This document shows positions 1-64,000 of a DNA stretch of 64,000 nucleotides, piece by piece. Source of the DNA: Providencia vermicola (GTDB taxonomy: Bacteria > Pseudomonadota > Gammaproteobacteria > Enterobacterales > Enterobacteriaceae); contig NZ_JAGSPI010000004.1 of assembly GCF_020381325.1 (NCBI RefSeq), positions 62,001 to 126,000 on the forward strand, written 5' to 3'. A program made the position numbers and the translations under genes. The stretch's first letter is position 1, and each line of letters begins with the position of its first letter. The notes below the pieces were generated by a model. It saw only the letters and a program-made list of their open reading frames with translations. It was not told where the DNA came from and searched no databases.

Positions 1-429
1 ACCAATAATAAAGGCTATCGAACCCCAAACACGGATTTTGCCGTAATCGAACGTGAATTGCTTCTGCCATGTTCCTGCTAATGAATCCCCTAATGGAACC
101 ATTGGAGCGAAAAATAAGTTAAAACCAATCATCACAAAAAGCAGCCATGCCCAATGGGAACCAAAAGCAAAGCCAATAGAAAAAATTAAGGATGATGCAG
201 CCAACAACCGCAATGCAGTAATTAATTTTGACGGCTCTTTGACTAATGGTGTGATAAACATCGCCCCAAGAAAACGAGCAGCAAGGCCTACCCCAAGCAA
301 AACACCGATCATTTCGGCATCAATGCCCTCTCCCTGTAGCCAAACAGACCAAAACGGTAAGAAAATACTGTATGCAAAAAAGTAGGTAAAATAATCAATT
401 GCTAGCCAACGCGTTGATGGAATGACCAT
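1..429 (-). CDS. hcaT: HcaT-like MFS transporter, N-terminal part (runs off the window)
   Basis: The reverse strand encodes about 143 residues beginning MVIPSTRWLAIDYFTYF and continuing through IFLPFWSVWL, ARFLGAMF, RLLAASSLIF, GFNLFFAPMVPL and TWQKQFTFDYGKIRVWGS. This closely follows the start of E. coli HcaT, a 12-helix major facilitator permease linked to 3-phenylpropionate uptake across the inner membrane. The ATG at 429 has a GGAGG ribosome site just upstream (434-438 on the + strand). The C-terminal two thirds lie beyond base 1, so I cannot tell whether the gene is intact. Substrate is inferred from family resemblance only. Confidence 0.82.
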   Translation of the reverse strand, partial: MVIPSTRWLAIDYFTYFFAYSIFLPFWSVWLQGEGIDAEMIGVLLGVGLAARFLGAMFITPLVKEPSKLITALRLLAASSLIFSIGFAFGSHWAWLLFVMIGFNLFFAPMVPLGDSLAGTWQKQFTFDYGKIRVWGSIAFIIG

Positions 430-448
430 CATCCCTCCATTTTTCAAT

Positions 449-487
449 GCAAAAAACCCGCTCATACTTAACAGTAGAAGCGGGTTT
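449..487 (-). terminator. Rho-independent terminator of glyA
   Basis: Inverted repeat AAACCCGCT / AGCGGGTTT (454-462 with 479-487) followed on the minus strand by a T-run. It lies 22 bases after the glyA stop and ends about 20 bases before the hcaT start, so it insulates hcaT from glyA transcription. Confidence 0.85.
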
Positions 488-508
488 AGGTAACTAAAAG
501 TCGTTATA

Positions 509-1762
509 TTATGCGTAAACTGGGTATTTTTTGCAGATAGCTAATACTTTTTGTTTCACGCTCTCAATGGTCGCTTCGTCATTGAGGTTGTCTAGAATAT
601 CACACATCCAGCCCGCTAGCTCGCGCGCTTCAGCTTCTTTAAAGCCACGACGCGTAATTGCTGGAGAACCAATACGCACACCAGAAGTGACAAATGGGCT
701 CTTCGGATCGTTTGGCACACTGTTTTTGTTCACGGTGATATTCGCACGGCCTAATGCAGCATCAGCATCTTTACCTGTGATATCTTTGTCAACTAAATCA
801 ACTAAGAACAGGTGGTTTTCAGTTCCACCAGAAACAACTTTATAGCCGCGTTGTTGGAAAACCTCGACCATTGCTTTCGCATTTTTCGCAACTTGTTGTT
901 GGTAGACTTTGAACTCAGGTTCCATGGCTTCTTTAAGCGCTACTGCTTTACCTGCAATAACATGCATTAAAGGACCGCCTTGCGAACCAGGGAATACGGC
1001 TGAGTTGATTTTTTTGTACAGCTCTTCATCACCGCCTTTCGCGAGGATCAAACCACCACGAGGACCCGCTAATGTTTTGTGAGTTGTGGTTGTTACAACG
1101 TGAGCATGTGGAACTGGGTTTGGGTAAACACCTGCCGCAATCAGACCCGCAACGTGTGCCATATCAACGAATAAGTAAGCATTGATAGCATCTGCGATTT
1201 CACGCATTTTAGCCCAATCAACCACGCCTGAATACGCAGAGAAACCACCGATAATCATTTTTGGTTTATGTTTTTCAGCTTGCGCTTTGATATCGTCGTA
1301 GTCAATTTTACCGCTTTCATCAATACCGTAAGGAACGATATTGTATAATTTACCAGAGAAGTTAACTGGAGAACCGTGAGTTAAGTGACCACCGTGCGCC
1401 AAATTCATACCCAGCACAGTATCACCCGGTTGAAGCAATGCCATGTAAACTGCCGCATTCGCTTGTGAACCAGAGTGTGGCTGCACGTTTGCGTAGTCTG
1501 CACCAAATAATTCTTTTGCGCGGTCAATCGCTAATTGCTCAACAACATCAACATACTCACAACCGCCGTAATAGCGTTTGCCTGGATACCCTTCTGCATA
1601 TTTATTGGTTAGCTGAGAACCTTGAGCCTGCATGACTCGTGGACTGGTATAGTTTTCAGAAGCAATTAATTCAATGTGTTCTTCTTGACGTTGTACTTCT
1701 TGCTCCATTGCTTCCCATAATTTTGGATCATAGTCTGCAATATTCATTTCACGCTTTAACAT
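509..1762 (-). CDS. glyA: Serine hydroxymethyltransferase
   Basis: PLP-dependent cytosolic enzyme converting serine and tetrahydrofolate to glycine and 5,10-methylene-THF, the main one-carbon source of the cell. The 417-residue product is nearly collinear with E. coli Gly[13 protein letters not shown] start, [13 protein letters not shown], the PLP-lysine motif [14 protein letters not shown], and the terminal YPVYA. I chose the ATG at 1762 over one 21 bases upstream because it matches the family start and has AGGAG at the right distance. The gene is monocistronic and divergent from hmp, with a PurR box in the shared upstream region. Confidence 0.97.
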
Positions 1763-1868
1763 TCGCTTCTCCTGCCTCAGCAATTCAATAGGTTGACAAT
1801 CAATTCATCGCAATAGCACACAGTGTAAACTCTTTTTCGTTCTTGAGATAGCCCTAAAGAAAAAATAT

Positions 1869-1884
1869 ACGCAAACGATTGCAT
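1869..1884 (-). promoter_or_regulatory. PurR operator upstream of glyA
   Basis: ACGCAAACGATTGCAT matches the PurR palindrome ACGCAAACGTTTGCGT at 13 of 16 positions, with the central dyad preserved. It lies about 107 bases upstream of the glyA start, as expected for purine repression of glyA known in E. coli. Binding is inferred. Confidence 0.75.
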
Positions 1885-2047
1885 TAATTTTTTTCACGTC
1901 ATTTACCACTCTCAGCCTCATTATAAAATAGCTCAAATTTTAAATTTTGACGGAGGAATATCTGGTATTGCGAGTCCCTTCTCATTATGTGCCTATTTTT
2001 GCCCTATTTTGTCTATTTGCATCTTTACAGATACCCTTAAATATTAT

Positions 2048-2070
2048 AAGTTGTATTTAAAATGCATGTT
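2048..2070 (+). promoter_or_regulatory. NsrR operator upstream of hmp
   Basis: A 23-bp dyad built on AAGTTGTATTT / AAATGCATGTT matches the NsrR consensus (AAGATGCATTT repeated as a dyad) seen before hmp in other enterics. It sits about 150 bases before hmp. NsrR is a nitric-oxide-sensing Fe-S repressor, so NO would derepress hmp. The rest of the 461-base glyA-hmp gap is AT-rich, and no further gene is visible in it. Confidence 0.75.
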
Positions 2071-2223
2071 TATAAATAAACTTTATGTCTCTCATAAAAG
2101 TGAAGATTATCGGTACGCAATTCAGCTATCCCACTGAAAATTAAGTGTTCTATTTTTGGATAGTTCAGAAAAATGCCAAACTCTTCCTAACAGAGAACAT
2201 GAAAAAAATTCAGGAGCACCTGT

Positions 2224-3423
2224 ATGTTAGACAGCCAAACTATCGCTATCGTTAAATCAACCATTCCTGCTATCGCAGCCACTGGGCCAAAACTTACCGC
2301 ACATTTCTATGACAGAATGTTCAATCAACATCCTGAATTAAAAGATATTTTCAATATGACTCACCAAGCTAATGGTGCCCAACGCGAAGCATTATTTAAT
2401 GCAATCTGCGCTTATGCTGTTCATATTGAAACCCCTGAAGCATTAATTTCTGCCGTTGAAAAGATTGCGCAAAAACACGTTAGTTTAAATATTAAACCTG
2501 AACATTACCCTATCGTCGGCGAAAACCTACTGGCTGCCATTGATGAGCTCCTCAATCCTGGTCAAGAAGTGCTTGATGCATGGGGCAAAGCCTACGGGGT
2601 ATTAGCCGATATTTTTATTGGTCGTGAAGCCTCAATTTACCAAGAAAATGCTGATAAAAATGGGGGTTGGGAAGGTTTACGTGAATTTAAACTGAAACAA
2701 AAACAGCCACAAAGCGATGTAATCACCAGCTTTGAGTTCGTCCCTGTTGATGGAAAACCCGTCGCAGACTATCGCCCAGGTCAATACATCACAATTTATA
2801 TTAATCATGATGGATTCGAGAACCAAGAGATCCGCCAATACTCTTTAACGACAGCACCTAATGGCCAAAGTTACCGTATCGCAGTAAAACGTGAAGACCA
2901 AGGCGCCGTGTCTAATTTCTTGCATCAACAGATCAATGAAGGGGATAGTGTTTATTTAGCACCTCCATGTGGTGATTTCTTTATCGATGTTGATAACCAA
3001 ACGCCCGTCACACTCATCTCCGCAGGTGTTGGCCTGACGCCAATGTTAAGCATGCTAAACCACCTGACGCAACAAGGCCATGAAGCAACGATCAACTGGC
3101 TACATGCGGCTGAAAATGGTGCTGTTCATGCATTTAACCACGAAATTCAGCAATTGATGGCCAAACAAAAAACGGGGCATTCTGCCATTTGGTTTAACCA
3201 ACCGCGAGTCCATGACCGCCTCGGCTTTGATTACCAATATGAAGGATTAATGGATTTACAAAAAGTACGCGAATGGATTGATCAACCGAATATGCAATTC
3301 TATTTCTGTGGCCCAGTAGGCTTTATGCAGTATATTGGACAGCAATTAATTGCCATGGGCGTTAATGCTGAAGCTATCCACTACGAGTGCTTTGGCCCTC
3401 ATAAGGTACTGTCCCTGAATTAA
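2224..3423 (+). CDS. hmp: Flavohemoglobin, nitric oxide dioxygenase
   Basis: 399-residue cytosolic enzyme that oxidises NO to nitrate using O2 and NAD(P)H. The N-terminal globin domain (about 1-140) carries the proximal-His region [13 protein letters not shown]. The FAD domain has the [10 protein letters not shown] motif, and the NAD domain has [14 protein letters not shown] and the terminal YECFGPHK. Length matches E. coli Hmp (396). An AGGAG site lies 8 bases before the ATG. It stands alone, divergent from glyA, with an NsrR-type operator upstream and an inverted repeat directly after the stop. Confidence 0.97.
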
Positions 3424-3430
3424 TAAATAA

Positions 3431-3459
3431 AAAATGCTCTTCCGCTTAGAAGAGCATTT
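3431..3459. terminator. Inverted repeat between hmp and glnB
   Basis: AAATGCTCTT / AAGAGCATTT hairpin 8 bases after the hmp stop. The T-rich tail is on the minus-strand side, so it may work in both directions but looks stronger for leftward transcription. Confidence 0.65.
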
Positions 3460-3525
3460 CCTGAAACGTATCAGCCAAAAGAAACTGTTCTAATGGCTTG
3501 GTGTTTGAAGTTTTTTCACAGCTTA

Positions 3526-3591
3526 GCGGTAACGGGCTCGCATAAAAAATACACTGTTTTAATCCCATTCCTGTGTATTTACCGTTACCGC
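3526..3591 (-). terminator. Nested stem-loop, glnB terminator
   Basis: The outer repeat GCGGTAACGG / CCGTTACCGC encloses an inner repeat AAATACAC / GTGTATTT (3547-3554 with 3573-3580). On the minus strand the inner stem is followed by a run of T, giving a normal intrinsic terminator just after glnB. The outer 10-bp stem would fold around it. Confidence 0.65.
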
Positions 3592-3606
3592 CTTTTAACC
3601 CTAAAG

Positions 3607-3957
<351 letters not shown>

Positions 3958-5580
3958 TTATGACCAGTTTTTACGGCCAAAACCTGAGGTGATCGGATAA
4001 CGGCGGTCTTTACCAAAATTCCGCATGGTAATACGCGGCCCAACAGGTGCTTGTCGGCGTTTATATTCATTCAGATCAACCAAGCGCACCACTTTACGGA
4101 CAACGTCTTTATCAAAACCTAGCTTGATAAGGTCATTCACGGATAAGTCTTTTTCAACATAACCTTCTAAGATAGCATCTAATATCTCATAAGGCGGCAA
4201 ACTATCTTGGTCTAACTGCCCCGGGGCCAGTTCTGCTGATGGCGGCCTATCAATCACACGCTGTGGAATAGCCGGTGAAAGCGTATTGCGGTATTTAGCC
4301 AGTTCAAAAACCAATGTTTTTGGCACATCTTTTAACACATCAAAGCCGCCAGCCATATCACCATACAGTGTTGAGTAACCCACTGCAGACTCACTCTTAT
4401 TACTGGTCGTCAAGACTAAACGGCGGCGTTTATTGGACATCGCCATTAAAATAACAGCACGGCAGCGAGCTTGTAAGTTTTCTTCGGTGGTATCAACCGC
4501 AGTTCCTTCAAACATTGGACTTAATTGTGCCATGAATGAATCAAACATCGGTTCGATAGAGACAATATCAAATTCCACACCTAATAACTCAGCTTGTTCT
4601 TTGGCATCATGAATACTCATTTCTGAGGTATAACGGAACGGCATCATCACCGCTTGCACGCGTTCTTTACCGATAGCATCAACCGCAATAGCCACTGTTA
4701 AACCAGAGTCGATCCCGCCTGATAACCCAAGGATTGCACCATTGAAACCGTTTTTATTGATATAATCGCGAGTCGACATCACTAAGGCTTGATATACCTG
4801 CGCGACGGGGTCATTTTCAATAAACACACTACCTTCACTTACCAATTCCAGCTCATCAAATTTTACCGTAACAACTTGTTCTTTGAATTCGGGCAGTTTA
4901 AAGGTTTGTTTGCCTTTATTTGCAATGACTTTCGAACCACCATCAAACACCAACTCGTCTTGTCCACCCACTTGGTTGAGGTAAACGATAGGCATGTGAG
5001 TACGTTGGCAATGATCAACCAGTAAGTCGCTACGGATATGTTCCTTATGAATATCATACGGTGATGCATTGATAGTTAGTAATAACTCGGCTCCAGCACC
5101 TTTCACCGCATCAACAGGCTCGTCATACCAAATGTCTTCACAAATCAATAAGCCTAATTGATAGCCTTTGAATTCTACCACGCAGGTTTTTTCAGCTGCG
5201 CTGAAATAGCGCGGTTCATCAAAAACACCGTAGTTTGGTAGCTCTTGCTTAAAATAGCGAGCATGCAATTTCCCTTGATAGAAGAAAGAAAGTGCATTGA
5301 AGATTTCGTCCCCTTCATAGCAAGGGTGGCCAACAATAATTGCCGTTTCTGTACTCGCCTTTTGCAAACGTTCAAGTTGAGCCTCACATCTGTCTTCAAA
5401 ATCTGCACGGAAAATTAAATCCTCAGGCGGGTAGCCCGTCAGAGACAGTTCTGAAAACATCACAATATCGGTTTGTGAGGCTTGTTCACTCACGACTTGT
5501 AACATGCGATCGCAGTTACCTTCGATGTCACCGACTAACCAGTTGAGTTGTGCGAGTGAAATATTAAGCTTACGGCTCAT
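3958..5580 (-). CDS. nadE: Glutamine-dependent NAD+ synthetase
   Basis: 540-residue two-domain enzyme making NAD+ from deamido-NAD+ with glutamine as ammonia donor. The N-terminal nitrilase-type amidase (about 1-250) has E44 (FSELSLTGYPPEDL), a lysine in FKQELPNYGVFDE and the cysteine in LLICEDIWYD. The C-terminal synthetase has the ATP-pyrophosphatase loop LGLSGGIDSG and TTSNKSESAVGYSTLYGD. E. coli K-12 NadE is a short ammonia-dependent enzyme at another locus, so this is a different, longer form linked here to glnB. That linkage ties nitrogen sensing to glutamine use in an operon, which is inference. Confidence 0.95.
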   Translation of the reverse strand: MSRKLNISLAQLNWLVGDIEGNCDRMLQVVSEQASQTDIVMFSELSLTGYPPEDLIFRADFEDRCEAQLERLQKASTETAIIVGHPCYEGDEIFNALSFFYQGKLHARYFKQELPNYGVFDEPRYFSAAEKTCVVEFKGYQLGLLICEDIWYDEPVDAVKGAGAELLLTINASPYDIHKEHIRSDLLVDHCQRTHMPIVYLNQVGGQDELVFDGGSKVIANKGKQTFKLPEFKEQVVTVKFDELELVSEGSVFIENDPVAQVYQALVMSTRDYINKNGFNGAILGLSGGIDSGLTVAIAVDAIGKERVQAVMMPFRYTSEMSIHDAKEQAELLGVEFDIVSIEPMFDSFMAQLSPMFEGTAVDTTEENLQARCRAVILMAMSNKRRRLVLTTSNKSESAVGYSTLYGDMAGGFDVLKDVPKTLVFELAKYRNTLSPAIPQRVIDRPPSAELAPGQLDQDSLPPYEILDAILEGYVEKDLSVNDLIKLGFDKDVVRKVVRLVDLNEYKRRQAPVGPRITMRNFGKDRRYPITSGFGRKNWS

Positions 5581-5654
5581 AACGTGTTTCTTCTCCCGAA
5601 GCGTGAATACAGTTTATCTTGTCCACGTGGATTATATAGGTGAATAATAGTTAA

Positions 5655-6995
5655 TTATTCTTTAAAGTCATTAGCTTCCAAATCGTGGCGGCCAAGTAAT
5701 TTATAAAATTCTGTGCGATTTCGCCCAGCCATGCGTGCCGCTTGAGTAACATTACCTTTCGTCATCTGTAATAACTTGCGTAAATAATTTAATTCAAATT
5801 GATTACGTGCTTCCACAAAGGTTGGCAAGGCAGTATTTTCACCTTGTAACGCTTGGCTGACAAGGGCTTCACTAATAACAGGAGATGTTGTTAACGCTAC
5901 ACATTGTTCAATCACGTTAACCAATTGGCGTACATTGCCTGGCCAAGTTGCTGTCATCAGGCATTTCATCGCATCACTTGAAAAACTGCGAACAAAGGGC
6001 TTATGCCGAGACGCAGATTCTCTCAATAAATGATTTGCTAATAATGGAATATCTTCTGCACGTTCATTTAGCGCAGGAATACGTAAATTAACCACATTCA
6101 GGCGATAATAAAGATCTTCACGAAACTCGTTTTTTTCCATCGCTTTAGGTAAATTACGGTGTGTTGCAGATAAAATACGCACATCGATGTCTAAGTCGCG
6201 ATTGCTTCCTAATGGGCGAACTTTGCGTTCTTGTAACACCCGCAATAATTTTACCTGTAAGGGCATTGGCATATCGCCAATTTCATCAAGAAACAGAGTG
6301 CCACCACTTGCGGCAAAAAACAGCCCCTCGCGGTTACTCACCGCCCCCGTAAAGGCACCTTTTGCATGACCAAATAGTTCAGATTCTAAAAGTTGTTCTG
6401 GCAATGCGCCGCAATTGATAGCAATAAAGGGTTTACGGGCGCGCGGACTTGCTTTGTGAATGGCCTGCGCTAACACTTCTTTACCCGTTCCACTTTGGCC
6501 GTTGATCAGTACGCTAACGTCTGATTGTGCCACCATATGGGCTTGTTCAAGAAGACGTATCATTAAAGGGCTGCGGGTGACTATCCCCGAGCTCCACTCT
6601 TCATCACTCATCGGTGAAGAAGATAAAGCGAGTGCTTCATCAATAGCTTTATATAAAGCGTCTTTATCAACAGGTTTCGTTAAAAAGCTGAACACGCCAC
6701 GTTGTGTCGCAGCAACGGCATCAGGGATTGAACCATGTGCCGTTAAGATGATAACTGGCATATTAGGATGCGCTTTTTGAATTTCATCAAACAGCGCCAT
6801 TCCATCCATCTCATCCATGCGTAAGTCACTTATCACCAAATCTAACTTTTCTTTCTGTAAGATTTTAAGTGCTTCAGGGCCACTTTCCGCGGTGGTTACT
6901 TTAAACCCTTCGCTACTTAACCGCATCCCAAGTAATTTAAGTAAACTAGGGTCGTCATCAACGAGCAGTAAACTTGCCGACTTACGGTTTGTCAT
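5655..6995 (-). CDS. glrR: GlrR (QseF) sigma-54-dependent response regulator
   Basis: 446 residues. An N-terminal receiver domain (LLVDDDP, phospho-Asp in LVISDLRMDEMDG) is followed by an AAA+ sigma-54 activation domain with Walker A (GQSGTGKE) and the intact sigma-54 contact loop GAFTGA in ELFGHAKGAFTGAV. A Fis-type helix-turn-helix (NVTQAARMAGRNRTEFYKLL) ends the protein. It is last in glrK-qseG-glrR and its start overlaps the qseG stop. Its known target in enterics is glmY, and three matching sites lie upstream of glmY in this window. Confidence 0.95.
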   Translation of the reverse strand: MTNRKSASLLLVDDDPSLLKLLGMRLSSEGFKVTTAESGPEALKILQKEKLDLVISDLRMDEMDGMALFDEIQKAHPNMPVIILTAHGSIPDAVAATQRGVFSFLTKPVDKDALYKAIDEALALSSSPMSDEEWSSGIVTRSPLMIRLLEQAHMVAQSDVSVLINGQSGTGKEVLAQAIHKASPRARKPFIAINCGALPEQLLESELFGHAKGAFTGAVSNREGLFFAASGGTLFLDEIGDMPMPLQVKLLRVLQERKVRPLGSNRDLDIDVRILSATHRNLPKAMEKNEFREDLYYRLNVVNLRIPALNERAEDIPLLANHLLRESASRHKPFVRSFSSDAMKCLMTATWPGNVRQLVNVIEQCVALTTSPVISEALVSQALQGENTALPTFVEARNQFELNYLRKLLQMTKGNVTQAARMAGRNRTEFYKLLGRHDLEANDFKE

Positions 6996-7813
6996 TATTT
7001 CGCGTTCTCCGATGAAGGTTGTTCTACAGGAGGCTCAGCGGGTTTTGCTGCGTCAGATGAGGTTTCTTTCTCGCCTTCAACAACGCTTTCGACTTCTTTT
7101 TCCGTTTCATTAGTGCTTTTTTTCCGTGAGGAAAGTTGGCGCTCAATGTCCGTTAAGTTTTCGAGTTTACGCGATGTTGTGTTCAGTTCAAAAGCCAACT
7201 TAGCGTTGTCTTCTTTTAAGCGATCAAGCTTAGTATCCATTTCTTGCTGTAGGCGTTTATAACGTGCCCCTGCATCCGAAAGGTTAATAATTTGCACTTG
7301 TTGCTCACGCCATAACTGTAATAAAGGGCGTACCGCAGTGGGAAAACTGAGACTATATGTATTAATGCTGTCGAGCATTTTTCGCCGCTCGGCAATCGTT
7401 GGGTCAGCTGAATTTAACAGTATATTTTGTTGAAATGCATTTGACCAATCTGTAACCTCTATTTTGCTTGCATTTTCACGCGCTTGTGAAGTTTCTGTGC
7501 GATCTGCACAGTCCATCATACGCAACCAAAATAGCGCATTTTCACGAGCAGCAGGCTGATCATTTTCCCAAATCGTGTCGCATGATGCATAACGATAATC
7601 AGTCACTTTCACTTCAGGCACAACCACTTGTGCCAGCGTTTCCAGTGGTGATTGACCATTTTTTACTACACACCCGTTTAGGATAAGGGTAAAGAATACC
7701 GCCCCAAAGCTAACCCCTGTTCGTCTCATCACGAATGGGTTTATCTGATTAAGTTTATTTGGCAGAGCTTTACGATAAAGCACCGCTAAAAAATCTGTAG
7801 ACCGATTGACCAT
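6995..7813 (-). CDS. qseG: QseG outer-membrane lipoprotein
   Basis: Product of the gene between the sensor and the regulator. It has a hydrophobic stretch ending in the lipobox LNGC, a central conserved region (YWLRMMDCADR-like FWLRMMDCADR) and a heptad-rich LENLTDIERQLS segment shared with E. coli QseG, then a low-complexity Glu/Pro tail. The ATG at 7813 overlaps the glrK stop as TAATG, which favours translational coupling, and gives 272 residues with a long basic N-region. An internal ATG at 7729 would give a more usual 20-residue lipoprotein signal but has no clear ribosome site. QseG is thought to contact the GlrK kinase. Confidence 0.88.
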   Translation of the reverse strand: MVNRSTDFLAVLYRKALPNKLNQINPFVMRRTGVSFGAVFFTLILNGCVVKNGQSPLETLAQVVVPEVKVTDYRYASCDTIWENDQPAARENALFWLRMMDCADRTETSQARENASKIEVTDWSNAFQQNILLNSADPTIAERRKMLDSINTYSLSFPTAVRPLLQLWREQQVQIINLSDAGARYKRLQQEMDTKLDRLKEDNAKLAFELNTTSRKLENLTDIERQLSSRKKSTNETEKEVESVVEGEKETSSDAAKPAEPPVEQPSSENAK

Positions 7814-9252
7814 TATTCATTCTCTGCTGTTAGAGGCAGTTCAATTCTAAAACAGACATCTGCTGATTTATATGGGACTAGTGAGAGTTCTCCGCCCATT
7901 TGTTTTATACAATCTTGTGCAATACTTAACCCCAACCCACTCCCTTTAACCGCACCTTTTCTTTGCAAGGACCCTTGGAAAAAAGGCTCAAAAATCATGC
8001 TTTGCTCAGATTCGGGAATTGGCGTACCTGTATTTGCAACTTCAATCAGCAGTTTGTTGCCTGTTTGACGACTCGTGATCCAAATATTACCTGATTCGCC
8101 ACCATAGTGCACCGCATTGGAGTAGATATTATCAATAACTCGCCCAAGCAAAGTGGGTTCCGCTAAACAGCTTTCGACTTTTAAACGGACTTCCGTTTTT
8201 ATATTTTTGGCTCTAGCCGGTAAATTATGTGCATTAACAATATCTTCAATCAATTTATTTAGGTCAACTAATTGCGCTTCTGGTGGGTCATCAACCAATT
8301 TACGATTATAATCGAGTAACTGCTCAATAAGTTGCTGAAGATGCTTACTGCTATGATCAAGAATTTCAACAACCTCCCTTTGAGAGTCGGTTAATGGCCC
8401 TGCGACTTCATCAGCAAGTAATTCCGTGCCTTCTCGCATACTGGCGAGTGGTGTTTTTAACTCATGGGAAATATGGCGTAAAAACTCATGGCGCTGAGAC
8501 TCAAGCCAAGCCAAGCGCTCACTTAGCCAAATAATACGCTGAGCGATTGTACGAAGTTCTCTTGGCCCTTTAAAACGTTCAATGTTACTGGCTAGAGTTC
8601 GACCTGTACCAAGGCGATTGATCATTCGCTCGATAACTTTCACTGGACCAATAATCATTCGAGTAAATAAAGTCACTAATAATGCGCTGAGCAAGAACAA
8701 GATCAAACTTTGCCAACCGAATAGTTGCCCTTTATTTGCAATTGCTTTTTGCAACTGTTCTCCGCGGCTAAAAATCACATCGCGAGTTTCCTGTACAAGA
8801 GCGGCATTCTCTGCTGAAAATTGCTCTAAGGCTTGAGTGACTTTCGCGGTGGGTTCATTATTTTCACATGTCACTATTTTAAGTTGTGCTAATGTTGCCG
8901 TGAGCTTTGAGGTGTCAGATGTTTGAGGCAAAATGGTTTTTTGCCGTTCAAACATTTGTTCATAATCGGCAAATTGTTTTTGGTATTGGGTTTGCAAAGC
9001 TGCGTCTTGTAATACGCAATATTGCCGATAGCTACGCTCCATTTCCAATGCGAGGCTACTCATCACCTCACTGCGCCTTGCATCTAATAAGGTGGTTTTA
9101 TTGATATTTGCGGCTTGGTTACTCAGTTGTTCTAAACTTTGATACGCCTGATATGCTAAGACCAATAAAGGCAGCAAGACGAGCCAAAATGCCATCACAA
9201 CTAGTTGCCGCAAGGAACGCGGGAAAAAACGCCATTTGCTCAATACATTCAT
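7813..9252 (-). CDS. glrK: GlrK (QseE) sensor histidine kinase
   Basis: 479 residues. There are two membrane segments (about 14-34 and 175-197) bounding a periplasmic helical sensor region, then a HAMP linker (RMIIGPVKVIERM). The HisKA box is HISHELKTPLASMREG and the ATPase has the N box (VIDNIYSNAVHYGG) and G box (GSGLGLSIAQDC). It phosphorylates GlrR. First gene of the operon glrK-qseG-glrR. About 110 bases upstream lies an excellent sigma-54 promoter, and glmY lies further upstream on the same strand. Confidence 0.95.
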   Translation of the reverse strand: MNVLSKWRFFPRSLRQLVVMAFWLVLLPLLVLAYQAYQSLEQLSNQAANINKTTLLDARRSEVMSSLALEMERSYRQYCVLQDAALQTQYQKQFADYEQMFERQKTILPQTSDTSKLTATLAQLKIVTCENNEPTAKVTQALEQFSAENAALVQETRDVIFSRGEQLQKAIANKGQLFGWQSLILFLLSALLVTLFTRMIIGPVKVIERMINRLGTGRTLASNIERFKGPRELRTIAQRIIWLSERLAWLESQRHEFLRHISHELKTPLASMREGTELLADEVAGPLTDSQREVVEILDHSSKHLQQLIEQLLDYNRKLVDDPPEAQLVDLNKLIEDIVNAHNLPARAKNIKTEVRLKVESCLAEPTLLGRVIDNIYSNAVHYGGESGNIWITSRQTGNKLLIEVANTGTPIPESEQSMIFEPFFQGSLQRKGAVKGSGLGLSIAQDCIKQMGGELSLVPYKSADVCFRIELPLTAENE

Positions 9253-9365
9253 CTCATACCCATTAAACGTATTTCAATGGTAACAGAACTCTCTCTCTCA
9301 CGAAAAGGTGAATTAGGGTTCTGAGTGTCATAGCATAAAAATCAGACTAACTATGACCGAATGAC

Positions 9366-9381
9366 TGCAATCTGCGTGCCA
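9366..9381 (-). promoter_or_regulatory. Sigma-54 promoter in front of glrK
   Basis: Minus-strand TGGCACGCAGATTGCA is a full match to the RpoN consensus TGGCAC-N5-TTGCA, with GG and GC in the -24/-12 phase. Predicted start is near 9355, giving a leader of about 100 bases to the glrK ATG. It would let GlrR, which activates sigma-54, drive its own operon. Confidence 0.8.
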
Positions 9382-9460
9382 GTTTATTAAATAAAAATGA
9401 GTATTTTCAGTGGGGTATGCCCTAACAGTGAATATTTTATTTTAGAGTATTTATTAATAT

Positions 9461-9530
9461 TCCCTAAATAATTCGGATTGCAGTTAGGCACAGGTAACAA
9501 CGCTGTGGTTCAAAGTATGACAGGCGTAGG
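9461..9530. repeat. Short (internally deleted) ERIC element
   Basis: The left end CCTAAATAATTCGGATTGCAG and right end AACGCTGTGGTTCAAAGTATGACAGG are imperfect inverted complements that resemble the two termini of enterobacterial ERIC repeats. The usual central CTAGGAGCATAC dyad is missing. About 70 bp in all, the size of known ERIC deletion variants. It lies between glmY and the glrK promoter. Confidence 0.5.
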
Positions 9531-9532
9531 AA

Positions 9533-9778
9533 GGCGGAGATAAGGATCGACCTTAACTCCGCCAGCGATGATTTACTGCTTTTATAGGATTATGTCTTTA
9601 CATTAAAGATAATCATATAGGTGGTGCCTCACTCCACGTGTCGCCCTGTGTTTGATAAGGCCCGAAGGCGAGTATCTGTGCTGTTGGACGGTAGGCACCT
9701 TACTTTGGCGTCATTCTGGCTTTATGTGGTATGTTCCCAACTATTTATGGACCGACATAATAAATTGAATGAGCAACT
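9533..9778 (-). ncRNA. glmY: GlmY small RNA
   Basis: The transcript predicted from the sigma-54 promoter begins AGTTGCTCATTCA and then TTATGT...ACATAA forms a first stem, which follows the 5' end of E. coli GlmY as I recall it (AGTGGCTCATTCA, same TTATGT/ACATAA stem). A second large stem pairs 9623-9629 with 9693-9699. Placement upstream of glrK on the same strand is also conserved. GlmY sequesters the adaptor RapZ, sparing GlmZ and raising glmS expression for glucosamine-6-phosphate synthesis. The 3' end is uncertain: a strong hairpin GGCGGAG...CTCCGCC (9533-9563) is the best terminator candidate but lacks a good T-run, and the processed form may end near 9620. Confidence 0.8.
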
Positions 9779-9789
9779 GCATATTATTA

Positions 9790-9805
9790 TGCACAACTCA
9801 TGCCA
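9790..9805 (-). promoter_or_regulatory. Sigma-54 promoter of glmY
   Basis: Minus-strand TGGCATGAGTTGTGCA has GG and GC in correct -24/-12 spacing. Counting 12 bases on places the start within one base of the AGTTGCTC 5' end that resembles GlmY, so promoter and RNA support each other. Confidence 0.85.
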
Positions 9806-9911
9806 ACTTTTCAAGTTAATACCTAACCCATTAAAAAATAAGCAAATTAAATTTATTACTTCTTTTGACTCTTTCTTAATACGCTGAAACGGTTTATCCG
9901 AACCTTAAGTT

Positions 9912-9929
9912 TGTCGCTAATTTAAGACA
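9912..9929 (-). promoter_or_regulatory. GlrR binding site, promoter-proximal
   Basis: TGTCGCTAATTTAAGACA fits the GlrR consensus TGTC-N10-GACA exactly. It lies about 140 bases upstream of the predicted glmY start, a usual distance for a sigma-54 enhancer. Confidence 0.8.
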
Positions 9930-9974
9930 CTCAAAAGCTCAACTTATAAAAACCTTATTTATCATATAGATAAA

Positions 9975-9992
9975 TGTCTCCTTTTGGCGACA
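9975..9992 (-). promoter_or_regulatory. GlrR binding site, middle
   Basis: TGTCTCCTTTTGGCGACA, second exact TGTC-N10-GACA match, 63 bases further upstream of glmY than the first. Confidence 0.78.
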
Positions 9993-10007
9993 GTGCATAT
10001 AGGGTGT

Positions 10008-10025
10008 TGTCGCTAATTTTAGACA
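10008..10025 (-). promoter_or_regulatory. GlrR binding site, distal
   Basis: TGTCGCTAATTTTAGACA, third exact match and nearly identical to the proximal site. Three sites within about 115 bases match the three-site layout described for enteric glmY. The following 277 bases up to the methyltransferase are very AT-rich with no visible gene. Confidence 0.8.
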
Positions 10026-10302
10026 ACGAGGAAAAAACACTAACTCTACGCTGCTTATCTTATCTTTCCACCATGAAATAATTAACAATGTTTATATTTC
10101 CAAAAAAAAACAGTTCCCACCCCAATCTTGATAATTACACCAAAAAAAACATAAAAACTCAAATAATACATTGCGTTAATTAATTAAATTCAAATAAAAA
10201 AATTCACTAACTATTTACCTGTACACTTTAACCAATTTAAACAATACTTAATATTGATAATCGATGCATGTTCTCACTTTGAAATTAATAATTGGAGATT
10301 GT

Positions 10303-11334
10303 ATGAATCCTACTTCAGAAACTTCAAACAAAGCAGAAAATATTGACATTGCCGTCCGAGTCATTGAAAAAGTGACGGGTTACATGTTTCAAGCAGCATT
10401 ACGGGCAGCAGTCAAATTAAACATTGCAGAATATTTAAAAGATGGGCCTAAAACGTCACAAGAGTTAGCAGAAATTATTAATGGCAAGCCAAAGGTTATC
10501 CATAAAACACTACGTATATTAACAACTCAAGGTATTTTTAAAATACAGGATGATTTGCACTTTGCCTTAACCCCCGAAGCTGAGTTTTTACTTCCTGACC
10601 ATCCTTATTCATTACGTCAAGCGATACTCATGCTAACAGATAAGACTTTCTGGATGCCTATACATAATCTTGATGAAATTATCCTTGGCAAACCTGTATT
10701 TAAAAATATGTTTGGGGGGACATTCTTTGAATACTGGCAGCAAAATGTTCACTTACCTGACAACTTTGATGTTGGCATGTCATCTATGTCACGCATTGAA
10801 AATGAATACGTTATTAGTGCATATCAATTCCCAGAAAATATTGTGATTGCAGATATTGCAGGAGGCTTAGGAGCATTACTTCTTGAGGTATTAAAAAGAA
10901 ACCCCACCACTAAAGGCATTCTATTTGATCAGCCTCATGTATTAAAACAAACAATATTACCTCTACTCGGTGACGATTCGCGCTGGACCACCTACCCTGG
11001 TTCATTCTTCGAAAAATGCCCTGAAGCTGATATTTATTTACTCAAATACATTACTCATGACTGGCCAGAAGACAGTGTAATTAATATTTTAAAAACCATT
11101 CGTCGTGCGATGAAAGCAACATCAAAACTCTTGCTCATTGATTGCATCGTCGCTGATGATAACAAAGTAAATATTGGTAACGATATAGACTTAATTTGTT
11201 TAAGCCTTTCACCCGAAGGTGGCGAACATACTATCAGTGAGTTTGAGACATTATTAAGCAATGCGGATCTTAAACTTAACAGAATAATCGATACCCATTC
11301 TCATATTCATATTCTTGAAGCTCTACCTGTATAA
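10303..11334 (+). CDS. SAM-dependent O-methyltransferase (plant/secondary-metabolite type 2 family)
   Basis: 343 residues. An N-terminal winged-helix dimerisation domain (FQAALRAAVKLNIAEYL, TSQELAEIINGKPKVIHKTLRIL) precedes a Rossmann methyltransferase domain. Motif I is IADIAGGLGALLLEV, and the catalytic-His region is LLKYITHDWPEDSVINIL. The ATG at 10303 was chosen because TTGGAGA precedes it; an upstream ATG at 10264 lacks one. The family methylates hydroxyls of small aromatic or polyketide-like molecules, but the substrate here is unknown. No biosynthetic genes adjoin it. The usual GRERT motif near the end reads GGEHTISEFE, so a conserved Arg is replaced. Its AT-rich composition and isolation suggest transfer. 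Confidence 0.8.
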   Translation: MNPTSETSNKAENIDIAVRVIEKVTGYMFQAALRAAVKLNIAEYLKDGPKTSQELAEIINGKPKVIHKTLRILTTQGIFKIQDDLHFALTPEAEFLLPDHPYSLRQAILMLTDKTFWMPIHNLDEIILGKPVFKNMFGGTFFEYWQQNVHLPDNFDVGMSSMSRIENEYVISAYQFPENIVIADIAGGLGALLLEVLKRNPTTKGILFDQPHVLKQTILPLLGDDSRWTTYPGSFFEKCPEADIYLLKYITHDWPEDSVINILKTIRRAMKATSKLLLIDCIVADDNKVNIGNDIDLICLSLSPEGGEHTISEFETLLSNADLKLNRIIDTHSHIHILEALPV

Positions 11335-11350
11335 TTTGATTAAACCAATG

Positions 11351-11387
11351 AATGCCGACCTTAGGGCACTAGTGATAGGTAGGCATT
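11351..11387 (+). terminator. Hairpin after the methyltransferase
   Basis: AATGCC-ACCT paired with AGGT-GGCATT, 16 bases past the stop. It has no strong T-run, so termination may be Rho-assisted. Confidence 0.45.
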
Positions 11388-11415
11388 CTATCCATTGAAT
11401 AAAAACCACCGACAT

Positions 11416-11433
11416 TTCTGATACACATCAGAA
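11416..11433. promoter_or_regulatory. Palindrome upstream of uhpA
   Basis: TTCTGAT-ACAC-ATCAGAA is a perfect dyad 83 bases before the uhpA start. Its place suggests an operator, but I cannot assign the protein that binds it. Confidence 0.35.
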
Positions 11434-11515
11434 TTTTCAACCTTCTTCCTAGCTTATCCTTTCTCATCTTGATATAAGATTTCTCAATACCCTACTCATC
11501 ACAGAATATAACAAC

Positions 11516-12145
11516 ATGATAAAAATCGCCTTAGTTGATGACCACGTCGTTGTGCGCTCTGGTTTCGCACAATTGCTGACCCTAGAACCCGATATTTCCG
11601 TTGTCGGGCAATATGCTAGCGCCCAAGAAGCATTGCCAAATCTTCTTAATTTAGAGATTGATGTCGCGATTATGGATATCTCCATGCCAGATGAAAATGG
11701 TTTGCAATTATTATCACGACTTCGTCAAAAAAAACCAGACTTCAAAACCATTATTCTCAGTATTTACGATACCCCTGCTTTTGTACAAAGTGCCTTAGAC
11801 GCAGGGGCCAGTGCTTATTTAACCAAACGCTGCGGGCCTGAAGAGCTGGTACAAGCAGTGCGCTCAGTCCACCAAGGGGGCTGCTATTTATGCGCAGACG
11901 CCATGCGAGCCCTACGCCATTCACCGCAACAACATCAAGGGATGCAAGAATTAACGCCTCGGGAGCGGGAGATTTTTGATTTACTCATAGCAGGCCTCAG
12001 CGTTAAAGTAATTGCAGAACAACTCGAGCTTAGCCATAAAACAGTGCATGTCCATCGCGCTAATGTACTCGGTAAATTGCAATGCGAAAACACCATTGAC
12101 CTCGTACACTACGCACTAGAGCATAATCTTATTTCAAGGTCTTAA
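11516..12145 (+). CDS. uhpA: UhpA response regulator
   Basis: 209-residue NarL/FixJ-type regulator. The receiver domain starts MIKIALVDDHVVVRSGFAQLL and carries the phospho-Asp in AIMDISMPDENG and the switch Lys in YLTKRC. The LuxR-type helix-turn-helix is LTPREREIFDLL ... SHKTVHVHRANVLGKL. The sequence follows E. coli UhpA closely. It would be phosphorylated by UhpB when UhpC senses external hexose phosphate. There is no uhpT in the window; the likely target here is the uhpC-afuABC promoter (inference). It lies 4 bases before uhpB. Confidence 0.93.
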   Translation: MIKIALVDDHVVVRSGFAQLLTLEPDISVVGQYASAQEALPNLLNLEIDVAIMDISMPDENGLQLLSRLRQKKPDFKTIILSIYDTPAFVQSALDAGASAYLTKRCGPEELVQAVRSVHQGGCYLCADAMRALRHSPQQHQGMQELTPREREIFDLLIAGLSVKVIAEQLELSHKTVHVHRANVLGKLQCENTIDLVHYALEHNLISRS

Positions 12146-12149
12146 TGGC

Positions 12150-13676
12150 ATGAGTAAAAGCCTGCGTCTAACACTTCAATCTATTTTTCTACTCTTTACC
12201 TACTCATTGCTGTGGATTGGGTTGTGGATCATTGGTTTTTATTTAAGCGAGAATAGCTTTCAGGCAACCTTATTTTTACCGCAAGGGCTGCGCCTTGCCT
12301 TAATGATCATTCTCTGGCGGCGTTATTGGCCTACTTTGCTACTTAGCGAAAGTGTTTTGAATTTTTGGCTATCTGGGGAGCAACTGCTTTTCCAACCGAT
12401 TTTGCTGCTATCCCCACTATTAAGTCTCGGTGTGGCTTTTGTTATTCAAGATATTTGGTGGCGCTACACTTTATATTGGCAGCGCTTATTATTATTGCTG
12501 GCTGGCGTCGCTGCAAACAGTGTACTGCACGCATTACTATTTGGCTGGCTATCTTCCTATTCCATTAGCCAGCTCTTTTTAACGACATTCACTGGGGGAA
12601 TATTACTCTCCCCATTTGTTTACCTTATCTATGAATACCTGCATGAGCAGCACTACCAAATGTTGCTTGATTATGGAACTCCCGACAAACAACTACGTAC
12701 CTCTTTGATTGTTTGGTGTTTTTTATTTTGTGTAGTGGGATTAAGTGCCCAAGTCTTTTTCGCACCTGAAATCGAACGTTTGATTGTTTTACTGGTGTTT
12801 ATTCCGAATGTGTTTATGGCTTACCGCTATGGCTGGCAAGGGGGAGTACTTTCCGCATTATTAGGCAGTTTAATTATTACTTTTGCGCGGCAATTTCACG
12901 GTGCTTTTGCAGACTTAGAAGAACTGGAAATGTTTCTCAGCACTCAAGCCTTAATTGGTATTGGGCTGGGGATCGCCATTAGCCGCCAAAAACAGCTCGC
13001 CAATAACCTACAACGTTATCGACAACGCTTAGAGCAAGAACTAAAAGCACGACGTGATCTGATGCGCCAATTAGTTCATACTGAAGAAGATATCAAAAAA
13101 GCCATCGCCCGCGAATTGCATGATGAAATTGGGCAAAATATTACCGCCATTCAGATTCAATCCATGTTAGTCAAAAAAACAGCGCCAGACTCCTTAAGCC
13201 ACCAAGCAGCAAGCCAAATTAATGAGCTTGCTCAGCAAATTCACCAATCGACTCGGCAACTGTTGCGCCAATTGCGTCCGCCTGTATTGGATGAGATGTC
13301 CCTTGAGAATGCGCTCACCCATTTAATCGCAGAATTTTCCTTTCCTGAAAATAATATTCAATGCCATTTTCGCTATGCGCTAAAAGAAACCCCTGTCAAT
13401 GAAACCGTTCTATTTACGTTGTACCGCCTTGTTCAGGAATTACTTAACAATATCAGCAAACACGCAAAAGCCACACAAATCCACATTTCACTAGTACAAA
13501 TAGGTGACTCGATCCAGCTTGTTGTTAATGATAATGGCGTGGGCATTCCTTTTAGCAAACGCACGAGTGGCTTTGGTTTACGCGGTATTGAAGAGCGCGT
13601 TAGGGCTTTAGGGGGAGATTGGACACTCACCACACAAAACGGTACGCAAATAATTGTTAACTTGCCCACATTTTAA
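12150..13676 (+). CDS. uhpB: UhpB sensor histidine kinase
   Basis: 508 residues. The N-terminal half holds about eight hydrophobic membrane segments (MASE1-like), and the cytosolic C-terminal half is a HisKA_3 kinase. The H box is ARELHDEIGQNITAIQIQ, followed by RQLLRQLRPPVLDEM, the N box VQELLNNISKHAKA, and the G box TSGFGLRGIEERV. Length matches E. coli UhpB (500). It is inner-membrane and works with UhpC as receptor. Start is the ATG 4 bases after the uhpA stop. Confidence 0.93.
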   Translation: MSKSLRLTLQSIFLLFTYSLLWIGLWIIGFYLSENSFQATLFLPQGLRLALMIILWRRYWPTLLLSESVLNFWLSGEQLLFQPILLLSPLLSLGVAFVIQDIWWRYTLYWQRLLLLLAGVAANSVLHALLFGWLSSYSISQLFLTTFTGGILLSPFVYLIYEYLHEQHYQMLLDYGTPDKQLRTSLIVWCFLFCVVGLSAQVFFAPEIERLIVLLVFIPNVFMAYRYGWQGGVLSALLGSLIITFARQFHGAFADLEELEMFLSTQALIGIGLGIAISRQKQLANNLQRYRQRLEQELKARRDLMRQLVHTEEDIKKAIARELHDEIGQNITAIQIQSMLVKKTAPDSLSHQAASQINELAQQIHQSTRQLLRQLRPPVLDEMSLENALTHLIAEFSFPENNIQCHFRYALKETPVNETVLFTLYRLVQELLNNISKHAKATQIHISLVQIGDSIQLVVNDNGVGIPFSKRTSGFGLRGIEERVRALGGDWTLTTQNGTQIIVNLPTF

Positions 13677-13692
13677 GATAAAACATCACAAA

Positions 13693-13711
13693 ACTAGGAA
13701 TTATTCCTAGT
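13693..13711. promoter_or_regulatory. Palindrome between uhpB and uhpC
   Basis: ACTAGGAATTATTCCTAGT is an almost perfect dyad in the only sizeable gap (106 bases) inside the uhp-afu block. It could be a UhpA operator or a weak terminator. A promoter here would separate the sensor genes from uhpC-afuABC. Confidence 0.4.
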
Positions 13712-13782
13712 CCTCTAATACCTTCTCTCATCCCTTTTGTTAAAAACTTGATTACATTTTGCCAAACACGAGAAATACCATC

Positions 13783-15102
13783 ATGACAGGTCAACATACA
13801 TTGGATTTGGATAGCACTTATCGCTTTTGGCGCCGCCGACTGATGTTATTCATGATAGTGGGTTATGCCACCTTTTATCTGACGCGAAAAAGCTTCAATT
13901 TTGTCATGCCTGTCATGCAAAGCGAATTGCTGCTCGACAAAAGTGATATTGGCTGGATTGCCACGGCGTTTTACCTGACTTACGGCATTTCCAAGTTTTT
14001 ATCGGGTATTTTCCACGATATCACAGGCTACCGCTGGTTTATGGGGGCAGGTCTTGTGATGACGGGGCTACTGAATATCATTTTTGCCTATTGTTTATCG
14101 TTCCCTGCCCTTTTGTTGGTTTGGACGTTAAACGGATTTTTCCAAGGTTGGGGATGGCCACCTTGTGCACGAATTCTCACTCACTGGTACTCACGTAATG
14201 AACGAGGGTTCTGGTGGGGGTTGTGGAATATCTCCATCAATCTCGGCGGCATGCTGCTGCCTTTGCTCACTGCGCTGTTAGCAACGCAATACAGTTGGCA
14301 GATGGCATTGATAGTGCCTGGGTTGATAGGTGTGGTCGTTGGGCTTTGGTTATGTCGCCAGCTACGGGGAACACCACAAGAAGAGCAACTACCCAGTGTT
14401 GGGCAATGGCGCCAAGATGTGCTGGAGCTACGCCAAGAGCGTTTATCACCCCCGATGCCCATGTGGGTGATTTTAAAAGACGCGATTGTTTTCAACCGCA
14501 TGATTTGGTTATTAGGTTTCTCCTATATTTTAGTTTATCTCATTCGTATGGCGATAAACGACTGGGGAAATCTCTGGTTAACAGAAAAACACGGCACCAA
14601 TTTACTTAGTGCCAACGCAACATTGTCGTTATTTGAATTAGGTGGACTACTTGGCGCACTGTGCTCAGGATGGGGCTCTGATATTTTGTTTCGCGGGCAG
14701 CGGGCACCAATGATTTTGCTGTTCTCATTGGGGTTATGTATCTCAGTCAGTGCTTTGTGGCTTACCCCTATTCATCATTACGCTTTACTCGCCGTGTGTT
14801 TTTTTGCTATCGGCTTTTTTGTTTTTGGACCACAAATGTTAATCGGTCTCGCTGCAACAGAATATTGTCATAAAAAAGCAGCGGGCGCGGTAACGGGTTA
14901 CCTTGGGTTGTATGCCTATCTAGGGGCTGCAATTGCAGGGTGGCCGCTCTCTCAAGTCATCGCACATTACGGTTGGTCAGGGATGTTTACCTTACTAGCC
15001 AGTGCCGCTGCCTTGATGGGGCTACTGCTTATGCCGCTTTTGATTGCGAACGTCAGCAAACGAGAGCACATGGCAGGATCTGTTTCACCCTCTGATAATT
15101 AA
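13783..15102 (+). CDS. uhpC: UhpC hexose-phosphate sensor (MFS family)
   Basis: 439-residue, 12-helix major facilitator protein with the UhpC/GlpT organophosphate family motifs FYLTRKSFNFVMP, YGISKFLSGIFHD, NGFFQGWGWPPCARILTHWYSR and FFVFGPQMLIGLAA. UhpC senses external glucose-6-phosphate and activates UhpB. I chose the ATG at 13783, which gives the family length; a TTG 24 bases upstream is in frame but unsupported. Distinguishing UhpC from transporter UhpT rests on close resemblance to E. coli UhpC and on context (adjacent to uhpAB). It ends 20 bases before afuA, so it is probably in the afu operon. Confidence 0.88.
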   Translation: MTGQHTLDLDSTYRFWRRRLMLFMIVGYATFYLTRKSFNFVMPVMQSELLLDKSDIGWIATAFYLTYGISKFLSGIFHDITGYRWFMGAGLVMTGLLNIIFAYCLSFPALLLVWTLNGFFQGWGWPPCARILTHWYSRNERGFWWGLWNISINLGGMLLPLLTALLATQYSWQMALIVPGLIGVVVGLWLCRQLRGTPQEEQLPSVGQWRQDVLELRQERLSPPMPMWVILKDAIVFNRMIWLLGFSYILVYLIRMAINDWGNLWLTEKHGTNLLSANATLSLFELGGLLGALCSGWGSDILFRGQRAPMILLFSLGLCISVSALWLTPIHHYALLAVCFFAIGFFVFGPQMLIGLAATEYCHKKAAGAVTGYLGLYAYLGAAIAGWPLSQVIAHYGWSGMFTLLASAAALMGLLLMPLLIANVSKREHMAGSVSPSDN

Positions 15103-15122
15103 AATCTGATAAAGGATTGAAA

Positions 15123-16154
15123 ATGAAACTGAAAACTCTCTCTACTCTAATCGCAGCAGGCTTATCCCTCGCCGCAATTTCGACCACTGCAAGTGCGGCG
15201 GGTCGCCTTGTGGTTTACTGTAGTGCAACCAACGCGATGTGCGAAACAGAAACCCAAGCATTCGCTAAAAAATATGATGTGAAAACCACTTTTGTACGTA
15301 ACGGTTCAGGCAGTACTTTAGCTAAAATCGAAGCTGAAAAACGTAACCCACAAGCAGACGTGTGGTATGGCGGTACATTAGACCCACATTCACAAGCAGG
15401 AGAAATGGATTTACTTGAGCCATACAAATCACCAAAACTCGCTGAAATTATGCCTCAATTCCAAGACCCAGCAAAACGCAAAGGTAATTATTCCTCTGCG
15501 GTTTACATCGGAATCTTAGGCTTTGGTGTGAATAAAGATCGCTTAAAAGAAAAAGGCTTACCGATCCCAACCTGCTGGAAAGATTTAACCAAGCCTGAGT
15601 ATAAAGGTGAAATTCAAATCGCTGACCCACAAAGCTCAGGAACTGCGTATACTGCATTAGCAACATTTGACCAACTGTGGGGTAACGAGCAAGCCTTTGA
15701 TTACCTGAAAAAATTAAACTCTAACATCTCTCAATACACGAAATCAGGTATTGCCCCAGCACGTAATGCCGCACGTGGTGAGTCTGCCATTGGTATCGGC
15801 TTCTTACATGATTATTCATTAGAAGTGGAAAATGGTGCGCCATTAGAGTTAATCGCACCATGTGAAGGTACTGGCTATGAAATCGGCGGGATCAGTATTC
15901 TGAAAAACGCCCGTAACATGGATAACGCTAAACTGTTCGTTGATTTCGTGCTATCTAAAGAAGCCCAAGAACTGAGCTGGAAAGAAGGTAAATCTTACCA
16001 AATCCTCACCAATACTACGGCAGAATCTTCCCCAATTTCGTTAAAATTGAACGACCTGAACCTGATTAATTACGATATGGACAAATACGGTGATGCCGAT
16101 GTCCGTAAGAATTTAATCAACAAGTGGGTTACTGAAGTCAAAATGAGTAAATAA
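15123..16154 (+). CDS. afuA: AfuA-type periplasmic hexose-phosphate binding protein
   Basis: 343 residues. A cleavable signal peptide (MKLKTLSTLIAAGLSLAAI, cut after TTASA) leads into an iron-binding-protein-fold domain beginning GRLVVYCSATNAMCETET. Conserved ligand-region motifs NGSGSTLAKIEAEK, ADVWYGGTLDP, GFLHDYSLE and CEGTGYEIGG match AfuA of enteric pathogens, reported to bind glucose-6-P, fructose-6-P and sedoheptulose-7-P rather than iron. AAGGA precedes the ATG at 15123; a TTG 6 bases earlier is not preferred. Its place directly after uhpC supports the sugar-phosphate role. Confidence 0.88.
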   Translation: MKLKTLSTLIAAGLSLAAISTTASAAGRLVVYCSATNAMCETETQAFAKKYDVKTTFVRNGSGSTLAKIEAEKRNPQADVWYGGTLDPHSQAGEMDLLEPYKSPKLAEIMPQFQDPAKRKGNYSSAVYIGILGFGVNKDRLKEKGLPIPTCWKDLTKPEYKGEIQIADPQSSGTAYTALATFDQLWGNEQAFDYLKKLNSNISQYTKSGIAPARNAARGESAIGIGFLHDYSLEVENGAPLELIAPCEGTGYEIGGISILKNARNMDNAKLFVDFVLSKEAQELSWKEGKSYQILTNTTAESSPISLKLNDLNLINYDMDKYGDADVRKNLINKWVTEVKMSK

Positions 16155-16220
16155 CCACCCTGTGCGGCGTGAACGCGCCGCACTGAGCACTTACTTAACT
16201 AAAATAAAAATTAATTTAAT

Positions 16221-16347
16221 TAAGCTCTAAATAGTTTGGGTTGTCACAAGACGGCAAGTGACGTTATTCCTAGGAACATACACAAGTATGTGATTAGGAT
16301 AACAGAGCGCAGCCAACACAGTGACAGCACAAAATATAACTAGATAA
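16221..16347. repeat. ERIC element, copy 1
   Basis: 127 bp with the core CCTAGGAACATAC/GTATGTGATTAGG dyad and AGCGCAGCCAACACAGTGACAGC tail typical of ERIC (IRU) repeats. The right end has decayed (AACTAG instead of GAGCTTA). It is about 88% identical by eye to copy 2 and in the same orientation. It lies between afuA and afuB. Confidence 0.85.
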
Positions 16348-16366
16348 AAATTCTAACTATTATCAT

Positions 16367-16493
16367 TAAGCTCTAAATAGTTTGGGTTGTCACAAGGCGG
16401 CAAGTGACGTTATTCCTAGGAGCATACGCAAGTATGTGACTAGGATAACAGAGCGCAGCCAACACCGTGACAGCGCAAAATATGACGAGCTTA
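16367..16493. repeat. ERIC element, copy 2
   Basis: Exactly 127 bp, bounded by perfect 7-bp terminal repeats TAAGCTC and GAGCTTA. The central dyad is CCTAGGAGCATAC / GTATGTGACTAGG. The right end abuts the afuB ribosome site AGGGGG (16491-16496), so in the mRNA the folded ERIC RNA would sit next to the afuB initiation region. Confidence 0.9.
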
Positions 16494-16502
16494 GGGGGAT
16501 CT

Positions 16503-18581
16503 ATGTCTCAAACCCTAGCTCTGACACCACCTAAAAAGCGAGATAGCACCTTTTTTTGGCTGCTATTGGCGTGGGTTGGTTTCGCCTTGTTACCGTCTTG
16601 GAGCCTTGATTATGGCTTACTTGACTCAACACAAGATGAAATCCTCGCCGCTTATGGTTGGAGCAGCCTAAACATTAGTTGGCTTTGGTATCTCTTGCCA
16701 TCTGTACTGTTTATTCGCCCGTTAACACCAGCGGATCGTTACCATAAAACACGCCATTACTTTGATATTGCTGTCGCGGCTATCACTGCCGTTGTCGTGA
16801 TCGTCACGGCTTACTTTGATGGTAAGGGCCTTGGTTATTCCGCCATTGTGCTGTTTATTGCCTTAGGTATGGTGATGACGCACGCGTTAACCCGCCTTGA
16901 GTGGCTGGGTGGCGACCAATTCGTCATTGGGTCGCTTATCACCGTTGTCGCACTGATTACGTTGTTTATCGTCTTCCCAAGTGTAGCGATTTTTATCCCC
17001 ATGTTTACCGATGGTAATGGGGATTTCGCGCCACTCGCTTTTGTGGCAATTTTAACGCAATCCCATATTGTTCAGGTTATCATTAACTCGGTATTTCTCT
17101 CTTTAGCTGTAGGAGCTGGCTGTACCTTCTTTGGGTTAATTTTAGCTATCTACACCACACGTATTGCGAAACGTTCTGCCATTATTGGCCGCGTATTTTC
17201 TATCTTACCGATTGTGACACCGCCATTTGTTGTCGGTCTTGGCGTAACCTTAATGATGGGCCGCTCAGGTTATATTACTGAATTTTTGGCGACTTACATG
17301 GGGTTAGAAAATACCAACTGGCTGTATGGCTTTACGGGGATTTGGCTCGCACAGGTTCTGGCCTTTACCCCAATGTCATTTATGATTTTGGATGGTGCGA
17401 TTAAAACCATTCACCCTTCATTGGAAGAAGCCTCTTATACCCTGCGCGCTAATCGTTACCAAACCTTCTTTAATGTGTTTATGCCATTATTGAAACCTGC
17501 ATTAGCTAACGCATTTTTAATTGTTATTGTTCAGTCACTGGCCGACTTTAGTAACCCATTAGTGTTAGGCGGTAACTTTGACGTATTAGCCACACAAATT
17601 TACTTCTATATCACAGGTTCACAGTTAGATTACCAAGCAGCCAGTACCTTGGGCGCTTCCTTGTTGGTCTTCTCGCTGTTGGTATTCTGTGTGCAATATA
17701 TGTGGATTGGTAAACGTTCGTACGTCACGGTTTCGGGTAAATCTTACCGTGGTGACGTCCAACCATTGCCATCGTCTTTAATTGCCACAGTAACGACTTT
17801 CTTAGCAATTTGGGTCGCCTTTAACGTTCTGTTATACGGCAGCATTTTCTACGGTAGCTTTACGGTGAACTGGGGTGTGGATTACACCTTAACGTTAGAT
17901 AACTTTATTAAGCTATTCGGTCAAGGTATGAGTGACGGCGCATGGCCTTCATTACTCGATACCCTTCTGTATGCAGGAATTGCCGCACCGATCACCGCAA
18001 TTCTGGGTCTATTAATTGCCTATATTGTCGTGCGCCAAGATTTCCGTGGTAAGAAAACTATCGAATTTACCACTATGTTATGTTTCGCCGTACCAGGCAC
18101 CGTTGCGGGTGTGTCATACATTTTAGCCTTTAACGACACACCGTTCTATTTAACAGGTACAGCGGCCATCGTAATTATTTCGATGACTATGCGTAACGTT
18201 CCTGTGGGGATCCGTGCTGGTATCGCAGGCTTGGGGCAAATTGATAAATCGCTAGATGAGGCATCATTAAGCTTACGAGCAGGCTCCATGCGCACCATTT
18301 TCTTTATCTTGCTGCCGCTCTTGCGCCCTGCGATTTTATCCGCGCTGATTTACAGTTTTGTACGAGCGATTACCACTGTTAGTGCAATTGTGTTCTTGGT
18401 TACCCCTGATACACGCGTTGCCACCGCTTACATTCTTAACCGTGTTGAGGATGGTGAGTATGGCGTTGCGATTGCTTATGGCTCCATTTTGATTGTGGTC
18501 ATGCTCGCAATTATCTTCTTATTTGACTATTTGATTGGCGAAGCCCGTGTTTCACGTTCCAAAGCCAAAAATGCACAGTGA
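16503..18581 (+). CDS. afuB: AfuB-type ABC transporter permease (two fused permease halves)
   Basis: 692-residue inner-membrane permease, FbpB/AfuB architecture. It carries two BPD permease modules, each with an EAA loop for contacting the ATPase: [20 protein letters not shown] and [20 protein letters not shown]. An extra N-terminal membrane region (about 20-165) precedes module one. The ATG at 16503 follows AGGGGG at a good distance; an ATG 36 bases upstream lies inside the ERIC repeat and is unlikely. A 348-base gap with two ERIC elements separates it from afuA, although the genes must work together. Confidence 0.9.
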
Positions 18582-18597
18582 TCAGGGAGTAACTGAC

Positions 18598-19638
18598 ATG
18601 ACACAACATAATTTTGTTGAATTAAAAAATGTGACTAAACGCTTTGGTAGCAACACGGTTATCGATGATTTAAGTCTTTCCATCCCCCAAGGCAGCATGG
18701 TGACCTTATTAGGGCCATCGGGTTGTGGAAAAACCACTGTTTTACGTTTAGTCGCAGGGCTCGAAAAACCGACCGAAGGCCGTATGTTTATTGATGGGGA
18801 AGATGTAACCGACCGCTCAATACAACAGCGTGATATTTGTATGGTGTTCCAGTCCTACGCTTTGTTCCCACATATGTCTTTAGGGGATAACGTGGGCTAC
18901 GGCTTGAAAATGTTAGGCTTACCGAAAGCTGAGATCAAAAAACGCGTTGATGAGGCATTAGAGCTGGTCGATTTAGCAGGCTTTGCCGACCGCTTTGTTG
19001 ACCAAATTTCGGGAGGACAACAGCAGCGTGTCGCCTTAGCTCGAGCGTTGATCCTCAAGCCAAAAGTGCTGTTATTTGATGAGCCGTTAAGTAACTTGGA
19101 TGCCAACTTACGCCGTAGCATGCGTGAGAAAATTCGTGAGCTACAACAGCAATTTAACATCACCTCCTTGTACGTTACCCATGACCAAAGTGAGGCCTTC
19201 GCGGTATCGGACATGGTACTGGTCATGAACAAAGGGAAAATCATGCAATTGGGCTCACCACAAGAGCTCTACCGCCAGCCCGCATCGAAATTTATGGCGA
19301 GCTTTATGGGGGATGCCAATATTTTCCCTGCAACATTGACTGCGGATTCTGTGGATATCTTTAATTATCGCTTGCCTCGTCCTGCGCAAATTACCTCAAC
19401 ACAAACGCAAGTCACTGTGGGTGTTCGCCCTGAAGCCATTACCCTAAATACACAAGGTGATGATAGCCAACGTTGTACGATCACCCACGTTGCTTATATG
19501 GGGCCTCAATATGAAGTAACAGTTGATTGGCATGGCCAGTCCATGTTACTGCAAATTAATGCGACCCAATTACAACCCAGTGTCGGGGAAAATCTGTACC
19601 TACAAATTCACCCTTATGGCATGTTTGTGCTTGAATAA
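18598..19638 (+). CDS. afuC: AfuC-type ABC transporter ATPase
   Basis: 346-residue ATPase energising AfuAB. Walker A is [10 protein letters not shown], the Q-loop region is [13 protein letters not shown], the signature is ISGGQQQR, and Walker B is [12 protein letters not shown], with the H-loop in [11 protein letters not shown]-terminal TOBE-like regulatory domain (about 245-346) follows, as in FbpC. The ATG at 18598, 16 bases after the afuB stop, has AGGGAG upstream. Fbp-type iron uptake is the alternative function, but the uhpABC neighbours argue for sugar phosphate. Confidence 0.92.
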
Positions 19639-19660
19639 CCAAACATTGCATTGAAGACCA

Positions 19661-19849
19661 AACCGCCACATTCTATTGGCGGTTGAGGTTGTTGACAAAG
19701 CAGGATAAAAGCGTGGTTTTTCCTGCTTTGTGTTATCAGCCGAAAATCAATAAATTGATTTTCCTTGTTTATTTTCAAAACCAATCCAACCTGCCGTCAA
19801 ACCTAGTCGGTTTGTCAGCAGTCTGAACCGCCACATTCTATTGGCGGTT
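19661..19849. repeat. Duplicated terminator hairpin flanking a 125-bp hairpin-rich insert
   Basis: The 24-bp hairpin AACCGCCACATTCTATTGGCGGTT occurs at 19661-19684 and again, identical, at 19826-19849. Between the copies lies a segment bounded by TGACAAA (19693-19699) and TTTGTCA (19811-19817). It holds three stems: ACAAAGCAGGA/TCCTGCTTTGT, GAAAATCAA/TTGATTTTC and AAACC/GGTTT. Only the second copy keeps a T-run. This looks like a small mobile or repeat element inserted at a terminator. Confidence 0.7.
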
Positions 19850-19855
19850 TTTTTT
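19826..19855 (+). terminator. Terminator of the afu operon
   Basis: Hairpin ACCGCC/GGCGGT with a run of eight T directly after it. Second copy of the duplicated hairpin. Confidence 0.85.
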
Positions 19856-19862
19856 CGCCTTA

Positions 19863-19895
19863 AAATAAAAAAGCAGAAGCGTTTTCGCCTCTGCT
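19863..19895 (-). terminator. Terminator of ulaG
   Basis: Minus-strand hairpin AGCAGA/TCTGCT followed by a T-run, 24 bases after the ulaG stop. Confidence 0.8.
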
Positions 19896-19918
19896 ATGAA
19901 TGAATTTATCAATGATAA

Positions 19919-21055
<1,137 letters not shown>

Positions 21056-21100
21056 GAAGGCAAATTAGTTTAAATTCAATAAATCAGGTAGTGGATGGGA

Positions 21101-21856
21101 TTAAACGAGTATCACTCGCGTCCCTTGCGCTTGAATTCCTTTAATCACCTCAGGATTAGCATTTCTTCCCGTGATAAGAACATCAATCTTATTAGCTGGG
21201 CAAAATAACATTCCCGTTCGATGCCCCACTTTGGAACTGTCAACAACCACCACTAACTTGTCGATTTGATCTAGCATCTGTTGCTCTGCCACAGCGGTTA
21301 ACATATCAGCTTTATATAAACCCGCTTCTGTTAGCCCCTTCCCTGACGTGAACATCCAGTTACCTGCGTAGCCCATCAGCGTATTGAGGGCCGGATTTAA
21401 AAAGATGTTTTGTGCCTTATTATACTGCCCACCAATTAAAATGACGTCTTCATGGTCTTCATCAATCAAATAACTGGCCAGTGGAAAATAATTGGTCACA
21501 ATCTGTACGTTTTTACCGCAAAGCTGCTGCCCTAACATAAAGGCGGTCGAACCACAGTTAATCACTGCACTTTCCCCTGGTCGGCAAAGTTCAGCCGCTT
21601 TAATCGCGATTTCTGATTTTTCCTCGTAATGATCAGCACTATTAATATTGAGCGGTGTCCACTTACGCTTTTTCGTTTCAATTCGTTCTGCACCATTACG
21701 GACTTTCCGTAACTTACCCTGCTCGTCAAGTTTTGAAATATCACGACGTGCAGTAGCAGGAGACACATTAAACTGTTCGGTAATATGAGAAACGTTAATC
21801 ACCCGCTGCGTTTCTAATAACGACAAGATTTCATTGTGTCTTTGCACTTCATTCAT
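21101..21856 (-). CDS. ulaR: UlaR, DeoR-family repressor of the ula regulon
   Basis: 251 residues. The DeoR-type N-terminal helix-turn-helix is RHNEILSLLETQRVINVSHI ... FNVSPATARRDISKL. The effector domain has CGSTAFMLGQQL and DKLVVVVDSSKVGHR, typical of phosphosugar-responsive DeoR proteins. Collinear with E. coli UlaR. It would repress the divergent ula operon until L-ascorbate-6-P binds. It is transcribed away from ulaA, across a 402-base AT-rich control region. Confidence 0.93.
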   Translation of the reverse strand: MNEVQRHNEILSLLETQRVINVSHITEQFNVSPATARRDISKLDEQGKLRKVRNGAERIETKKRKWTPLNINSADHYEEKSEIAIKAAELCRPGESAVINCGSTAFMLGQQLCGKNVQIVTNYFPLASYLIDEDHEDVILIGGQYNKAQNIFLNPALNTLMGYAGNWMFTSGKGLTEAGLYKADMLTAVAEQQMLDQIDKLVVVVDSSKVGHRTGMLFCPANKIDVLITGRNANPEVIKGIQAQGTRVILV

Positions 21857-22258
21857 AACTATCGCCTTATTAAGAAATAATCACATCAATGACAACTTAT
21901 GATTGAAAATGATTATTGGTGATTAGTTTTGATTCTATTTATCTCATCCAATATTGTCAACCTTTGCCTGAGCAAAAAATTGATATTTGATATAAATAAA
22001 ATTATCATATTGATTTAAAACATTATTTTAAATTTTACGTGATCAAGTCGCCATTTATTTATTTTTTTACTGGTAAAAAAACAGACAAATGCAAACAATC
22101 ATAAAAGAGCAATTCGTGATTACATTTGATCATAATTGATTTTTGCGCGACCGTTTATCCATTTTAAATGATTATATCGCAATAACACCAGATACGATCA
22201 ATATGATTAATCTCTGACCCCTATAAATTACAAATACAATTTGATTAGAGGTAAAAAT
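21857..22258. promoter_or_regulatory. Divergent ulaR / ulaA control region
   Basis: 402 AT-rich bases with no gene. TGATTR/YAATCA half-sites recur in clusters at about 21895-21930, 22115-22140 and 22165-22210. This spread fits multiple UlaR operators of the looped type known in E. coli, but I cannot define exact sites by eye. No clear CRP site was found. Confidence 0.45.
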
Positions 22259-24013
22259 ATGGATTTTTTATACGACGCTTTCTATATTTTTTACAGCCAA
22301 GTAATGACTAAAGCGCCTCTGTTACTCGGCTTAGTCACTTTCATTGGTTACTGGTTGCTAAAGCGCGATGGAACGACAATTCTCAAGGGAACAATCAAAA
22401 CGATTGTTGGCTTTATGTTAGTGGGTGTCGGAGCCAGCACCTTGGTATCTAGCTTTAAACCTGTTATTGAAAAAATGTCTGAATATCATGGCCTCACAGG
22501 TTCAGTTATCGACCCATACACCTCAATGATGGCAACCATGGAAACCATGGGTGATAACTATTCGTGGGTCGGCTATACCGTGTTGTTAGCCCTCGCGATT
22601 AATATTCTTTTAGTGCTTTTTCGCCGCATCACAGGTATTCGTACCATCATGTTGACAGGCCATATCATGTTCCAGCAAGCTGGCTTGATTGCTGTTTTCT
22701 ATTTTGTGCTGGGTTCAAGCATGTGGGAAACTATTTTGTATTCCGCAGTCTTGATGGCGCTGTACTGGGGGATCTCCTCCAATATTATGTTTAAACCAAC
22801 GCAAGAAGTGACTGGCGGTGCTGGTTTTTCTATCGGCCACCAGCAGCAGTTTGCCTCCTGGATAGCCACCAAGGTTGCCCCAAAACTTGGCGATAAAAAA
22901 GACAGTGTTGATAACTTAAAATTGCCAAAATGGCTGCATATTTTCCACGATAGCATCTCCGCGACGGCCATTGTGATGACGCTCTTTTTTGGCGTTATTT
23001 TGATTTCTTTTGGTCTAACTAACCTGCAAACCATGGCAGGTACCACGCATTGGACTATCTACATTATTGAAACAGGACTGAAATTTGCCGTTGCCATTCA
23101 AATTATCGTGACGGGTGTGCGGATGTTTGTTGCAGAGCTTTCTGAAGCATTTAAAGGCATTTCCGAACGCGTTATTCCTAATGCCGTGCTCGCCATCGAC
23201 TGTGCCGCTATCTATGCGTTCTCGCCAAATGCGATGGTCTTCGGCTTTATGTGGGGTGCAATCGGTCAATTTGCTGCTGTATTAGGCATGTTGGCCTTCA
23301 ACTCACCCATTATGATCATCCCTGGCTTTATTCCGATGTTCTTCTCCAATGCGACCATCGGTATTTTCGCTAATCACTTTGGTGGCTGGAAAGCCGTGAT
23401 GAAAGTCTGTTTTGTAATGGGCGTCATCGAAATTTTAGGATCTGCATGGGCGATTGACTTAATCAACCGCCAAGGCACGGATTTTAGTGGCTGGATGGGT
23501 ATGGCTGACTGGGCATTAGCGTTCCCAGTGATTATGCAAGGCTTGTCATTCTCAAAAATGTTCTTCTTTGTGATCGTCGCTCTTGCCCTTGTCTACATGT
23601 ACTTTGCCGCGAAAAAACTGCGAGCAGAAGAGGATGCCGAAGGTGCCCTTGAAGCGGCCATTGAAACAGTAGAAGAAGACGTTGAATCTACCCCACTTGA
23701 ACACAGTGGTGCCAAACCTGTGCGCATCCTAGCGGTATGTGGTAATGGGCAAGGTTCCTCCATGATGATGAAAATGAAAATTGGCCAATACCTTGAGAAA
23801 AAAGGCATCCCACACGTTATGGATTCCTGTGCGGTATCCGACTATAAATCGAAATTAACAGCAACAGACATTATCGTCTCGTCAAAACATTTAAGTTCAG
23901 AAATGGACCCAGGTGAAGGTAAGTTCGTCCTTGGCGTACAAAACATGCTCAATCCTAATTCATTCGGTGATGAGTTGCTAAATATCATTCACACCAATTT
24001 TATTCGTAATTAA
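22259..24013 (+). CDS. ulaA: Ascorbate PTS permease, fused IIC-IIB (UlaA-UlaB)
   Basis: 584 residues. The first about 455 residues are the UlaA-type IIC membrane channel ([59 protein letters not shown]). A charged Glu-rich linker (about 460-485) joins a UlaB-type IIB domain whose phosphocysteine lies in [16 protein letters not shown]. In E. coli these are separate proteins of 465 and 101 residues. The ATG at 22259 has AGAGG upstream; a TTG 18 bases earlier is not preferred. It takes up L-ascorbate and phosphorylates it. Confidence 0.94.
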
Positions 24014-24081
24014 TCATGTTGATGCCTCGATAAACGTCCCCTATAGCTATCGAGGCAATTATCACCCAAGAGGAAGTCATA

Positions 24082-24558
24082 ATGGGATTCAAACAATCAT
24101 TAATCGACAATAATTCTATTCAACTCCATGCCAATGCAGCCCATTGGCGCGATGCTGTTAAAATTGGCACAGATATGCTGGTTGCCTCTGGTGCAATCAA
24201 ACCGACTTACCATGACGCCATTATCAGCAGTGTTGAAAAACTGGGTCCGTATATCTGCATCGCCCCGCATTTAGCCCTGCCCCACGCGCGGCCTGAAGAT
24301 GGCGTTATTCGCACTGCTTTTGCCTTAGTCACCTTAGAAAAACCCGTTATTTTTGATGGGGAAGATGAGCCTGTCGACGTTTTAATTACACTTGCGGGTA
24401 GCTCTTCGGACGAACATATGGAAGGATTGATGGAGGTCACCCAAGTTCTTGACGATGAAGACAGTGAAACGGGTGTCGATCTTAACAAACTACGCCAATG
24501 CCACACAGCCGACGATGTATATCGCGTGATTGATGAGGCACTCGCGAAAAACGCTTAA
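24082..24558 (+). CDS. ulaC: Ascorbate PTS IIA component
   Basis: 158-residue cytosolic PTS IIA of the mannitol/fructose fold. The phospho-His is in IAPHLALPHARPEDGV. It receives phosphate from HPr and passes it to the IIB domain of the upstream fusion. AGAGGAAG lies before the ATG. There is a 68-base gap after ulaA; the next gene starts 14 bases on. Confidence 0.95.
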   Translation: MGFKQSLIDNNSIQLHANAAHWRDAVKIGTDMLVASGAIKPTYHDAIISSVEKLGPYICIAPHLALPHARPEDGVIRTAFALVTLEKPVIFDGEDEPVDVLITLAGSSSDEHMEGLMEVTQVLDDEDSETGVDLNKLRQCHTADDVYRVIDEALAKNA

Positions 24559-24572
24559 AAGGAGTCTTTGAT

Positions 24573-25394
24573 ATGTATAAAGTGCTCGCATTAGATTTAG
24601 ATGGGACGGTTCTGACAGCTCAACACACTATCCACCCAGAAGTGAGGTCTGCTATTCAACATGCGGCGAAACACTGCCACGTGATAATTGTCACGGGACG
24701 TCACCACACCGCTGCGCGCCCTTATTACGATGAACTGGGGTTAACCACGCCAGTTATTTGCTGTAATGGTACCTATATCTATGATTATCAGAACGAAAAG
24801 GTGCTCACACAAACATCAATTGCCAAAAAAGATGCCTTAGCCTTTATTGAATTGGCGCAAAAAAACCAATTTAAACTCGTGCTGTATACCACCAATGAAA
24901 TGACCTATTCAAAATCACAACCGATTGACTATATGAAAGATATGGAACAGTGGGCAGCGGATCCAAGCCTTGCTCATCCCCCTAAAATCTACCGTATTGA
25001 TTCATTTGAAGAGCAGGTTCGTGATACCGATTATGTTTGGAAATTTGTTGTTGAGGGTGACCCTAATGCCATTGAACAATTAATGAATGTCTCGTGGGTG
25101 AATGACAAATTCACTGCCGAACGTTCATGGGTCAACCGCATTGATATCGCCTGTAAAGGCAATAACAAAGGCATGCGCTTAGCGCAATACGTTAACCAAC
25201 TCGGCCTCAAGCCTGAGCAAGTGATTGCCGTCGGCGATAACCATAATGATATTTCCATGATCCAATACGCAGGGTTGGGTGTTGCGATGCCTCACGCTGA
25301 TGACGCAGTCAAAGCACAAGCTAATGCTATCTGCGCTACTGATAACAATCATGACGGACTTGCCCGTTTGATACGAGAAAAAATTCAAGGATAA
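24573..25394 (+). CDS. HAD-family sugar/pyridoxal phosphatase, YbhA-like
   Basis: 273-residue Cof-type haloacid dehalogenase. Motif I is LALDLDGTVL, motif II IIVTGRH, motif III lysine KGNNKGMRL and motif IV VGDNHNDISM. A C2 cap domain lies between (about 80-190). It most resembles E. coli YbhA, including TPVICCNGTYIYDY. E. coli ula has no such gene. Its place between ulaC and ulaD, with 14- and 4-base gaps, makes a role in ascorbate-derived phosphosugar metabolism or detoxification plausible, but the substrate is unknown. Confidence 0.85.
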   Translation: MYKVLALDLDGTVLTAQHTIHPEVRSAIQHAAKHCHVIIVTGRHHTAARPYYDELGLTTPVICCNGTYIYDYQNEKVLTQTSIAKKDALAFIELAQKNQFKLVLYTTNEMTYSKSQPIDYMKDMEQWAADPSLAHPPKIYRIDSFEEQVRDTDYVWKFVVEGDPNAIEQLMNVSWVNDKFTAERSWVNRIDIACKGNNKGMRLAQYVNQLGLKPEQVIAVGDNHNDISMIQYAGLGVAMPHADDAVKAQANAICATDNNHDGLARLIREKIQG

Positions 25395-25398
25395 AACC

Positions 25399-26046
25399 AT
25401 GACTAAACCGTTGATCCAAATTGCGTTAGACCAAACAAACTTACCTGCAGCACTGGACGTTGCTGAAAATGTACACACTTTTGTTGACATCATTGAAGTG
25501 GGTACAATTTTAGCGTTTGCCGATGGCATGAATGCAGTGTCGACGCTACGCCAAAAATACCCAAACCACATTCTGGTTTGCGATATGAAAACCACTGACG
25601 GTGGCGCTATTTTGTCAAAAATGGCATTTGAGGCAGGTGCAGATTGGATCACGGTGTCAGCAGCGGCGCATATTGCCACCATTGCAGCCTGTAAGAAAGT
25701 GGCTGACGAATTTAAGCGTGAAATTCAAATTGAAATTTACGGCAATTGGACATTTGAAGATGCAAAAAATTGGGTGGATTTAGGTATTACTCAAGCTATC
25801 TACCATCGTTCTCGTGATGCTGAACTTGCTGGTATTGGCTGGACCAATGAAGATATCGAAAAAATGCGCAAATTGTCTGATTTAGGCTTAGCACTATCAA
25901 TTACTGGCGGCATCGTACCTGAAGATATTCACTTATTTAATGGTATTAAAGCCAAAGCCTTTATTGCAGGACGTGCCTTAGTGGGTGAAAAAGGCAAGCA
26001 AACCGCAGAAGCATTGCGCGAACAAATTAATCGTTTCTGGAAATAA
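25399..26046 (+). CDS. ulaD: 3-keto-L-gulonate-6-phosphate decarboxylase
   Basis: 215 residues, orotidine-5-phosphate-decarboxylase superfamily TIM barrel. It shows the conserved DxKxxD motif (LVCDMKTTDGG) and Mg/phosphate loops (EVGTILAFADG, SITGGIVPED, IAGRALV). It decarboxylates 3-keto-L-gulonate-6-P to L-xylulose-5-P. It is the last gene of the operon and starts 4 bases after the HAD gene. No ulaE or ulaF epimerase follows, so completion of the route to D-xylulose-5-P must be encoded elsewhere. Confidence 0.93.
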   Translation: MTKPLIQIALDQTNLPAALDVAENVHTFVDIIEVGTILAFADGMNAVSTLRQKYPNHILVCDMKTTDGGAILSKMAFEAGADWITVSAAAHIATIAACKKVADEFKREIQIEIYGNWTFEDAKNWVDLGITQAIYHRSRDAELAGIGWTNEDIEKMRKLSDLGLALSITGGIVPEDIHLFNGIKAKAFIAGRALVGEKGKQTAEALREQINRFWK

Positions 26047-26057
26047 TACCCAGCTAT

Positions 26058-26086
26058 ACGCCCTATCCGCTTTGCAGATAGGGCGT
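26058..26086 (+). terminator. Terminator of the ula operon
   Basis: ACGCCCTATC / GATAGGGCGT hairpin 11 bases after the ulaD stop, followed by the T-containing stretch CATTCATTT. Confidence 0.7.
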
Positions 26087-26198
26087 CATTCATTTAACCC
26101 CCCAATATCCCGCTCTTTACCCTGCTATTTTTTGCCTTTATCTTTTATCCTCAATGGTAAAATTAAAGCCATACCTCCTTTTAATAAGACATAACCTG

Positions 26199-26615
26199 AT
26201 GAAAAAATTATTAATTACAGCTCTCGCCGTTTCTGCCTTAACTTGGCAAATGTCCGCTGCCGCGCGTACCGACCAAGTTAAAATTCATGATGGTGGTGAA
26301 GTATCCTGTGAGCAATGTGGCAAAGGCGCTGCTGTTAGCTGGATTAGTGTGGGTGATGCGTACTTTGGTATTGGGTCACAAGTCCATGAAACTGACCGTT
26401 GGGCGCTTTTGCGTGAAGATGCGGGTATTTCTTGCCCCGCAGGTAAATGGTATTTTATTGATAAGAAAAATAAGCGCTTAGAGTTAGAGGAAGCCACTGC
26501 CGTCGGTGCTGATTGCAATGAAATTGAAGCAGTTAAACTCACTGAAGTAGATGATGGGCTAAAAGTCAGCGTGAAAACTTACAATGGATTAAACCAAGAA
26601 TTTATCTTGAACTAA
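26199..26615 (+). CDS. Small secreted protein with a CxxC motif, function unknown
   Basis: 138 residues from the ATG at 26199. The signal peptide is MKKLLITALAVSALTWQMSA, leaving a mature protein of about 115 residues. I do not recognise the family. It has CEQCGKG near the mature N-terminus and two further cysteines (ISCPAGKW, GADCNE), so two disulfides or a metal site are possible. The mature part is acidic at the C-terminus and soluble, so periplasmic or secreted location is likely. It is monocistronic between the ula operon and purL, and shares a bidirectional terminator with purL. An in-frame upstream start at 26154 would bury the signal peptide and was rejected. Confidence 0.75.
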   Translation: MKKLLITALAVSALTWQMSAAARTDQVKIHDGGEVSCEQCGKGAAVSWISVGDAYFGIGSQVHETDRWALLREDAGISCPAGKWYFIDKKNKRLELEEATAVGADCNEIEAVKLTEVDDGLKVSVKTYNGLNQEFILN

Positions 26616-26633
26616 TCATTATATTCTTAAGAG

Positions 26634-26669
26634 ATAAAAAACAGGCCAGTGAACAAATCAACTGGCCTG
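26634..26669. terminator. Bidirectional terminator between the CxxC gene and purL
   Basis: CAGGCCAGT / ACTGGCCTG stem with an A-run to the left, giving a T-run for the minus-strand purL transcript, and a weaker T-rich side on the + strand. Confidence 0.8.
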
Positions 26670-26696
26670 ATATTTATTCAATTAGCTTACTGATTA

Positions 26697-29600
26697 TTAG
26701 CCTAATTGCTTACGTGCATTACGGAAAATACGCATCCATGGACTATCCTCGCCCCATGTTTCTGGGTGCCAAGAGTTGCTCACTGTACGGAAAACACGCT
26801 CTGGGTGCGGCATCATAATCGTTGCACGGCCATCTTTTGATGTCACTGACGTAATACCGTTAACTGAACCGTTCGGGTTCGCTGGGTATTGTTCCGTCAC
26901 TTGACCATAGTTGTTCACAAAACGCATAGCCACCAAGCCATTATCTTCTAATTGCTGAAGATGTGCTGCAGCACGAGTTTCCACTTGTCCCTCACCATGA
27001 GAAACCGCGATCGCCATACGAGAACCCGCCATGTCCTGCAGTAACAATGATGGGCTATTGGCGATTTCTACTAGGCTAAAGCGAGCTTCAAAACGCTCTG
27101 AACGGTTACGAACGAAACGCGGCCAGAACTCTGCACCAGGGATCAGCTCATGTAGGTTGGACATCATTTGACAACCATTACATACACCCAAAGATAAGGT
27201 GTCTGGGCGATTAAAGAACGCGGCAAACTCGTCACGCACTTGGTTGTTGAACAAGATAGATTTCGCCCAACCTTCCCCTGCACCCAATACGTCACCATAA
27301 GAGAAACCACCACACGCCACCAGCGTTTGGAATTGCTCAAGAGATACGTTACCCGCCAGTAAATCGCTCATATGCACATCAACTGCATCAAAACCTGCAC
27401 GGTCAAAGGCTGCTGCCATCTCAACGTGGGAGTTAACCCCTTGCTCACGCAGCACGGCAACTTTCGGGCGCACACCCGATAAGATAAACGGTGCCGCGAT
27501 ATCGTCTTCGATATCGTAAGTTAGTTTGGCATTTAAGCCGGGGTCTTGGTTATCTTGCTTCAGCGCATGCTCTTCATCTGCACACACTTCGTTATCGCGC
27601 AGGCGCTGCATCTGCCATGTGGTTTCTGCCCACCATTGACGCAGTAAACTGCGTGACTCGCGGTAAACTACGGTATCACGGCTATTGATGATCACGATAT
27701 CGTCATGAATTGCAGAGCCTAAATAATGCACACAATTCGCTAAACCCGCCTCTGCAAAGCACGCTTCAACGTAATCTTTATCAGCGCCATTGATTTGAAT
27801 GACTGCACCTAATTCTTCGTTGAACAATGCAGCTAAGGTGTCTTCATCAAATGAGCTGATATCGACATTAATTCCACAATGACCTGCAAATGCCATCTCC
27901 GCTAAGGTAACGAATAAACCACCGTCTGAGCGGTCGTGGTAAGCCAGCAATTTTTGCTCTGATAACAGTTTTTGAATGGTATTGAAGAAACCGAGTAAAT
28001 GCTCAGGGTTATGGACATCTGGCGCTTTATTACCGAGTTGACGATAAACCTGTGCAAGCGCTGAACCGCCTAACGCGTTTTGGCCTTCGCCCAAGTCAAT
28101 TAATAACAATGCGTTATCTTCTACCGTTTTTAATTCAGGCGTTACGGTTAAACGAACATCTTCAACGCGACCAAACGCTGTTATCACCAATGACAATGGT
28201 GATGTCATTTCACGATCTTCACCATTTTGCTGCCAGCGGGTTTTCATCGACATGGAGTCTTTGCCCACTGGGATAGTTAAGCCCAGTGCAGGACAAAGTT
28301 CTTCACCGACAGCTTTTACTGCTTCATATAGCCCAGCATCTTCCCCTGGGTGACCTGCTGCTGCCATCCAGTTTGCAGATAATTTCACACGTTTAAGGTC
28401 TTGCACATAAGAACAAGCAAGGTTAGTGAGTGCTTCCCCTACCGCCATACGCGCAGAAGCAGCGAAATCCACTAATGCCACTGGCGTTCTTTCACCAATT
28501 GACATGGACTCACCGTAGTAACTGTCTAAGCTCGCCGTTGTGACCGCGCAATCAGCCACTGGGATTTGCCAAGGCCCCACCATTTGATCACGAGCAACCA
28601 TTCCCGTTACCGTACGGTCACCTATCGTAATCAAGAAGGTTTTTTCTGCAACCGCAGGTAAGTGTAAAACACGTTTGACGGCTTCATTTAAATTAATCGC
28701 GGTTCTATCTAATGCATCAGGCACTGCTTTGAGCGTTTTTACATCACGCAGCATTTTTGGCGTTTTGCCCAGTAAAACATCCAGTGGCATATCAATCGGT
28801 TGATTATCAAAATGCGCATCATTTAAGGTTAAATGGCGTTCTTCTGTCGCTTCACCAATCACCGCAAATGGCGCACGTTCACGCTCACAAATCGCTGTAA
28901 ACTCAGCCAGCTTCTCAGGTGCCACTGCCATCACATAGCGTTCTTGAGATTCGTTACACCACACCTCTAATGGGCTCATACCTGGTTCGTCGTTCAAAAT
29001 CTTACGTAATTCAAAACGGCCACCACGACCGCCATCACTGACGAGTTCTGGCATGGCATTGGATAATCCCCCCGCGCCTACATCGTGAATAAATAAAATT
29101 GGGTTATCATCACCAAGCTGCCAACATCTGTCGATCACTTCTTGGCAACGTCGCTCCATTTCGGCGTTATCCCGCTGAACTGACGCAAAATCTAAGTCGG
29201 CATCTGATTGACCTGATGCCATCGATGACGCCGCACCACCGCCTAAACCGATATTCATTGATGGGCCACCTAGCACGATCAGTTTCGCGCCGACGGTGAT
29301 CTCACCTTTTTGCACGTGATCCGCGCGAATATTACCAATACCACCCGCTAACATAATTGGCTTGTGGTAGCCACGCAATTCTTCACCATTGTGGCTGTTT
29401 ACTTTCTCTTCATATGTGCGAAAGTAGCCTAATAATGCAGGGCGACCAAATTCGTTATTGAACGCAGCCCCTCCAAGCGGGCCTTCCATCATGATATCCA
29501 GTGCGTTCACAATGCGTTCTGGCTTACCAAAATCCTCTTCCCAAGGCTGTTCAAACCCAGGGATACGTAAATTAGACACTGAAAAGCCCACTAAGCCCGC

Positions 29601-30584
29601 TTTGGGCTTTGCCCCGCGACCTGTCGCGCCTTCATCACGAATTTCCCCACCAGAACCTGTTGCTGCACCGGGCCATGGTGAAATAGCCGTTGGGTGGTTA
29701 TGGGTTTCCACTTTCATTAAAATGTGGGTGTCTTCTTGGTGATAACGATACGTGCGGCCTTCTGGTTCTGGGAAGAAACGCCCAACGACAGAGCCTTCCA
29801 TTACCGCAGCATTGTCTTTATAAGCAGATAGCACGTGATCAGGCGTTTTTTCGAACGTATTTTTGATCATCTTAAACAGCGATTTAGGCTGTTCTTGGCC
29901 ATCAATGACCCAATCCGCATTAAAAATCTTATGGCGGCAATGTTCTGAGTTCGCTTGCGCAAACATATATAACTCAACGTCTGTTGGGTTGCGTTTTAAC
30001 CCAGTGAAAGCCGCTTGCAGATAATCAATCTCGTCATCCGCCAATGCTAAACCCATTTCTATATTTGCTGTTGCCAGTGCTTGGCGTCCACCTTTGATAA
30101 TATCGATGGTTTTCATTGGCGCAGGCTGTTGGTGTGCAAACAAAGCACCTGCTTGTTCAAAAGAAGAAAAAATTGTTTCCATCATACGGTCATGTAACAG
30201 TGCAATCACTTCATGCCACTGTGCTTGCGTTAATGCATTTCCCTGAACGTAGTAGGCAATACCGCGTTCAATGCGTTTAACTTGGGTAAGACCACAGTTG
30301 TGAGCAATATCCGTTGCTTTAGATGACCAAGGAGAAATTGTACCTGGGCGTGGAGTAACTAAAATCAATTTACCGAATGGGTCGTGCTCAGTTAGGGAAG
30401 GACCATATTTTAACAAACTGCTCAGTTTGCCTTGCTCACTATCACTTAACGGCGCTGATAAATCAGCAAAGTGCATATATTCAGCATAGATATCTGTTAC
30501 AGGCAATTGTTTTTCTGCAAACAACGCCAAAAGGCGGGTAATACGAAATGCTGATAGAGCAGGTGAACCACGCAAAATTTCCAT
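26697..30584 (-). CDS. purL: Phosphoribosylformylglycinamidine synthase
   Basis: 1295 residues, the single-chain large PurL, same length as E. coli. It makes FGAM from FGAR, glutamine and ATP in purine synthesis. Order: PurS-like N-terminal region, linker, two AIR-synthetase-like halves ([32 protein letters not shown]), then a class I glutamine amidotransferase domain with nucleophile Cys in [20 protein letters not shown] and PHPERVFR. It starts [15 protein letters not shown] PurR box lies about 85 bases upstream. In E. coli glmY adjoins purL, but here purL is 17 kb from glmY, because the uhp/afu and ula blocks lie between them. Confidence 0.97.
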
Positions 30585-30668
30585 AGTCTTAATTTCTCTC
30601 TTTTAAACGCCGGCCCTGAACATGAATGCAGGGAAATTGGAACCCATTATAGAGCAATGTTCATCAAT

Positions 30669-30684
30669 ACGAAACCGTTTGCGT
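30669..30684 (-). promoter_or_regulatory. PurR operator of purL
   Basis: ACGAAACCGTTTGCGT matches the PurR palindrome ACGCAAACGTTTGCGT at 14 of 16 positions, 85 bases upstream of purL in the 272-base purL-mltF gap. The rest of that gap is AT-rich promoter DNA with no gene. Confidence 0.78.
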
Positions 30685-30856
30685 GATTAAAAATAAAGCG
30701 ATTAGTTAAATATTATTATGTGCTAAATACGATAATATAGGTTGCACCGATCATAATTGTTGAGCAAAATACCCAACCACTGGAATTATAACCATTACTT
30801 AACCATACTCTTTTTAGACACCACACAACACCAGTGACTGCACGAGAAATTATTAT

Positions 30857-32524
30857 TTGAATAACATAAAAGTTAACTACTTAATCATCGTGGTTATCGC
30901 GCTACTGGCTTCAATGGTCATCGGCTTTAATATCCGCTGGCCCAATACGCAAGATTCACAAATTAATAAAATACTGTCACAAGGTGAATTACGTATTAGT
31001 GCCGTCAGCTCGCCACTTATCTATATAGATGAGCAAAAACAGCTTCGTGGTTTTGACTACGAGCTTGCTCAAGGCTTTGCTTCGTACCTAGGAGTCAAAC
31101 TTAAAATTACTATCCGCCCGACATTCGAGCAAATTTTTGTCGACCTCGAAAATGGTGATGCTGATATCGCCGTTGCTGGGCTACTCTATAATAAAGACCG
31201 ATTAACTAAGACCAAAACTGGCCCAAGCTATCTAACTGTGACTCAGCAATTGGTCTATCGTAAAGGTTCAACACGCCCTAAATCGTTTAATGACATCAAC
31301 GGTAAGCTGCTTGTCACTTCTGGCACTGCCCATGCAAGCACCTTAAAAGAGCTTGCCAAAGAATACCCAAACTTAAAATGGGAAGAGACCTCTAAATACA
31401 ATACAAATCAGATCCTTGAAATGCTTGCTGATGGTGAAATCGACTATACCCTAGAGGACTCTATCGCCGTTGCATTACAACAGCGCATTCACCCACAGAT
31501 AGCCGTCGCCTTTGATTTACTCGATGATCATGCTGTTACTTGGTATATGCGCCGTGGTGAAGAAAATAGTTTAGATGCTGCCCTACTTGATTTTTTCAAC
31601 CAAGGCAATGAAACGGAGCTTTTGGCTCGCTTGAATGAGAAATATTTTAGCCATGTGGAATCGTTCGATTATTTCGACACAATGGCATTTATTAAAGCAA
31701 TCGATAATAAACTACCTGAATATCAGCCATTATTTGAAAAATATGCTGAAGTGATTGATTGGAAACTCCTCGCCGCAATTGCGTGGCAAGAGTCTCATTG
31801 GAACCCCCTTGCGACTTCACCAACAGGTGTACGCGGTTTAATGATGTTAACTAAACCTACAGCTGCGACGATGGGTATCTCAGACAGGTTAGATGCAGAA
31901 GAAAGCATTAAAGGTGGCGCAGCCTATATTGCTTATATAATGGAAAGGTTGCCAGAAACTATTGCGGAAGATGACCGTATTTGGTTTGCACTTTCTGCCT
32001 ATAATATGGGTTATGGGCATATGTTAGATGTACGAAAATTAACTCAGATGCTTGGTGGTGACCCAGATAGATGGCTCGATGTTAAAGCGCGGCTTCCACT
32101 GTTAACCCAGAAGAAATATTACTCACAGCTTACTTATGGTTATGCACGTGGGCATGAAGCTTATCGTTATGTGGAAAATATCCGCCGATACCATCAAAGC
32201 TTAGTGGGATACCTTCAAACACAAGAGCGTAAACAGCATGCTTTGGATATTGCCCAACAGTCTTTAACCTATTTAATTTTGCCTGAAAACTTAAAAACGA
32301 AAGAGACTAAAGCTATTGAAAACCAATCACCCATCCCTGAAAATGGTCATCTTCCCTATTTAGGGGGATTGAACTCATCAAAGTTGTCTCAAGATAGCAA
32401 TGAAAACGCGAAAACATCACTCGGCCAATACCTCATTTCATTGCATCCTGAACCCAAAGAAGCTGAATCTGAACAAAGTCCTGCGTTCATTTCCCCTCTT
32501 AAAACACCTAATTCAACACCTTAA
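30857..32524 (+). CDS. mltF: Membrane-bound lytic murein transglycosylase F
   Basis: 555 residues. An N-terminal membrane anchor (YLIIVVIALLASMVIGF) leads to a periplasmic SBP-3-like amino-acid-binding domain (about 40-265), then an SLT catalytic domain. The catalytic Glu is in AAIAWQESHWNPLATSPTG, followed by GLMMLTKPTA and SAYNMGYGHMLD. It cleaves peptidoglycan to 1,6-anhydro products. The start is TTG at 30857: it aligns with E. coli MKKLKINYL and no ATG is available without losing the anchor. The last about 80 residues are low-complexity and variable. Confidence 0.92.
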   Translation: MNNIKVNYLIIVVIALLASMVIGFNIRWPNTQDSQINKILSQGELRISAVSSPLIYIDEQKQLRGFDYELAQGFASYLGVKLKITIRPTFEQIFVDLENGDADIAVAGLLYNKDRLTKTKTGPSYLTVTQQLVYRKGSTRPKSFNDINGKLLVTSGTAHASTLKELAKEYPNLKWEETSKYNTNQILEMLADGEIDYTLEDSIAVALQQRIHPQIAVAFDLLDDHAVTWYMRRGEENSLDAALLDFFNQGNETELLARLNEKYFSHVESFDYFDTMAFIKAIDNKLPEYQPLFEKYAEVIDWKLLAAIAWQESHWNPLATSPTGVRGLMMLTKPTAATMGISDRLDAEESIKGGAAYIAYIMERLPETIAEDDRIWFALSAYNMGYGHMLDVRKLTQMLGGDPDRWLDVKARLPLLTQKKYYSQLTYGYARGHEAYRYVENIRRYHQSLVGYLQTQERKQHALDIAQQSLTYLILPENLKTKETKAIENQSPIPENGHLPYLGGLNSSKLSQDSNENAKTSLGQYLISLHPEPKEAESEQSPAFISPLKTPNSTP

Positions 32525-32553
32525 TCGGCTTTTTTGCATCAATTCACAAAGCG

Positions 32554-33090
<537 letters not shown>

Positions 33091-33142
33091 TCAGAGTGAC
33101 TGCAATTTTAAATCTTAATCTTGAGATTCTTCAGCCAACAAA

Positions 33143-33787
33143 CTAATTACTCAATGCCAGCTTTGCTGCAAAGCCCATAAAGAAGGCCCCAACGGTACAA
33201 TTACCCAATTTTGCGAGAATTTTTTTCTCACGTAAAAATTTAGCAATCAAATAGCCACTAAAAATCAGTATGCTTAAATATAAAAAACTGACTAACTCTA
33301 AGATTGTCGCCAAAACAAGGTATGGTACCCACGCATTCGCGTAGTTAAAATCAACAAATTGAATAAAAAACGAAATATAAAATAAAATCGCTTTTGGATT
33401 CGTAAGACTTAACGCTAAAGCGCGAACAAAATGGTTTTCTGACCTGACTGTCACTGCAACCTCTTCGCCCTCAACCTGTGGCTTGCGCTTTAAAGTACCG
33501 TATAAAATTTTACAACCGAGATATAAAAGGTAAGCCGCGCCAAGATAGCGAACAATCATAAAAAGGGTTGGAGATGCTTTAATCACAGATGCTACGCCGA
33601 TAAAAGATAAAAAAACCAATATGGCATCACCTGTAAAAACGCCTAGTGCAGCTCGATAGCCATACCGAGCACCACTGGAAGTACTCGTTTTGAGTACATA
33701 AATCGAATTAGGCCCTGGTACAATAATAATGAAGACTAATCCAGCAAGATAAGTCCAGAAGTTAAGAACCCCGAGAGTTTCAAACAT
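33143..33787 (-). CDS. leuE: LeuE-like amino acid exporter (RhtB/LysE family)
   Basis: 214 residues, six hydrophobic segments. The family signature near the N-terminus is [13 protein letters not shown], and the [18 protein letters not shown] and [19 protein letters not shown] regions follow E. coli LeuE (212) closely. The inner-membrane protein exports leucine and related residues. In E. coli this gene is elsewhere; here it replaces the yfhB-yfhH stretch between tadA and yfhL. Substrate is by similarity. Confidence 0.85.
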
Positions 33788-34320
33788 GTTTGCATTCCTT
33801 TATATTTTTTATTATTACTACCATATATTTCGTTATTTGTGAATACTACCATCAATTTGGTTTAACCTTTAAAAACAACAGGTTAGACCATCCCCAAAAG
33901 GATAAGACTTGAATTCCCTTAATCACAGAGTTTATAAAATGAAATTTCTCTCAAAATAGATAATTATACAAAAAATTTTTTAATCGTTTTATTAACCTCA
34001 GAAACAAGATTAGTGCAATGCTTTATAGCATCACTCTATCTGTAGTCTCTTGTTATCATGATATTAATCATGGATAAAAAAGAGTACTGGTGTAATTTAT
34101 TCGACTCCACAGCTCAGGGCGTTTAAAATAGTTTTATGGCGACAGAATCTAGATACACTCACTGATACATGTATTATATGTAAAATGCAGTGCTTCTATA
34201 TTACAACCTTTTGTTTTTCAATACGAAATATAGCTTAAGTAAAACCCAAACTGGAAGTAACGAATAGGTGCAAGATATAAGTTACTGATTTTTAACTTAA
34301 TTGAATGCAAGTTATTATAA
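33788..34320. other. Intergenic region leuE-yfhL, 533 bases
   Basis: Very AT-rich, divergent between leuE and yfhL. I see no ORF with a ribosome site and no clear repeat. It presumably holds both promoters. The 18-codon frame at 34071-34127 (ATGGATAAAAAAGAG...) has no Shine-Dalgarno and is not called. Confidence 0.5.
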
Positions 34321-34581
<261 letters not shown>

Positions 34582-34610
34582 CGTTAATCCCACTCACTAT
34601 AACTTTATTT

Positions 34611-34642
34611 GTAAAGCCGCCAGATGCCTCTGGCAGCTTTAC
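34611..34642. terminator. Bidirectional terminator yfhL / acpS
   Basis: GTAAAGC-GCCAGA / TCTGGC-GCTTTAC hairpin with a TGCC loop midway between the convergent genes. Confidence 0.8.
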
Positions 34643-34664
34643 ATTCAGCCTATCAGAAGAAAAT

Positions 34665-35054
34665 TCAATCACTAATGCGTTCAATAATCACAGTAGCTGA
34701 CGCATAATGCCGTTCATCCGTTATTGATACGTGGAAATGGGTTGCGCTTAAGCTTTCCGCCAACTTTAATGCTTCACCCTTTAAATTCAGCAATGGTTTA
34801 CCCAACTCATCATTCGTCACTTCAAACTGATTAAATGCTAGACCATTACGGATGCCCGTTCCCAACGCTTTAGCTGCTGCTTCTTTCACTGCGAATCGTT
34901 TCGCCAAAAAACGAGCAGGCTTTGCTTGCTGCTGGTATTGCAAAAATTCTTTCTCAGTCAGAATTCGCTTGGCTAAGCTGTCGCCTGTACGTTCAATAAC
35001 AGATTCAATACGCGTTATTTCAACGATATCTGTTCCTAGCCCAACAATTGCCAT
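34665..35054 (-). CDS. acpS: Holo-[acyl-carrier-protein] synthase
   Basis: 129 residues. The Mg-binding motif GLGTDIVEI and the CoA-binding motif [14 protein letters not shown] are intact. It transfers 4'-phosphopantetheine from CoA to ACP for fatty acid synthesis. It is translationally coupled to pdxJ by a TAATG overlap, the conserved enteric arrangement. Confidence 0.96.
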
Positions 35055-35785
35055 TATTTACGCGCTTCTAATAAGATTTTTTTCATATCAGCAACCGCTT
35101 GTGCGAGCCCGCTAAACAATGCTCGACCAATAATTGCATGACCAATGTTTAACTCATAAATTTCAGGTAATTGTGCGATACGTTGAACATTATGATAAGT
35201 CAAACCATGCCCTGCATTCACCTTGATAACTTTGCCTGCCGCGTAAGTGACGCCATCACGAATACGGCGGAACTCTAACTCTTGCTCTTGTTCCGTTTTT
35301 GCATCTGCATATGCACCAGTGTGAATCTCAATAAATGGTGCTCCGCATTCCTGAGCGGCATCAATTTGTGCATGGTCAGCATCAATAAATAGAGACACTA
35401 AAATACCTGCGTCAGTTAAGCGCTTCACTGCATCTGCCACTTTTTGCTTTTGACCTGCAACATCCAAACCACCTTCAGTGGTCACTTCTTCACGCTTTTC
35501 AGGAACAAGACAACAAAAGGCAGGTTTAATACGGCAAGCAATATCAACCATTTCATCCGTTACTGCCATTTCAAGGTTCATACGCGTTTGTATTGTTTTG
35601 TTGAGTAGCGCAACATCCCTATCCGTAATATGACGGCGGTCTTCACGTAAATGTACTGTGATACCGTCTGCACCTGCTTGTTCAGCAACAAATGCGGCCT
35701 GCACAGGGTCAGGGTATTGCGTCCCTCGTGCATTTCTGACTGTCGCAATGTGGTCAATATTAACGCCTAATAAAAGCTCTGCCAT
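35054..35785 (-). CDS. pdxJ: Pyridoxine 5'-phosphate synthase
   Basis: 243 residues, TIM barrel. Conserved N-terminal [18 protein letters not shown] and the HLREDRRHI loop with catalytic residues are present, as is [12 protein letters not shown]. It condenses 3-amino-2-oxopropyl phosphate with DXP to form pyridoxine 5'-phosphate. First gene of pdxJ-acpS here. In E. coli recO lies directly upstream, but here a 310-base gap intervenes. Confidence 0.96.
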
Positions 35786-36095
35786 TTTATACTCCCTTCA
35801 ATAAACGGTAACGGATACTTCAATGCCACTATCCTACTGTAATTTTCAAAGTTCGGGGAATAAATCTTGTATCATTCGAGGCAAATTCCAAAACAACAAC
35901 GCGATTACATGTGAAGGGTAAAATTTTTGCGAAGCGCTTCGTAAACTTTAAGATGAAGCCCCAAACTTAGTGGTTTAACACCATAAAATGAGATACAACA
36001 AATACAGAGCTGAACACGATAAGTTAGAAAGAGATAAAAAGAGAAATAAAACAAAGCATAGCAGTTAATACATAAATAAAATCAATAATGAACTA
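35786..36095. other. Intergenic region recO-pdxJ, 310 bases
   Basis: AT-rich, no gene seen. It holds a perfect 12-bp palindrome CGAAGCGCTTCG at about 35930 with a T-run on its left side and an A-run beyond, which could be a terminator or attenuator. The gap suggests pdxJ has its own promoter here. Confidence 0.45.
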
Positions 36096-36824
36096 TTAAC
36101 TTGATTTGTTCGCAGGGGTAGGTGAAACGACAAATTGCCTAAACAACTCTCTACTTTTTAATGGTTTGCCACCTAAATAAGGTTTTAACGCCATGCGAGT
36201 GAAACGTTTTGCGGCCTTTAGGGTGTCAGCATCAGGGAAATCACGGCTTGCAAGTGCTTTTAATTGTTTACCCGTAAAACTAAGTTGGTCAACAATCAAA
36301 CTGCCTATAAAACCTTTTTCCTCACGGTAGCGATAAGTCATTGTGTCAGAAACAGGCTCCCCACTGCCTGCGCAATGTAAAAAATCCACGCCATAGCCAA
36401 GGTAGGATAATAGTGCTAATTCAAACTGGCGCAAGGCAAATTCAGGGGTACGCTCACTTGCGGCAAGGACTTGTAAACAAGAAAGATAATCAAAAAATAA
36501 CGCGGAATAAGGCGTTCCAAACTCAAGCACTCGTGCGGTTAATTCATTAAGATAAAGACCGCTATAAAGGACAGTTCCACTCAGGGGAAGCGCCAACGAA
36601 ACAGGGTCTGCATTAATTAAGGTTTTGATTTCACCTTTGCCACTCCAACGGATTAACAAAGGTGTGAAAGGCTGTAAACAGCCTCTTAAAGGGGAGCGAT
36701 TTCGGCGAGCGCCTTTAGCCAGTAAGCGAATTTTCCCTTCACCTTCAGTAAAGAAGTCAAGTAACAAACTTGTTTCACTGTAAGGCCTTGAATGGAGCAC
36801 AAATGCGCGTTGCCAACCACTCAC
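36096..36824 (-). CDS. recO: DNA repair protein RecO
   Basis: 242 residues. The N-terminal OB fold begins [39 protein letters not shown], typical of RecO; a helical C-terminal part follows ([20 protein letters not shown]). It works with RecR to load RecA on SSB-coated DNA. It lies 11 bases after era, in rnc-era-recO. Confidence 0.95.
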
Positions 36825-36835
36825 TCCGCCACCTA

Positions 36836-37744
36836 CTATTTTAGATCGTCAACATAACCCAGACTGCGTAATGCTCTTTCATCATCCGCCCAGCCTGATT
36901 TAACTTTGACCCAAAGCTCAAGGTGAACTTTGTTATCAAACATGCGTTCCATGTCGATACGCGCTTCCGTACCAATAGTTTTCAGTTTGCTACCTTTGTT
37001 ACCAATGACCATTTTTTTCTGGCCTTCACGTTCCACAAGAATTAAACCATTAATATGGTAAATACCTGTTTCGGTGACTTTAAATTGTTCAATTTCAACG
37101 GTAACGGAATAAGGTAATTCATCACCCAGAAAGCGCATCAGCTTTTCACGGATCATTTCTGACGCCATAAAACGTTGAGAACGATCTGTAATATAATCTT
37201 CTGGGAAATGATGTGTTGCTTCAGGGATATGTTGCTTCACAATTTTAGCGATTGTATCCACGCCTGTGCCTTTTTCAGCACTGATTGGTACAACATCTAA
37301 AAAATTCATTTTTTGGCTGATCATGCCAATATGTGGCAATAAAACCGTCTTATCAATCACGTTATCAATCTTGTTGATTGCTAAAATGACAGGGCAACGT
37401 AAGCTTGATAGCTTGGTCAGAACCATTTCATCATCAGCGGTCCAGTTGGTACCTTCAACGACAAAAATGACCAGCTCAACATCACCAATAGAACTTGATG
37501 CTGCACGGTTCATTAAACGGTTAATCGCACGTTTTTCTTCAATATGTAACCCTGGGGTATCAACATAGATAATTTGATAATTATCTTCTGTGTGGATCCC
37601 CATAATACGATGGCGAGTCGTCTGTGGCTTTCTCGAGGTGATCGAGACTTTTTGCCCCAGTAATTGATTTAATAATGTCGATTTACCGACATTCGGCCGT
37701 CCAACTATGGCAACGAAACCACAGTGGGATTGTAATTCACTCAT
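36836..37744 (-). CDS. era: GTPase Era
   Basis: 302 residues. G1 is [13 protein letters not shown]3 DTPGLH and G4 NKID, with a C-terminal KH domain that binds the 16S rRNA 3' end ([11 protein letters not shown]). It assists 30S ribosome maturation. The start overlaps the rnc stop as ATGA, so the two are coupled. Confidence 0.97.
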
Positions 37745-38421
37745 TCAAGCTCCAAAATTTTCAATGCTTGCTCTGCTGCGGCTTGCTCTGCTTTACGACG
37801 ACTTGAACCAACACCATGGATGGGTTGTTCGATACCACTTACTTGGCAGTGGATCGTAAACTCCTGATCATGAGCCTCACCTTTTACTTGAACTACTAAA
37901 TAGTTCGGTAATGGTAAATGACGCCCTTGCAGATATTCTTGTAACCGTGTTTTCGGGTCTTTTTGTTTATCACCCGGACTAATTTCAATTAATCGGCTTT
38001 GATACCAATCTAAAATAATTCTTTCAATCGTTTGGATATCGCTGTCTAAGAAAATACCACCTATCAGTGCTTCCACTGTATCTGCAAGAATTGACTCTCG
38101 ACGAAATCCACCGCTTTTTAACTCACCTGGACCTAAGCGTAAGCACTCACCCAGTTCAAACTCACGGGCAATTTCTGCCAATGTGTTTCCACGAACAAGT
38201 GTTGCCCGCATCCGGCTCATATCTCCCTCATCCACTTTAGGAAAACGGTGATACAGGTCATTTGCAATCACAAAACTTAAGATTGAATCCCCTAAAAACT
38301 CTAGGCGTTCATTATGTTTACTGCTTGCACTTCTGTGAGTTAAAGCTTGAATCAACAAATCATGTTGTTTGAATTGATAACCAAGCTTACGTTGTAATCT
38401 TTCTACTAAAGAGGGGTTCAT
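37741..38421 (-). CDS. rnc: Ribonuclease III
   Basis: 226 residues, identical in length to E. coli. The catalytic signature [16 protein letters not shown] is followed by a C-terminal dsRNA-binding domain ([12 protein letters not shown] ... [17 protein letters not shown]). It processes rRNA and structured mRNAs. I chose the ATG at 38421 ([10 protein letters not shown]); the frame stays open 36 codons further up but that part is leader RNA. A long stem-loop just upstream probably mediates autoregulation. Confidence 0.96.
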
Positions 38422-38457
38422 GTGCGCCCAACCATTTTTATTTGATAAAAAAAGCAC

Positions 38458-38502
38458 ACGCAACAGACCTGTAAAATAATGTATTTTACAAAACTGTTGC
38501 GT
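38458..38502 (-). promoter_or_regulatory. rnc leader stem-loop, probable RNase III autoregulation site
   Basis: ACGCAACAG / CTGTTGCGT form an outer 9-bp stem and TGTAAAATA / TATTTTACA an inner one, capped by ATG and split by a small internal loop. The 45-base hairpin ends 37 bases before the rnc ATG. In E. coli, RNase III cuts such a leader hairpin to destabilise its own mRNA. Function here is by analogy. Confidence 0.75.
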
Positions 38503-38669
38503 TTGCACTGACTCCTTACCTACCCACATTTTTTGTAGCTCAGTAGAACTAATGAGATAAATTTTATTAGTTACAATGAGTTACAAAAGAAAGGAGTTAT
38601 AATTGGGGAGCCAATAATATTAATTAAATTATATTGTACACTGGGTAAAATAATAATGCTTCGGTTAAT

Positions 38670-38693
38670 GCGGATTTTCAAATGAAAACCCGC
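38670..38693. other. Hairpin in the lepB-rnc gap
   Basis: GCGG-TTTTC / GAAAA-CCGC with an AAAT loop, 33 bases after the lepB stop and without a good T-run. It may partly terminate lepB transcription before rnc. The remaining part of this 304-base gap is AT-rich promoter and leader DNA. Confidence 0.5.
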
Positions 38694-38725
38694 ACCTTCA
38701 CTGTTGGCATATCCAATCAATGAAA

Positions 38726-39691
38726 TTATAGTGGACCAATTCGACTAAAGCGAATGCCTGTTGGCCATTCGTTTTCTTGCTTATCGAGACTTAACCAAAT
38801 AAACACGGCGCGGCCCACTAAGTTTTGCTCAGGAACAAAACCCCACATACGGCTGTCAGAGCTGTTGTCCCGATTATCACCCATCATAAAATATTGTTTT
38901 TCAGGAACAATCCACTCGTTTAATGGCATTCCTGGTTGTAAATATTTTGCTTCAGTGACGGCTTGGCGAATAATTAGAATTTGATGTTCAACTGTATCGA
39001 GTTTTTCGCTACGCTCATATTGACGCAGTGCATTACGTGGCAGCTCTTGATCTAGTGGAACTTCATAATTCCCTTTTTGACTATCAACAACAGAGGCTAC
39101 ATCAAAAAACATTGTCCATTCACTTGGGGCTAATGGCCCATAAGTAATCGGCAAATTTTCTGTGCATTTATTATCCGCACAATTTGGATAAATCGTCAGT
39201 TCCTTGGCATCTGGATTATAAACAATTTTATCACCTGGCAAACCGATTACACGTTTAACAAAATCGACATTTGTATCACGAGGGTATTTAAATACTGCAA
39301 TATCTCCGCGTTTTGGTTTACCTGTTTCGATCAGTGTCGTTTGTGTAATAGGGTCTTTTAAGCCGTATGCAAATTTCTCAACCAACATGAAGTCACCAAC
39401 TAATAACGTTGGCATCATTGACCCTGATGGAATTTGAAACGGCTCATAAATAAATGACCGTACAATCAGTACAATAGCTAACACAGGGAAAATTGATGTC
39501 CCTGTTTCTAGCCATGAAGGGCGGCGGACAGCATTCGCCACATCCGCTTCGCTCACTGCACCATTTGTTGCATCCTGTAACTGCTTCAGTTTTGCTTTAC
39601 GCGCAGGCGCAAATTTAAACTTATCTAAACACCATATAATCCCAGTGATTAAGGTTGCCAGTGTTAGGATCAAGGCAAAGGTGTTAGCCAT
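38726..39691 (-). CDS. lepB: Signal peptidase I
   Basis: 321 residues (E. coli 324). Two N-terminal membrane segments precede a periplasmic catalytic domain with Ser in PSGSMMPTLLVGDF and general-base Lys in VDFVKRVIGLPGDK, plus GDNRDNSSDSR. It removes signal peptides of secreted proteins. It follows lepA by 17 bases, the conserved lepA-lepB operon. Confidence 0.96.
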   Translation of the reverse strand: MANTFALILTLATLITGIIWCLDKFKFAPARKAKLKQLQDATNGAVSEADVANAVRRPSWLETGTSIFPVLAIVLIVRSFIYEPFQIPSGSMMPTLLVGDFMLVEKFAYGLKDPITQTTLIETGKPKRGDIAVFKYPRDTNVDFVKRVIGLPGDKIVYNPDAKELTIYPNCADNKCTENLPITYGPLAPSEWTMFFDVASVVDSQKGNYEVPLDQELPRNALRQYERSEKLDTVEHQILIIRQAVTEAKYLQPGMPLNEWIVPEKQYFMMGDNRDNSSDSRMWGFVPEQNLVGRAVFIWLSLDKQENEWPTGIRFSRIGPL

Positions 39692-39708
39692 TGAGACTCC
39701 TTGTAAAC

Positions 39709-41511
39709 TTAGTTGTCTTTACCAACATGCAATATAGCAAGGAACGCTTCTTGTGGTAGCTCAACGTTACCCACTTGTTTCATACGTTTCTTACCATCCT
39801 TTTGCTTCTGCAACAGTTTCTTCTTACGGCTAACGTCACCGCCATAACATTTGGCAAGTACGTTTTTACGCAACTGTTTAACTGTAGAACGAGCAATAAT
39901 ATGGTTACCAATCGCGGCCTGGATAGCAATATCAAACTGCTGGCGAGGGATCAGTTCTTTCATTTTCTCGACCAATTCACGACCACGATATTGTGAGTTT
40001 GCGCGGTGTGTAATCAATGCTAATGCATCAACACGTTCGTTGTTGATAAGCACATCAACCCTAACCATATCTGATGGCTGAAAACGCTTAAATGCATAAT
40101 CCAATGACGCATAACCACGAGATGTTGATTTCAAACGGTCGAAGAAATCCAGTACGACTTCAGACATAGGAATGTCATATGTCAAGGAAACTTGATTACC
40201 ATGATAGACCATATTGGTTTGAACGCCACGTTTCTCAATACAAAGTGTAATCACGTTACCTAAGTATTCTTTAGGCATTAACATGTGACATTCTGCAATT
40301 GGCTCACGCAGTTCTTCAATATTGTTTAATGCTGGTAGCTTTGATGGGCTATCCACATAAACAATCTCACCGTTGGTTTGTTGAACTTCATATACAACCG
40401 TTGGTGCCGTAGTGATCAGGTCAAGATCGTATTCACGTTCTAAACGTTCTTGAATGATTTCCATATGCAATAAGCCAAGGAAACCACAACGGAAACCGAA
40501 ACCTAAAGCAGTCGATGTTTCAGGCTCATAGAATAAAGAGGCATCATTTAAGCTAAGCTTACCTAGCGCATCACGGAAACCTTCATAATCATCAGAACTA
40601 ACAGGGAATAGACCTGCATAAACCTGTGGTTTTACTTTTTTAAAGCCTGGTAGTGCTTTTTCCGCAGGATTACGAGCGCCCGTTAAGGTATCCCCTACTG
40701 GCGCACCAGTGATGTCTTTAATTGCGCAGACTAACCAGCCTACTTCGCCACAACTAAGTACATCACGGTCGATTTGTTTAGGTGTGAAAATACCAAGGCG
40801 ATCAGCGTTATAGACCTGTCCTGTACTCATGACTTTAATTTTATCGCCTTTTTTCAGTGACCCGTTTTTAATACGAATCAACGAAACAACGCCTAAATAG
40901 TTATCAAACCAAGAGTCAATAATCAGTGCTTGTAGTGGGGCATCCGCATCGCCAACTGGGGGTGGGATCTCCTTAACAAGGCGTTCAATCACATCTTGAA
41001 CACCAATACCCGTTTTTGCAGAACAGCGAACGGCATCGTGGGCATCAAGGCCTACAATGTCTTCAATTTCATCAGCAACGCGCTCTGGGTCTGCCGCTGG
41101 CAAGTCAATCTTGTTTAAAACAGGAACGACTTCTAAATCCATTTCAATCGCTGTATAGCAGTTAGCTAATGTTTGCGCTTCAACACCTTGCCCTGCATCG
41201 ACAACTAACAATGCCCCTTCACACGCCGCAAGAGAACGCGAAACTTCATAAGAGAAGTCAACGTGGCCTGGTGTGTCGATAAAGTTTAATTGGTAGGTTT
41301 CACCGTCAGAGGCTTTATAATCGAGCGTAACGCTCTGTGCTTTGATGGTAATTCCACGCTCACGTTCCAGATCCATTGAATCTAAAACCTGCGCTGCCAT
41401 TTCGCGATCCGTTAAACCACCACAAATCTGAATAATACGATCAGATAACGTGGATTTGCCATGGTCGATATGAGCAATGATAGAAAAGTTTCTTATATTA
41501 TTGATTTTCAA
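39709..41511 (-). CDS. lepA: Elongation factor 4 (LepA)
   Basis: 600 residues. G1 [14 protein letters not shown]3 [12 protein letters not shown] and G4 NKIDLP are present, as is the LepA-specific C-terminal domain with [23 protein letters not shown] ribosomal GTPase that affects translation initiation and elongation. It is first in the lepA-lepB operon, with about 380 bases of AT-rich DNA upstream. Confidence 0.97.
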
Positions 41512-41891
41512 GGTAATATCTTCTTTTAAATTGCCTTACAAAATCAGTTTTGTGCAAATATCGCGACAAAACTAAAATGCTATGATTATCACAAGATTGT
41601 TAATTAGCAGCATTTTACATATAAGACCCCGCTAACACAAAGATTCAATGTAAAACAACTGTAAACTTGCCAAAGGTTAATGAGTTAGAGCACTAATTTA
41701 GCGCTAATTTAACCCTCTAAATACTCATTTATTACGAATAATAACAAGCCTATTTTGATTTTTATCTCAAAAGAGGCTGAAAAATCAATTAATTGATTAT
41801 TTAAACCAATAAACTACAAAAGGAAAACATCACGTTTTCCCCCTTTTTTATCATGGTATCAAATAATGAATTGAATACAATCTATTGATAT
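41512..41891. other. Intergenic region rseC-lepA, 380 bases, with terminator
   Basis: AT-rich, no gene. It holds the lepA promoter region and, at 41822-41840, the hairpin GGAAAAC / GTTTTCC followed on the minus strand by TTTTG, a plausible terminator for the rpoE-rseABC operon. Confidence 0.65.
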
Positions 41892-42356
41892 TTAGCAGTT
41901 AACCTGTACTGAAAGCTCGGAAGGTGGTAAACCTATTTGCAAGACGACAGGCTGAAATGCGTCATCATCACGCCAATGAGAAGCTAATTTCCGTGCAGTA
42001 TAAAAACCAACCACACCACCTACTACACCAGAAGTCGCTACCAAAAATTGGCTAAAATCAAACGATTGAGCTAACCCAGCAAAAATAAACAATCCTAAAA
42101 TTGGCGTTAAGTACACCAGCATCGCCGAACGAATTAAACTCCCTTCGGGAATACCAACCTCGATTTTTTGTCCTACGACTAAAGGCTGCTCAATAGCAAT
42201 TTCTAATTCATGTTCCGTGTTCGGCCCTATTTTGCTGAGCGCATAAGAGCCACACGTTTTACGAGCACCGCAACTTCCACATCCTGATGAAGAGCCATAA
42301 CGCAGCAGTGCCCTTCCGTTTTGCCAACGAATGACAGTTGCCCACTCTTTTACCAT
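41892..42356 (-). CDS. rseC: RseC, sigma-E regulon / redox membrane protein
   Basis: 154 residues. The N-terminal cysteine cluster CGSCGARKTCGSYALSKIG could hold an Fe-S cluster. Two membrane helices follow (about 75-95 and 105-122). The family is linked to SoxR reduction and thiamine synthesis; the exact role is unclear. It starts 3 bases after rseB and ends the operon. Confidence 0.93.
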   Translation of the reverse strand: MVKEWATVIRWQNGRALLRYGSSSGCGSCGARKTCGSYALSKIGPNTEHELEIAIEQPLVVGQKIEVGIPEGSLIRSAMLVYLTPILGLFIFAGLAQSFDFSQFLVATSGVVGGVVGFYTARKLASHWRDDDAFQPVVLQIGLPPSELSVQVNC

Positions 42357-42359
42357 AAC

Positions 42360-43310
42360 CTACTCCCGAAACTGAACACTACCTGCGATAACTTGTGCCG
42401 TTGGTAAAGGTAATTCGCCAATTACTGTAATGACATTTTGCTTTTGTGTCATAGTATAAATTGAACGACGCCCATTTTGCATTGGTTGATCTAACAACGG
42501 GCCTTTCACCGATTTTGTCACATTCACAGAGAAGGTAAATAACCCATCGCTGAACATTGCACTTTCCACAACGTCATCTTCACTTAATTTACGTACAGAA
42601 CGCGATGTTTCTTCAAAGCCTGGAGGAAGCATCCCCACTTGCCATTTGAAGGATGGTGCCGTATTTTTCGGATATACCAATAACGGCGGCATGTTCACCT
42701 TACTCAATGCAAGTAGTGAATCATTCACTGTTTTACTATCTAGCACTGTAGAGATAACCCGAAATTGCTCTAACGTTTGGCTGTTATTATCTAACAAATC
42801 AATACGTAGCGGCAGTTTCGTTTCCTCATCGATTAATAGTACATAATTAAATCGGGAATTGTCTTTCGATATTATGCGGATCACCAAAGCAGGTCGATCA
42901 CCAATATGTGTGCGCCCCGCATCAATAAAATTGTAGTAAGGCTTTATCTGTTCATAATTTGTAAATAAAACAGACGGTAAATTATCAACGATATTTTGAC
43001 CATTCAAACTAAACGCATCGAAGCCTGGCTCAAAGTAACTAATCCTATTACCTTTTTGAACAATCTCTCGGCGTGATGAATCCATCTGGATCATTTGTGA
43101 AACAGGAATACCGTCAATAATTGCATGGCGATATCTTACAGGTGTAATTGTTTGCGGGCTGAATGTCATAAATGACATTTCATAAGAAAGGTTTTGGGCA
43201 GCATTCCCCATTTCTTTAAAAAGAACATCGGCACCCTGTTCAGATGCCGAAGCTTGATTAGAAATAATCAGGCTGCCCGTCAGGCAGATGACGGATAACC
43301 ATTTTTTCAT
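42360..43310 (-). CDS. rseB: RseB, periplasmic regulator of sigma-E
   Basis: 316 residues. The signal peptide is MKKWLSVICLTGSLIISNQA with cleavage after SASA. The LolA-like N-terminal domain and smaller C-terminal domain match E. coli RseB (YRHAIIDGIPVSQMIQMD, LPLRIDLLD). It shields RseA from DegS and senses lipopolysaccharide stress. It is coupled to rseA by a TAATG overlap. Confidence 0.94.
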   Translation of the reverse strand: MKKWLSVICLTGSLIISNQASASEQGADVLFKEMGNAAQNLSYEMSFMTFSPQTITPVRYRHAIIDGIPVSQMIQMDSSRREIVQKGNRISYFEPGFDAFSLNGQNIVDNLPSVLFTNYEQIKPYYNFIDAGRTHIGDRPALVIRIISKDNSRFNYVLLIDEETKLPLRIDLLDNNSQTLEQFRVISTVLDSKTVNDSLLALSKVNMPPLLVYPKNTAPSFKWQVGMLPPGFEETSRSVRKLSEDDVVESAMFSDGLFTFSVNVTKSVKGPLLDQPMQNGRRSIYTMTQKQNVITVIGELPLPTAQVIAGSVQFRE

Positions 43311-43939
43311 TATTTCAGCTTAACTCCTGCCGCAGATGCAGGTTGTTCAGACTGTTGATATTGCTGATTCAGCATCGAGCGTCTTTCAATTTCATATTGT
43401 TGCAGCATCGAATTAATACGTTGATTTTGTTGTTCAACCTGTTGCAGTTGTTGTTCATTACCAAATAATTGGTTATCTGAAATATTCAGGCTTACAGGCG
43501 CACCACTTCCAACAGGAATGGTATTGAACATTGGCTCATCAACGGTGGAATCAACAGCATTACTTTGGTTGTACTGTTGTACCCCCACAATAACAGCTAA
43601 TGAAACACATGCTGCAACACCAATTTGAGTTATTTGGCTCGCCCAAGGACGGATTTTACCCCAGAACGGGAAAGCCCCCCAAGTCGCAGGTTCAGGCTGC
43701 GATTCGACAACTACCTGAGGATTAATACGCACAGCTTCATTCTCTAATGCCGCCGCAACGTTACTTGCAATATCAAAATGTATGACATCGCCAGTATCAT
43801 TACGTAGAGTATCACGAATAAGATGATAGCTCTCCCAACGTTGTTTTAACGTTGAATCACATGAAATGGCGTTTACAAGCTCTAAATCTAGAGCTTCGCC
43901 ATCCATCATTGCGGAAAGTTTCTCTCTTTGCATGCCCAA
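43310..43939 (-). CDS. rseA: RseA, anti-sigma-E factor
   Basis: 209 residues. The cytosolic domain MQREKLSAMMDGEALDLELV binds sigma-E. One membrane helix (ITQIGVAACVSLAVIVGV, about 105-122) and a Gln-rich periplasmic tail follow, the target of DegS and RseP cleavage. The repeated QQ stretches in the tail are normal for the family, though longer than in E. coli. It is 53 bases downstream of rpoE. Confidence 0.93.
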   Translation of the reverse strand: MGMQREKLSAMMDGEALDLELVNAISCDSTLKQRWESYHLIRDTLRNDTGDVIHFDIASNVAAALENEAVRINPQVVVESQPEPATWGAFPFWGKIRPWASQITQIGVAACVSLAVIVGVQQYNQSNAVDSTVDEPMFNTIPVGSGAPVSLNISDNQLFGNEQQLQQVEQQNQRINSMLQQYEIERRSMLNQQYQQSEQPASAAGVKLK

Positions 43940-43992
43940 TTACCTTCAGTTAATTGCATCACAATTATAATTAATCTACTGATTTAATAGCG

Positions 43993-44571
43993 TTAGTGCT
44001 GTTGAATCAGAGGTTGTACTTTATTATCAATCGCTTCCCTTGCCCTAAAAATACGGGAACGTACAGTACCTACTGGGCAATCCATAATTTCAGCGATTTC
44101 TTCATAGCTCAAACCATCAAGTTCACGAAGTGTGATTGCCATTCGTAAGTCTTCAGGCAAGGATTCAATGGTTTTGAAAACAACTTTCTTTAATTCTTCA
44201 GACAACATTAAGTTCTCTGGGTTCGAAATTTCTTTTAAAGCACCGGCGGTTTCAAAGTTTTCAGCATCACTCGCTTCAAGATCTGACGCGGGAGGGCGTC
44301 TGTCTTGTGCGACTAAATAATTTTTAGCCGTATTGACCGCAATACGATAAAGCCAAGTATAAAATGCGCTGTCACCACGAAACGATCCAATAGCACGATA
44401 CGCTTTTATAAATGATTCTTGTGCTACATCAGGCACATCCGCTTGCGGTACATAACGGGATACTAAACTTGCAACTTTGTGCTGGTATTTAATTACCAGT
44501 AAGTTGAAAGCTTGTTGATCGCCTTTTTGTACCTTTTCAACCAATAATTGGTCTGTTAATTGCTCGCTCAT
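43993..44571 (-). CDS. rpoE: Sigma-E (RpoE)
   Basis: 192-residue ECF sigma factor. Region 2 (AFIKAYRAIGSFRGDSAFYTWLYRIA-like) and region 4 (LDGLSYEEIAEIMDCPVGTVRSRIFRAREAID) are intact. It controls the envelope stress response. I chose the ATG at 44571 (MSEQLTDQLL), as in E. coli. It overlaps the stop of a 17-codon leader frame (ATGA), and the Shine-Dalgarno lies inside a hairpin, so an in-frame ATG at 44583 is less likely. Confidence 0.96.
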   Translation of the reverse strand: MSEQLTDQLLVEKVQKGDQQAFNLLVIKYQHKVASLVSRYVPQADVPDVAQESFIKAYRAIGSFRGDSAFYTWLYRIAVNTAKNYLVAQDRRPPASDLEASDAENFETAGALKEISNPENLMLSEELKKVVFKTIESLPEDLRMAITLRELDGLSYEEIAEIMDCPVGTVRSRIFRAREAIDNKVQPLIQQH

Positions 44572-44621
44572 TTCGGGAAGCATCTCCCGAACTCAGGCTG
44601 ATAATATGTTGACTTGTTCAT
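44568..44621 (-). CDS. rpoE leader peptide (RseD-like), coupled upstream frame
   Basis: Reads MNKSTYYQPEFGRCFPK and stops on the TGA that overlaps the rpoE ATG (ATGA). GGGAG sits 7 bases before its ATG, a good ribosome site. E. coli has a longer leader peptide, RseD, coupled to rpoE in the same way; the sequence is not conserved, but the layout is. Translating this frame would unfold the hairpin over the rpoE start. Too short to judge by coding statistics. Confidence 0.6.
   Translation of the reverse strand: MNKSTYYQPEFGRCFPK
44572..44591 (-). promoter_or_regulatory. Hairpin over the rpoE ribosome site
   Basis: TTCGGGA / TCCCGAA, 7-bp perfect stem with a 6-base loop, ends one base before the rpoE ATG and contains the GGGAG that would serve as its Shine-Dalgarno. 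It lies wholly inside the leader frame. Confidence 0.65.
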
Positions 44622-44648
44622 GTTCTCCCATCCTAAAGCAAGCACTAC

Positions 44649-44676
44649 TTTGAGTTATAGAAACCATTGAAGTTCA
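44649..44676 (-). promoter_or_regulatory. Sigma-E-dependent promoter of rpoE
   Basis: -35 TGAACTT (44676-44670), 16-base spacer, -10 TCAAA (44653-44649). This is the same -10 as the autoregulated E. coli rpoE promoter. Predicted start is about 22 bases before the leader-peptide ATG. Further up to nadB (44677-44965) is AT-rich DNA with no gene. Confidence 0.75.
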
Positions 44677-44965
44677 ATTTAATCTAAAAAAATAGTCAAA
44701 AATTTACAAAAGTGCTGGATTTCCATTTTCGAAGATCCCAAAGATCCTTATTAAAACAGTTGTATACAAATACCTTGTAGGTCAAGAACACAGCATACGG
44801 ATTTTGCAAATGAATGCTATAGCTATCACATTTATTCGATATGAATAAGTAAATAGACCTAGCTCAAGATAGTGACTGTAAACATCTATCCAGCAATAGT
44901 AATCGACAATCTGATAGGCTAACATAAAAAAACACACTACATACTATTATATACAGCAAACACTC

Positions 44966-46561
44966 ATGAACGGATCCACACAGCATTACACTGATATTTT
45001 AATCATTGGCAGTGGTGTCGCAGGGCTATCCGCCGCCTTACGTCTTGCACCTTTCCACCAAGTGACTATTTTGAGTAAAAGCAGCTTGAGTGAAGGCGCT
45101 TCTTATTATGCCCAAGGTGGTATTGCCGCCGTATTTGATGATACCGACAGCATCGAATCCCATGTTGAAGATACCCTCATTGCAGGAGCAGGCATTTGTC
45201 ATAGAGGTGCAGTTGAATTTATCGCCTCCAATGCAAAAGAATGCGTGCAGTGGCTTATTGACCAAGGTGTTTTATTCGATACTGAAATCACAGAAAGTGG
45301 CGAGACTCAGTACCACTTAACGCGAGAAGGTGGTCACAGCCATCGTCGCATACTTCACCATGCTGATGCGACAGGAAAAGAAGTTGAAACTACGCTTGTT
45401 GACCTCGCTTTTGCTCACCCGAATATCCATATAAAAGAACGCTATAATGCTGTTGATTTAATTCTATCCGAAGACAAGGCACCCTCACGTATTTTGGGGG
45501 CTTACGTTTGGAATCGGAAACAAGAGCAAGTTGAAACGATCCGCGCCAAAACCGTTATTTTAGCCACAGGTGGCGCGGCAAAAGTCTATCAATACACCAC
45601 TAACCCCGATATTTCGTCAGGGGATGGCATTGCAATGGCATGGCGGGCAGGTTGCCGTGTTGCTAACTTAGAGTTCAACCAATTTCATCCCACTTGCCTA
45701 TTCCACCCACAAGCACGAAACTTTTTACTTACCGAAGCATTACGGGGTGAAGGCGCGTATTTAAAACGCCCTGATGGCAGCCGCTTTATGCCTGATTATG
45801 ACGAACGAGAAGAACTTGCACCTCGTGATATTGTTGCACGAGCCATTGACCACGAAATGAAACGTCTTGGCGCAGACTGTATGTATCTTGATATCAGCCA
45901 TAAGCCAACCGATTTTGTGCAACATCATTTCCCAACTATTTATGCCAAATTAATGACGCTAGGGTTAGATATCACCAAAGAACCTATTCCTATCGTGCCC
46001 GCGGCACATTATACCTGTGGCGGAGTGATAGTCGATCACACGGGTATGACTGATATTGCCCACTTATATGCTATTGGTGAGGTTAGTTATACTGGCCTAC
46101 ACGGAGCGAACCGCATGGCATCTAATTCATTGTTAGAATGCCTTGTATATGGCTGGTCAGCCGCAGAAAACATCAAATCGACACTGCAAAATATTGCTGA
46201 AGTCCCACATTTACCTGAATGGGATGAAAGCCGAGTACATAACTCCGATGAACAAGTTGTAATCCAACATAACTGGCATGAATTACGTTTATTTATGTGG
46301 GACTACATGGGGATTGTGAGAACCACTAAGCGCCTCGAACGGGCGCTCAGACGTATTCATTTATTACAGCAAGAAATTCATGACTATTATGCTAACTTCC
46401 GTATTTCCAATAACTTACTAGAGTTACGAAACCTTGTACAAGTCGCGGAGCTAATGGTGCGATGCGCTTTAGCGCGCAAAGAAAGTCGTGGGCTACACTA
46501 CACATTAGACTATCCAGATATGTTAGAAAATTCAGGTCCAACTGTCCTGAAACCTGAATAA
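44966..46561 (+). CDS. nadB: L-aspartate oxidase
   Basis: 531 residues. The N-terminal FAD motif is [18 protein letters not shown]; conserved [25 protein letters not shown] and [12 protein letters not shown] follow, plus the helical C-terminal domain. It oxidises aspartate to iminoaspartate, the first step of NAD synthesis. Divergent from rpoE, as in E. coli. Confidence 0.96.
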
Positions 46562-46569
46562 AGCCACGA

Positions 46570-46600
46570 AACCAACGGAATAACTGTTCCGTTGGTTTTA
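46570..46600. terminator. Bidirectional terminator nadB / trmN6
   Basis: AACCAACGGAA / TTCCGTTGGTT with a TTTTA run on the nadB side, between convergent genes. Confidence 0.85.
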
Positions 46601-47332
46601 ATATTTAAGGTAAAACGGCTGAATCAATGCGCGAAAATCCTCAGTATACTCACCGCTCTGTGCTTTTAGTGCTAAATTGCTTACCTGAGTGTGTGAATTA
46701 ACTAACCGCAAACCCAATAACATACGGTGAAATGGTGTTGTTGGTTTGTCACTAACATTGACTCTCAACGCCGTAAACCACCCCCTACTTTCAGCCATTG
46801 CTTGCACTTTCTCACCAACTTCATACGGTAGCACTAAACAAAATAACCCATTTTCCGTTAAACAACGCTGTGCACATTCTAATAGTACGTCATGGGTTAG
46901 TGCGCCTGTATAGCGCGCTTGGTCACGTTGTTCATCTCGACACGCCACCGCGGGCTCAAAATAAGGCGGATTGCTTACAATCAAATCATATTGAGTGAGT
47001 GAATGCTGACTATAGTGAATAATATCCTGATTGATGATCTGTAACTGTTTCGCCCAAGGTGACGCCACAAAATTACATTGAGCTTGCTGCGCAGCTTGAA
47101 CATCCAATTCAACAGCATCAATTTGTGCACTTTGTTGTCGCTGTGCCAACATTAGCGCGACTAACCCACTCCCACTACCGATATCCAATGCAAATTGAAC
47201 ATGACCAATAGGTGCCCATGCCCCTAATAATACGCCGTCAGTGCCCACTTTCATTGCACATTGGTCATGGGCCACAAAAAACTGTTTAAATGTAAACCCA
47301 CCTTTTCGGTAGTTTTTTTTCTGATTGCTCAT
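46598..47332 (-). CDS. trmN6: tRNA1(Val) (adenine(37)-N6)-methyltransferase
   Basis: 244 residues. SAM-binding motif ALDIGSGSGLVALMLAQR and the catalytic N6-adenine motif NPPY (LIVSNPPYFEPA). N-terminus GGFTFKQFFVAHDQCAMKVGTDGVLLGAW matches E. coli YfiC. It modifies A37 of tRNA1-Val. The ATG at 47332 is preferred to a GTG 6 bases upstream. Confidence 0.93.
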   Translation of the reverse strand: MSNQKKNYRKGGFTFKQFFVAHDQCAMKVGTDGVLLGAWAPIGHVQFALDIGSGSGLVALMLAQRQQSAQIDAVELDVQAAQQAQCNFVASPWAKQLQIINQDIIHYSQHSLTQYDLIVSNPPYFEPAVACRDEQRDQARYTGALTHDVLLECAQRCLTENGLFCLVLPYEVGEKVQAMAESRGWFTALRVNVSDKPTTPFHRMLLGLRLVNSHTQVSNLALKAQSGEYTEDFRALIQPFYLKY

Positions 47333-47410
47333 CCACACACTCTACTTACCTGGAACTGACCATTTTCTCATATTGAGCAAATAAAAGTCATCATTTAACC
47401 TATTCGTTAC

Positions 47411-47441
47411 AATATAATTCTTATAATATGAGAATTATATT
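47411..47441. promoter_or_regulatory. Operator dyad upstream of the IclR-type regulator
   Basis: AATATAATTCT / AGAATTATATT, a perfect 11-bp inverted repeat with a 9-base spacer, about 47 bases upstream of the regulator ATG. Location and symmetry suggest the regulator binds here and represses itself and hutG. Confidence 0.6.
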
Positions 47442-47487
47442 TGAGGCACAAAAAGTTTACTGCTAAGTTCGAAAAAAAGGAGATGCG

Positions 47488-48219
47488 ATGAACAGCATTA
47501 ATAGAACCCTAGATGTCTTGTCCTACATCACGAGTTGCGCATCCCCAGTGACGCCACAGGTTATTTCAACTGCGCTGGACATTCCATTATCAACAGTTTA
47601 TCGCTTACTGACAATTCTCATAGATTGGGAATTTGTGTCTCATGCAAAGCAATATGGTACTTATTGTGTCGGCTCGCAGAGTATCAAAAATCACGAAAAA
47701 TACTATCACCACAGCTTATTGATGGAAGCCACAAAATCAGAACTTCAATCATTAGCGAAAAAAACACGAGAAACCGCAGCGATTATCACCTCAAATCTGC
47801 GAGAAACGATTTGTGTAGACATGATAGAAAGCGAACAAGCCTTACGTTGCTCATTTATCATTGGTCGCGGTAATACCCTAATCAAAGGGGCCAGTGCCAA
47901 AACATTGTTAGCTTTTCATCAAACACAGTACCAAGAATACGTGTTTGAGATACATGCAAAACAGCTTGTTTCTGACGTCGATAAGCTGAAATTACAACAA
48001 GACTTACAGCAGATCCGCAAACAAGGCTACGGCACATCAACCAGTGAGATCGATGAGGGGGTCTTTGGCGTTTCCGCCCCGATTTTTAAAGGAAATGATG
48101 TACTGGCCGTCGTCTCTGTTATGGCTCCTGAATTTCGCTCAACTCACCGTGTTGACGAGTTAATTATGCATACACGTCAAGCGGCAGATAACATCACTAA
48201 ATTGATTAATTTGGAGTAA
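47488..48219 (+). CDS. IclR-family transcriptional regulator
   Basis: 243 residues. The N-terminal winged helix (TPQVISTALDIPLSTVYRLLTILIDWEFV) and C-terminal IclR effector domain (RCSFIIGRGNTLIKGASAKTLLA, EIDEGVFGVSAPIF) are complete. AAGGAGATG precedes the ATG. It starts an operon with hutG, 2 bases apart, so it is likely the local regulator of formiminoglutamate use, replacing the GntR-type HutC usual in hut operons (inference). Confidence 0.88.
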   Translation: MNSINRTLDVLSYITSCASPVTPQVISTALDIPLSTVYRLLTILIDWEFVSHAKQYGTYCVGSQSIKNHEKYYHHSLLMEATKSELQSLAKKTRETAAIITSNLRETICVDMIESEQALRCSFIIGRGNTLIKGASAKTLLAFHQTQYQEYVFEIHAKQLVSDVDKLKLQQDLQQIRKQGYGTSTSEIDEGVFGVSAPIFKGNDVLAVVSVMAPEFRSTHRVDELIMHTRQAADNITKLINLE

Positions 48220-48221
48220 CT

Positions 48222-49139
48222 ATGACACAACCTTTCCAATGGCAAGGGCGCACGGATGGTGAAACACAAGAACATTTGCGTATTCATCAAGTGATTAACA
48301 AAGTATCACCCGCACAATTTACGTTGATAGGCTTTGCCTCTGATGAGGGCGTAAGACGCAATAAAGGCCGACAAGGGGCTAAAGCAGGGCCTGATGCTAT
48401 TCGTCGCCAACTTGCTGGGTTACCTATCCACCAGCCGCTAGCCATGAAAGATCTGGGAACCGTGAGTTGTGATGATGGCGATCTTGAATCTGCACAACGC
48501 CGCTTATCTGACAAAATTATTGAAAGTTTAACTGCAAATGAGCACCCTATTATATTAGGTGGTGGCCATGAAGTGGCCTTTGCTAGCTTCCAAGGGTTAT
48601 TTGATTATGTCGAACAAAATCAATCAGGCAAAACGATTGGGATCATCAATTTTGATGCCCATTTTGATTTACGTGAAGCCCCTGAAGCAACTTCTGGCAC
48701 GCCTTTTTTACAATCTGCGCAATTATGTCAGAAACACCAGCGCCCTTTCCACTACCTGTGTTTAGGCATCGCTGATCATGGCAACACCAAGGTATTATTC
48801 GATACTGCAGACCGTTTAGGCTGCCAATACCTTCGTGATAAACAGCTAAGCTTTTCGCAACTTCCACAAGCTGTTAAACAACTTCAAGCATTCATCGATG
48901 GCGTTGATTATTTGTATATCACTGTGGATTTAGATGTATTCTCTGCCGCTATTGCCCCAGGTGTCAGCGCCCCTGCACCTAAAGGTATCTCTACCGAAAC
49001 GTTTGATGAACTTTTTGCCGTTATTAAAGGCAGCAAAAAAATCGCCCTCTTCGATATTGCGGAGTGCAACCCTGAATTTGATATTGACAACCATACCGCC
49101 AAGCTTGCGGCTTATTTGATTTACCAATATTTATTCTAA
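48222..49139 (+). CDS. hutG: Formimidoylglutamase (ureohydrolase family)
   Basis: 305 residues. Arginase-fold Mn-binding motifs are all present: GGGHE, NFDAHFDLR and DLDVFSAAIAPG (two Asp) and the substrate-region EATSGTPF. It hydrolyses formiminoglutamate to glutamate and formamide, last step of one histidine degradation route. No hutH, hutU or hutI is in the window. An agmatinase-like role is the alternative, but HutG-like features and the downstream glutamate permease favour this call. Confidence 0.85.
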   Translation: MTQPFQWQGRTDGETQEHLRIHQVINKVSPAQFTLIGFASDEGVRRNKGRQGAKAGPDAIRRQLAGLPIHQPLAMKDLGTVSCDDGDLESAQRRLSDKIIESLTANEHPIILGGGHEVAFASFQGLFDYVEQNQSGKTIGIINFDAHFDLREAPEATSGTPFLQSAQLCQKHQRPFHYLCLGIADHGNTKVLFDTADRLGCQYLRDKQLSFSQLPQAVKQLQAFIDGVDYLYITVDLDVFSAAIAPGVSAPAPKGISTETFDELFAVIKGSKKIALFDIAECNPEFDIDNHTAKLAAYLIYQYLF

Positions 49140-49300
49140 TAAAACAACACAACAATTCGACTGATAAATACAAATGCCTTTATAGCAACTCAGTAACAAT
49201 GCCATAAAAATAATACATTGATGAGTTGTAGGTGACATGAAATTTATATGTCACCACTAGTTTATACAGTAATGCTGAACTTTGATTTCAAAGTCTTTTT

Positions 49301-49425
49301 TATGCCTTTAGATTTCAAGTTACAGCTAGGCGGCAAACTGGGTTATCCCTAGGAGCATACTGGAGTATGTGACTAGGGTGAGCCAGTGAAGCCAACAACG
49401 CTGTAGCTAGCAAGATAAAGGTATA
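49301..49425. repeat. ERIC element upstream of gltS
   Basis: Ends TATGCCTTTA / TAAAGGTATA, core dyad CCTAGGAGCATAC / GTATGTGACTAGG and AAGCCAACAACGCTG tail. About 125 bp. It stops 17 bases before the gltS ATG, so it lies in the gltS 5' UTR or promoter. It takes up most of the second half of the 302-base hutG-gltS gap; the rest is AT-rich. Confidence 0.88.
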
Positions 49426-49441
49426 ACACAAAGGGAAACTT

Positions 49442-50647
49442 ATGATTCTACACCTAGACACACTATCCACCTTATTCCTTACCGTCATCTGCCTCCTCAT
49501 GGGCATCCACTTAAAAAAACGCATTGAGTGGTTACAACGATTTTGTATTCCATCTCCTGTCATTGGCGGATTTTTAGTGAGTTTAATCATTTGGGGACTG
49601 AAATCGTTCAACCTCGCTGAAATAAATTTTGATACCAGTTTACAAACCTTCTTGATGGTCGCATTTTTCACCACAATCGGTATTGATGGCAGTTTCCGAA
49701 TTCTCAAAACAGGTGGTCGCTTATTATTTATGTACCTGTTTATTTGCTGGTTTGTGGTCATTTTCCAAGATACCTTTGGGGCAGGGTTAGCGCATCTATT
49801 AGGTATCGAACCTGTCATTGGTATTATGGCTGGCGGTGTTTCACTCACGGGTGGCCATGGTGGCGCTGCTGCCTTTGGCGGCATGGCCGAAGGACTTGGC
49901 GTACAATCAGCAACAGTTGCCGCGATAGCTGCCGCGACCTTTGGGTTAATTACGGGAAGCTTATTGGGGGGGCCAATCGCTACCTATTTGATTAAAAAAT
50001 TCAATGTCCGTATTCAAGCAGACGAAAAAGTCGAAAAAATTCAAGTTCCTGAAACTATTGCAGGGAAAATTGAGTCTATCGATGCACATGCTTTCTTAAA
50101 AATGCTTGCCTTGATCTTAGGGATCATGGTCATTGGTCAATTTGCCTCTGCGCAATTCACTAAAGCCACTGGTTTTTCACTACCGAGCTACGTTGGCGCG
50201 ATGATCATTGCAATTGTCATCCGTAATATTAATGATCAGGTTGAATTATTCCGTATCAACCAAAAATCTATCGATCTTATTTCTGAAGTGTCCCTCGGTC
50301 TTTTCTTAACTATGGCCATGATGTCACTGAAGATTTGGGAATTAAAAGCTGTGGCTCTCCCACTCTTTACCATTCTATTCGCACAAGTTGTCGTTTTAAT
50401 TTTGCTCGTCATATTTGTTATTTTTAGGTTGTTAGGGAAAAACTACGATGCCGCAGTAATGTGTGCAGGTCTGATGGGGCATGGCTTAGGTGCAACACCA
50501 AATGCGATGGCGAACATGTCATCCGTTTGTGAACGTTACAAACAAGTTTCCATGAAAGCGTTTATGATTGTGCCATTAAGCGGTGCAGTACTCATCGACT
50601 TAGTGGGTATTCCATACCATACTTGGCTGATTAATATGCTTAGCTAA
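49442..50647 (+). CDS. gltS: Sodium/glutamate symporter
   Basis: 401 residues, same size as E. coli GltS. Paired re-entrant loop motifs GGVSLTGGHGGAAAFG and GLMGHGLGATPNAMAN are diagnostic, and about ten membrane helices are visible. It imports glutamate with Na+. Placed after hutG, which makes glutamate, though the 300-base gap and ERIC suggest its own transcript. Confidence 0.95.
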   Translation: MILHLDTLSTLFLTVICLLMGIHLKKRIEWLQRFCIPSPVIGGFLVSLIIWGLKSFNLAEINFDTSLQTFLMVAFFTTIGIDGSFRILKTGGRLLFMYLFICWFVVIFQDTFGAGLAHLLGIEPVIGIMAGGVSLTGGHGGAAAFGGMAEGLGVQSATVAAIAAATFGLITGSLLGGPIATYLIKKFNVRIQADEKVEKIQVPETIAGKIESIDAHAFLKMLALILGIMVIGQFASAQFTKATGFSLPSYVGAMIIAIVIRNINDQVELFRINQKSIDLISEVSLGLFLTMAMMSLKIWELKAVALPLFTILFAQVVVLILLVIFVIFRLLGKNYDAAVMCAGLMGHGLGATPNAMANMSSVCERYKQVSMKAFMIVPLSGAVLIDLVGIPYHTWLINMLS

Positions 50648-50659
50648 CAAATATCTAGT

Positions 50660-50683
50660 TCAGGAGAGCTTCGGCTCTCCTGA
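50660..50683 (+). terminator. Terminator of gltS
   Basis: TCAGGAGAGC-TTCG-GCTCTCCTGA, a 10-bp stem with a stable TTCG loop, then TTTCTTTT. Confidence 0.9.
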
Positions 50684-50827
50684 TTTCTTTTGTCATTTCG
50701 CTAATTTTTCCTCGAGTTATCGCTCCCTGTCTAACCTGAAAACAGTTACACTTGTGAAAAGCGGATTTTTTCAGGTGAACAATTTTGCTAACCTGTTTAT
50801 AATCAGCGCCCCAAATAGAGGTATATC

Positions 50828-52165
50828 ATGACTGCATCCACTTTTTCTGAACTTGATCTTGATGAAAGCCTAATTGACGCGCTGTCAGATAAAGGCTATC
50901 AACGTCCCACTGCTATCCAAGCTGCGGCTATTCCAGCTGCAATGGATGGTCGTGATGTGTTAGGTTCAGCACCAACAGGGACAGGTAAAACAGCGGCATT
51001 CCTGCTGCCAGCAATTCAACATTTACTTGATTTCCCAAGAAAAAAATCAGGGCCACCACGCGTTCTGATTGTCACGCCTACCCGTGAATTAGCTATGCAG
51101 GTTGCTGACCAAGCAAAAGAATTATGCGCACATAATCACCTAGACATTGCAACAATCACAGGTGGTGTTGCTTATATGAACCACGCTGAAATTTTCAGCG
51201 AAAACCAAGATATCGTTGTTGCCACAACAGGTCGCTTATTACAGTACATTAAAGAAGAAAACTTTGACTGCCGCGCGGTTGAGATTTTGATCCTAGATGA
51301 AGCTGACCGTATGTTAGATATGGGGTTTGCAAACGATATTGAAACTATTGCAGGCGAAACGCGCTGGCGCAAACAAACCATGCTATTTTCAGCGACGCTT
51401 GAAGGTGAAGCCATCCGTGACTTTGCAGAGCGCTTGCTAGAAGATCCCGTTGAAATTGATGCGGACCCATCTCGACGTGAACGTAAAAAAATCCAGCAAT
51501 TTCATTACCGTGCGGATACCGTTGAACACAAAACTGCATTACTATGCCACTTACTGAAACAAGAAGAAGTGACAAAAGCGATTGTGTTCGTACGCAAACG
51601 TGAACGCTTACGCGAGCTTGTTCAGTGGCTACGTGAAGCAGGTATTGAGCCTTGTTATCTGGAAGGTGAAATGCCTCAAGCGAAACGTAACGAAGCGGTA
51701 CGTCGCCTTGTTGATGGGCAAGTTAAAGTCCTCGTTGCGACGGATGTGGCATCACGGGGTTTAGACATCGATAACGTCAGTCATGTTTTTAATTTCGACT
51801 TACCAAGAACTGCTGACGTTTACTTACATCGCATAGGCCGTACTGGCCGTGCCGGTCGCAAAGGTACAGCAATTTCCTTAGTTGAAGCCCATGACTTCCC
51901 ATTACTGGGTAAAATTACACGCTACATTGAAGACCCGATCAAAGTGCGTGTTATAGATGCCTTGCGCCCAACAACAAAAGCGCCATCTGAAGCGATGTTA
52001 AATAAGCCAAAACCATCAAAGAAAGTGCTGGCAAAGCGCAAAGAGAAAAAGAAAGAAGAACAAGCGAAGAAAAAAGAAAAAGTACGCCATCGCGATAAGA
52101 AGAATATTGGGAAACGTCGTACTCCAGTCAGTCCAGCTGCATCAGCAGTTAGCGATAAAGACTAA
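50828..52165 (+). CDS. srmB: ATP-dependent RNA helicase SrmB
   Basis: 445 residues. DEAD-box motifs in order: Q motif region, APTGTGKT, PTRELAMQ, DEAD (LILDEADRMLDMGF), SAT, and HRIGRTGRAGRKG. A basic Lys/Glu-rich tail (about 395-445) binds RNA. It assists early 50S assembly. N-terminus SELDLDESLIDALSDKGYQRPTAIQ matches E. coli SrmB (444). A short gap with its own promoter follows gltS. Confidence 0.95.
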   Translation: MTASTFSELDLDESLIDALSDKGYQRPTAIQAAAIPAAMDGRDVLGSAPTGTGKTAAFLLPAIQHLLDFPRKKSGPPRVLIVTPTRELAMQVADQAKELCAHNHLDIATITGGVAYMNHAEIFSENQDIVVATTGRLLQYIKEENFDCRAVEILILDEADRMLDMGFANDIETIAGETRWRKQTMLFSATLEGEAIRDFAERLLEDPVEIDADPSRRERKKIQQFHYRADTVEHKTALLCHLLKQEEVTKAIVFVRKRERLRELVQWLREAGIEPCYLEGEMPQAKRNEAVRRLVDGQVKVLVATDVASRGLDIDNVSHVFNFDLPRTADVYLHRIGRTGRAGRKGTAISLVEAHDFPLLGKITRYIEDPIKVRVIDALRPTTKAPSEAMLNKPKPSKKVLAKRKEKKKEEQAKKKEKVRHRDKKNIGKRRTPVSPAASAVSDKD

Positions 52166-52173
52166 TAACCAAT

Positions 52174-52197
52174 CAAACGGGTTTCGGCCCGTTTTTA
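52174..52197 (+). terminator. Terminator of srmB
   Basis: AAACGGG-TTTC-GGCCCGTTTTT just after the stop; the T-run ends 1-2 bases before the stop of the opposite gene. Confidence 0.85.
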
Positions 52198-52198
52198 T

Positions 52199-53644
52199 TT
52201 AATTCATCATATGAATAATTTTTTCTCGCATTTTTTTCCCTTCTTGCGTTAATGCATCATATTTAATGATGTGATTATTAATAATATCTTTGCAATCAAA
52301 ACCTTGATTGTTTTTTACCCGCCAATCTGCCCCATTGACTAACAACAATTCAGCAACATCTAAAGCATGACTATTTAAAGCATCATGGAGTGGTGTATTT
52401 CCTAAATTATCTTTTATATCAACCAGTAAACCATTATCTAACAATATTTTAGACTGCATCACTCGGCCACTTTGAGCCGCTACATGTAAAATACTTTTTT
52501 GCTGGATTAATTGTGTATTTTTAATGGCTTGCCCATACTGTGAATCGAGCAGGATTTGCATAAACTGCCCATTCATAGCCCTTGCTGATTGATTCGCTAA
52601 AAAATCAAGGTCACATGCTTTATTATGACATTCTAAAAGATTTGAAAACTCAACAACATTGCCTTTTCTAATGGCACTTTTACAACTTTCTTGCCAATTA
52701 ATTTTTTGTTGCTCTTCGATGATTGGGAACACTTTTAGCGGGAGCTCGACAGCTTTATCATACTCCCCAGTAATCGCATTCCAATTATTCCACGGTTTAT
52801 GTTTACACATCACCTTAATAATTTTAACCATCGTATGTGCAATAAAACTTCTTGTTAAGAATCGGTGTGGTAACCAATTTTTCCAAGAACTCTGTTCGCT
52901 ATAAGCCATTTTAATACGCGTTCCCAGCGCTGAAGGGATAGGTAAAGTATTTTGTAAAGAATCAAGCCAGTCATATTGCACAGTATAAAATCGTATCAGC
53001 CCTTCATTCGCCATTCGTTCCGCAGCATCATAATCAAGCCCGATCTTATTTACCGTATTCCTTGCAAGCCCTGCGGGGCTAAACACAACTGCAGGGCTAT
53101 GGCTCGCCAATGCGGCAATTGACGCAAGGCCACCACCTAATGAATGCCCCGTACAAATCAGATTTCCTCTTACTGCGTTAAATAAAATATTGGTCAAACC
53201 AACAGATTGATAATACTGGGGTTCATACTGCCCTAAGCCTTGACGGATGTTGGCATAGAAATCCACAATATCGTTTGTACCAGCAAAACAAAGAATATAT
53301 AAATTATTAAATCTGCATATATTGGCTTGAAATCCTGAGGATACGTCACCAAGTAACTCTGTATCAATACCTAATGCATTCAATTGAGGCGTATTTAATC
53401 TCTCTACACCTAACATCTGTTCCCAATCTGTATGGTAAGCCCCATACGATAACATGGCTAAAACAAAGTCTTTTTTTTGTGCGTCACAGCCAAAAAAATG
53501 TTCTTTTAACGTATTTTTTGGCCAACGCTCTCTTTCACATAATGAAATATCTAAACTGCGATTTTGCAAGTAAATGTCTAATCCTTCCCGAGCAAGAGAA
53601 AGGCCATCCACAGAATCAAGTGTTGGTTGTATTGAAAAAGGCAT
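52199..53644 (-). CDS. Lipase class 3-like protein with C-terminal ankyrin repeats
   Basis: 481 residues. An alpha/beta-hydrolase core spans about 55-300: oxyanion-type FAGTNDIVDFYANIRQGLGQ and the nucleophile elbow ICTGHSLGGGLASIAALA. The Asp and His of the triad cannot be fixed by eye. From about 385 two or three ankyrin repeats follow (KSILHVAAQSGRVMQSKILL; NTPLHDALNSHALDVAELLL; NGADWRVKNNQG). No signal peptide is seen, so it is cytosolic or delivered by a secretion system. Lipase plus ankyrin architecture suggests a phospholipase effector or a host-interacting enzyme; no secretion or immunity gene adjoins it. Inserted between srmB and grcA, where E. coli has none. Confidence 0.75.
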   Translation of the reverse strand: MPFSIQPTLDSVDGLSLAREGLDIYLQNRSLDISLCERERWPKNTLKEHFFGCDAQKKDFVLAMLSYGAYHTDWEQMLGVERLNTPQLNALGIDTELLGDVSSGFQANICRFNNLYILCFAGTNDIVDFYANIRQGLGQYEPQYYQSVGLTNILFNAVRGNLICTGHSLGGGLASIAALASHSPAVVFSPAGLARNTVNKIGLDYDAAERMANEGLIRFYTVQYDWLDSLQNTLPIPSALGTRIKMAYSEQSSWKNWLPHRFLTRSFIAHTMVKIIKVMCKHKPWNNWNAITGEYDKAVELPLKVFPIIEEQQKINWQESCKSAIRKGNVVEFSNLLECHNKACDLDFLANQSARAMNGQFMQILLDSQYGQAIKNTQLIQQKSILHVAAQSGRVMQSKILLDNGLLVDIKDNLGNTPLHDALNSHALDVAELLLVNGADWRVKNNQGFDCKDIINNHIIKYDALTQEGKKMREKIIHMMN

Positions 53645-53735
53645 GAATTCTCCCTAACAAATGCGTATGTTGGAAGAGCATTGGAAGCTAAATAGCAGTG
53701 AAGAGAAATAATCAACTTTATTAGAGGCAAATAAA

Positions 53736-53759
53736 AAGCCATTGATATCAATGGCTTTA
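53736..53759 (-). terminator. Terminator of grcA
   Basis: Perfect 24-bp palindrome AAAGCCATTGAT / ATCAATGGCTTT followed on the minus strand by TTTATTTG. It lies 44 bases after the grcA stop. Confidence 0.82.
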
Positions 53760-53802
53760 GAATTTATTATACTGTACTAGATGTAATAGTGTTTAAACTT
53801 TA

Positions 53803-54186
53803 TTACAGGCTTTCAGTGAAAGTACGAGTAATAACATCACGTTGTTGTTCAGGGGTTAATGAGTTAAAACGAACCGCATAACCAGAAACACGGATAGTTA
53901 ATTGTGGGTATTTTTCTGGGTTTTTCACTGCATCTTCTAACGTTTCACGGCTTAATACGTTAACGTTTAAGTGCTGTCCACCTTCTACACGTACAGTTGG
54001 CTTCATTTCCAGTGGAACTTCGCGATATTCAAAAGCACCTAATTCATTTTTATCAACGATTTGGCCTTCATTATAATCTGCTTTAGCACAAACACAGCGA
54101 ACTTCATTTTTCTCGTTATCCAGTAACCAGAAAGAATTCAGTAATGCTGCATTATCAGTTTTAGTAATTTGAATACCTGTAATCAT
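53803..54186 (-). CDS. grcA: Autonomous glycyl radical cofactor
   Basis: 127 residues, as in E. coli GrcA (YfiD). The glycyl radical motif is [24 protein letters not shown]. It replaces the damaged C-terminal radical domain of pyruvate formate-lyase after oxygen exposure. The ATG at 54186 has GGAGG upstream; the open frame extends 36 codons further but is not conserved. Confidence 0.96.
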
Positions 54187-54570
54187 GTCGACCTCCACGT
54201 TCGAACTTGATTGCGCCCGATTTTTTATATCAATCAAAGCTGCATTAACCATCAATCTTATGTAAATTTGCAATTGGATATTTGGTCTAACCAATGTCTA
54301 TAGTTATTTTATACCAGCTCAACAGGTCACTTTCTTTGATATTTATCAATTGTTCCGTATAGCAATTAATCAAATCCATTCAACTTTATGATTTAAATCA
54401 ATATTCGCCATAATGAATTTTTAATTATTTTTATAGATTTTCAAATTAATTTGAAGCGTAATTATAAAGATCAGGGCTTTATCTCTGCCCAACGAACCAG
54501 TAAGCTTATTACCATCATTTGGTTCAGTTATAAATTGCGCCAGCCAACATTCATTGTTATGGAAAATTTC

Positions 54571-55251
54571 ATGTCAAATACCATTACATGGCACGACGTT
54601 ATTGGCCCCGAAAAAGTAAAACCGTATTTTAAAGAAACATTAGCCTATGTCGCACAACAGCGCCAAGCAGGTAAAATAATCTATCCTCCGCAAGATGATG
54701 TTTTTAATGCTTTTCGCTATACCGAACTTGCTGATATTAAAGTCGTTATTTTGGGTCAAGACCCTTACCATGGTCCAGGCCAAGCCCATGGACTTTCCTT
54801 TTCAGTTTTGCCTGGCATTAAGCCACCACCGTCCCTTGTGAACATGTATAAAGAACTCGAAAACGATATCGAAGGGTTTACAAGACCATCACATGGTTAT
54901 CTACTGAGTTGGGCTCAGCAAGGTGTATTACTACTTAATACTGTACTCACTGTTGAACAAGCTAATGCGCACTCTCATGCACATTTAGGGTGGGAAACAT
55001 TTACAGATAAAGTTATTGAAGCTATTAATGAAAATACCAAAGGTGTAGTCTTTTTACTCTGGGGTGCCCATGCGCAGAAAAAAGGGAAAATCATTGATAC
55101 CAAACGCCATTATGTTTTAAAAGCACCGCATCCCTCCCCGCTTTCTGCGCATCGCGGCTTTTTAGGTTGTGGGCATTTTTCACAGACCAATGAAATTTTA
55201 ACTCAGCAAGGTAAAGCGCCAATTGACTGGAATCCAGTTATTAACGAATAG
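54571..55251 (+). CDS. ung: Uracil-DNA glycosylase
   Basis: 226 residues. Catalytic Asp in [16 protein letters not shown], uracil-recognition and Ser-loop [13 protein letters not shown] with catalytic His. It removes uracil from DNA. The start aligned with E. coli (MANELTWHDVL) is the ATG at 54571; longer upstream extension in frame is not conserved. Divergent from grcA over about 380 AT-rich bases. Confidence 0.96.
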
Positions 55252-55274
55252 CTGCATATTTTAGGTAAGCAAAA

Positions 55275-55300
55275 AAATGGGATACACATGTATCCCATTT
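55275..55300. terminator. Bidirectional terminator ung / grpE
   Basis: AAATGGGATACA / TGTATCCCATTT near-perfect palindrome between convergent genes, with A-run left and mixed sequence right. Confidence 0.8.
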
Positions 55301-55306
55301 AAACAA

Positions 55307-55900
55307 TTATTTCGAAACAATAACCATTGCTGGTCTGAGTAATCGGTTATTTAACGTATACCCTTTTTGCATCACGTTAATCACATGATTAGGTTGGTGG
55401 TCAGGTGATTCAATCATTGTCATTGCTTGATGAACTTCAGGGTTGAATGGCACATTCGCATCCCCCACAGGTTCGATACCAAACTTAGCGACAGCATCCA
55501 AGAACGTTTTCAGCGTTAAATCTAGCCCTTCTAACATGGCTTTAGATTGCTCATTATCGCGATCAGCAGCATCGATCGCACGTTCCAAATTATCAATCAC
55601 AGGTAAAAGCTCATTTGAGAATTTCTCAAGTGCAAATTTATGTGCTTTTTCAATATCTTGCTCTGTACGACGACGAATATTTTCGATTTCAGCATGAGCG
55701 CGTAACATTGCTTCTCGTTCGGTCTTTTGTGAAGCGGCTAATTGCTCTTCAAGCTCAGCAATACGCGCTGCTAACGCTTGTTCATTTGCTTGTGCATCTT
55801 CTACTTGCTGGGCGTTCACTTCTTGCTCTGCTTGAACTTTTTGTGATTCATTTAACTCAGAAGCTTGCTCATCATGCATGTTTTGGTCTTTACTACTCAT
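55307..55900 (-). CDS. grpE: GrpE nucleotide exchange factor
   Basis: 197 residues. Long N-terminal helix (coiled coil about 35-85, [18 protein letters not shown] ... [24 protein letters not shown]) and C-terminal beta domain ([20 protein letters not shown]). It exchanges ADP for ATP on DnaK. It has a sigma-32 promoter just upstream. Confidence 0.96.
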
Positions 55901-55945
55901 GAATATCTCCGCGTATTTAGCATTAATCCCATATATGAGAGTATT

Positions 55946-55971
55946 ATGGGGATCTAATACAGGGATTCAAG
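55946..55971 (-). promoter_or_regulatory. Sigma-32 heat-shock promoter of grpE
   Basis: -35 CTTGAA, 14-base spacer, -10 CCCCATAAT: a near-perfect RpoH promoter. Start is expected about 40 bases before the grpE ATG, on the minus strand. Confidence 0.88.
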
Positions 55972-56001
55972 GGAAGTCATACAATGAGAGGCCAAAAAAG
56001 T

Positions 56002-56901
56002 ATGCAAAAGGACAATAATACAGCACATTCTCACTTCAAAACGATAGGCATTGTCGGGCACCCAAGGCATCCTGAAGCGTTAGCAACCCATGAACTGATT
56101 TATCACTGGTTAATTTCAAAAAATTACCATGCCATTATCGACAAACAAGTTGCTAAAGACTTGAAGTTAACAAATGCGACAACTGGCACATTAACTGAAA
56201 TTGGCCAACAAGCCGATTTAGTCATCGTCGTGGGAGGGGACGGTAACATGTTAGGTGCAGCCCGTATATTATCTCGCTATAACAATAAAGTTATTGGTGT
56301 GAATCGTGGAAATTTAGGTTTTCTAACTGACCTTGACCCCGATAATGCCTTACAGCAACTTTCACGCGTGCTTGAAGGAGAATACCGTGAAGAACAACGT
56401 TTTCTTCTTGAAGCTCAAGTGATTAAGGCTAATCAAAAAGCGCGGAAGAGCAGTGCGATCAATGAAATCGTACTCCACCCTGGGAAAGTCGCTCATATGA
56501 TTGAGTTTGAAGTTTATATTGATGATAAATTTGCATTCTCACAACGTTCTGATGGGTTAATTATTGCTACACCAACAGGCTCAACAGCCTATTCGCTATC
56601 GGCAGGAGGCCCTATTTTAACTCCTAATCTGGATGCCATTGTCTTAGTTCCCATGTTCCCACACACACTATCTTCTCGTCCTTTAGTCATCAGCAGCGAC
56701 AGTAGTATACGCTTGAAATTCTTACGCACGAATATTGATTATGAAGTCAGTTGCGATAGCCAAATTATGTTGCCAATTCAAGATGGTGAAGAGGTTATTG
56801 TAAAACGCAGTAATAAAAACCTCAATTTAGTTCATCCTAAAGATTATAATTATTTCAATACGTTAAGTTCAAAATTAGGATGGGCAAAAAAAACTTTCTA
56901 A
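56002..56901 (+). CDS. nadK: NAD kinase
   Basis: 299 residues from the ATG at 56002, which has AGAGG 9 bases upstream; an in-frame ATG at 55984 is also possible (305 residues). The ATP/NAD kinase motif [14 protein letters not shown] with catalytic [18 protein letters not shown] and [16 protein letters not shown] are intact. It phosphorylates NAD to NADP. Divergent from grpE, as in E. coli, but the coding ends overlap no gene. Confidence 0.95.
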
Positions 56902-56922
56902 TTATTTTACTCTGCCTCTTTA

Positions 56923-56938
56923 CTGTATAAAAAAACAG
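56923..56938 (+). promoter_or_regulatory. LexA (SOS) box 1 of recN
   Basis: CTGTATAAAAAAACAG fits CTGT-N8-ACAG, preceded by TA. It lies 49 bases before the recN ATG. Confidence 0.85.
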
Positions 56939-56944
56939 GATAAA

Positions 56945-56960
56945 CTGTATGAAAACACAG
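56945..56960 (+). promoter_or_regulatory. LexA (SOS) box 2 of recN
   Basis: CTGTATGAAAACACAG fits CTGT-N8-ACAG. It is centred 22 bases from box 1, i.e. two turns of the helix, as in multi-box recN promoters of enterics. Confidence 0.85.
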
Positions 56961-56986
56961 GTGTGTATTTTTACAGGAGAGCGCAG

Positions 56987-58648
56987 ATGCTTACTCAATT
57001 AACTATCAGTAATTTTGCTATCGTTCGTGAATTAGAAATTGATTTTCGTAGCGGTATGACAGCCATCACTGGTGAAACTGGTGCGGGTAAATCTATTGCA
57101 ATTGATGCGCTTGGCCTGTGTTTAGGTAACCGTGGTGAAGCCAATATGGTTCGTCCTGGTGCTCAACGGGCTGACCTCTGTGCCCGCTTCTCTCTATCTG
57201 ATGCAAAAATAGCCGCAAATTGGTTGGTAGAACACCAACTTGATAATCAAAACGAATGTTTATTGCGCCGTACTATTGCCTCTGATGGGCGCTCAAGGGG
57301 CTTTATCAATGGCACATCGGTTCCCTTATCTCAACTCAGAGAATTAGGCACCCTATTAATCCAAATTCATGGCCAACATGCTCACCAACTGTTGCTTGAT
57401 AATACTCATCAAAAATCCTTACTTGATGCCTATGCAAATCAGCAAGAATTGCTTGTACAAATGAAAAAAGCATGGCAAACATGGCATGATTCCTGTCAGC
57501 AACTCGCTGTATTTCAAAAGCAAATGCAAGAACGTGAATCACGTCAGCAACTGCTGGATTACCATTTAAAAGAGCTTAATGAATTTCTTCCTGTCCAAGG
57601 TGAATTTGAGGAAATTGACCAAGAATACAAACAACTCGCCAATCATGGTCAATTTTTAACGATTGGGCAAAATACAGCACAAATTTTGTCTGAAGATGAT
57701 GGTGCTAATGTCATCAGCCTGCTAAACATGGCAAAAAGTGAATTAACCGATCTTGTTGCACTAAACCCTAAATTCTCAGGGTTACTTGATATGCTCGAAG
57801 AAGCATCAATACAAGTCAGTGAAGTCAGCGATGAAATAAAACATTATTGCGACCAATATGAGCTAGATCCTAATCGCTTGTTTGAACTTGAACAGCGCAT
57901 TTCTAAGCAAATTAGCTTAGCGCGCAAGCATCGCATTGCTCCCGAGGCTCTACCTGAATTATTTCAACAGCTTTCATCTGAACAAGCGCAAATTGCTAAC
58001 CAAAACGAAGATTGTGAGGCACTAAATGCACAAGTCTTTGCTGACCACCAAAAAGCTCTCTCTTACGCAGAACGCTTGCACCATGTTCGTTTACATTATG
58101 CACAAGAACTCAGCACACTTATTACAAATAGCATGCACCAATTATCAATGCCTCATGGCTTATTCACAATTGATGTAAAATTTATACCAGAACAACTCCA
58201 AATTGATGGCGCTTGTAAAATTGAATTCAATGTTACAACCAATCCAGGGCAGCCACATCAAGCACTAGCAAAAGTCGCTTCAGGTGGCGAACTTTCACGC
58301 ATAGCTCTTGCTATCCAAGTGATTACTGCGAAAAAAATGGATACCCCCGCATTAATTTTCGATGAGGTTGATGTTGGTATTAGTGGCCCTACTGCTGCCA
58401 TTGTGGGTAAATTATTACGTGAACTCGGCGAATCGACGCAAGTGATGTGTGTAACGCATCTACCACAAGTTGCGGGATGTGGTCATCATCATTTTTATGT
58501 GAGCAAAGAAACAAATGGCATTGAAACTGAAACTCACATGCAATTATTAGATAAAAAAGCAAGATTACAAGAACTTGCAAGGCTTCTAGCAGGTTCTGAG
58601 GTCACAAAAAACACGTTGGCAAATGCAAAAGAATTGCTTGCAGCGTAA
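56987..58648 (+). CDS. recN: DNA repair protein RecN
   Basis: 553 residues, SMC-like. N-terminal ATPase [19 protein letters not shown], central coiled coils (about 155-360) with the zipper-like middle, and the C-terminal signature [14 protein letters not shown] and Walker [16 protein letters not shown]. It acts at double-strand breaks. AGGAG precedes the ATG at 56987. Two LexA boxes lie upstream, so it is SOS-induced. Confidence 0.96.
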
Positions 58649-58760
58649 TTTTTGACAACTTTTTTGCGCTCATGTGGTCTTAGAGTCGATAAGGAAGGTT
58701 TTAAAATGTATCAATGTCGATTATCATTGATGTTCTGACTCCAAAAGGAATGAGATATCC

Positions 58761-59138
58761 ATGCGTTATAAATTGTTAACTGCTGCTGCACTATCACTCG
58801 CATTAATGTCTACGGGCTGTTCAATGATGGAACGTCTTGTCTATCACCCAGACATTAACCAAGGTAATTACCTCACAGCGAAAGATGTTGCTAAGATCCA
58901 AAAAGGAATGACACAGCAACAGGTCGCTTATACTTTGGGCACACCAATGTTATCCGACCCGTTTGGTACTCAAACCTGGTATTACGTATTCCGTCAAGAG
59001 CTGGGGCATGATCCGGTCAAGCAAGAAACTCTGACACTTATTTTTGATCGCAACGGTATTCTTACTGACATCAAAAATGAGAAGAACCTTGCAGCTCAGG
59101 AATCGATGGAAGCTGCTGAGACTAAAACCGCTGACTAA
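58761..59138 (+). CDS. bamE: BamE outer-membrane assembly lipoprotein
   Basis: 125 residues. Lipobox [10 protein letters not shown], then the SmpA/OmlA domain ([36 protein letters not shown]). Part of the BAM complex that inserts beta-barrel proteins. The C-terminal tail is Ala/Glu-rich. Confidence 0.95.
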
Positions 59139-59170
59139 TAATGCATATGCATTAATATAGAACTAAAAAT

Positions 59171-59215
59171 GTAACTACCCATAACCGAGCCTTAGCAGGT
59201 AGTTACTTGTGTTTT
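59171..59215 (+). terminator. Terminator of bamE
   Basis: GTAACTACC / GGTAGTTAC hairpin followed by TTGTGTTTTT. Confidence 0.7.
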
Positions 59216-59264
59216 TATAAATGTCTGATAATGCCTTCTAGGCTATAAAGTCACAGCAAACATA

Positions 59265-59293
59265 AACAAAAAACCGAGCAAATAGCTCGGTTT
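59265..59293 (-). terminator. Terminator of ratA-rnfH
   Basis: Minus-strand AAACCGAGC / GCTCGGTTT stem followed by a T-run, 17 bases after the rnfH stop. Confidence 0.85.
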
Positions 59294-59309
59294 ATCAATT
59301 AACTGAAGT

Positions 59310-59606
59310 TTAATTACTTTTCGCTTCTTTCGATTTTTCAGCACGCTTACGGCGTAATTCTTTTGGATCTGCAAGCAAAGGACGATAGATTTCAATCCGC
59401 TCCCCATCTTGCACAGTATCAGAAAGTTTTGCAGGACGACTATATATCCCTACTTTATTTTTTTTTAAATCAATATCGTCACGCAGTGAAAGAATACCTG
59501 AAGCGATAATTGCCTCTTCTATTGTTACACCTTCAGTAAGCTTTACGGATAGTAAATATTGCTTCTCTGGCAGTGCATACACCACTTCAACATTGATATC
59601 AGACAC
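59310..59606 (-). CDS. rnfH: RnfH/RatB family protein
   Basis: 98 residues from a GTG at 59606, which has AAGGA 8 bases upstream; an ATG 9 bases earlier is in frame but badly spaced from the ribosome site. Ubiquitin-like fold family UPF0125: [59 protein letters not shown]. Function is unproven. It overlaps the ratA stop by 8 bases. Confidence 0.92.
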
Positions 59607-60033
59607 TATAAACATCCTTAGCTCTTAATGTAAAAGCCTGAACCATATTATTAGCAAGCTCTTTAAATATTTTGCCAAATGCTAGTTCTATCAGTTTATT
59701 GGTGAATTCAAAATCAAGATGAAACTCGATTTTACAAGCATCCGCACTGAGAGGAATAAATCTCCATCCGCCAGACAACTTACTAAACGGCCCTTCTACT
59801 AATTGCATATGTATGCACTTATTGTCTTCAAGCACATTTTTGGTAACGAACGTTTTGCTAATTCCCGCTTTGGATACCTCAACAGAAGCCGTCATTTCCT
59901 CAGCACTGTGACTGATAATACGACTCCCCACACACCCAGGTAAAAAGCTTGGGTATGAAATCACATCATTTACGAGTTTATACATTTGTTCTGCGCTAAA
60001 AGGGACTAACGCAGAGCGACTAATCTGTGGCAT
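59599..60033 (-). CDS. ratA: RatA, START-domain toxin / ribosome association inhibitor
   Basis: 144 residues from the ATG at 60033 ([21 protein letters not shown]), which has AGGAA upstream; a longer in-frame start at 60090 is not preferred. START/polyketide-cyclase fold; motifs SYPSFLPGC and [17 protein letters not shown] are conserved. In E. coli it blocks 70S association; homologues bind coenzyme Q. Paired with rnfH and divergent from smpB. Confidence 0.92.
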
Positions 60034-60186
60034 ATCAATTCCTATCCCTAAAAACTGGGCATATAATAGCACTATTGATTGGTTAAACAAAAAACAAAAC
60101 CCACACAGGGCAAGAAATGCACAATCAAAAAAATATCAACGCAGAAAGATTTCTTTCGACTCAGCTTACAGTATAATGATTGCACT

Positions 60187-60669
60187 ATGACAAAGAAAAA
60201 ACCATATAAACCCGGTTCAGCAACAATTGCTATGAACAAGCGTGCTCGCCACGAATATTCTATCGAAGAGGAGTTCGAGGCGGGTTTGTCCCTACAAGGT
60301 TGGGAAGTTAAATCACTGCGTGCTGGCAAAGCCAACATCGGTGATAGTTACGTATTACTGAGAGATGGCGAAGCCTATTTATTTGGTGCTAACTTTACGC
60401 CTCTTAACGTTGCTTCTACTCATGTTGTTTGTGATCCAACACGTAGTCGTAAACTATTGTTAAATCAACGTGAATTAGACACCCTTTATGGTAAAGTCAA
60501 CCGTGAAGGTTACACCGTCATCGCACTTTCTCTCTATTGGAAAAATGCATGGTGTAAAGTAAAAATCGGTGTTGCAAAGGGTAAAAAAGCCCACGATAAG
60601 CGTTCTGATATCAAAGAACGTGAATGGCAACTTGATAAAGCACGTATAATGAAACATTCTAATCGCTAA
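60187..60669 (+). CDS. smpB: SsrA-binding protein SmpB
   Basis: 160 residues, as in E. coli. [24 protein letters not shown] start, OB-fold core [14 protein letters not shown], and a basic C-terminal tail [24 protein letters not shown] that mimics mRNA in the A site. It delivers tmRNA to stalled ribosomes. It is directly upstream of ssrA. Confidence 0.97.
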
Positions 60670-60717
60670 GTCCTAGCTTTATAGGATAATTTTCTGTTAT
60701 ACTGCGTTCAACAACTT

Positions 60718-61081
60718 GGGGCTGATTCTGGATTCGACGGGATTTGCGAAACCCAAGGTGCATGCCGAGGGGCGGTTGGCCTCGTAAAAAGCCGCAAAAA
60801 AATAGTCGCAAACGACGAAAACTACGCTTTAGCAGCTTAATAACCTGCTTAGAGCCCTCTCTCCCTAGCCTCCGCTCTTAGGACGGGGATCAAGAGAGGT
60901 CAAACCCAAAAGAGATCGCGTGAATGCCTTGCCTGGGGTTGCAGCGTTAAATTTAATCAGGATAGTTTGTTGATGGCGTGTCTGTCCGCAGTTGGCAAAT
61001 GAATTTAAAGACTAGACTAAGCATGTAGTACCGAGGATGTAGAAATTTCGGACGCGGGTTCAACTCCCGCCAGCTCCACCA
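60718..61081 (+). ncRNA. ssrA: tmRNA (SsrA)
   Basis: 364 nt from GGGGCTGATTC to the 3' CCA. The tRNA-like ends are present: acceptor GGGGCUG with CAGCUCC, and the T-arm GGGUUCAACUCCCG. The tag frame at 60808-60840 encodes ANDENYALAA and ends TAATAA. The 3' end (CGGGTTCAACTCCCGCCAGC) is a common attachment site; an integrase follows at once, so this copy is probably rebuilt by the island's left att site. Confidence 0.97.
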
Positions 61082-61113
61082 AATTATCTTCTAAGGACGT
61101 CCAAAGAAGACTG

Positions 61114-61149
61114 AAAAGCCCGCTAACTCAATGAGTTACGGGCTTTTTT
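61114..61149 (+). terminator. Terminator after ssrA
   Basis: AAAGCCCG-TAACTC / GAGTTA-CGGGCTTTTTT stem with T-run, 33 bases past the tmRNA CCA end. Confidence 0.88.
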
Positions 61150-61262
61150 ATGTCCTACGCTGTCCTATTTTATCCCACCCAAGCTAATTCCTTTAGGCCC
61201 ATTGATAGGCCCAACGAAAAGAACTAACATCTTTGTTGGGCCTAAACGCATGGAGATTTTTC

Positions 61263-62504
61263 ATGGCAAGAAAAACAAAGCCATTAACCGATACCGAAAT
61301 CAAAGCAGCTAAACCACAGGACAAGGACTATCAGCTGTATGATGGTGATGGACTCACACTGCTAATCAAATCTAGCGGAAGCAAGTTATGGCAATTCCGT
61401 TACTACCGCCCGTATACAAAACAAAGGACCAAACAAAGTTTTGGGGCCTACCCTGCAGTCACACTTTCAGATGCTAGAAAACTTAGAGCAGAATCTCGCT
61501 CATTACTGGCAAAAGATATTGACCCTCAAGAATATCAGAAAGATCAAATAAGAAACTCTCAAGAGGCTAAAACCAATACCTTTCAACTTGTCGCTGAACG
61601 TTGGTGGGAAGTGAAGAAGTCCACCGTAACCGAAGATTATGGTAATGATATCTGGCGCTCACTTGAACGAGATGTGTTCCCTGCCATTGGTGACATCAGC
61701 GTTACCGATATCAAAGCGCATATATTGGTTCAAGCAATACAACCGGTTCAAGCTAGAGGTGCGCTAGAAACGGTTCGTCGCCTATGTCAGCGTATCAACG
61801 AAGTGATGATCTATGCTCAAAATACTGGCTTAATTGATGCCGTACCGAGTATCAATATTGGCAAAGCTTTTGAAAAACCCAAGAAAAAGAATATGCCAAG
61901 TATTCCCCCTGATCAGCTACCAAAGCTCATGCAGACAATGCGTACAGCTAATATTATCTTACCTACCAGATGTTTGTTTATGTGGCAGCTACTCACCATC
62001 TCGCGCCCTGCCGAAGCCGCTGAAGCCCGTTGGGATGAAATCAACTTTGAAACCAAGGAATGGAAGATACCGGCTGCTAGAATGAAGATGAACCGTGAGC
62101 ACACCGTTCCATTGTCTGACGCTGCTTTAGCTATTCTAGAGCTAATGAAACCACTCAGTGGTCATCGTGAGTTTATCTTTCCTAGCCGTATCAAGCCTGC
62201 CCAACCGATGAATAGCCAAACCGTCAATGCAGCATTAAAACGCGCTGGGTTCGGCGGTGTCTTGGTTTCTCACGGTCTACGCTCAATTGCTAGTACCGCC
62301 CTAAATGAGCAAGGCTTCCCACCCGATGTTATTGAAGCCGCCCTTGCCCACGTTGATAAAAACGAAGTTAGACGTGCCTATAATCGTAGTGACTACCTAG
62401 AGCAAAGACGCCCTATGATGCAATGGTGGGCTGATTTTATTGAATCGGCTGACAGGGGAAGTATTATAGAAGGCGGGATAAGGGGAATATCGTTAGTTGG
62501 GTAA
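61263..62504 (+). CDS. P4-type tyrosine integrase of an ssrA-borne island
   Basis: 413 residues. The N-terminal DUF4102/arm-binding domain is MARKTKPLTDTEIKAAKP ... YDGDGLTLLI. The SAM-like core binding domain follows, then the catalytic domain with Arg (TISRPAEAAEARW), His-x-x-Arg (SHGLRSIAST), the second His (AALAHVDKNE) and Tyr (VRRAYNRSDY). All catalytic residues are intact, so it is likely active. The ATG at 61263 has GGAG 8 bases upstream. It would recombine the ssrA 3' end with the island end outside the window. Confidence 0.93.
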   Translation: MARKTKPLTDTEIKAAKPQDKDYQLYDGDGLTLLIKSSGSKLWQFRYYRPYTKQRTKQSFGAYPAVTLSDARKLRAESRSLLAKDIDPQEYQKDQIRNSQEAKTNTFQLVAERWWEVKKSTVTEDYGNDIWRSLERDVFPAIGDISVTDIKAHILVQAIQPVQARGALETVRRLCQRINEVMIYAQNTGLIDAVPSINIGKAFEKPKKKNMPSIPPDQLPKLMQTMRTANIILPTRCLFMWQLLTISRPAEAAEARWDEINFETKEWKIPAARMKMNREHTVPLSDAALAILELMKPLSGHREFIFPSRIKPAQPMNSQTVNAALKRAGFGGVLVSHGLRSIASTALNEQGFPPDVIEAALAHVDKNEVRRAYNRSDYLEQRRPMMQWWADFIESADRGSIIEGGIRGISLVG

Positions 62505-62512
62505 TTTACTGT

Positions 62513-62536
62513 GTACCAGCTAAATTTAGCTGGTAC
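62513..62536 (+). terminator. Palindrome after the integrase
   Basis: Perfect 24-bp palindrome GTACCAGCTAAA / TTTAGCTGGTAC, 8 bases past the stop, a probable terminator. From here to 62838 (about 300 bases) the DNA is very AT-rich with no gene seen. Confidence 0.65.
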
Positions 62537-62838
62537 TATACTCAAAGTTAACAGAAATACATGGTAAGTTCATTGGGACATTTATGGAACTCGAACAATG
62601 ATGATATAAATATTGAATACATGTCCCTTCAGGGATAGGTTCTTAATAAATTTTTTACTATCTTTCTGATTATTCATCAAAAAAACATTCTAAATATGCT
62701 TATAAGGTATTGATAATTATTTTATCAGAATATATTAAAAACATTTAAAAATATCTTATACTTATCTAAAATAGTTTCAATATAGTGATTTACCATCACC
62801 ATAAAATTAATAAAAAAGTAATAAATGAAAGGGAAGCC

Positions 62839-64000
62839 ATGTACGAACTATCTAACGAAATATATGAGAAAATTCAGAAACAAATACAAGCGGTTACAGG
62901 AAAATTAACAGAAGAACAACTTGATGAACGATTAGCAGAAGATATTTCTGATGCAATGGACAACTTAAGTTTACTCAACAACCATATTCAAGAAGAACTA
63001 GAAAAATTAAAAGAAAATAGCGAATGGAAACGTTTTACTATTGCTTTTTATGGTGAAACCAATGCAGGTAAATCAACTTTAATTGAAGCTTTACGTTTAT
63101 ATCTCTGCGAAAAAACTAAAAAAGAGAGTCAGTCAAAGTTTAAAGAAATCCAACAGCAGCTTGGATTAACGCAAGAAGCATTTGATAAAGTTTGTCGTAT
63201 AATTATGGATATGACGAAAGCGATTGAAGAAATACAACAAGAAATAACCGAATTGTCGAAAAAATATGCTGAGCCAATTATACAAGCAGAGTTAACCATT
63301 CGCCAAACAAAAGAGAAAAACATCCAAGAGTCAAAAATATTGGCAACAAGACATAACAATACGATAAACGAAATTGAGTCTGAAATTTTTAACTTAAGTG
63401 AATTAGTGGAAAAACTAAAAGCAGAGCAAACTTGGATACAAAAAATAATAGCCTGCTTCTTCAAATCTCATGAAGAAAAACAGCTTATTGAGCTTGAAGA
63501 TCACTGTTCACAAGTGAAGAAACAACAACAAATTAAGCAGCAAAAACTCCTACAATGCCAACAACAAGAAAAACAACAGGCAACTGCGGCTCTTCAACAA
63601 ATACAAGAGAAAAAACAGCAAGAACTCACCCTATTAAGTCAAAAGGAGCAAAAGCTACAACAAAAACAACAACAAGCTGAGCGAGAAAAAAACCGTTTAG
63701 ATAATGATGCTAAGAAATTAACCGATTTTGCTGATGGGCAGATTATTGGGGATGGTCGTTCTGATTTTACTCGTAATAATACTTCTTTCGACTTTAATGT
63801 CGATGGACAAGCATTTTCTTTAATTGATGTTCCGGGTATCGAAGGTGATGAAACGATTGTAAGTACGCCAATTGAAGAGGCTGTACGCAAAGCCCACGCT
63901 GTATTTTATGTTACTCGTACAGCACGCCCACCACAAACGAGTGATGGTGAAAATGTAACGACAAAAGGAACGCTGGAAAGAATTAAAAAACATCTTGCCG
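62839..64000 (+). CDS. Dynamin-like or Era-like GTPase with coiled coil inserted in the G domain (partial, runs off the window)
   Basis: At least 387 residues from the ATG at 62839, preceded by AAGGGAAG; the C-terminus is off the window. A short helical N-terminus (1-60) leads to a P-loop FYGETNAGKSTLIEAL (residues 72-80). G3 is LIDVPGIEGDE at about 328-338. Between them lie about 200 residues of Gln/Lys/Glu-rich coiled coil, broken near 195-210 by a hydrophobic basic tip WIQKIIACFFKSHEEK. G4 is not reached. I do not recognise a named family. Location in an integrase island and very AT-rich codon use mark it as acquired. Defence, membrane remodelling or ribosome binding are all possible; none is shown. 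Confidence 0.8.
   Translation, partial: MYELSNEIYEKIQKQIQAVTGKLTEEQLDERLAEDISDAMDNLSLLNNHIQEELEKLKENSEWKRFTIAFYGETNAGKSTLIEALRLYLCEKTKKESQSKFKEIQQQLGLTQEAFDKVCRIIMDMTKAIEEIQQEITELSKKYAEPIIQAELTIRQTKEKNIQESKILATRHNNTINEIESEIFNLSELVEKLKAEQTWIQKIIACFFKSHEEKQLIELEDHCSQVKKQQQIKQQKLLQCQQQEKQQATAALQQIQEKKQQELTLLSQKEQKLQQKQQQAEREKNRLDNDAKKLTDFADGQIIGDGRSDFTRNNTSFDFNVDGQAFSLIDVPGIEGDETIVSTPIEEAVRKAHAVFYVTRTARPPQTSDGENVTTKGTLERIKKHLA

What the first reader, a model, noticed from the sequence alone, without database searches (positions are those of the whole stretch)
62839..64000. GTPase with a ~200-residue coiled coil inserted between P-loop and DxPG, in an ssrA island
The sequence shows G1 (GETNAGKST, residues 72-80) and G3 (DVPG, near 331) about 250 residues apart, far more than the 40-60 usual in small GTPases or dynamins. 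The gap is filled by Gln/Lys-rich heptads with a hydrophobic, basic tip (WIQKIIACFFKSHEEK) that could insert into membrane like a paddle. Island-borne large GTPases next to integrases are often antiphage or membrane-guarding systems. The family is not one I recognise, so it is the best candidate for a new system here.
Basis: partly seen in the sequence, partly recalled or inferred. Interest (0 to 1): 0.78.

Follow-up and report, generated by a model that had tools for sequence, protein, structure and literature searches.

The report
Eleos dynamin with membrane-tipped coiled hairpin
The gene is one half of a known pair of bacterial dynamin-like proteins thought to defend against viruses, but its GTP-binding domain is interrupted by a long two-stranded rod with a probable membrane-gripping tip, a design shared by most of the relatives sampled.

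Summary
In detail: the 792-residue protein has G1 at 72-80, DVPG at 330-333, and between them a Gln/Lys-rich coil with tip WIQKIIACFFK (199-209). "Unknown family" is wrong. Completed past 64000, it is LeoBC (PADLOC E 2e-135), followed 16 bp later by LeoA (1.8e-155): the LeoA/LeoBC dynamin pair called Eleos, kin of LeoABC in E. coli. What I met in no paper searched is the anatomy. AlphaFold2 gives helices 112-195, 199-207 and 211-292 between the P-loop helix and switch I. In 76 non-redundant sequences the two arms change length together (r 0.99; 9-10 class changes on a tree built without the insert). The tip is a strongly amphipathic, aromatic, basic 12-mer. In the split LeoC/LeoB form, LeoC ends in a transmembrane-like helix near that point in 4 of 4 cases (0 of 80 unsplit inserts). 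A mostly Pseudomonas clade fuses LeoBC to a GHSLG alpha/beta hydrolase. Best reading: a membrane-docking hairpin reporting to switch I of a defence dynamin. Family and anatomy are well supported; membrane insertion, gating and defence are inferred. One hairpin-less relative was met.

The parts
60718..61081 (+). ssrA (tmRNA) gene, the presumed integration target of the island
   Evidence: ARAGORN
61233..62504 (+). tyrosine integrase of the island (PRK09692 family)
   Evidence: Pfam and NCBIfam (885.8 bits)
62839..64000 (+). leoBC, N-terminal 387 of 792 residues; the gene goes on to about window coordinate 65217 in the own genome (L002:2840-5218); leoA follows at L002:5235-6944
63052..63078 (+). 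G1/P-loop GETNAGKST (residues 72-80)
   Evidence: G72 T74 G77 K78 S79 T80 invariant in 73 sequences
63172..63423 (+). hairpin arm 1 (helix, residues 112-195)
   Evidence: AlphaFold2, ten-residue block pLDDT 84-97, falling to 72 at the tip end
63433..63471 (+). hairpin tip, amphipathic segment (residues about 199-211; predicted helix 199-207)
   Evidence: block pLDDT 64-72 here
63469..63714 (+). hairpin arm 2 (helix, residues 211-292)
   Evidence: AlphaFold2, block pLDDT 84-97
63733..63771 (+). switch I / G2 motif DGxIIGxGxxDxT (residues 299-311, T311 invariant)
63826..63837 (+). G3 motif DVPG (residues 330-333)

Best explanation
The gene is leoBC, the larger half of an Eleos-type LeoA/LeoBC pair of bacterial dynamin-like proteins, carried with other defence genes downstream of ssrA. 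Its G domain is interrupted, between the P-loop helix and switch I, by an antiparallel coiled-coil hairpin of about 80 residues per arm whose apex is an amphipathic, aromatic, basic helix. I propose that the tip docks on the inner membrane while the usual dynamin paddle (hydrophobic segment at about residues 650-710) is a second membrane contact. Because the rod leaves and re-enters the G domain right before switch I, membrane state could be passed to the nucleotide site. With LeoA supplied in trans, the pair would assemble on phage-damaged membrane and either hold it together, as B. subtilis DynA does, or damage it further, as the lipase-like fusions of Pseudomonas relatives hint. Shown: family identity, gene pair, insert position, coordinated arm lengths, conserved amphipathic tip, transmembrane-like end of LeoC in split forms. 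Inferred: antiparallel packing, membrane insertion, gating of switch I, defence role in this strain.
For: Family: LeoBC E 2.4e-135, LeoA E 1.8e-155; DLP_LeoA_gen 691 bits for the partner; LeoA crystal structure 4AUR matched by the partner, E 3.9e-70. Dynamin fold: Foldseek best hits BDLP, IniA, SynDLP, MxB, Cj-DLP pair. Hairpin: model helices 112-195, 199-207, 211-292, same layout in a second relative with longer arms (389-476, 479-487, 491-584). Arm lengths r 0.987 in 76 non-redundant sequences, 14 length pairs; 9 and 10 class changes on a tree built without the insert, classes disagree in 2 of 77 rows; heptad periods. Tip: mean moment 0.68 and hydrophobicity 0.78 against 0.30 and 0.15 in arms, 0 of 1328 arm windows reach both; 0.018% of 59,493 background 12-mers do. 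Split LeoC: 4 of 4 end in a transmembrane-like window (1.79-2.23), 0 of 80 unsplit inserts examined reach 1.6. Defence setting: HerA, SIR2, a type I restriction enzyme and PrrC in the same stretch; patchy occurrence, 0 of 12 genus mates, 6 of 394 genomes of the order including its own; WYL-like regulator within 1.5 kb upstream on the same strand in 18 of 90 loci. Hydrolase fusion in 13 of 80 named loci (three of the 13 checked with Pfam).
Against: No wet-lab datum for any hairpin-bearing LeoBC. Tip confidence is only moderate (block pLDDT 64-72), and no coordinates or PAE were available, so arm packing was not measured. Foldseek TM-scores to the dynamins are low (0.12-0.33 of the query for the 16 hits at E 0.001 or better): the match is by domains, not overall shape. 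LeoA, the partner, bound neither lipid nor nucleotide in vitro (PMC4159319, passages). The window's own tip is weaker than the family mean (0.595/0.727; 0.12% of background 12-mers reach that). G4 is not canonical (N-K/H without Asp), so GTP use is not assured. The four rows of class 91/58 differ from 91/54 in one arm only, too little to count as a class change, and L126 and L128 are odd. A hairpin-less LeoBC exists (L133). The window's own gene has no WYL neighbour in the loci examined. The ETEC genes were linked to vesicle release, not to phage.
Confidence: 0.65

Rival explanations
1. The hairpin is a protein-docking arm, not a membrane anchor: its tip binds LeoA or a neighbouring LeoBC and sets the spacing of a heterotypic dynamin polymer.
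For: Dynamin pairs work by heterotypic assembly; in the Cj-DLP1/2 pair an extra domain is an assembly domain (PMC6104087, passages). The tip motif is conserved beyond mere hydrophobicity (Q and K/R at 201-202, P-E-E at 211-213).
Against: In split LeoC about the same place carries a transmembrane-like helix (4 of 4), which points to membrane. Arm lengths differ by tens of residues between relatives, awkward for a fixed protein interface.
Confidence: 0.22
2. The pair serves membrane vesicle release or general membrane upkeep, as claimed for LeoABC in ETEC, and its presence among defence genes is hitch-hiking on an island.
For: Deletion of leoA, leoB or both about halved vesicle-borne protein in H10407 (PMC4159319, passage). 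Vesicle release and defence are not exclusive.
Against: Patchy distribution, plasmid carriage and restriction genes nearby (McrC-like and HsdR-like clusters in 4 loci each of 90, with one member of each identified) and a recurrent WYL-like regulator look like defence, not housekeeping. Eleos is listed as a dynamin-like defence system (PMC11811056, passage).
Confidence: 0.15
3. An SMC/Rad50-like ATPase rather than a GTPase.
For: Two long coils flanking a P-loop protein; weak AAA_15 hit (E 0.0033, 17.5 bits against a cut-off of 32.1).
Against: Ordered G1, G2 and G3 motifs, LeoBC profile and dynamin fold hits. Switch I and G3 follow the insert as in GTPases.
Confidence: 0.02

Closest known systems
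Eleos / LeoA-LeoBC (PADLOC PDLC03839-03841)
   Same: Both genes, their order, dynamin helical domain in the partner, other defence genes nearby
   Different: The 601-position PADLOC LeoBC profile leaves out the hairpin: residues about 87-298 fall between profile positions 98 and 101
LeoC+LeoB+LeoA of E. coli (ETEC H10407; Michie 2014)
   Same: LeoC and LeoB profiles match the two sides of the coil, same partner
   Different: There two genes, with a transmembrane-like helix ending LeoC; here one gene with an amphipathic hairpin tip
Cj-DLP1/Cj-DLP2 of Campylobacter jejuni
   Same: Heterotypic bacterial dynamin pair; Foldseek hit
   Different: Its extra domain is an N-terminal assembly domain; the terms hairpin and coiled do not occur in the paper's main text
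G-alpha subunits
   Same: Helical domain inserted between P-loop helix and switch I (recalled); weak fold hits
   Different: Globular helical bundle, no membrane tip (recalled); profile hit of a relative is below cut-off (E 0.0041, 16.7 of 48.8 bits), so no kinship is claimed
DynA of B. subtilis
   Same: Bacterial dynamin that protects against phage by delaying lysis (PMC8844932, abstract)
   Different: Two dynamins fused in one chain (PMC4159319, passage); not compared by sequence here

Membership tests
Eleos (LeoA/LeoBC) | LeoBC protein by profile | tested here: met
   E 2.4e-135, 451 bits
Eleos (LeoA/LeoBC) | LeoA gene next to it | tested here: met
   Starts 16 bp downstream; LeoA E 1.8e-155
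Eleos (LeoA/LeoBC) | protection against phage | not testable with these tools
   -
Dynamin-like proteins | G1, switch I Thr, DxPG | tested here: met
   Invariant or nearly so in 73 sequences
Dynamin-like proteins | canonical G4 (N/T)KxD (recalled as typical) | tested here: not met
   N397 invariant, K398 nearly so (H here), no Asp at the expected place. This holds for the LeoBC relatives aligned, not this gene alone. I file it as LeoBC by profile and call it dynamin-like by fold; whether it is a true GTP-using dynamin stays open
Dynamin-like proteins | G domain plus long helical neck/trunk with a hydrophobic tip (paddle) | tested here: met
   Model; residues 651-710 have low block pLDDT (45-57)
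Split LeoC+LeoB form | two genes, LeoC ending in a membrane helix | tested here: not met
   One ORF; no 19-residue window of 1.6 or more in the insert
SMC/Rad50-like ATPases | ABC-type ATPase head by profile or fold | tested here: not met
   Only a sub-threshold AAA hit; dynamins lead the fold hits

The most novel reading that the evidence does not exclude
LeoBC is a membrane-gated switch: the coiled-coil rod acts as a lever between a lipid-inserted tip and switch I, so that membrane injury by phage directly turns nucleotide binding or hydrolysis on. Rod length is tuned in matched steps between lineages, and the transmembrane LeoC, the amphipathic tip and the fused or neighbouring alpha/beta hydrolase are alternative front and back ends of one membrane-guarding machine.
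Probability: 0.3. Interest if true: 0.78.

Novelty: new variant of a known kind. Interest (0 to 1): 0.52.

Why it matters
It gives the poorly understood Eleos pair a concrete, testable part: a hairpin that links a probable membrane contact to switch I. It also offers a reason why E. coli has LeoC and LeoB as two proteins: the break falls where the hairpin apex would be, and there LeoC has a membrane helix. The lipase-like fusions suggest an effector. The PADLOC LeoBC profile skips the hairpin, so profile-based annotation hides it.

Tried and rejected
SMC/Rad50-like identity was rejected. A chance or frame artefact was rejected. The island's right end was not found: the ssrA 3' end has no second copy with up to 2 mismatches in the genome, nor an exact repeat of 12 bases or more of the stretch tried within 39 kb. 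A class-wide family search with the LeoBC profile was too loose (151 of 369 genomes, mostly other GTPases to judge by short match ranges) and was not used for counts. Profile search of solved structures gave coil matches that I take as meaningless (hemagglutinin, apolipoprotein) and weak P-loop hits to immunity-related GTPases. No relative of the protein in 50,697 phage records at E 1e-5. The hairpin-less form was sought with L133 as query in viral contigs (only its own contig came back) and plasmids (the same 9 records), so how common it is stays unknown. A fold search in viral structures gave giant-virus dynamins and AIG1, not followed.

Rows dropped before counts: from 87 loci (L049-L135), L110, L134 and L135 gave no full LeoBC (contig end, split, cut); 84 plus the window protein were aligned. 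Eight rows over 90% identical and the hairpin-less L133 were dropped, leaving 76, the window's own among them. The count of 80 is of the 85 aligned sequences, near-identical ones included; the other five miss the motif pattern or lack the insert. Neighbour counts are of 90 loci; the script prints 91 because it counts L135, whose neighbours were not searched. The genome scan kept 80 of 159 relatives, ranked by likeness to the query, so counts lean towards hairpin-bearing kin. The tree is a quick one (SH-aLRT only) with long-branch warnings for L133, L126, L128 and others, and its class changes include the hairpin-less L133.

Full report
What was checked. The ORF starts at ATG 62839 and leaves the window. 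The window is G000:C5:62001-126000, and the own genome completes the gene as 792 aa, followed after 16 bp by a 569-aa ORF. tmRNA and integrase stand upstream.

What it is. PADLOC gives LeoBC (E 2.4e-135), LeoB (1.2e-65, residues 239-790) and LeoC (5.1e-27, residues 6-165) for the first protein, and LeoA (1.8e-155) for the second. NCBIfam gives LeoA/HP0731 family for the second at 691 bits against a cut-off of 325, but nothing over cut-off for the first. The second matches the LeoA crystal structure 4AUR; the first has no convincing relative of known structure by single-sequence search. So this is the LeoA/LeoBC pair. The name Eleos as a dynamin-like defence system was seen in a passage of PMC11811056. 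The paper that first tested it (Millman et al. 2022, recalled) did not come up in the library and was not read.

Anatomy. AlphaFold2 on 73 sequences gives mean pLDDT 86 and pTM 0.70: strand 66-72, P-loop, helix 78-88, helix 92-108, then helix 112-195, helix 199-207, helix 211-292, then switch I and strands 315-321 and 324-330. The insert thus sits between the P-loop helix and switch I. Foldseek finds BDLP (E 5.7e-8), IniA, SynDLP, MxB, the Cj-DLP pair and other dynamins, with low TM-scores (0.12-0.33 of the query among 16 hits at E 0.001 or better). A second model, of a relative with longer arms from Stutzerimonas, has helices 389-476, 479-487 and 491-584 (pLDDT 77, pTM 0.49). Its alignment shares sequences with the first, so it is not an independent test.

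Evidence that the insert is a hairpin. In 76 non-redundant sequences (75 relatives and the window's) arm 1 and arm 2 lengths correlate at 0.987 with slope 1.04. Common pairs are 91/54 (41 rows), 123/90 (10), 97/65 (6) and 91/58 (4). On a tree built without the insert, arm classes change 9 and 10 times and agree in 75 of 77 rows (the small 54 to 58 step does not count as a class change). The window protein (120/83) is sister to Rodentibacter L049 and L130 (both 91/54), so its arms differ by +29 and +29 from its nearest kin. Pseudomonas (123/90) and Lactobacillales (122/90, beside kin at 97/65) are separate cases. Equal growth of both arms is what an antiparallel rod demands. Arm lengths rest on the alignment's placing of the tip; in 44 sequences with a 161-residue insert no alignment is needed, and these show heptad-like periods.

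Evidence for a membrane tip. The tip 12-mer has mean hydrophobic moment 0.68 and hydrophobicity 0.78 (Eisenberg scale); none of 1328 arm windows reaches both, and 0.018% of 59,493 12-mers from neighbouring ORFs do. The window's own tip is weaker, 0.595 and 0.727. The family pattern is roughly S-L-W-Q-K-L-L-x-L-F-x-K-x-P-E-E. In the split forms the second arm, at the start of LeoB, is only 52 to 66 residues before switch I, so matched arms are not kept there. Michie et al. had noted the LeoC anchor (PMC4159319, passages); the words coiled coil, coiled-coil and insertion do not occur in that main text. The two forms look like two ways of fixing the same point to membrane.

Modularity. A hairpin-less LeoBC (L133, 601 aa, G1 to G3 61 residues) is followed by a LeoA-like GTPase (the partner judged by its motifs, not scanned). 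In 13 of 80 named loci LeoBC carries an N-terminal domain of about 280 residues with GHSLG (15 of 15 counting two viral contigs); the three scanned with Pfam hit DUF726 (E 3.2e-12, 3.6e-18, 3.7e-12), and Foldseek finds esterases at low rank for the modelled one (E 0.012 and weaker). By record title 11 are Pseudomonas, one Stutzerimonas, one Pantoea. The 13 non-redundant fused rows form one clade (support 98). In L055, outside that clade, the same domain is a separate gene just upstream (E 3.5e-13 to DUF726). Whether it cleaves lipid is unknown.

Setting. Downstream in the own genome lie HerA and SIR2 genes, each in two ORFs, a type I restriction enzyme and PrrC; further ORFs look like HsdS and HsdM by eye. 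78 of 80 named loci have a LeoA-pattern ORF within 400 bp. 18 of 90 loci have a WYL-like regulator within 1.5 kb upstream on the same strand, close kin counted apart and some as pieces (a profile made here; WYL confirmed by Pfam in four cluster members). In 21 genomes related to the window's, Pfam WYL matches number 22 in about 84 Mb, but those are other lineages and another model. A tmRNA gene stands upstream in 4 of 60 further loci scanned, with an integrase between in L051, L057 and L058, which are close kin, and without one seen in L062. Occurrence is patchy: 0 of 12 genus mates, 6 of 394 genomes of the order including its own, 72 of 5426 E. coli genomes with DNA like the split form, some only in part, 9 plasmid records, no phage record. 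Named loci span Pseudomonadota 61, Bacillota 9, Campylobacterota 5, Elusimicrobiota 2 and one each of three other phyla, one of them an archaeal MAG.

How it may work. Shown: the items above. Inferred: the tip enters the inner membrane; the rod couples membrane state to switch I; LeoA completes an active heterotypic assembly, as Liu et al. 2018 suggest for LeoA with LeoB and LeoC (PMC6104087, passages); the outcome is membrane holding (compare DynA, PMC8844932, abstract) or membrane damage. Against it: LeoA alone bound no lipid and no nucleotide in vitro (PMC4159319, passages), and the G4 motif of LeoBC lacks its Asp.

Novelty. Searches for LeoBC, LeoA/LeoB/LeoC, Eleos, and dynamin with insertion, coil or DUF726 listed no paper whose title or abstract start describes this hairpin, its matched arm lengths or the hydrolase fusion. 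Only open-licence papers are held and five were opened, by passages or abstract, so this is weak evidence of absence. I rate it a new variant of a known kind.

Noticed in passing
L002:12893-15900 (own genome, about 8 kb past the window gene): HerA and SIR2 genes of one defence pair each lie in two ORFs, so this copy looks broken.
   Followed up: partly
L056 and 12 other named loci; L055:6443-7906: LeoBC fused to, or preceded by, a GHSLG alpha/beta hydrolase (DUF726) in a clade of mostly Pseudomonas.
   Followed up: yes
18 of 90 loci, for example L053:7007-7909, L071:6887-7894, L046:5055-5969: WYL-like regulator within 1.5 kb upstream of LeoBC on the same strand.
   Followed up: partly
L051, L057, L058, L062: LeoBC/LeoA downstream of a tmRNA gene also in Pseudomonas, with an integrase between in the first three.
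   Followed up: partly
L140 (E. coli AF46): An OXA-48-family gene with IS1 elements on both sides lies before a shortened ORF that precedes leoA (annotation only).
   Followed up: no
L044 (Raoultella plasmid): LeoBC/LeoA sits beside a TerD/TerY/VWA cluster.
   Followed up: no
window 52199-53644 (-): 481-aa ORF with a GHSLGG lipase-like motif and ankyrin-like repeats by eye.
   Followed up: no
L129 (viral contig): A 99% identical LeoBC with an integrase of the same cluster and length in another public contig; no tmRNA in the stretch held.
   Followed up: partly
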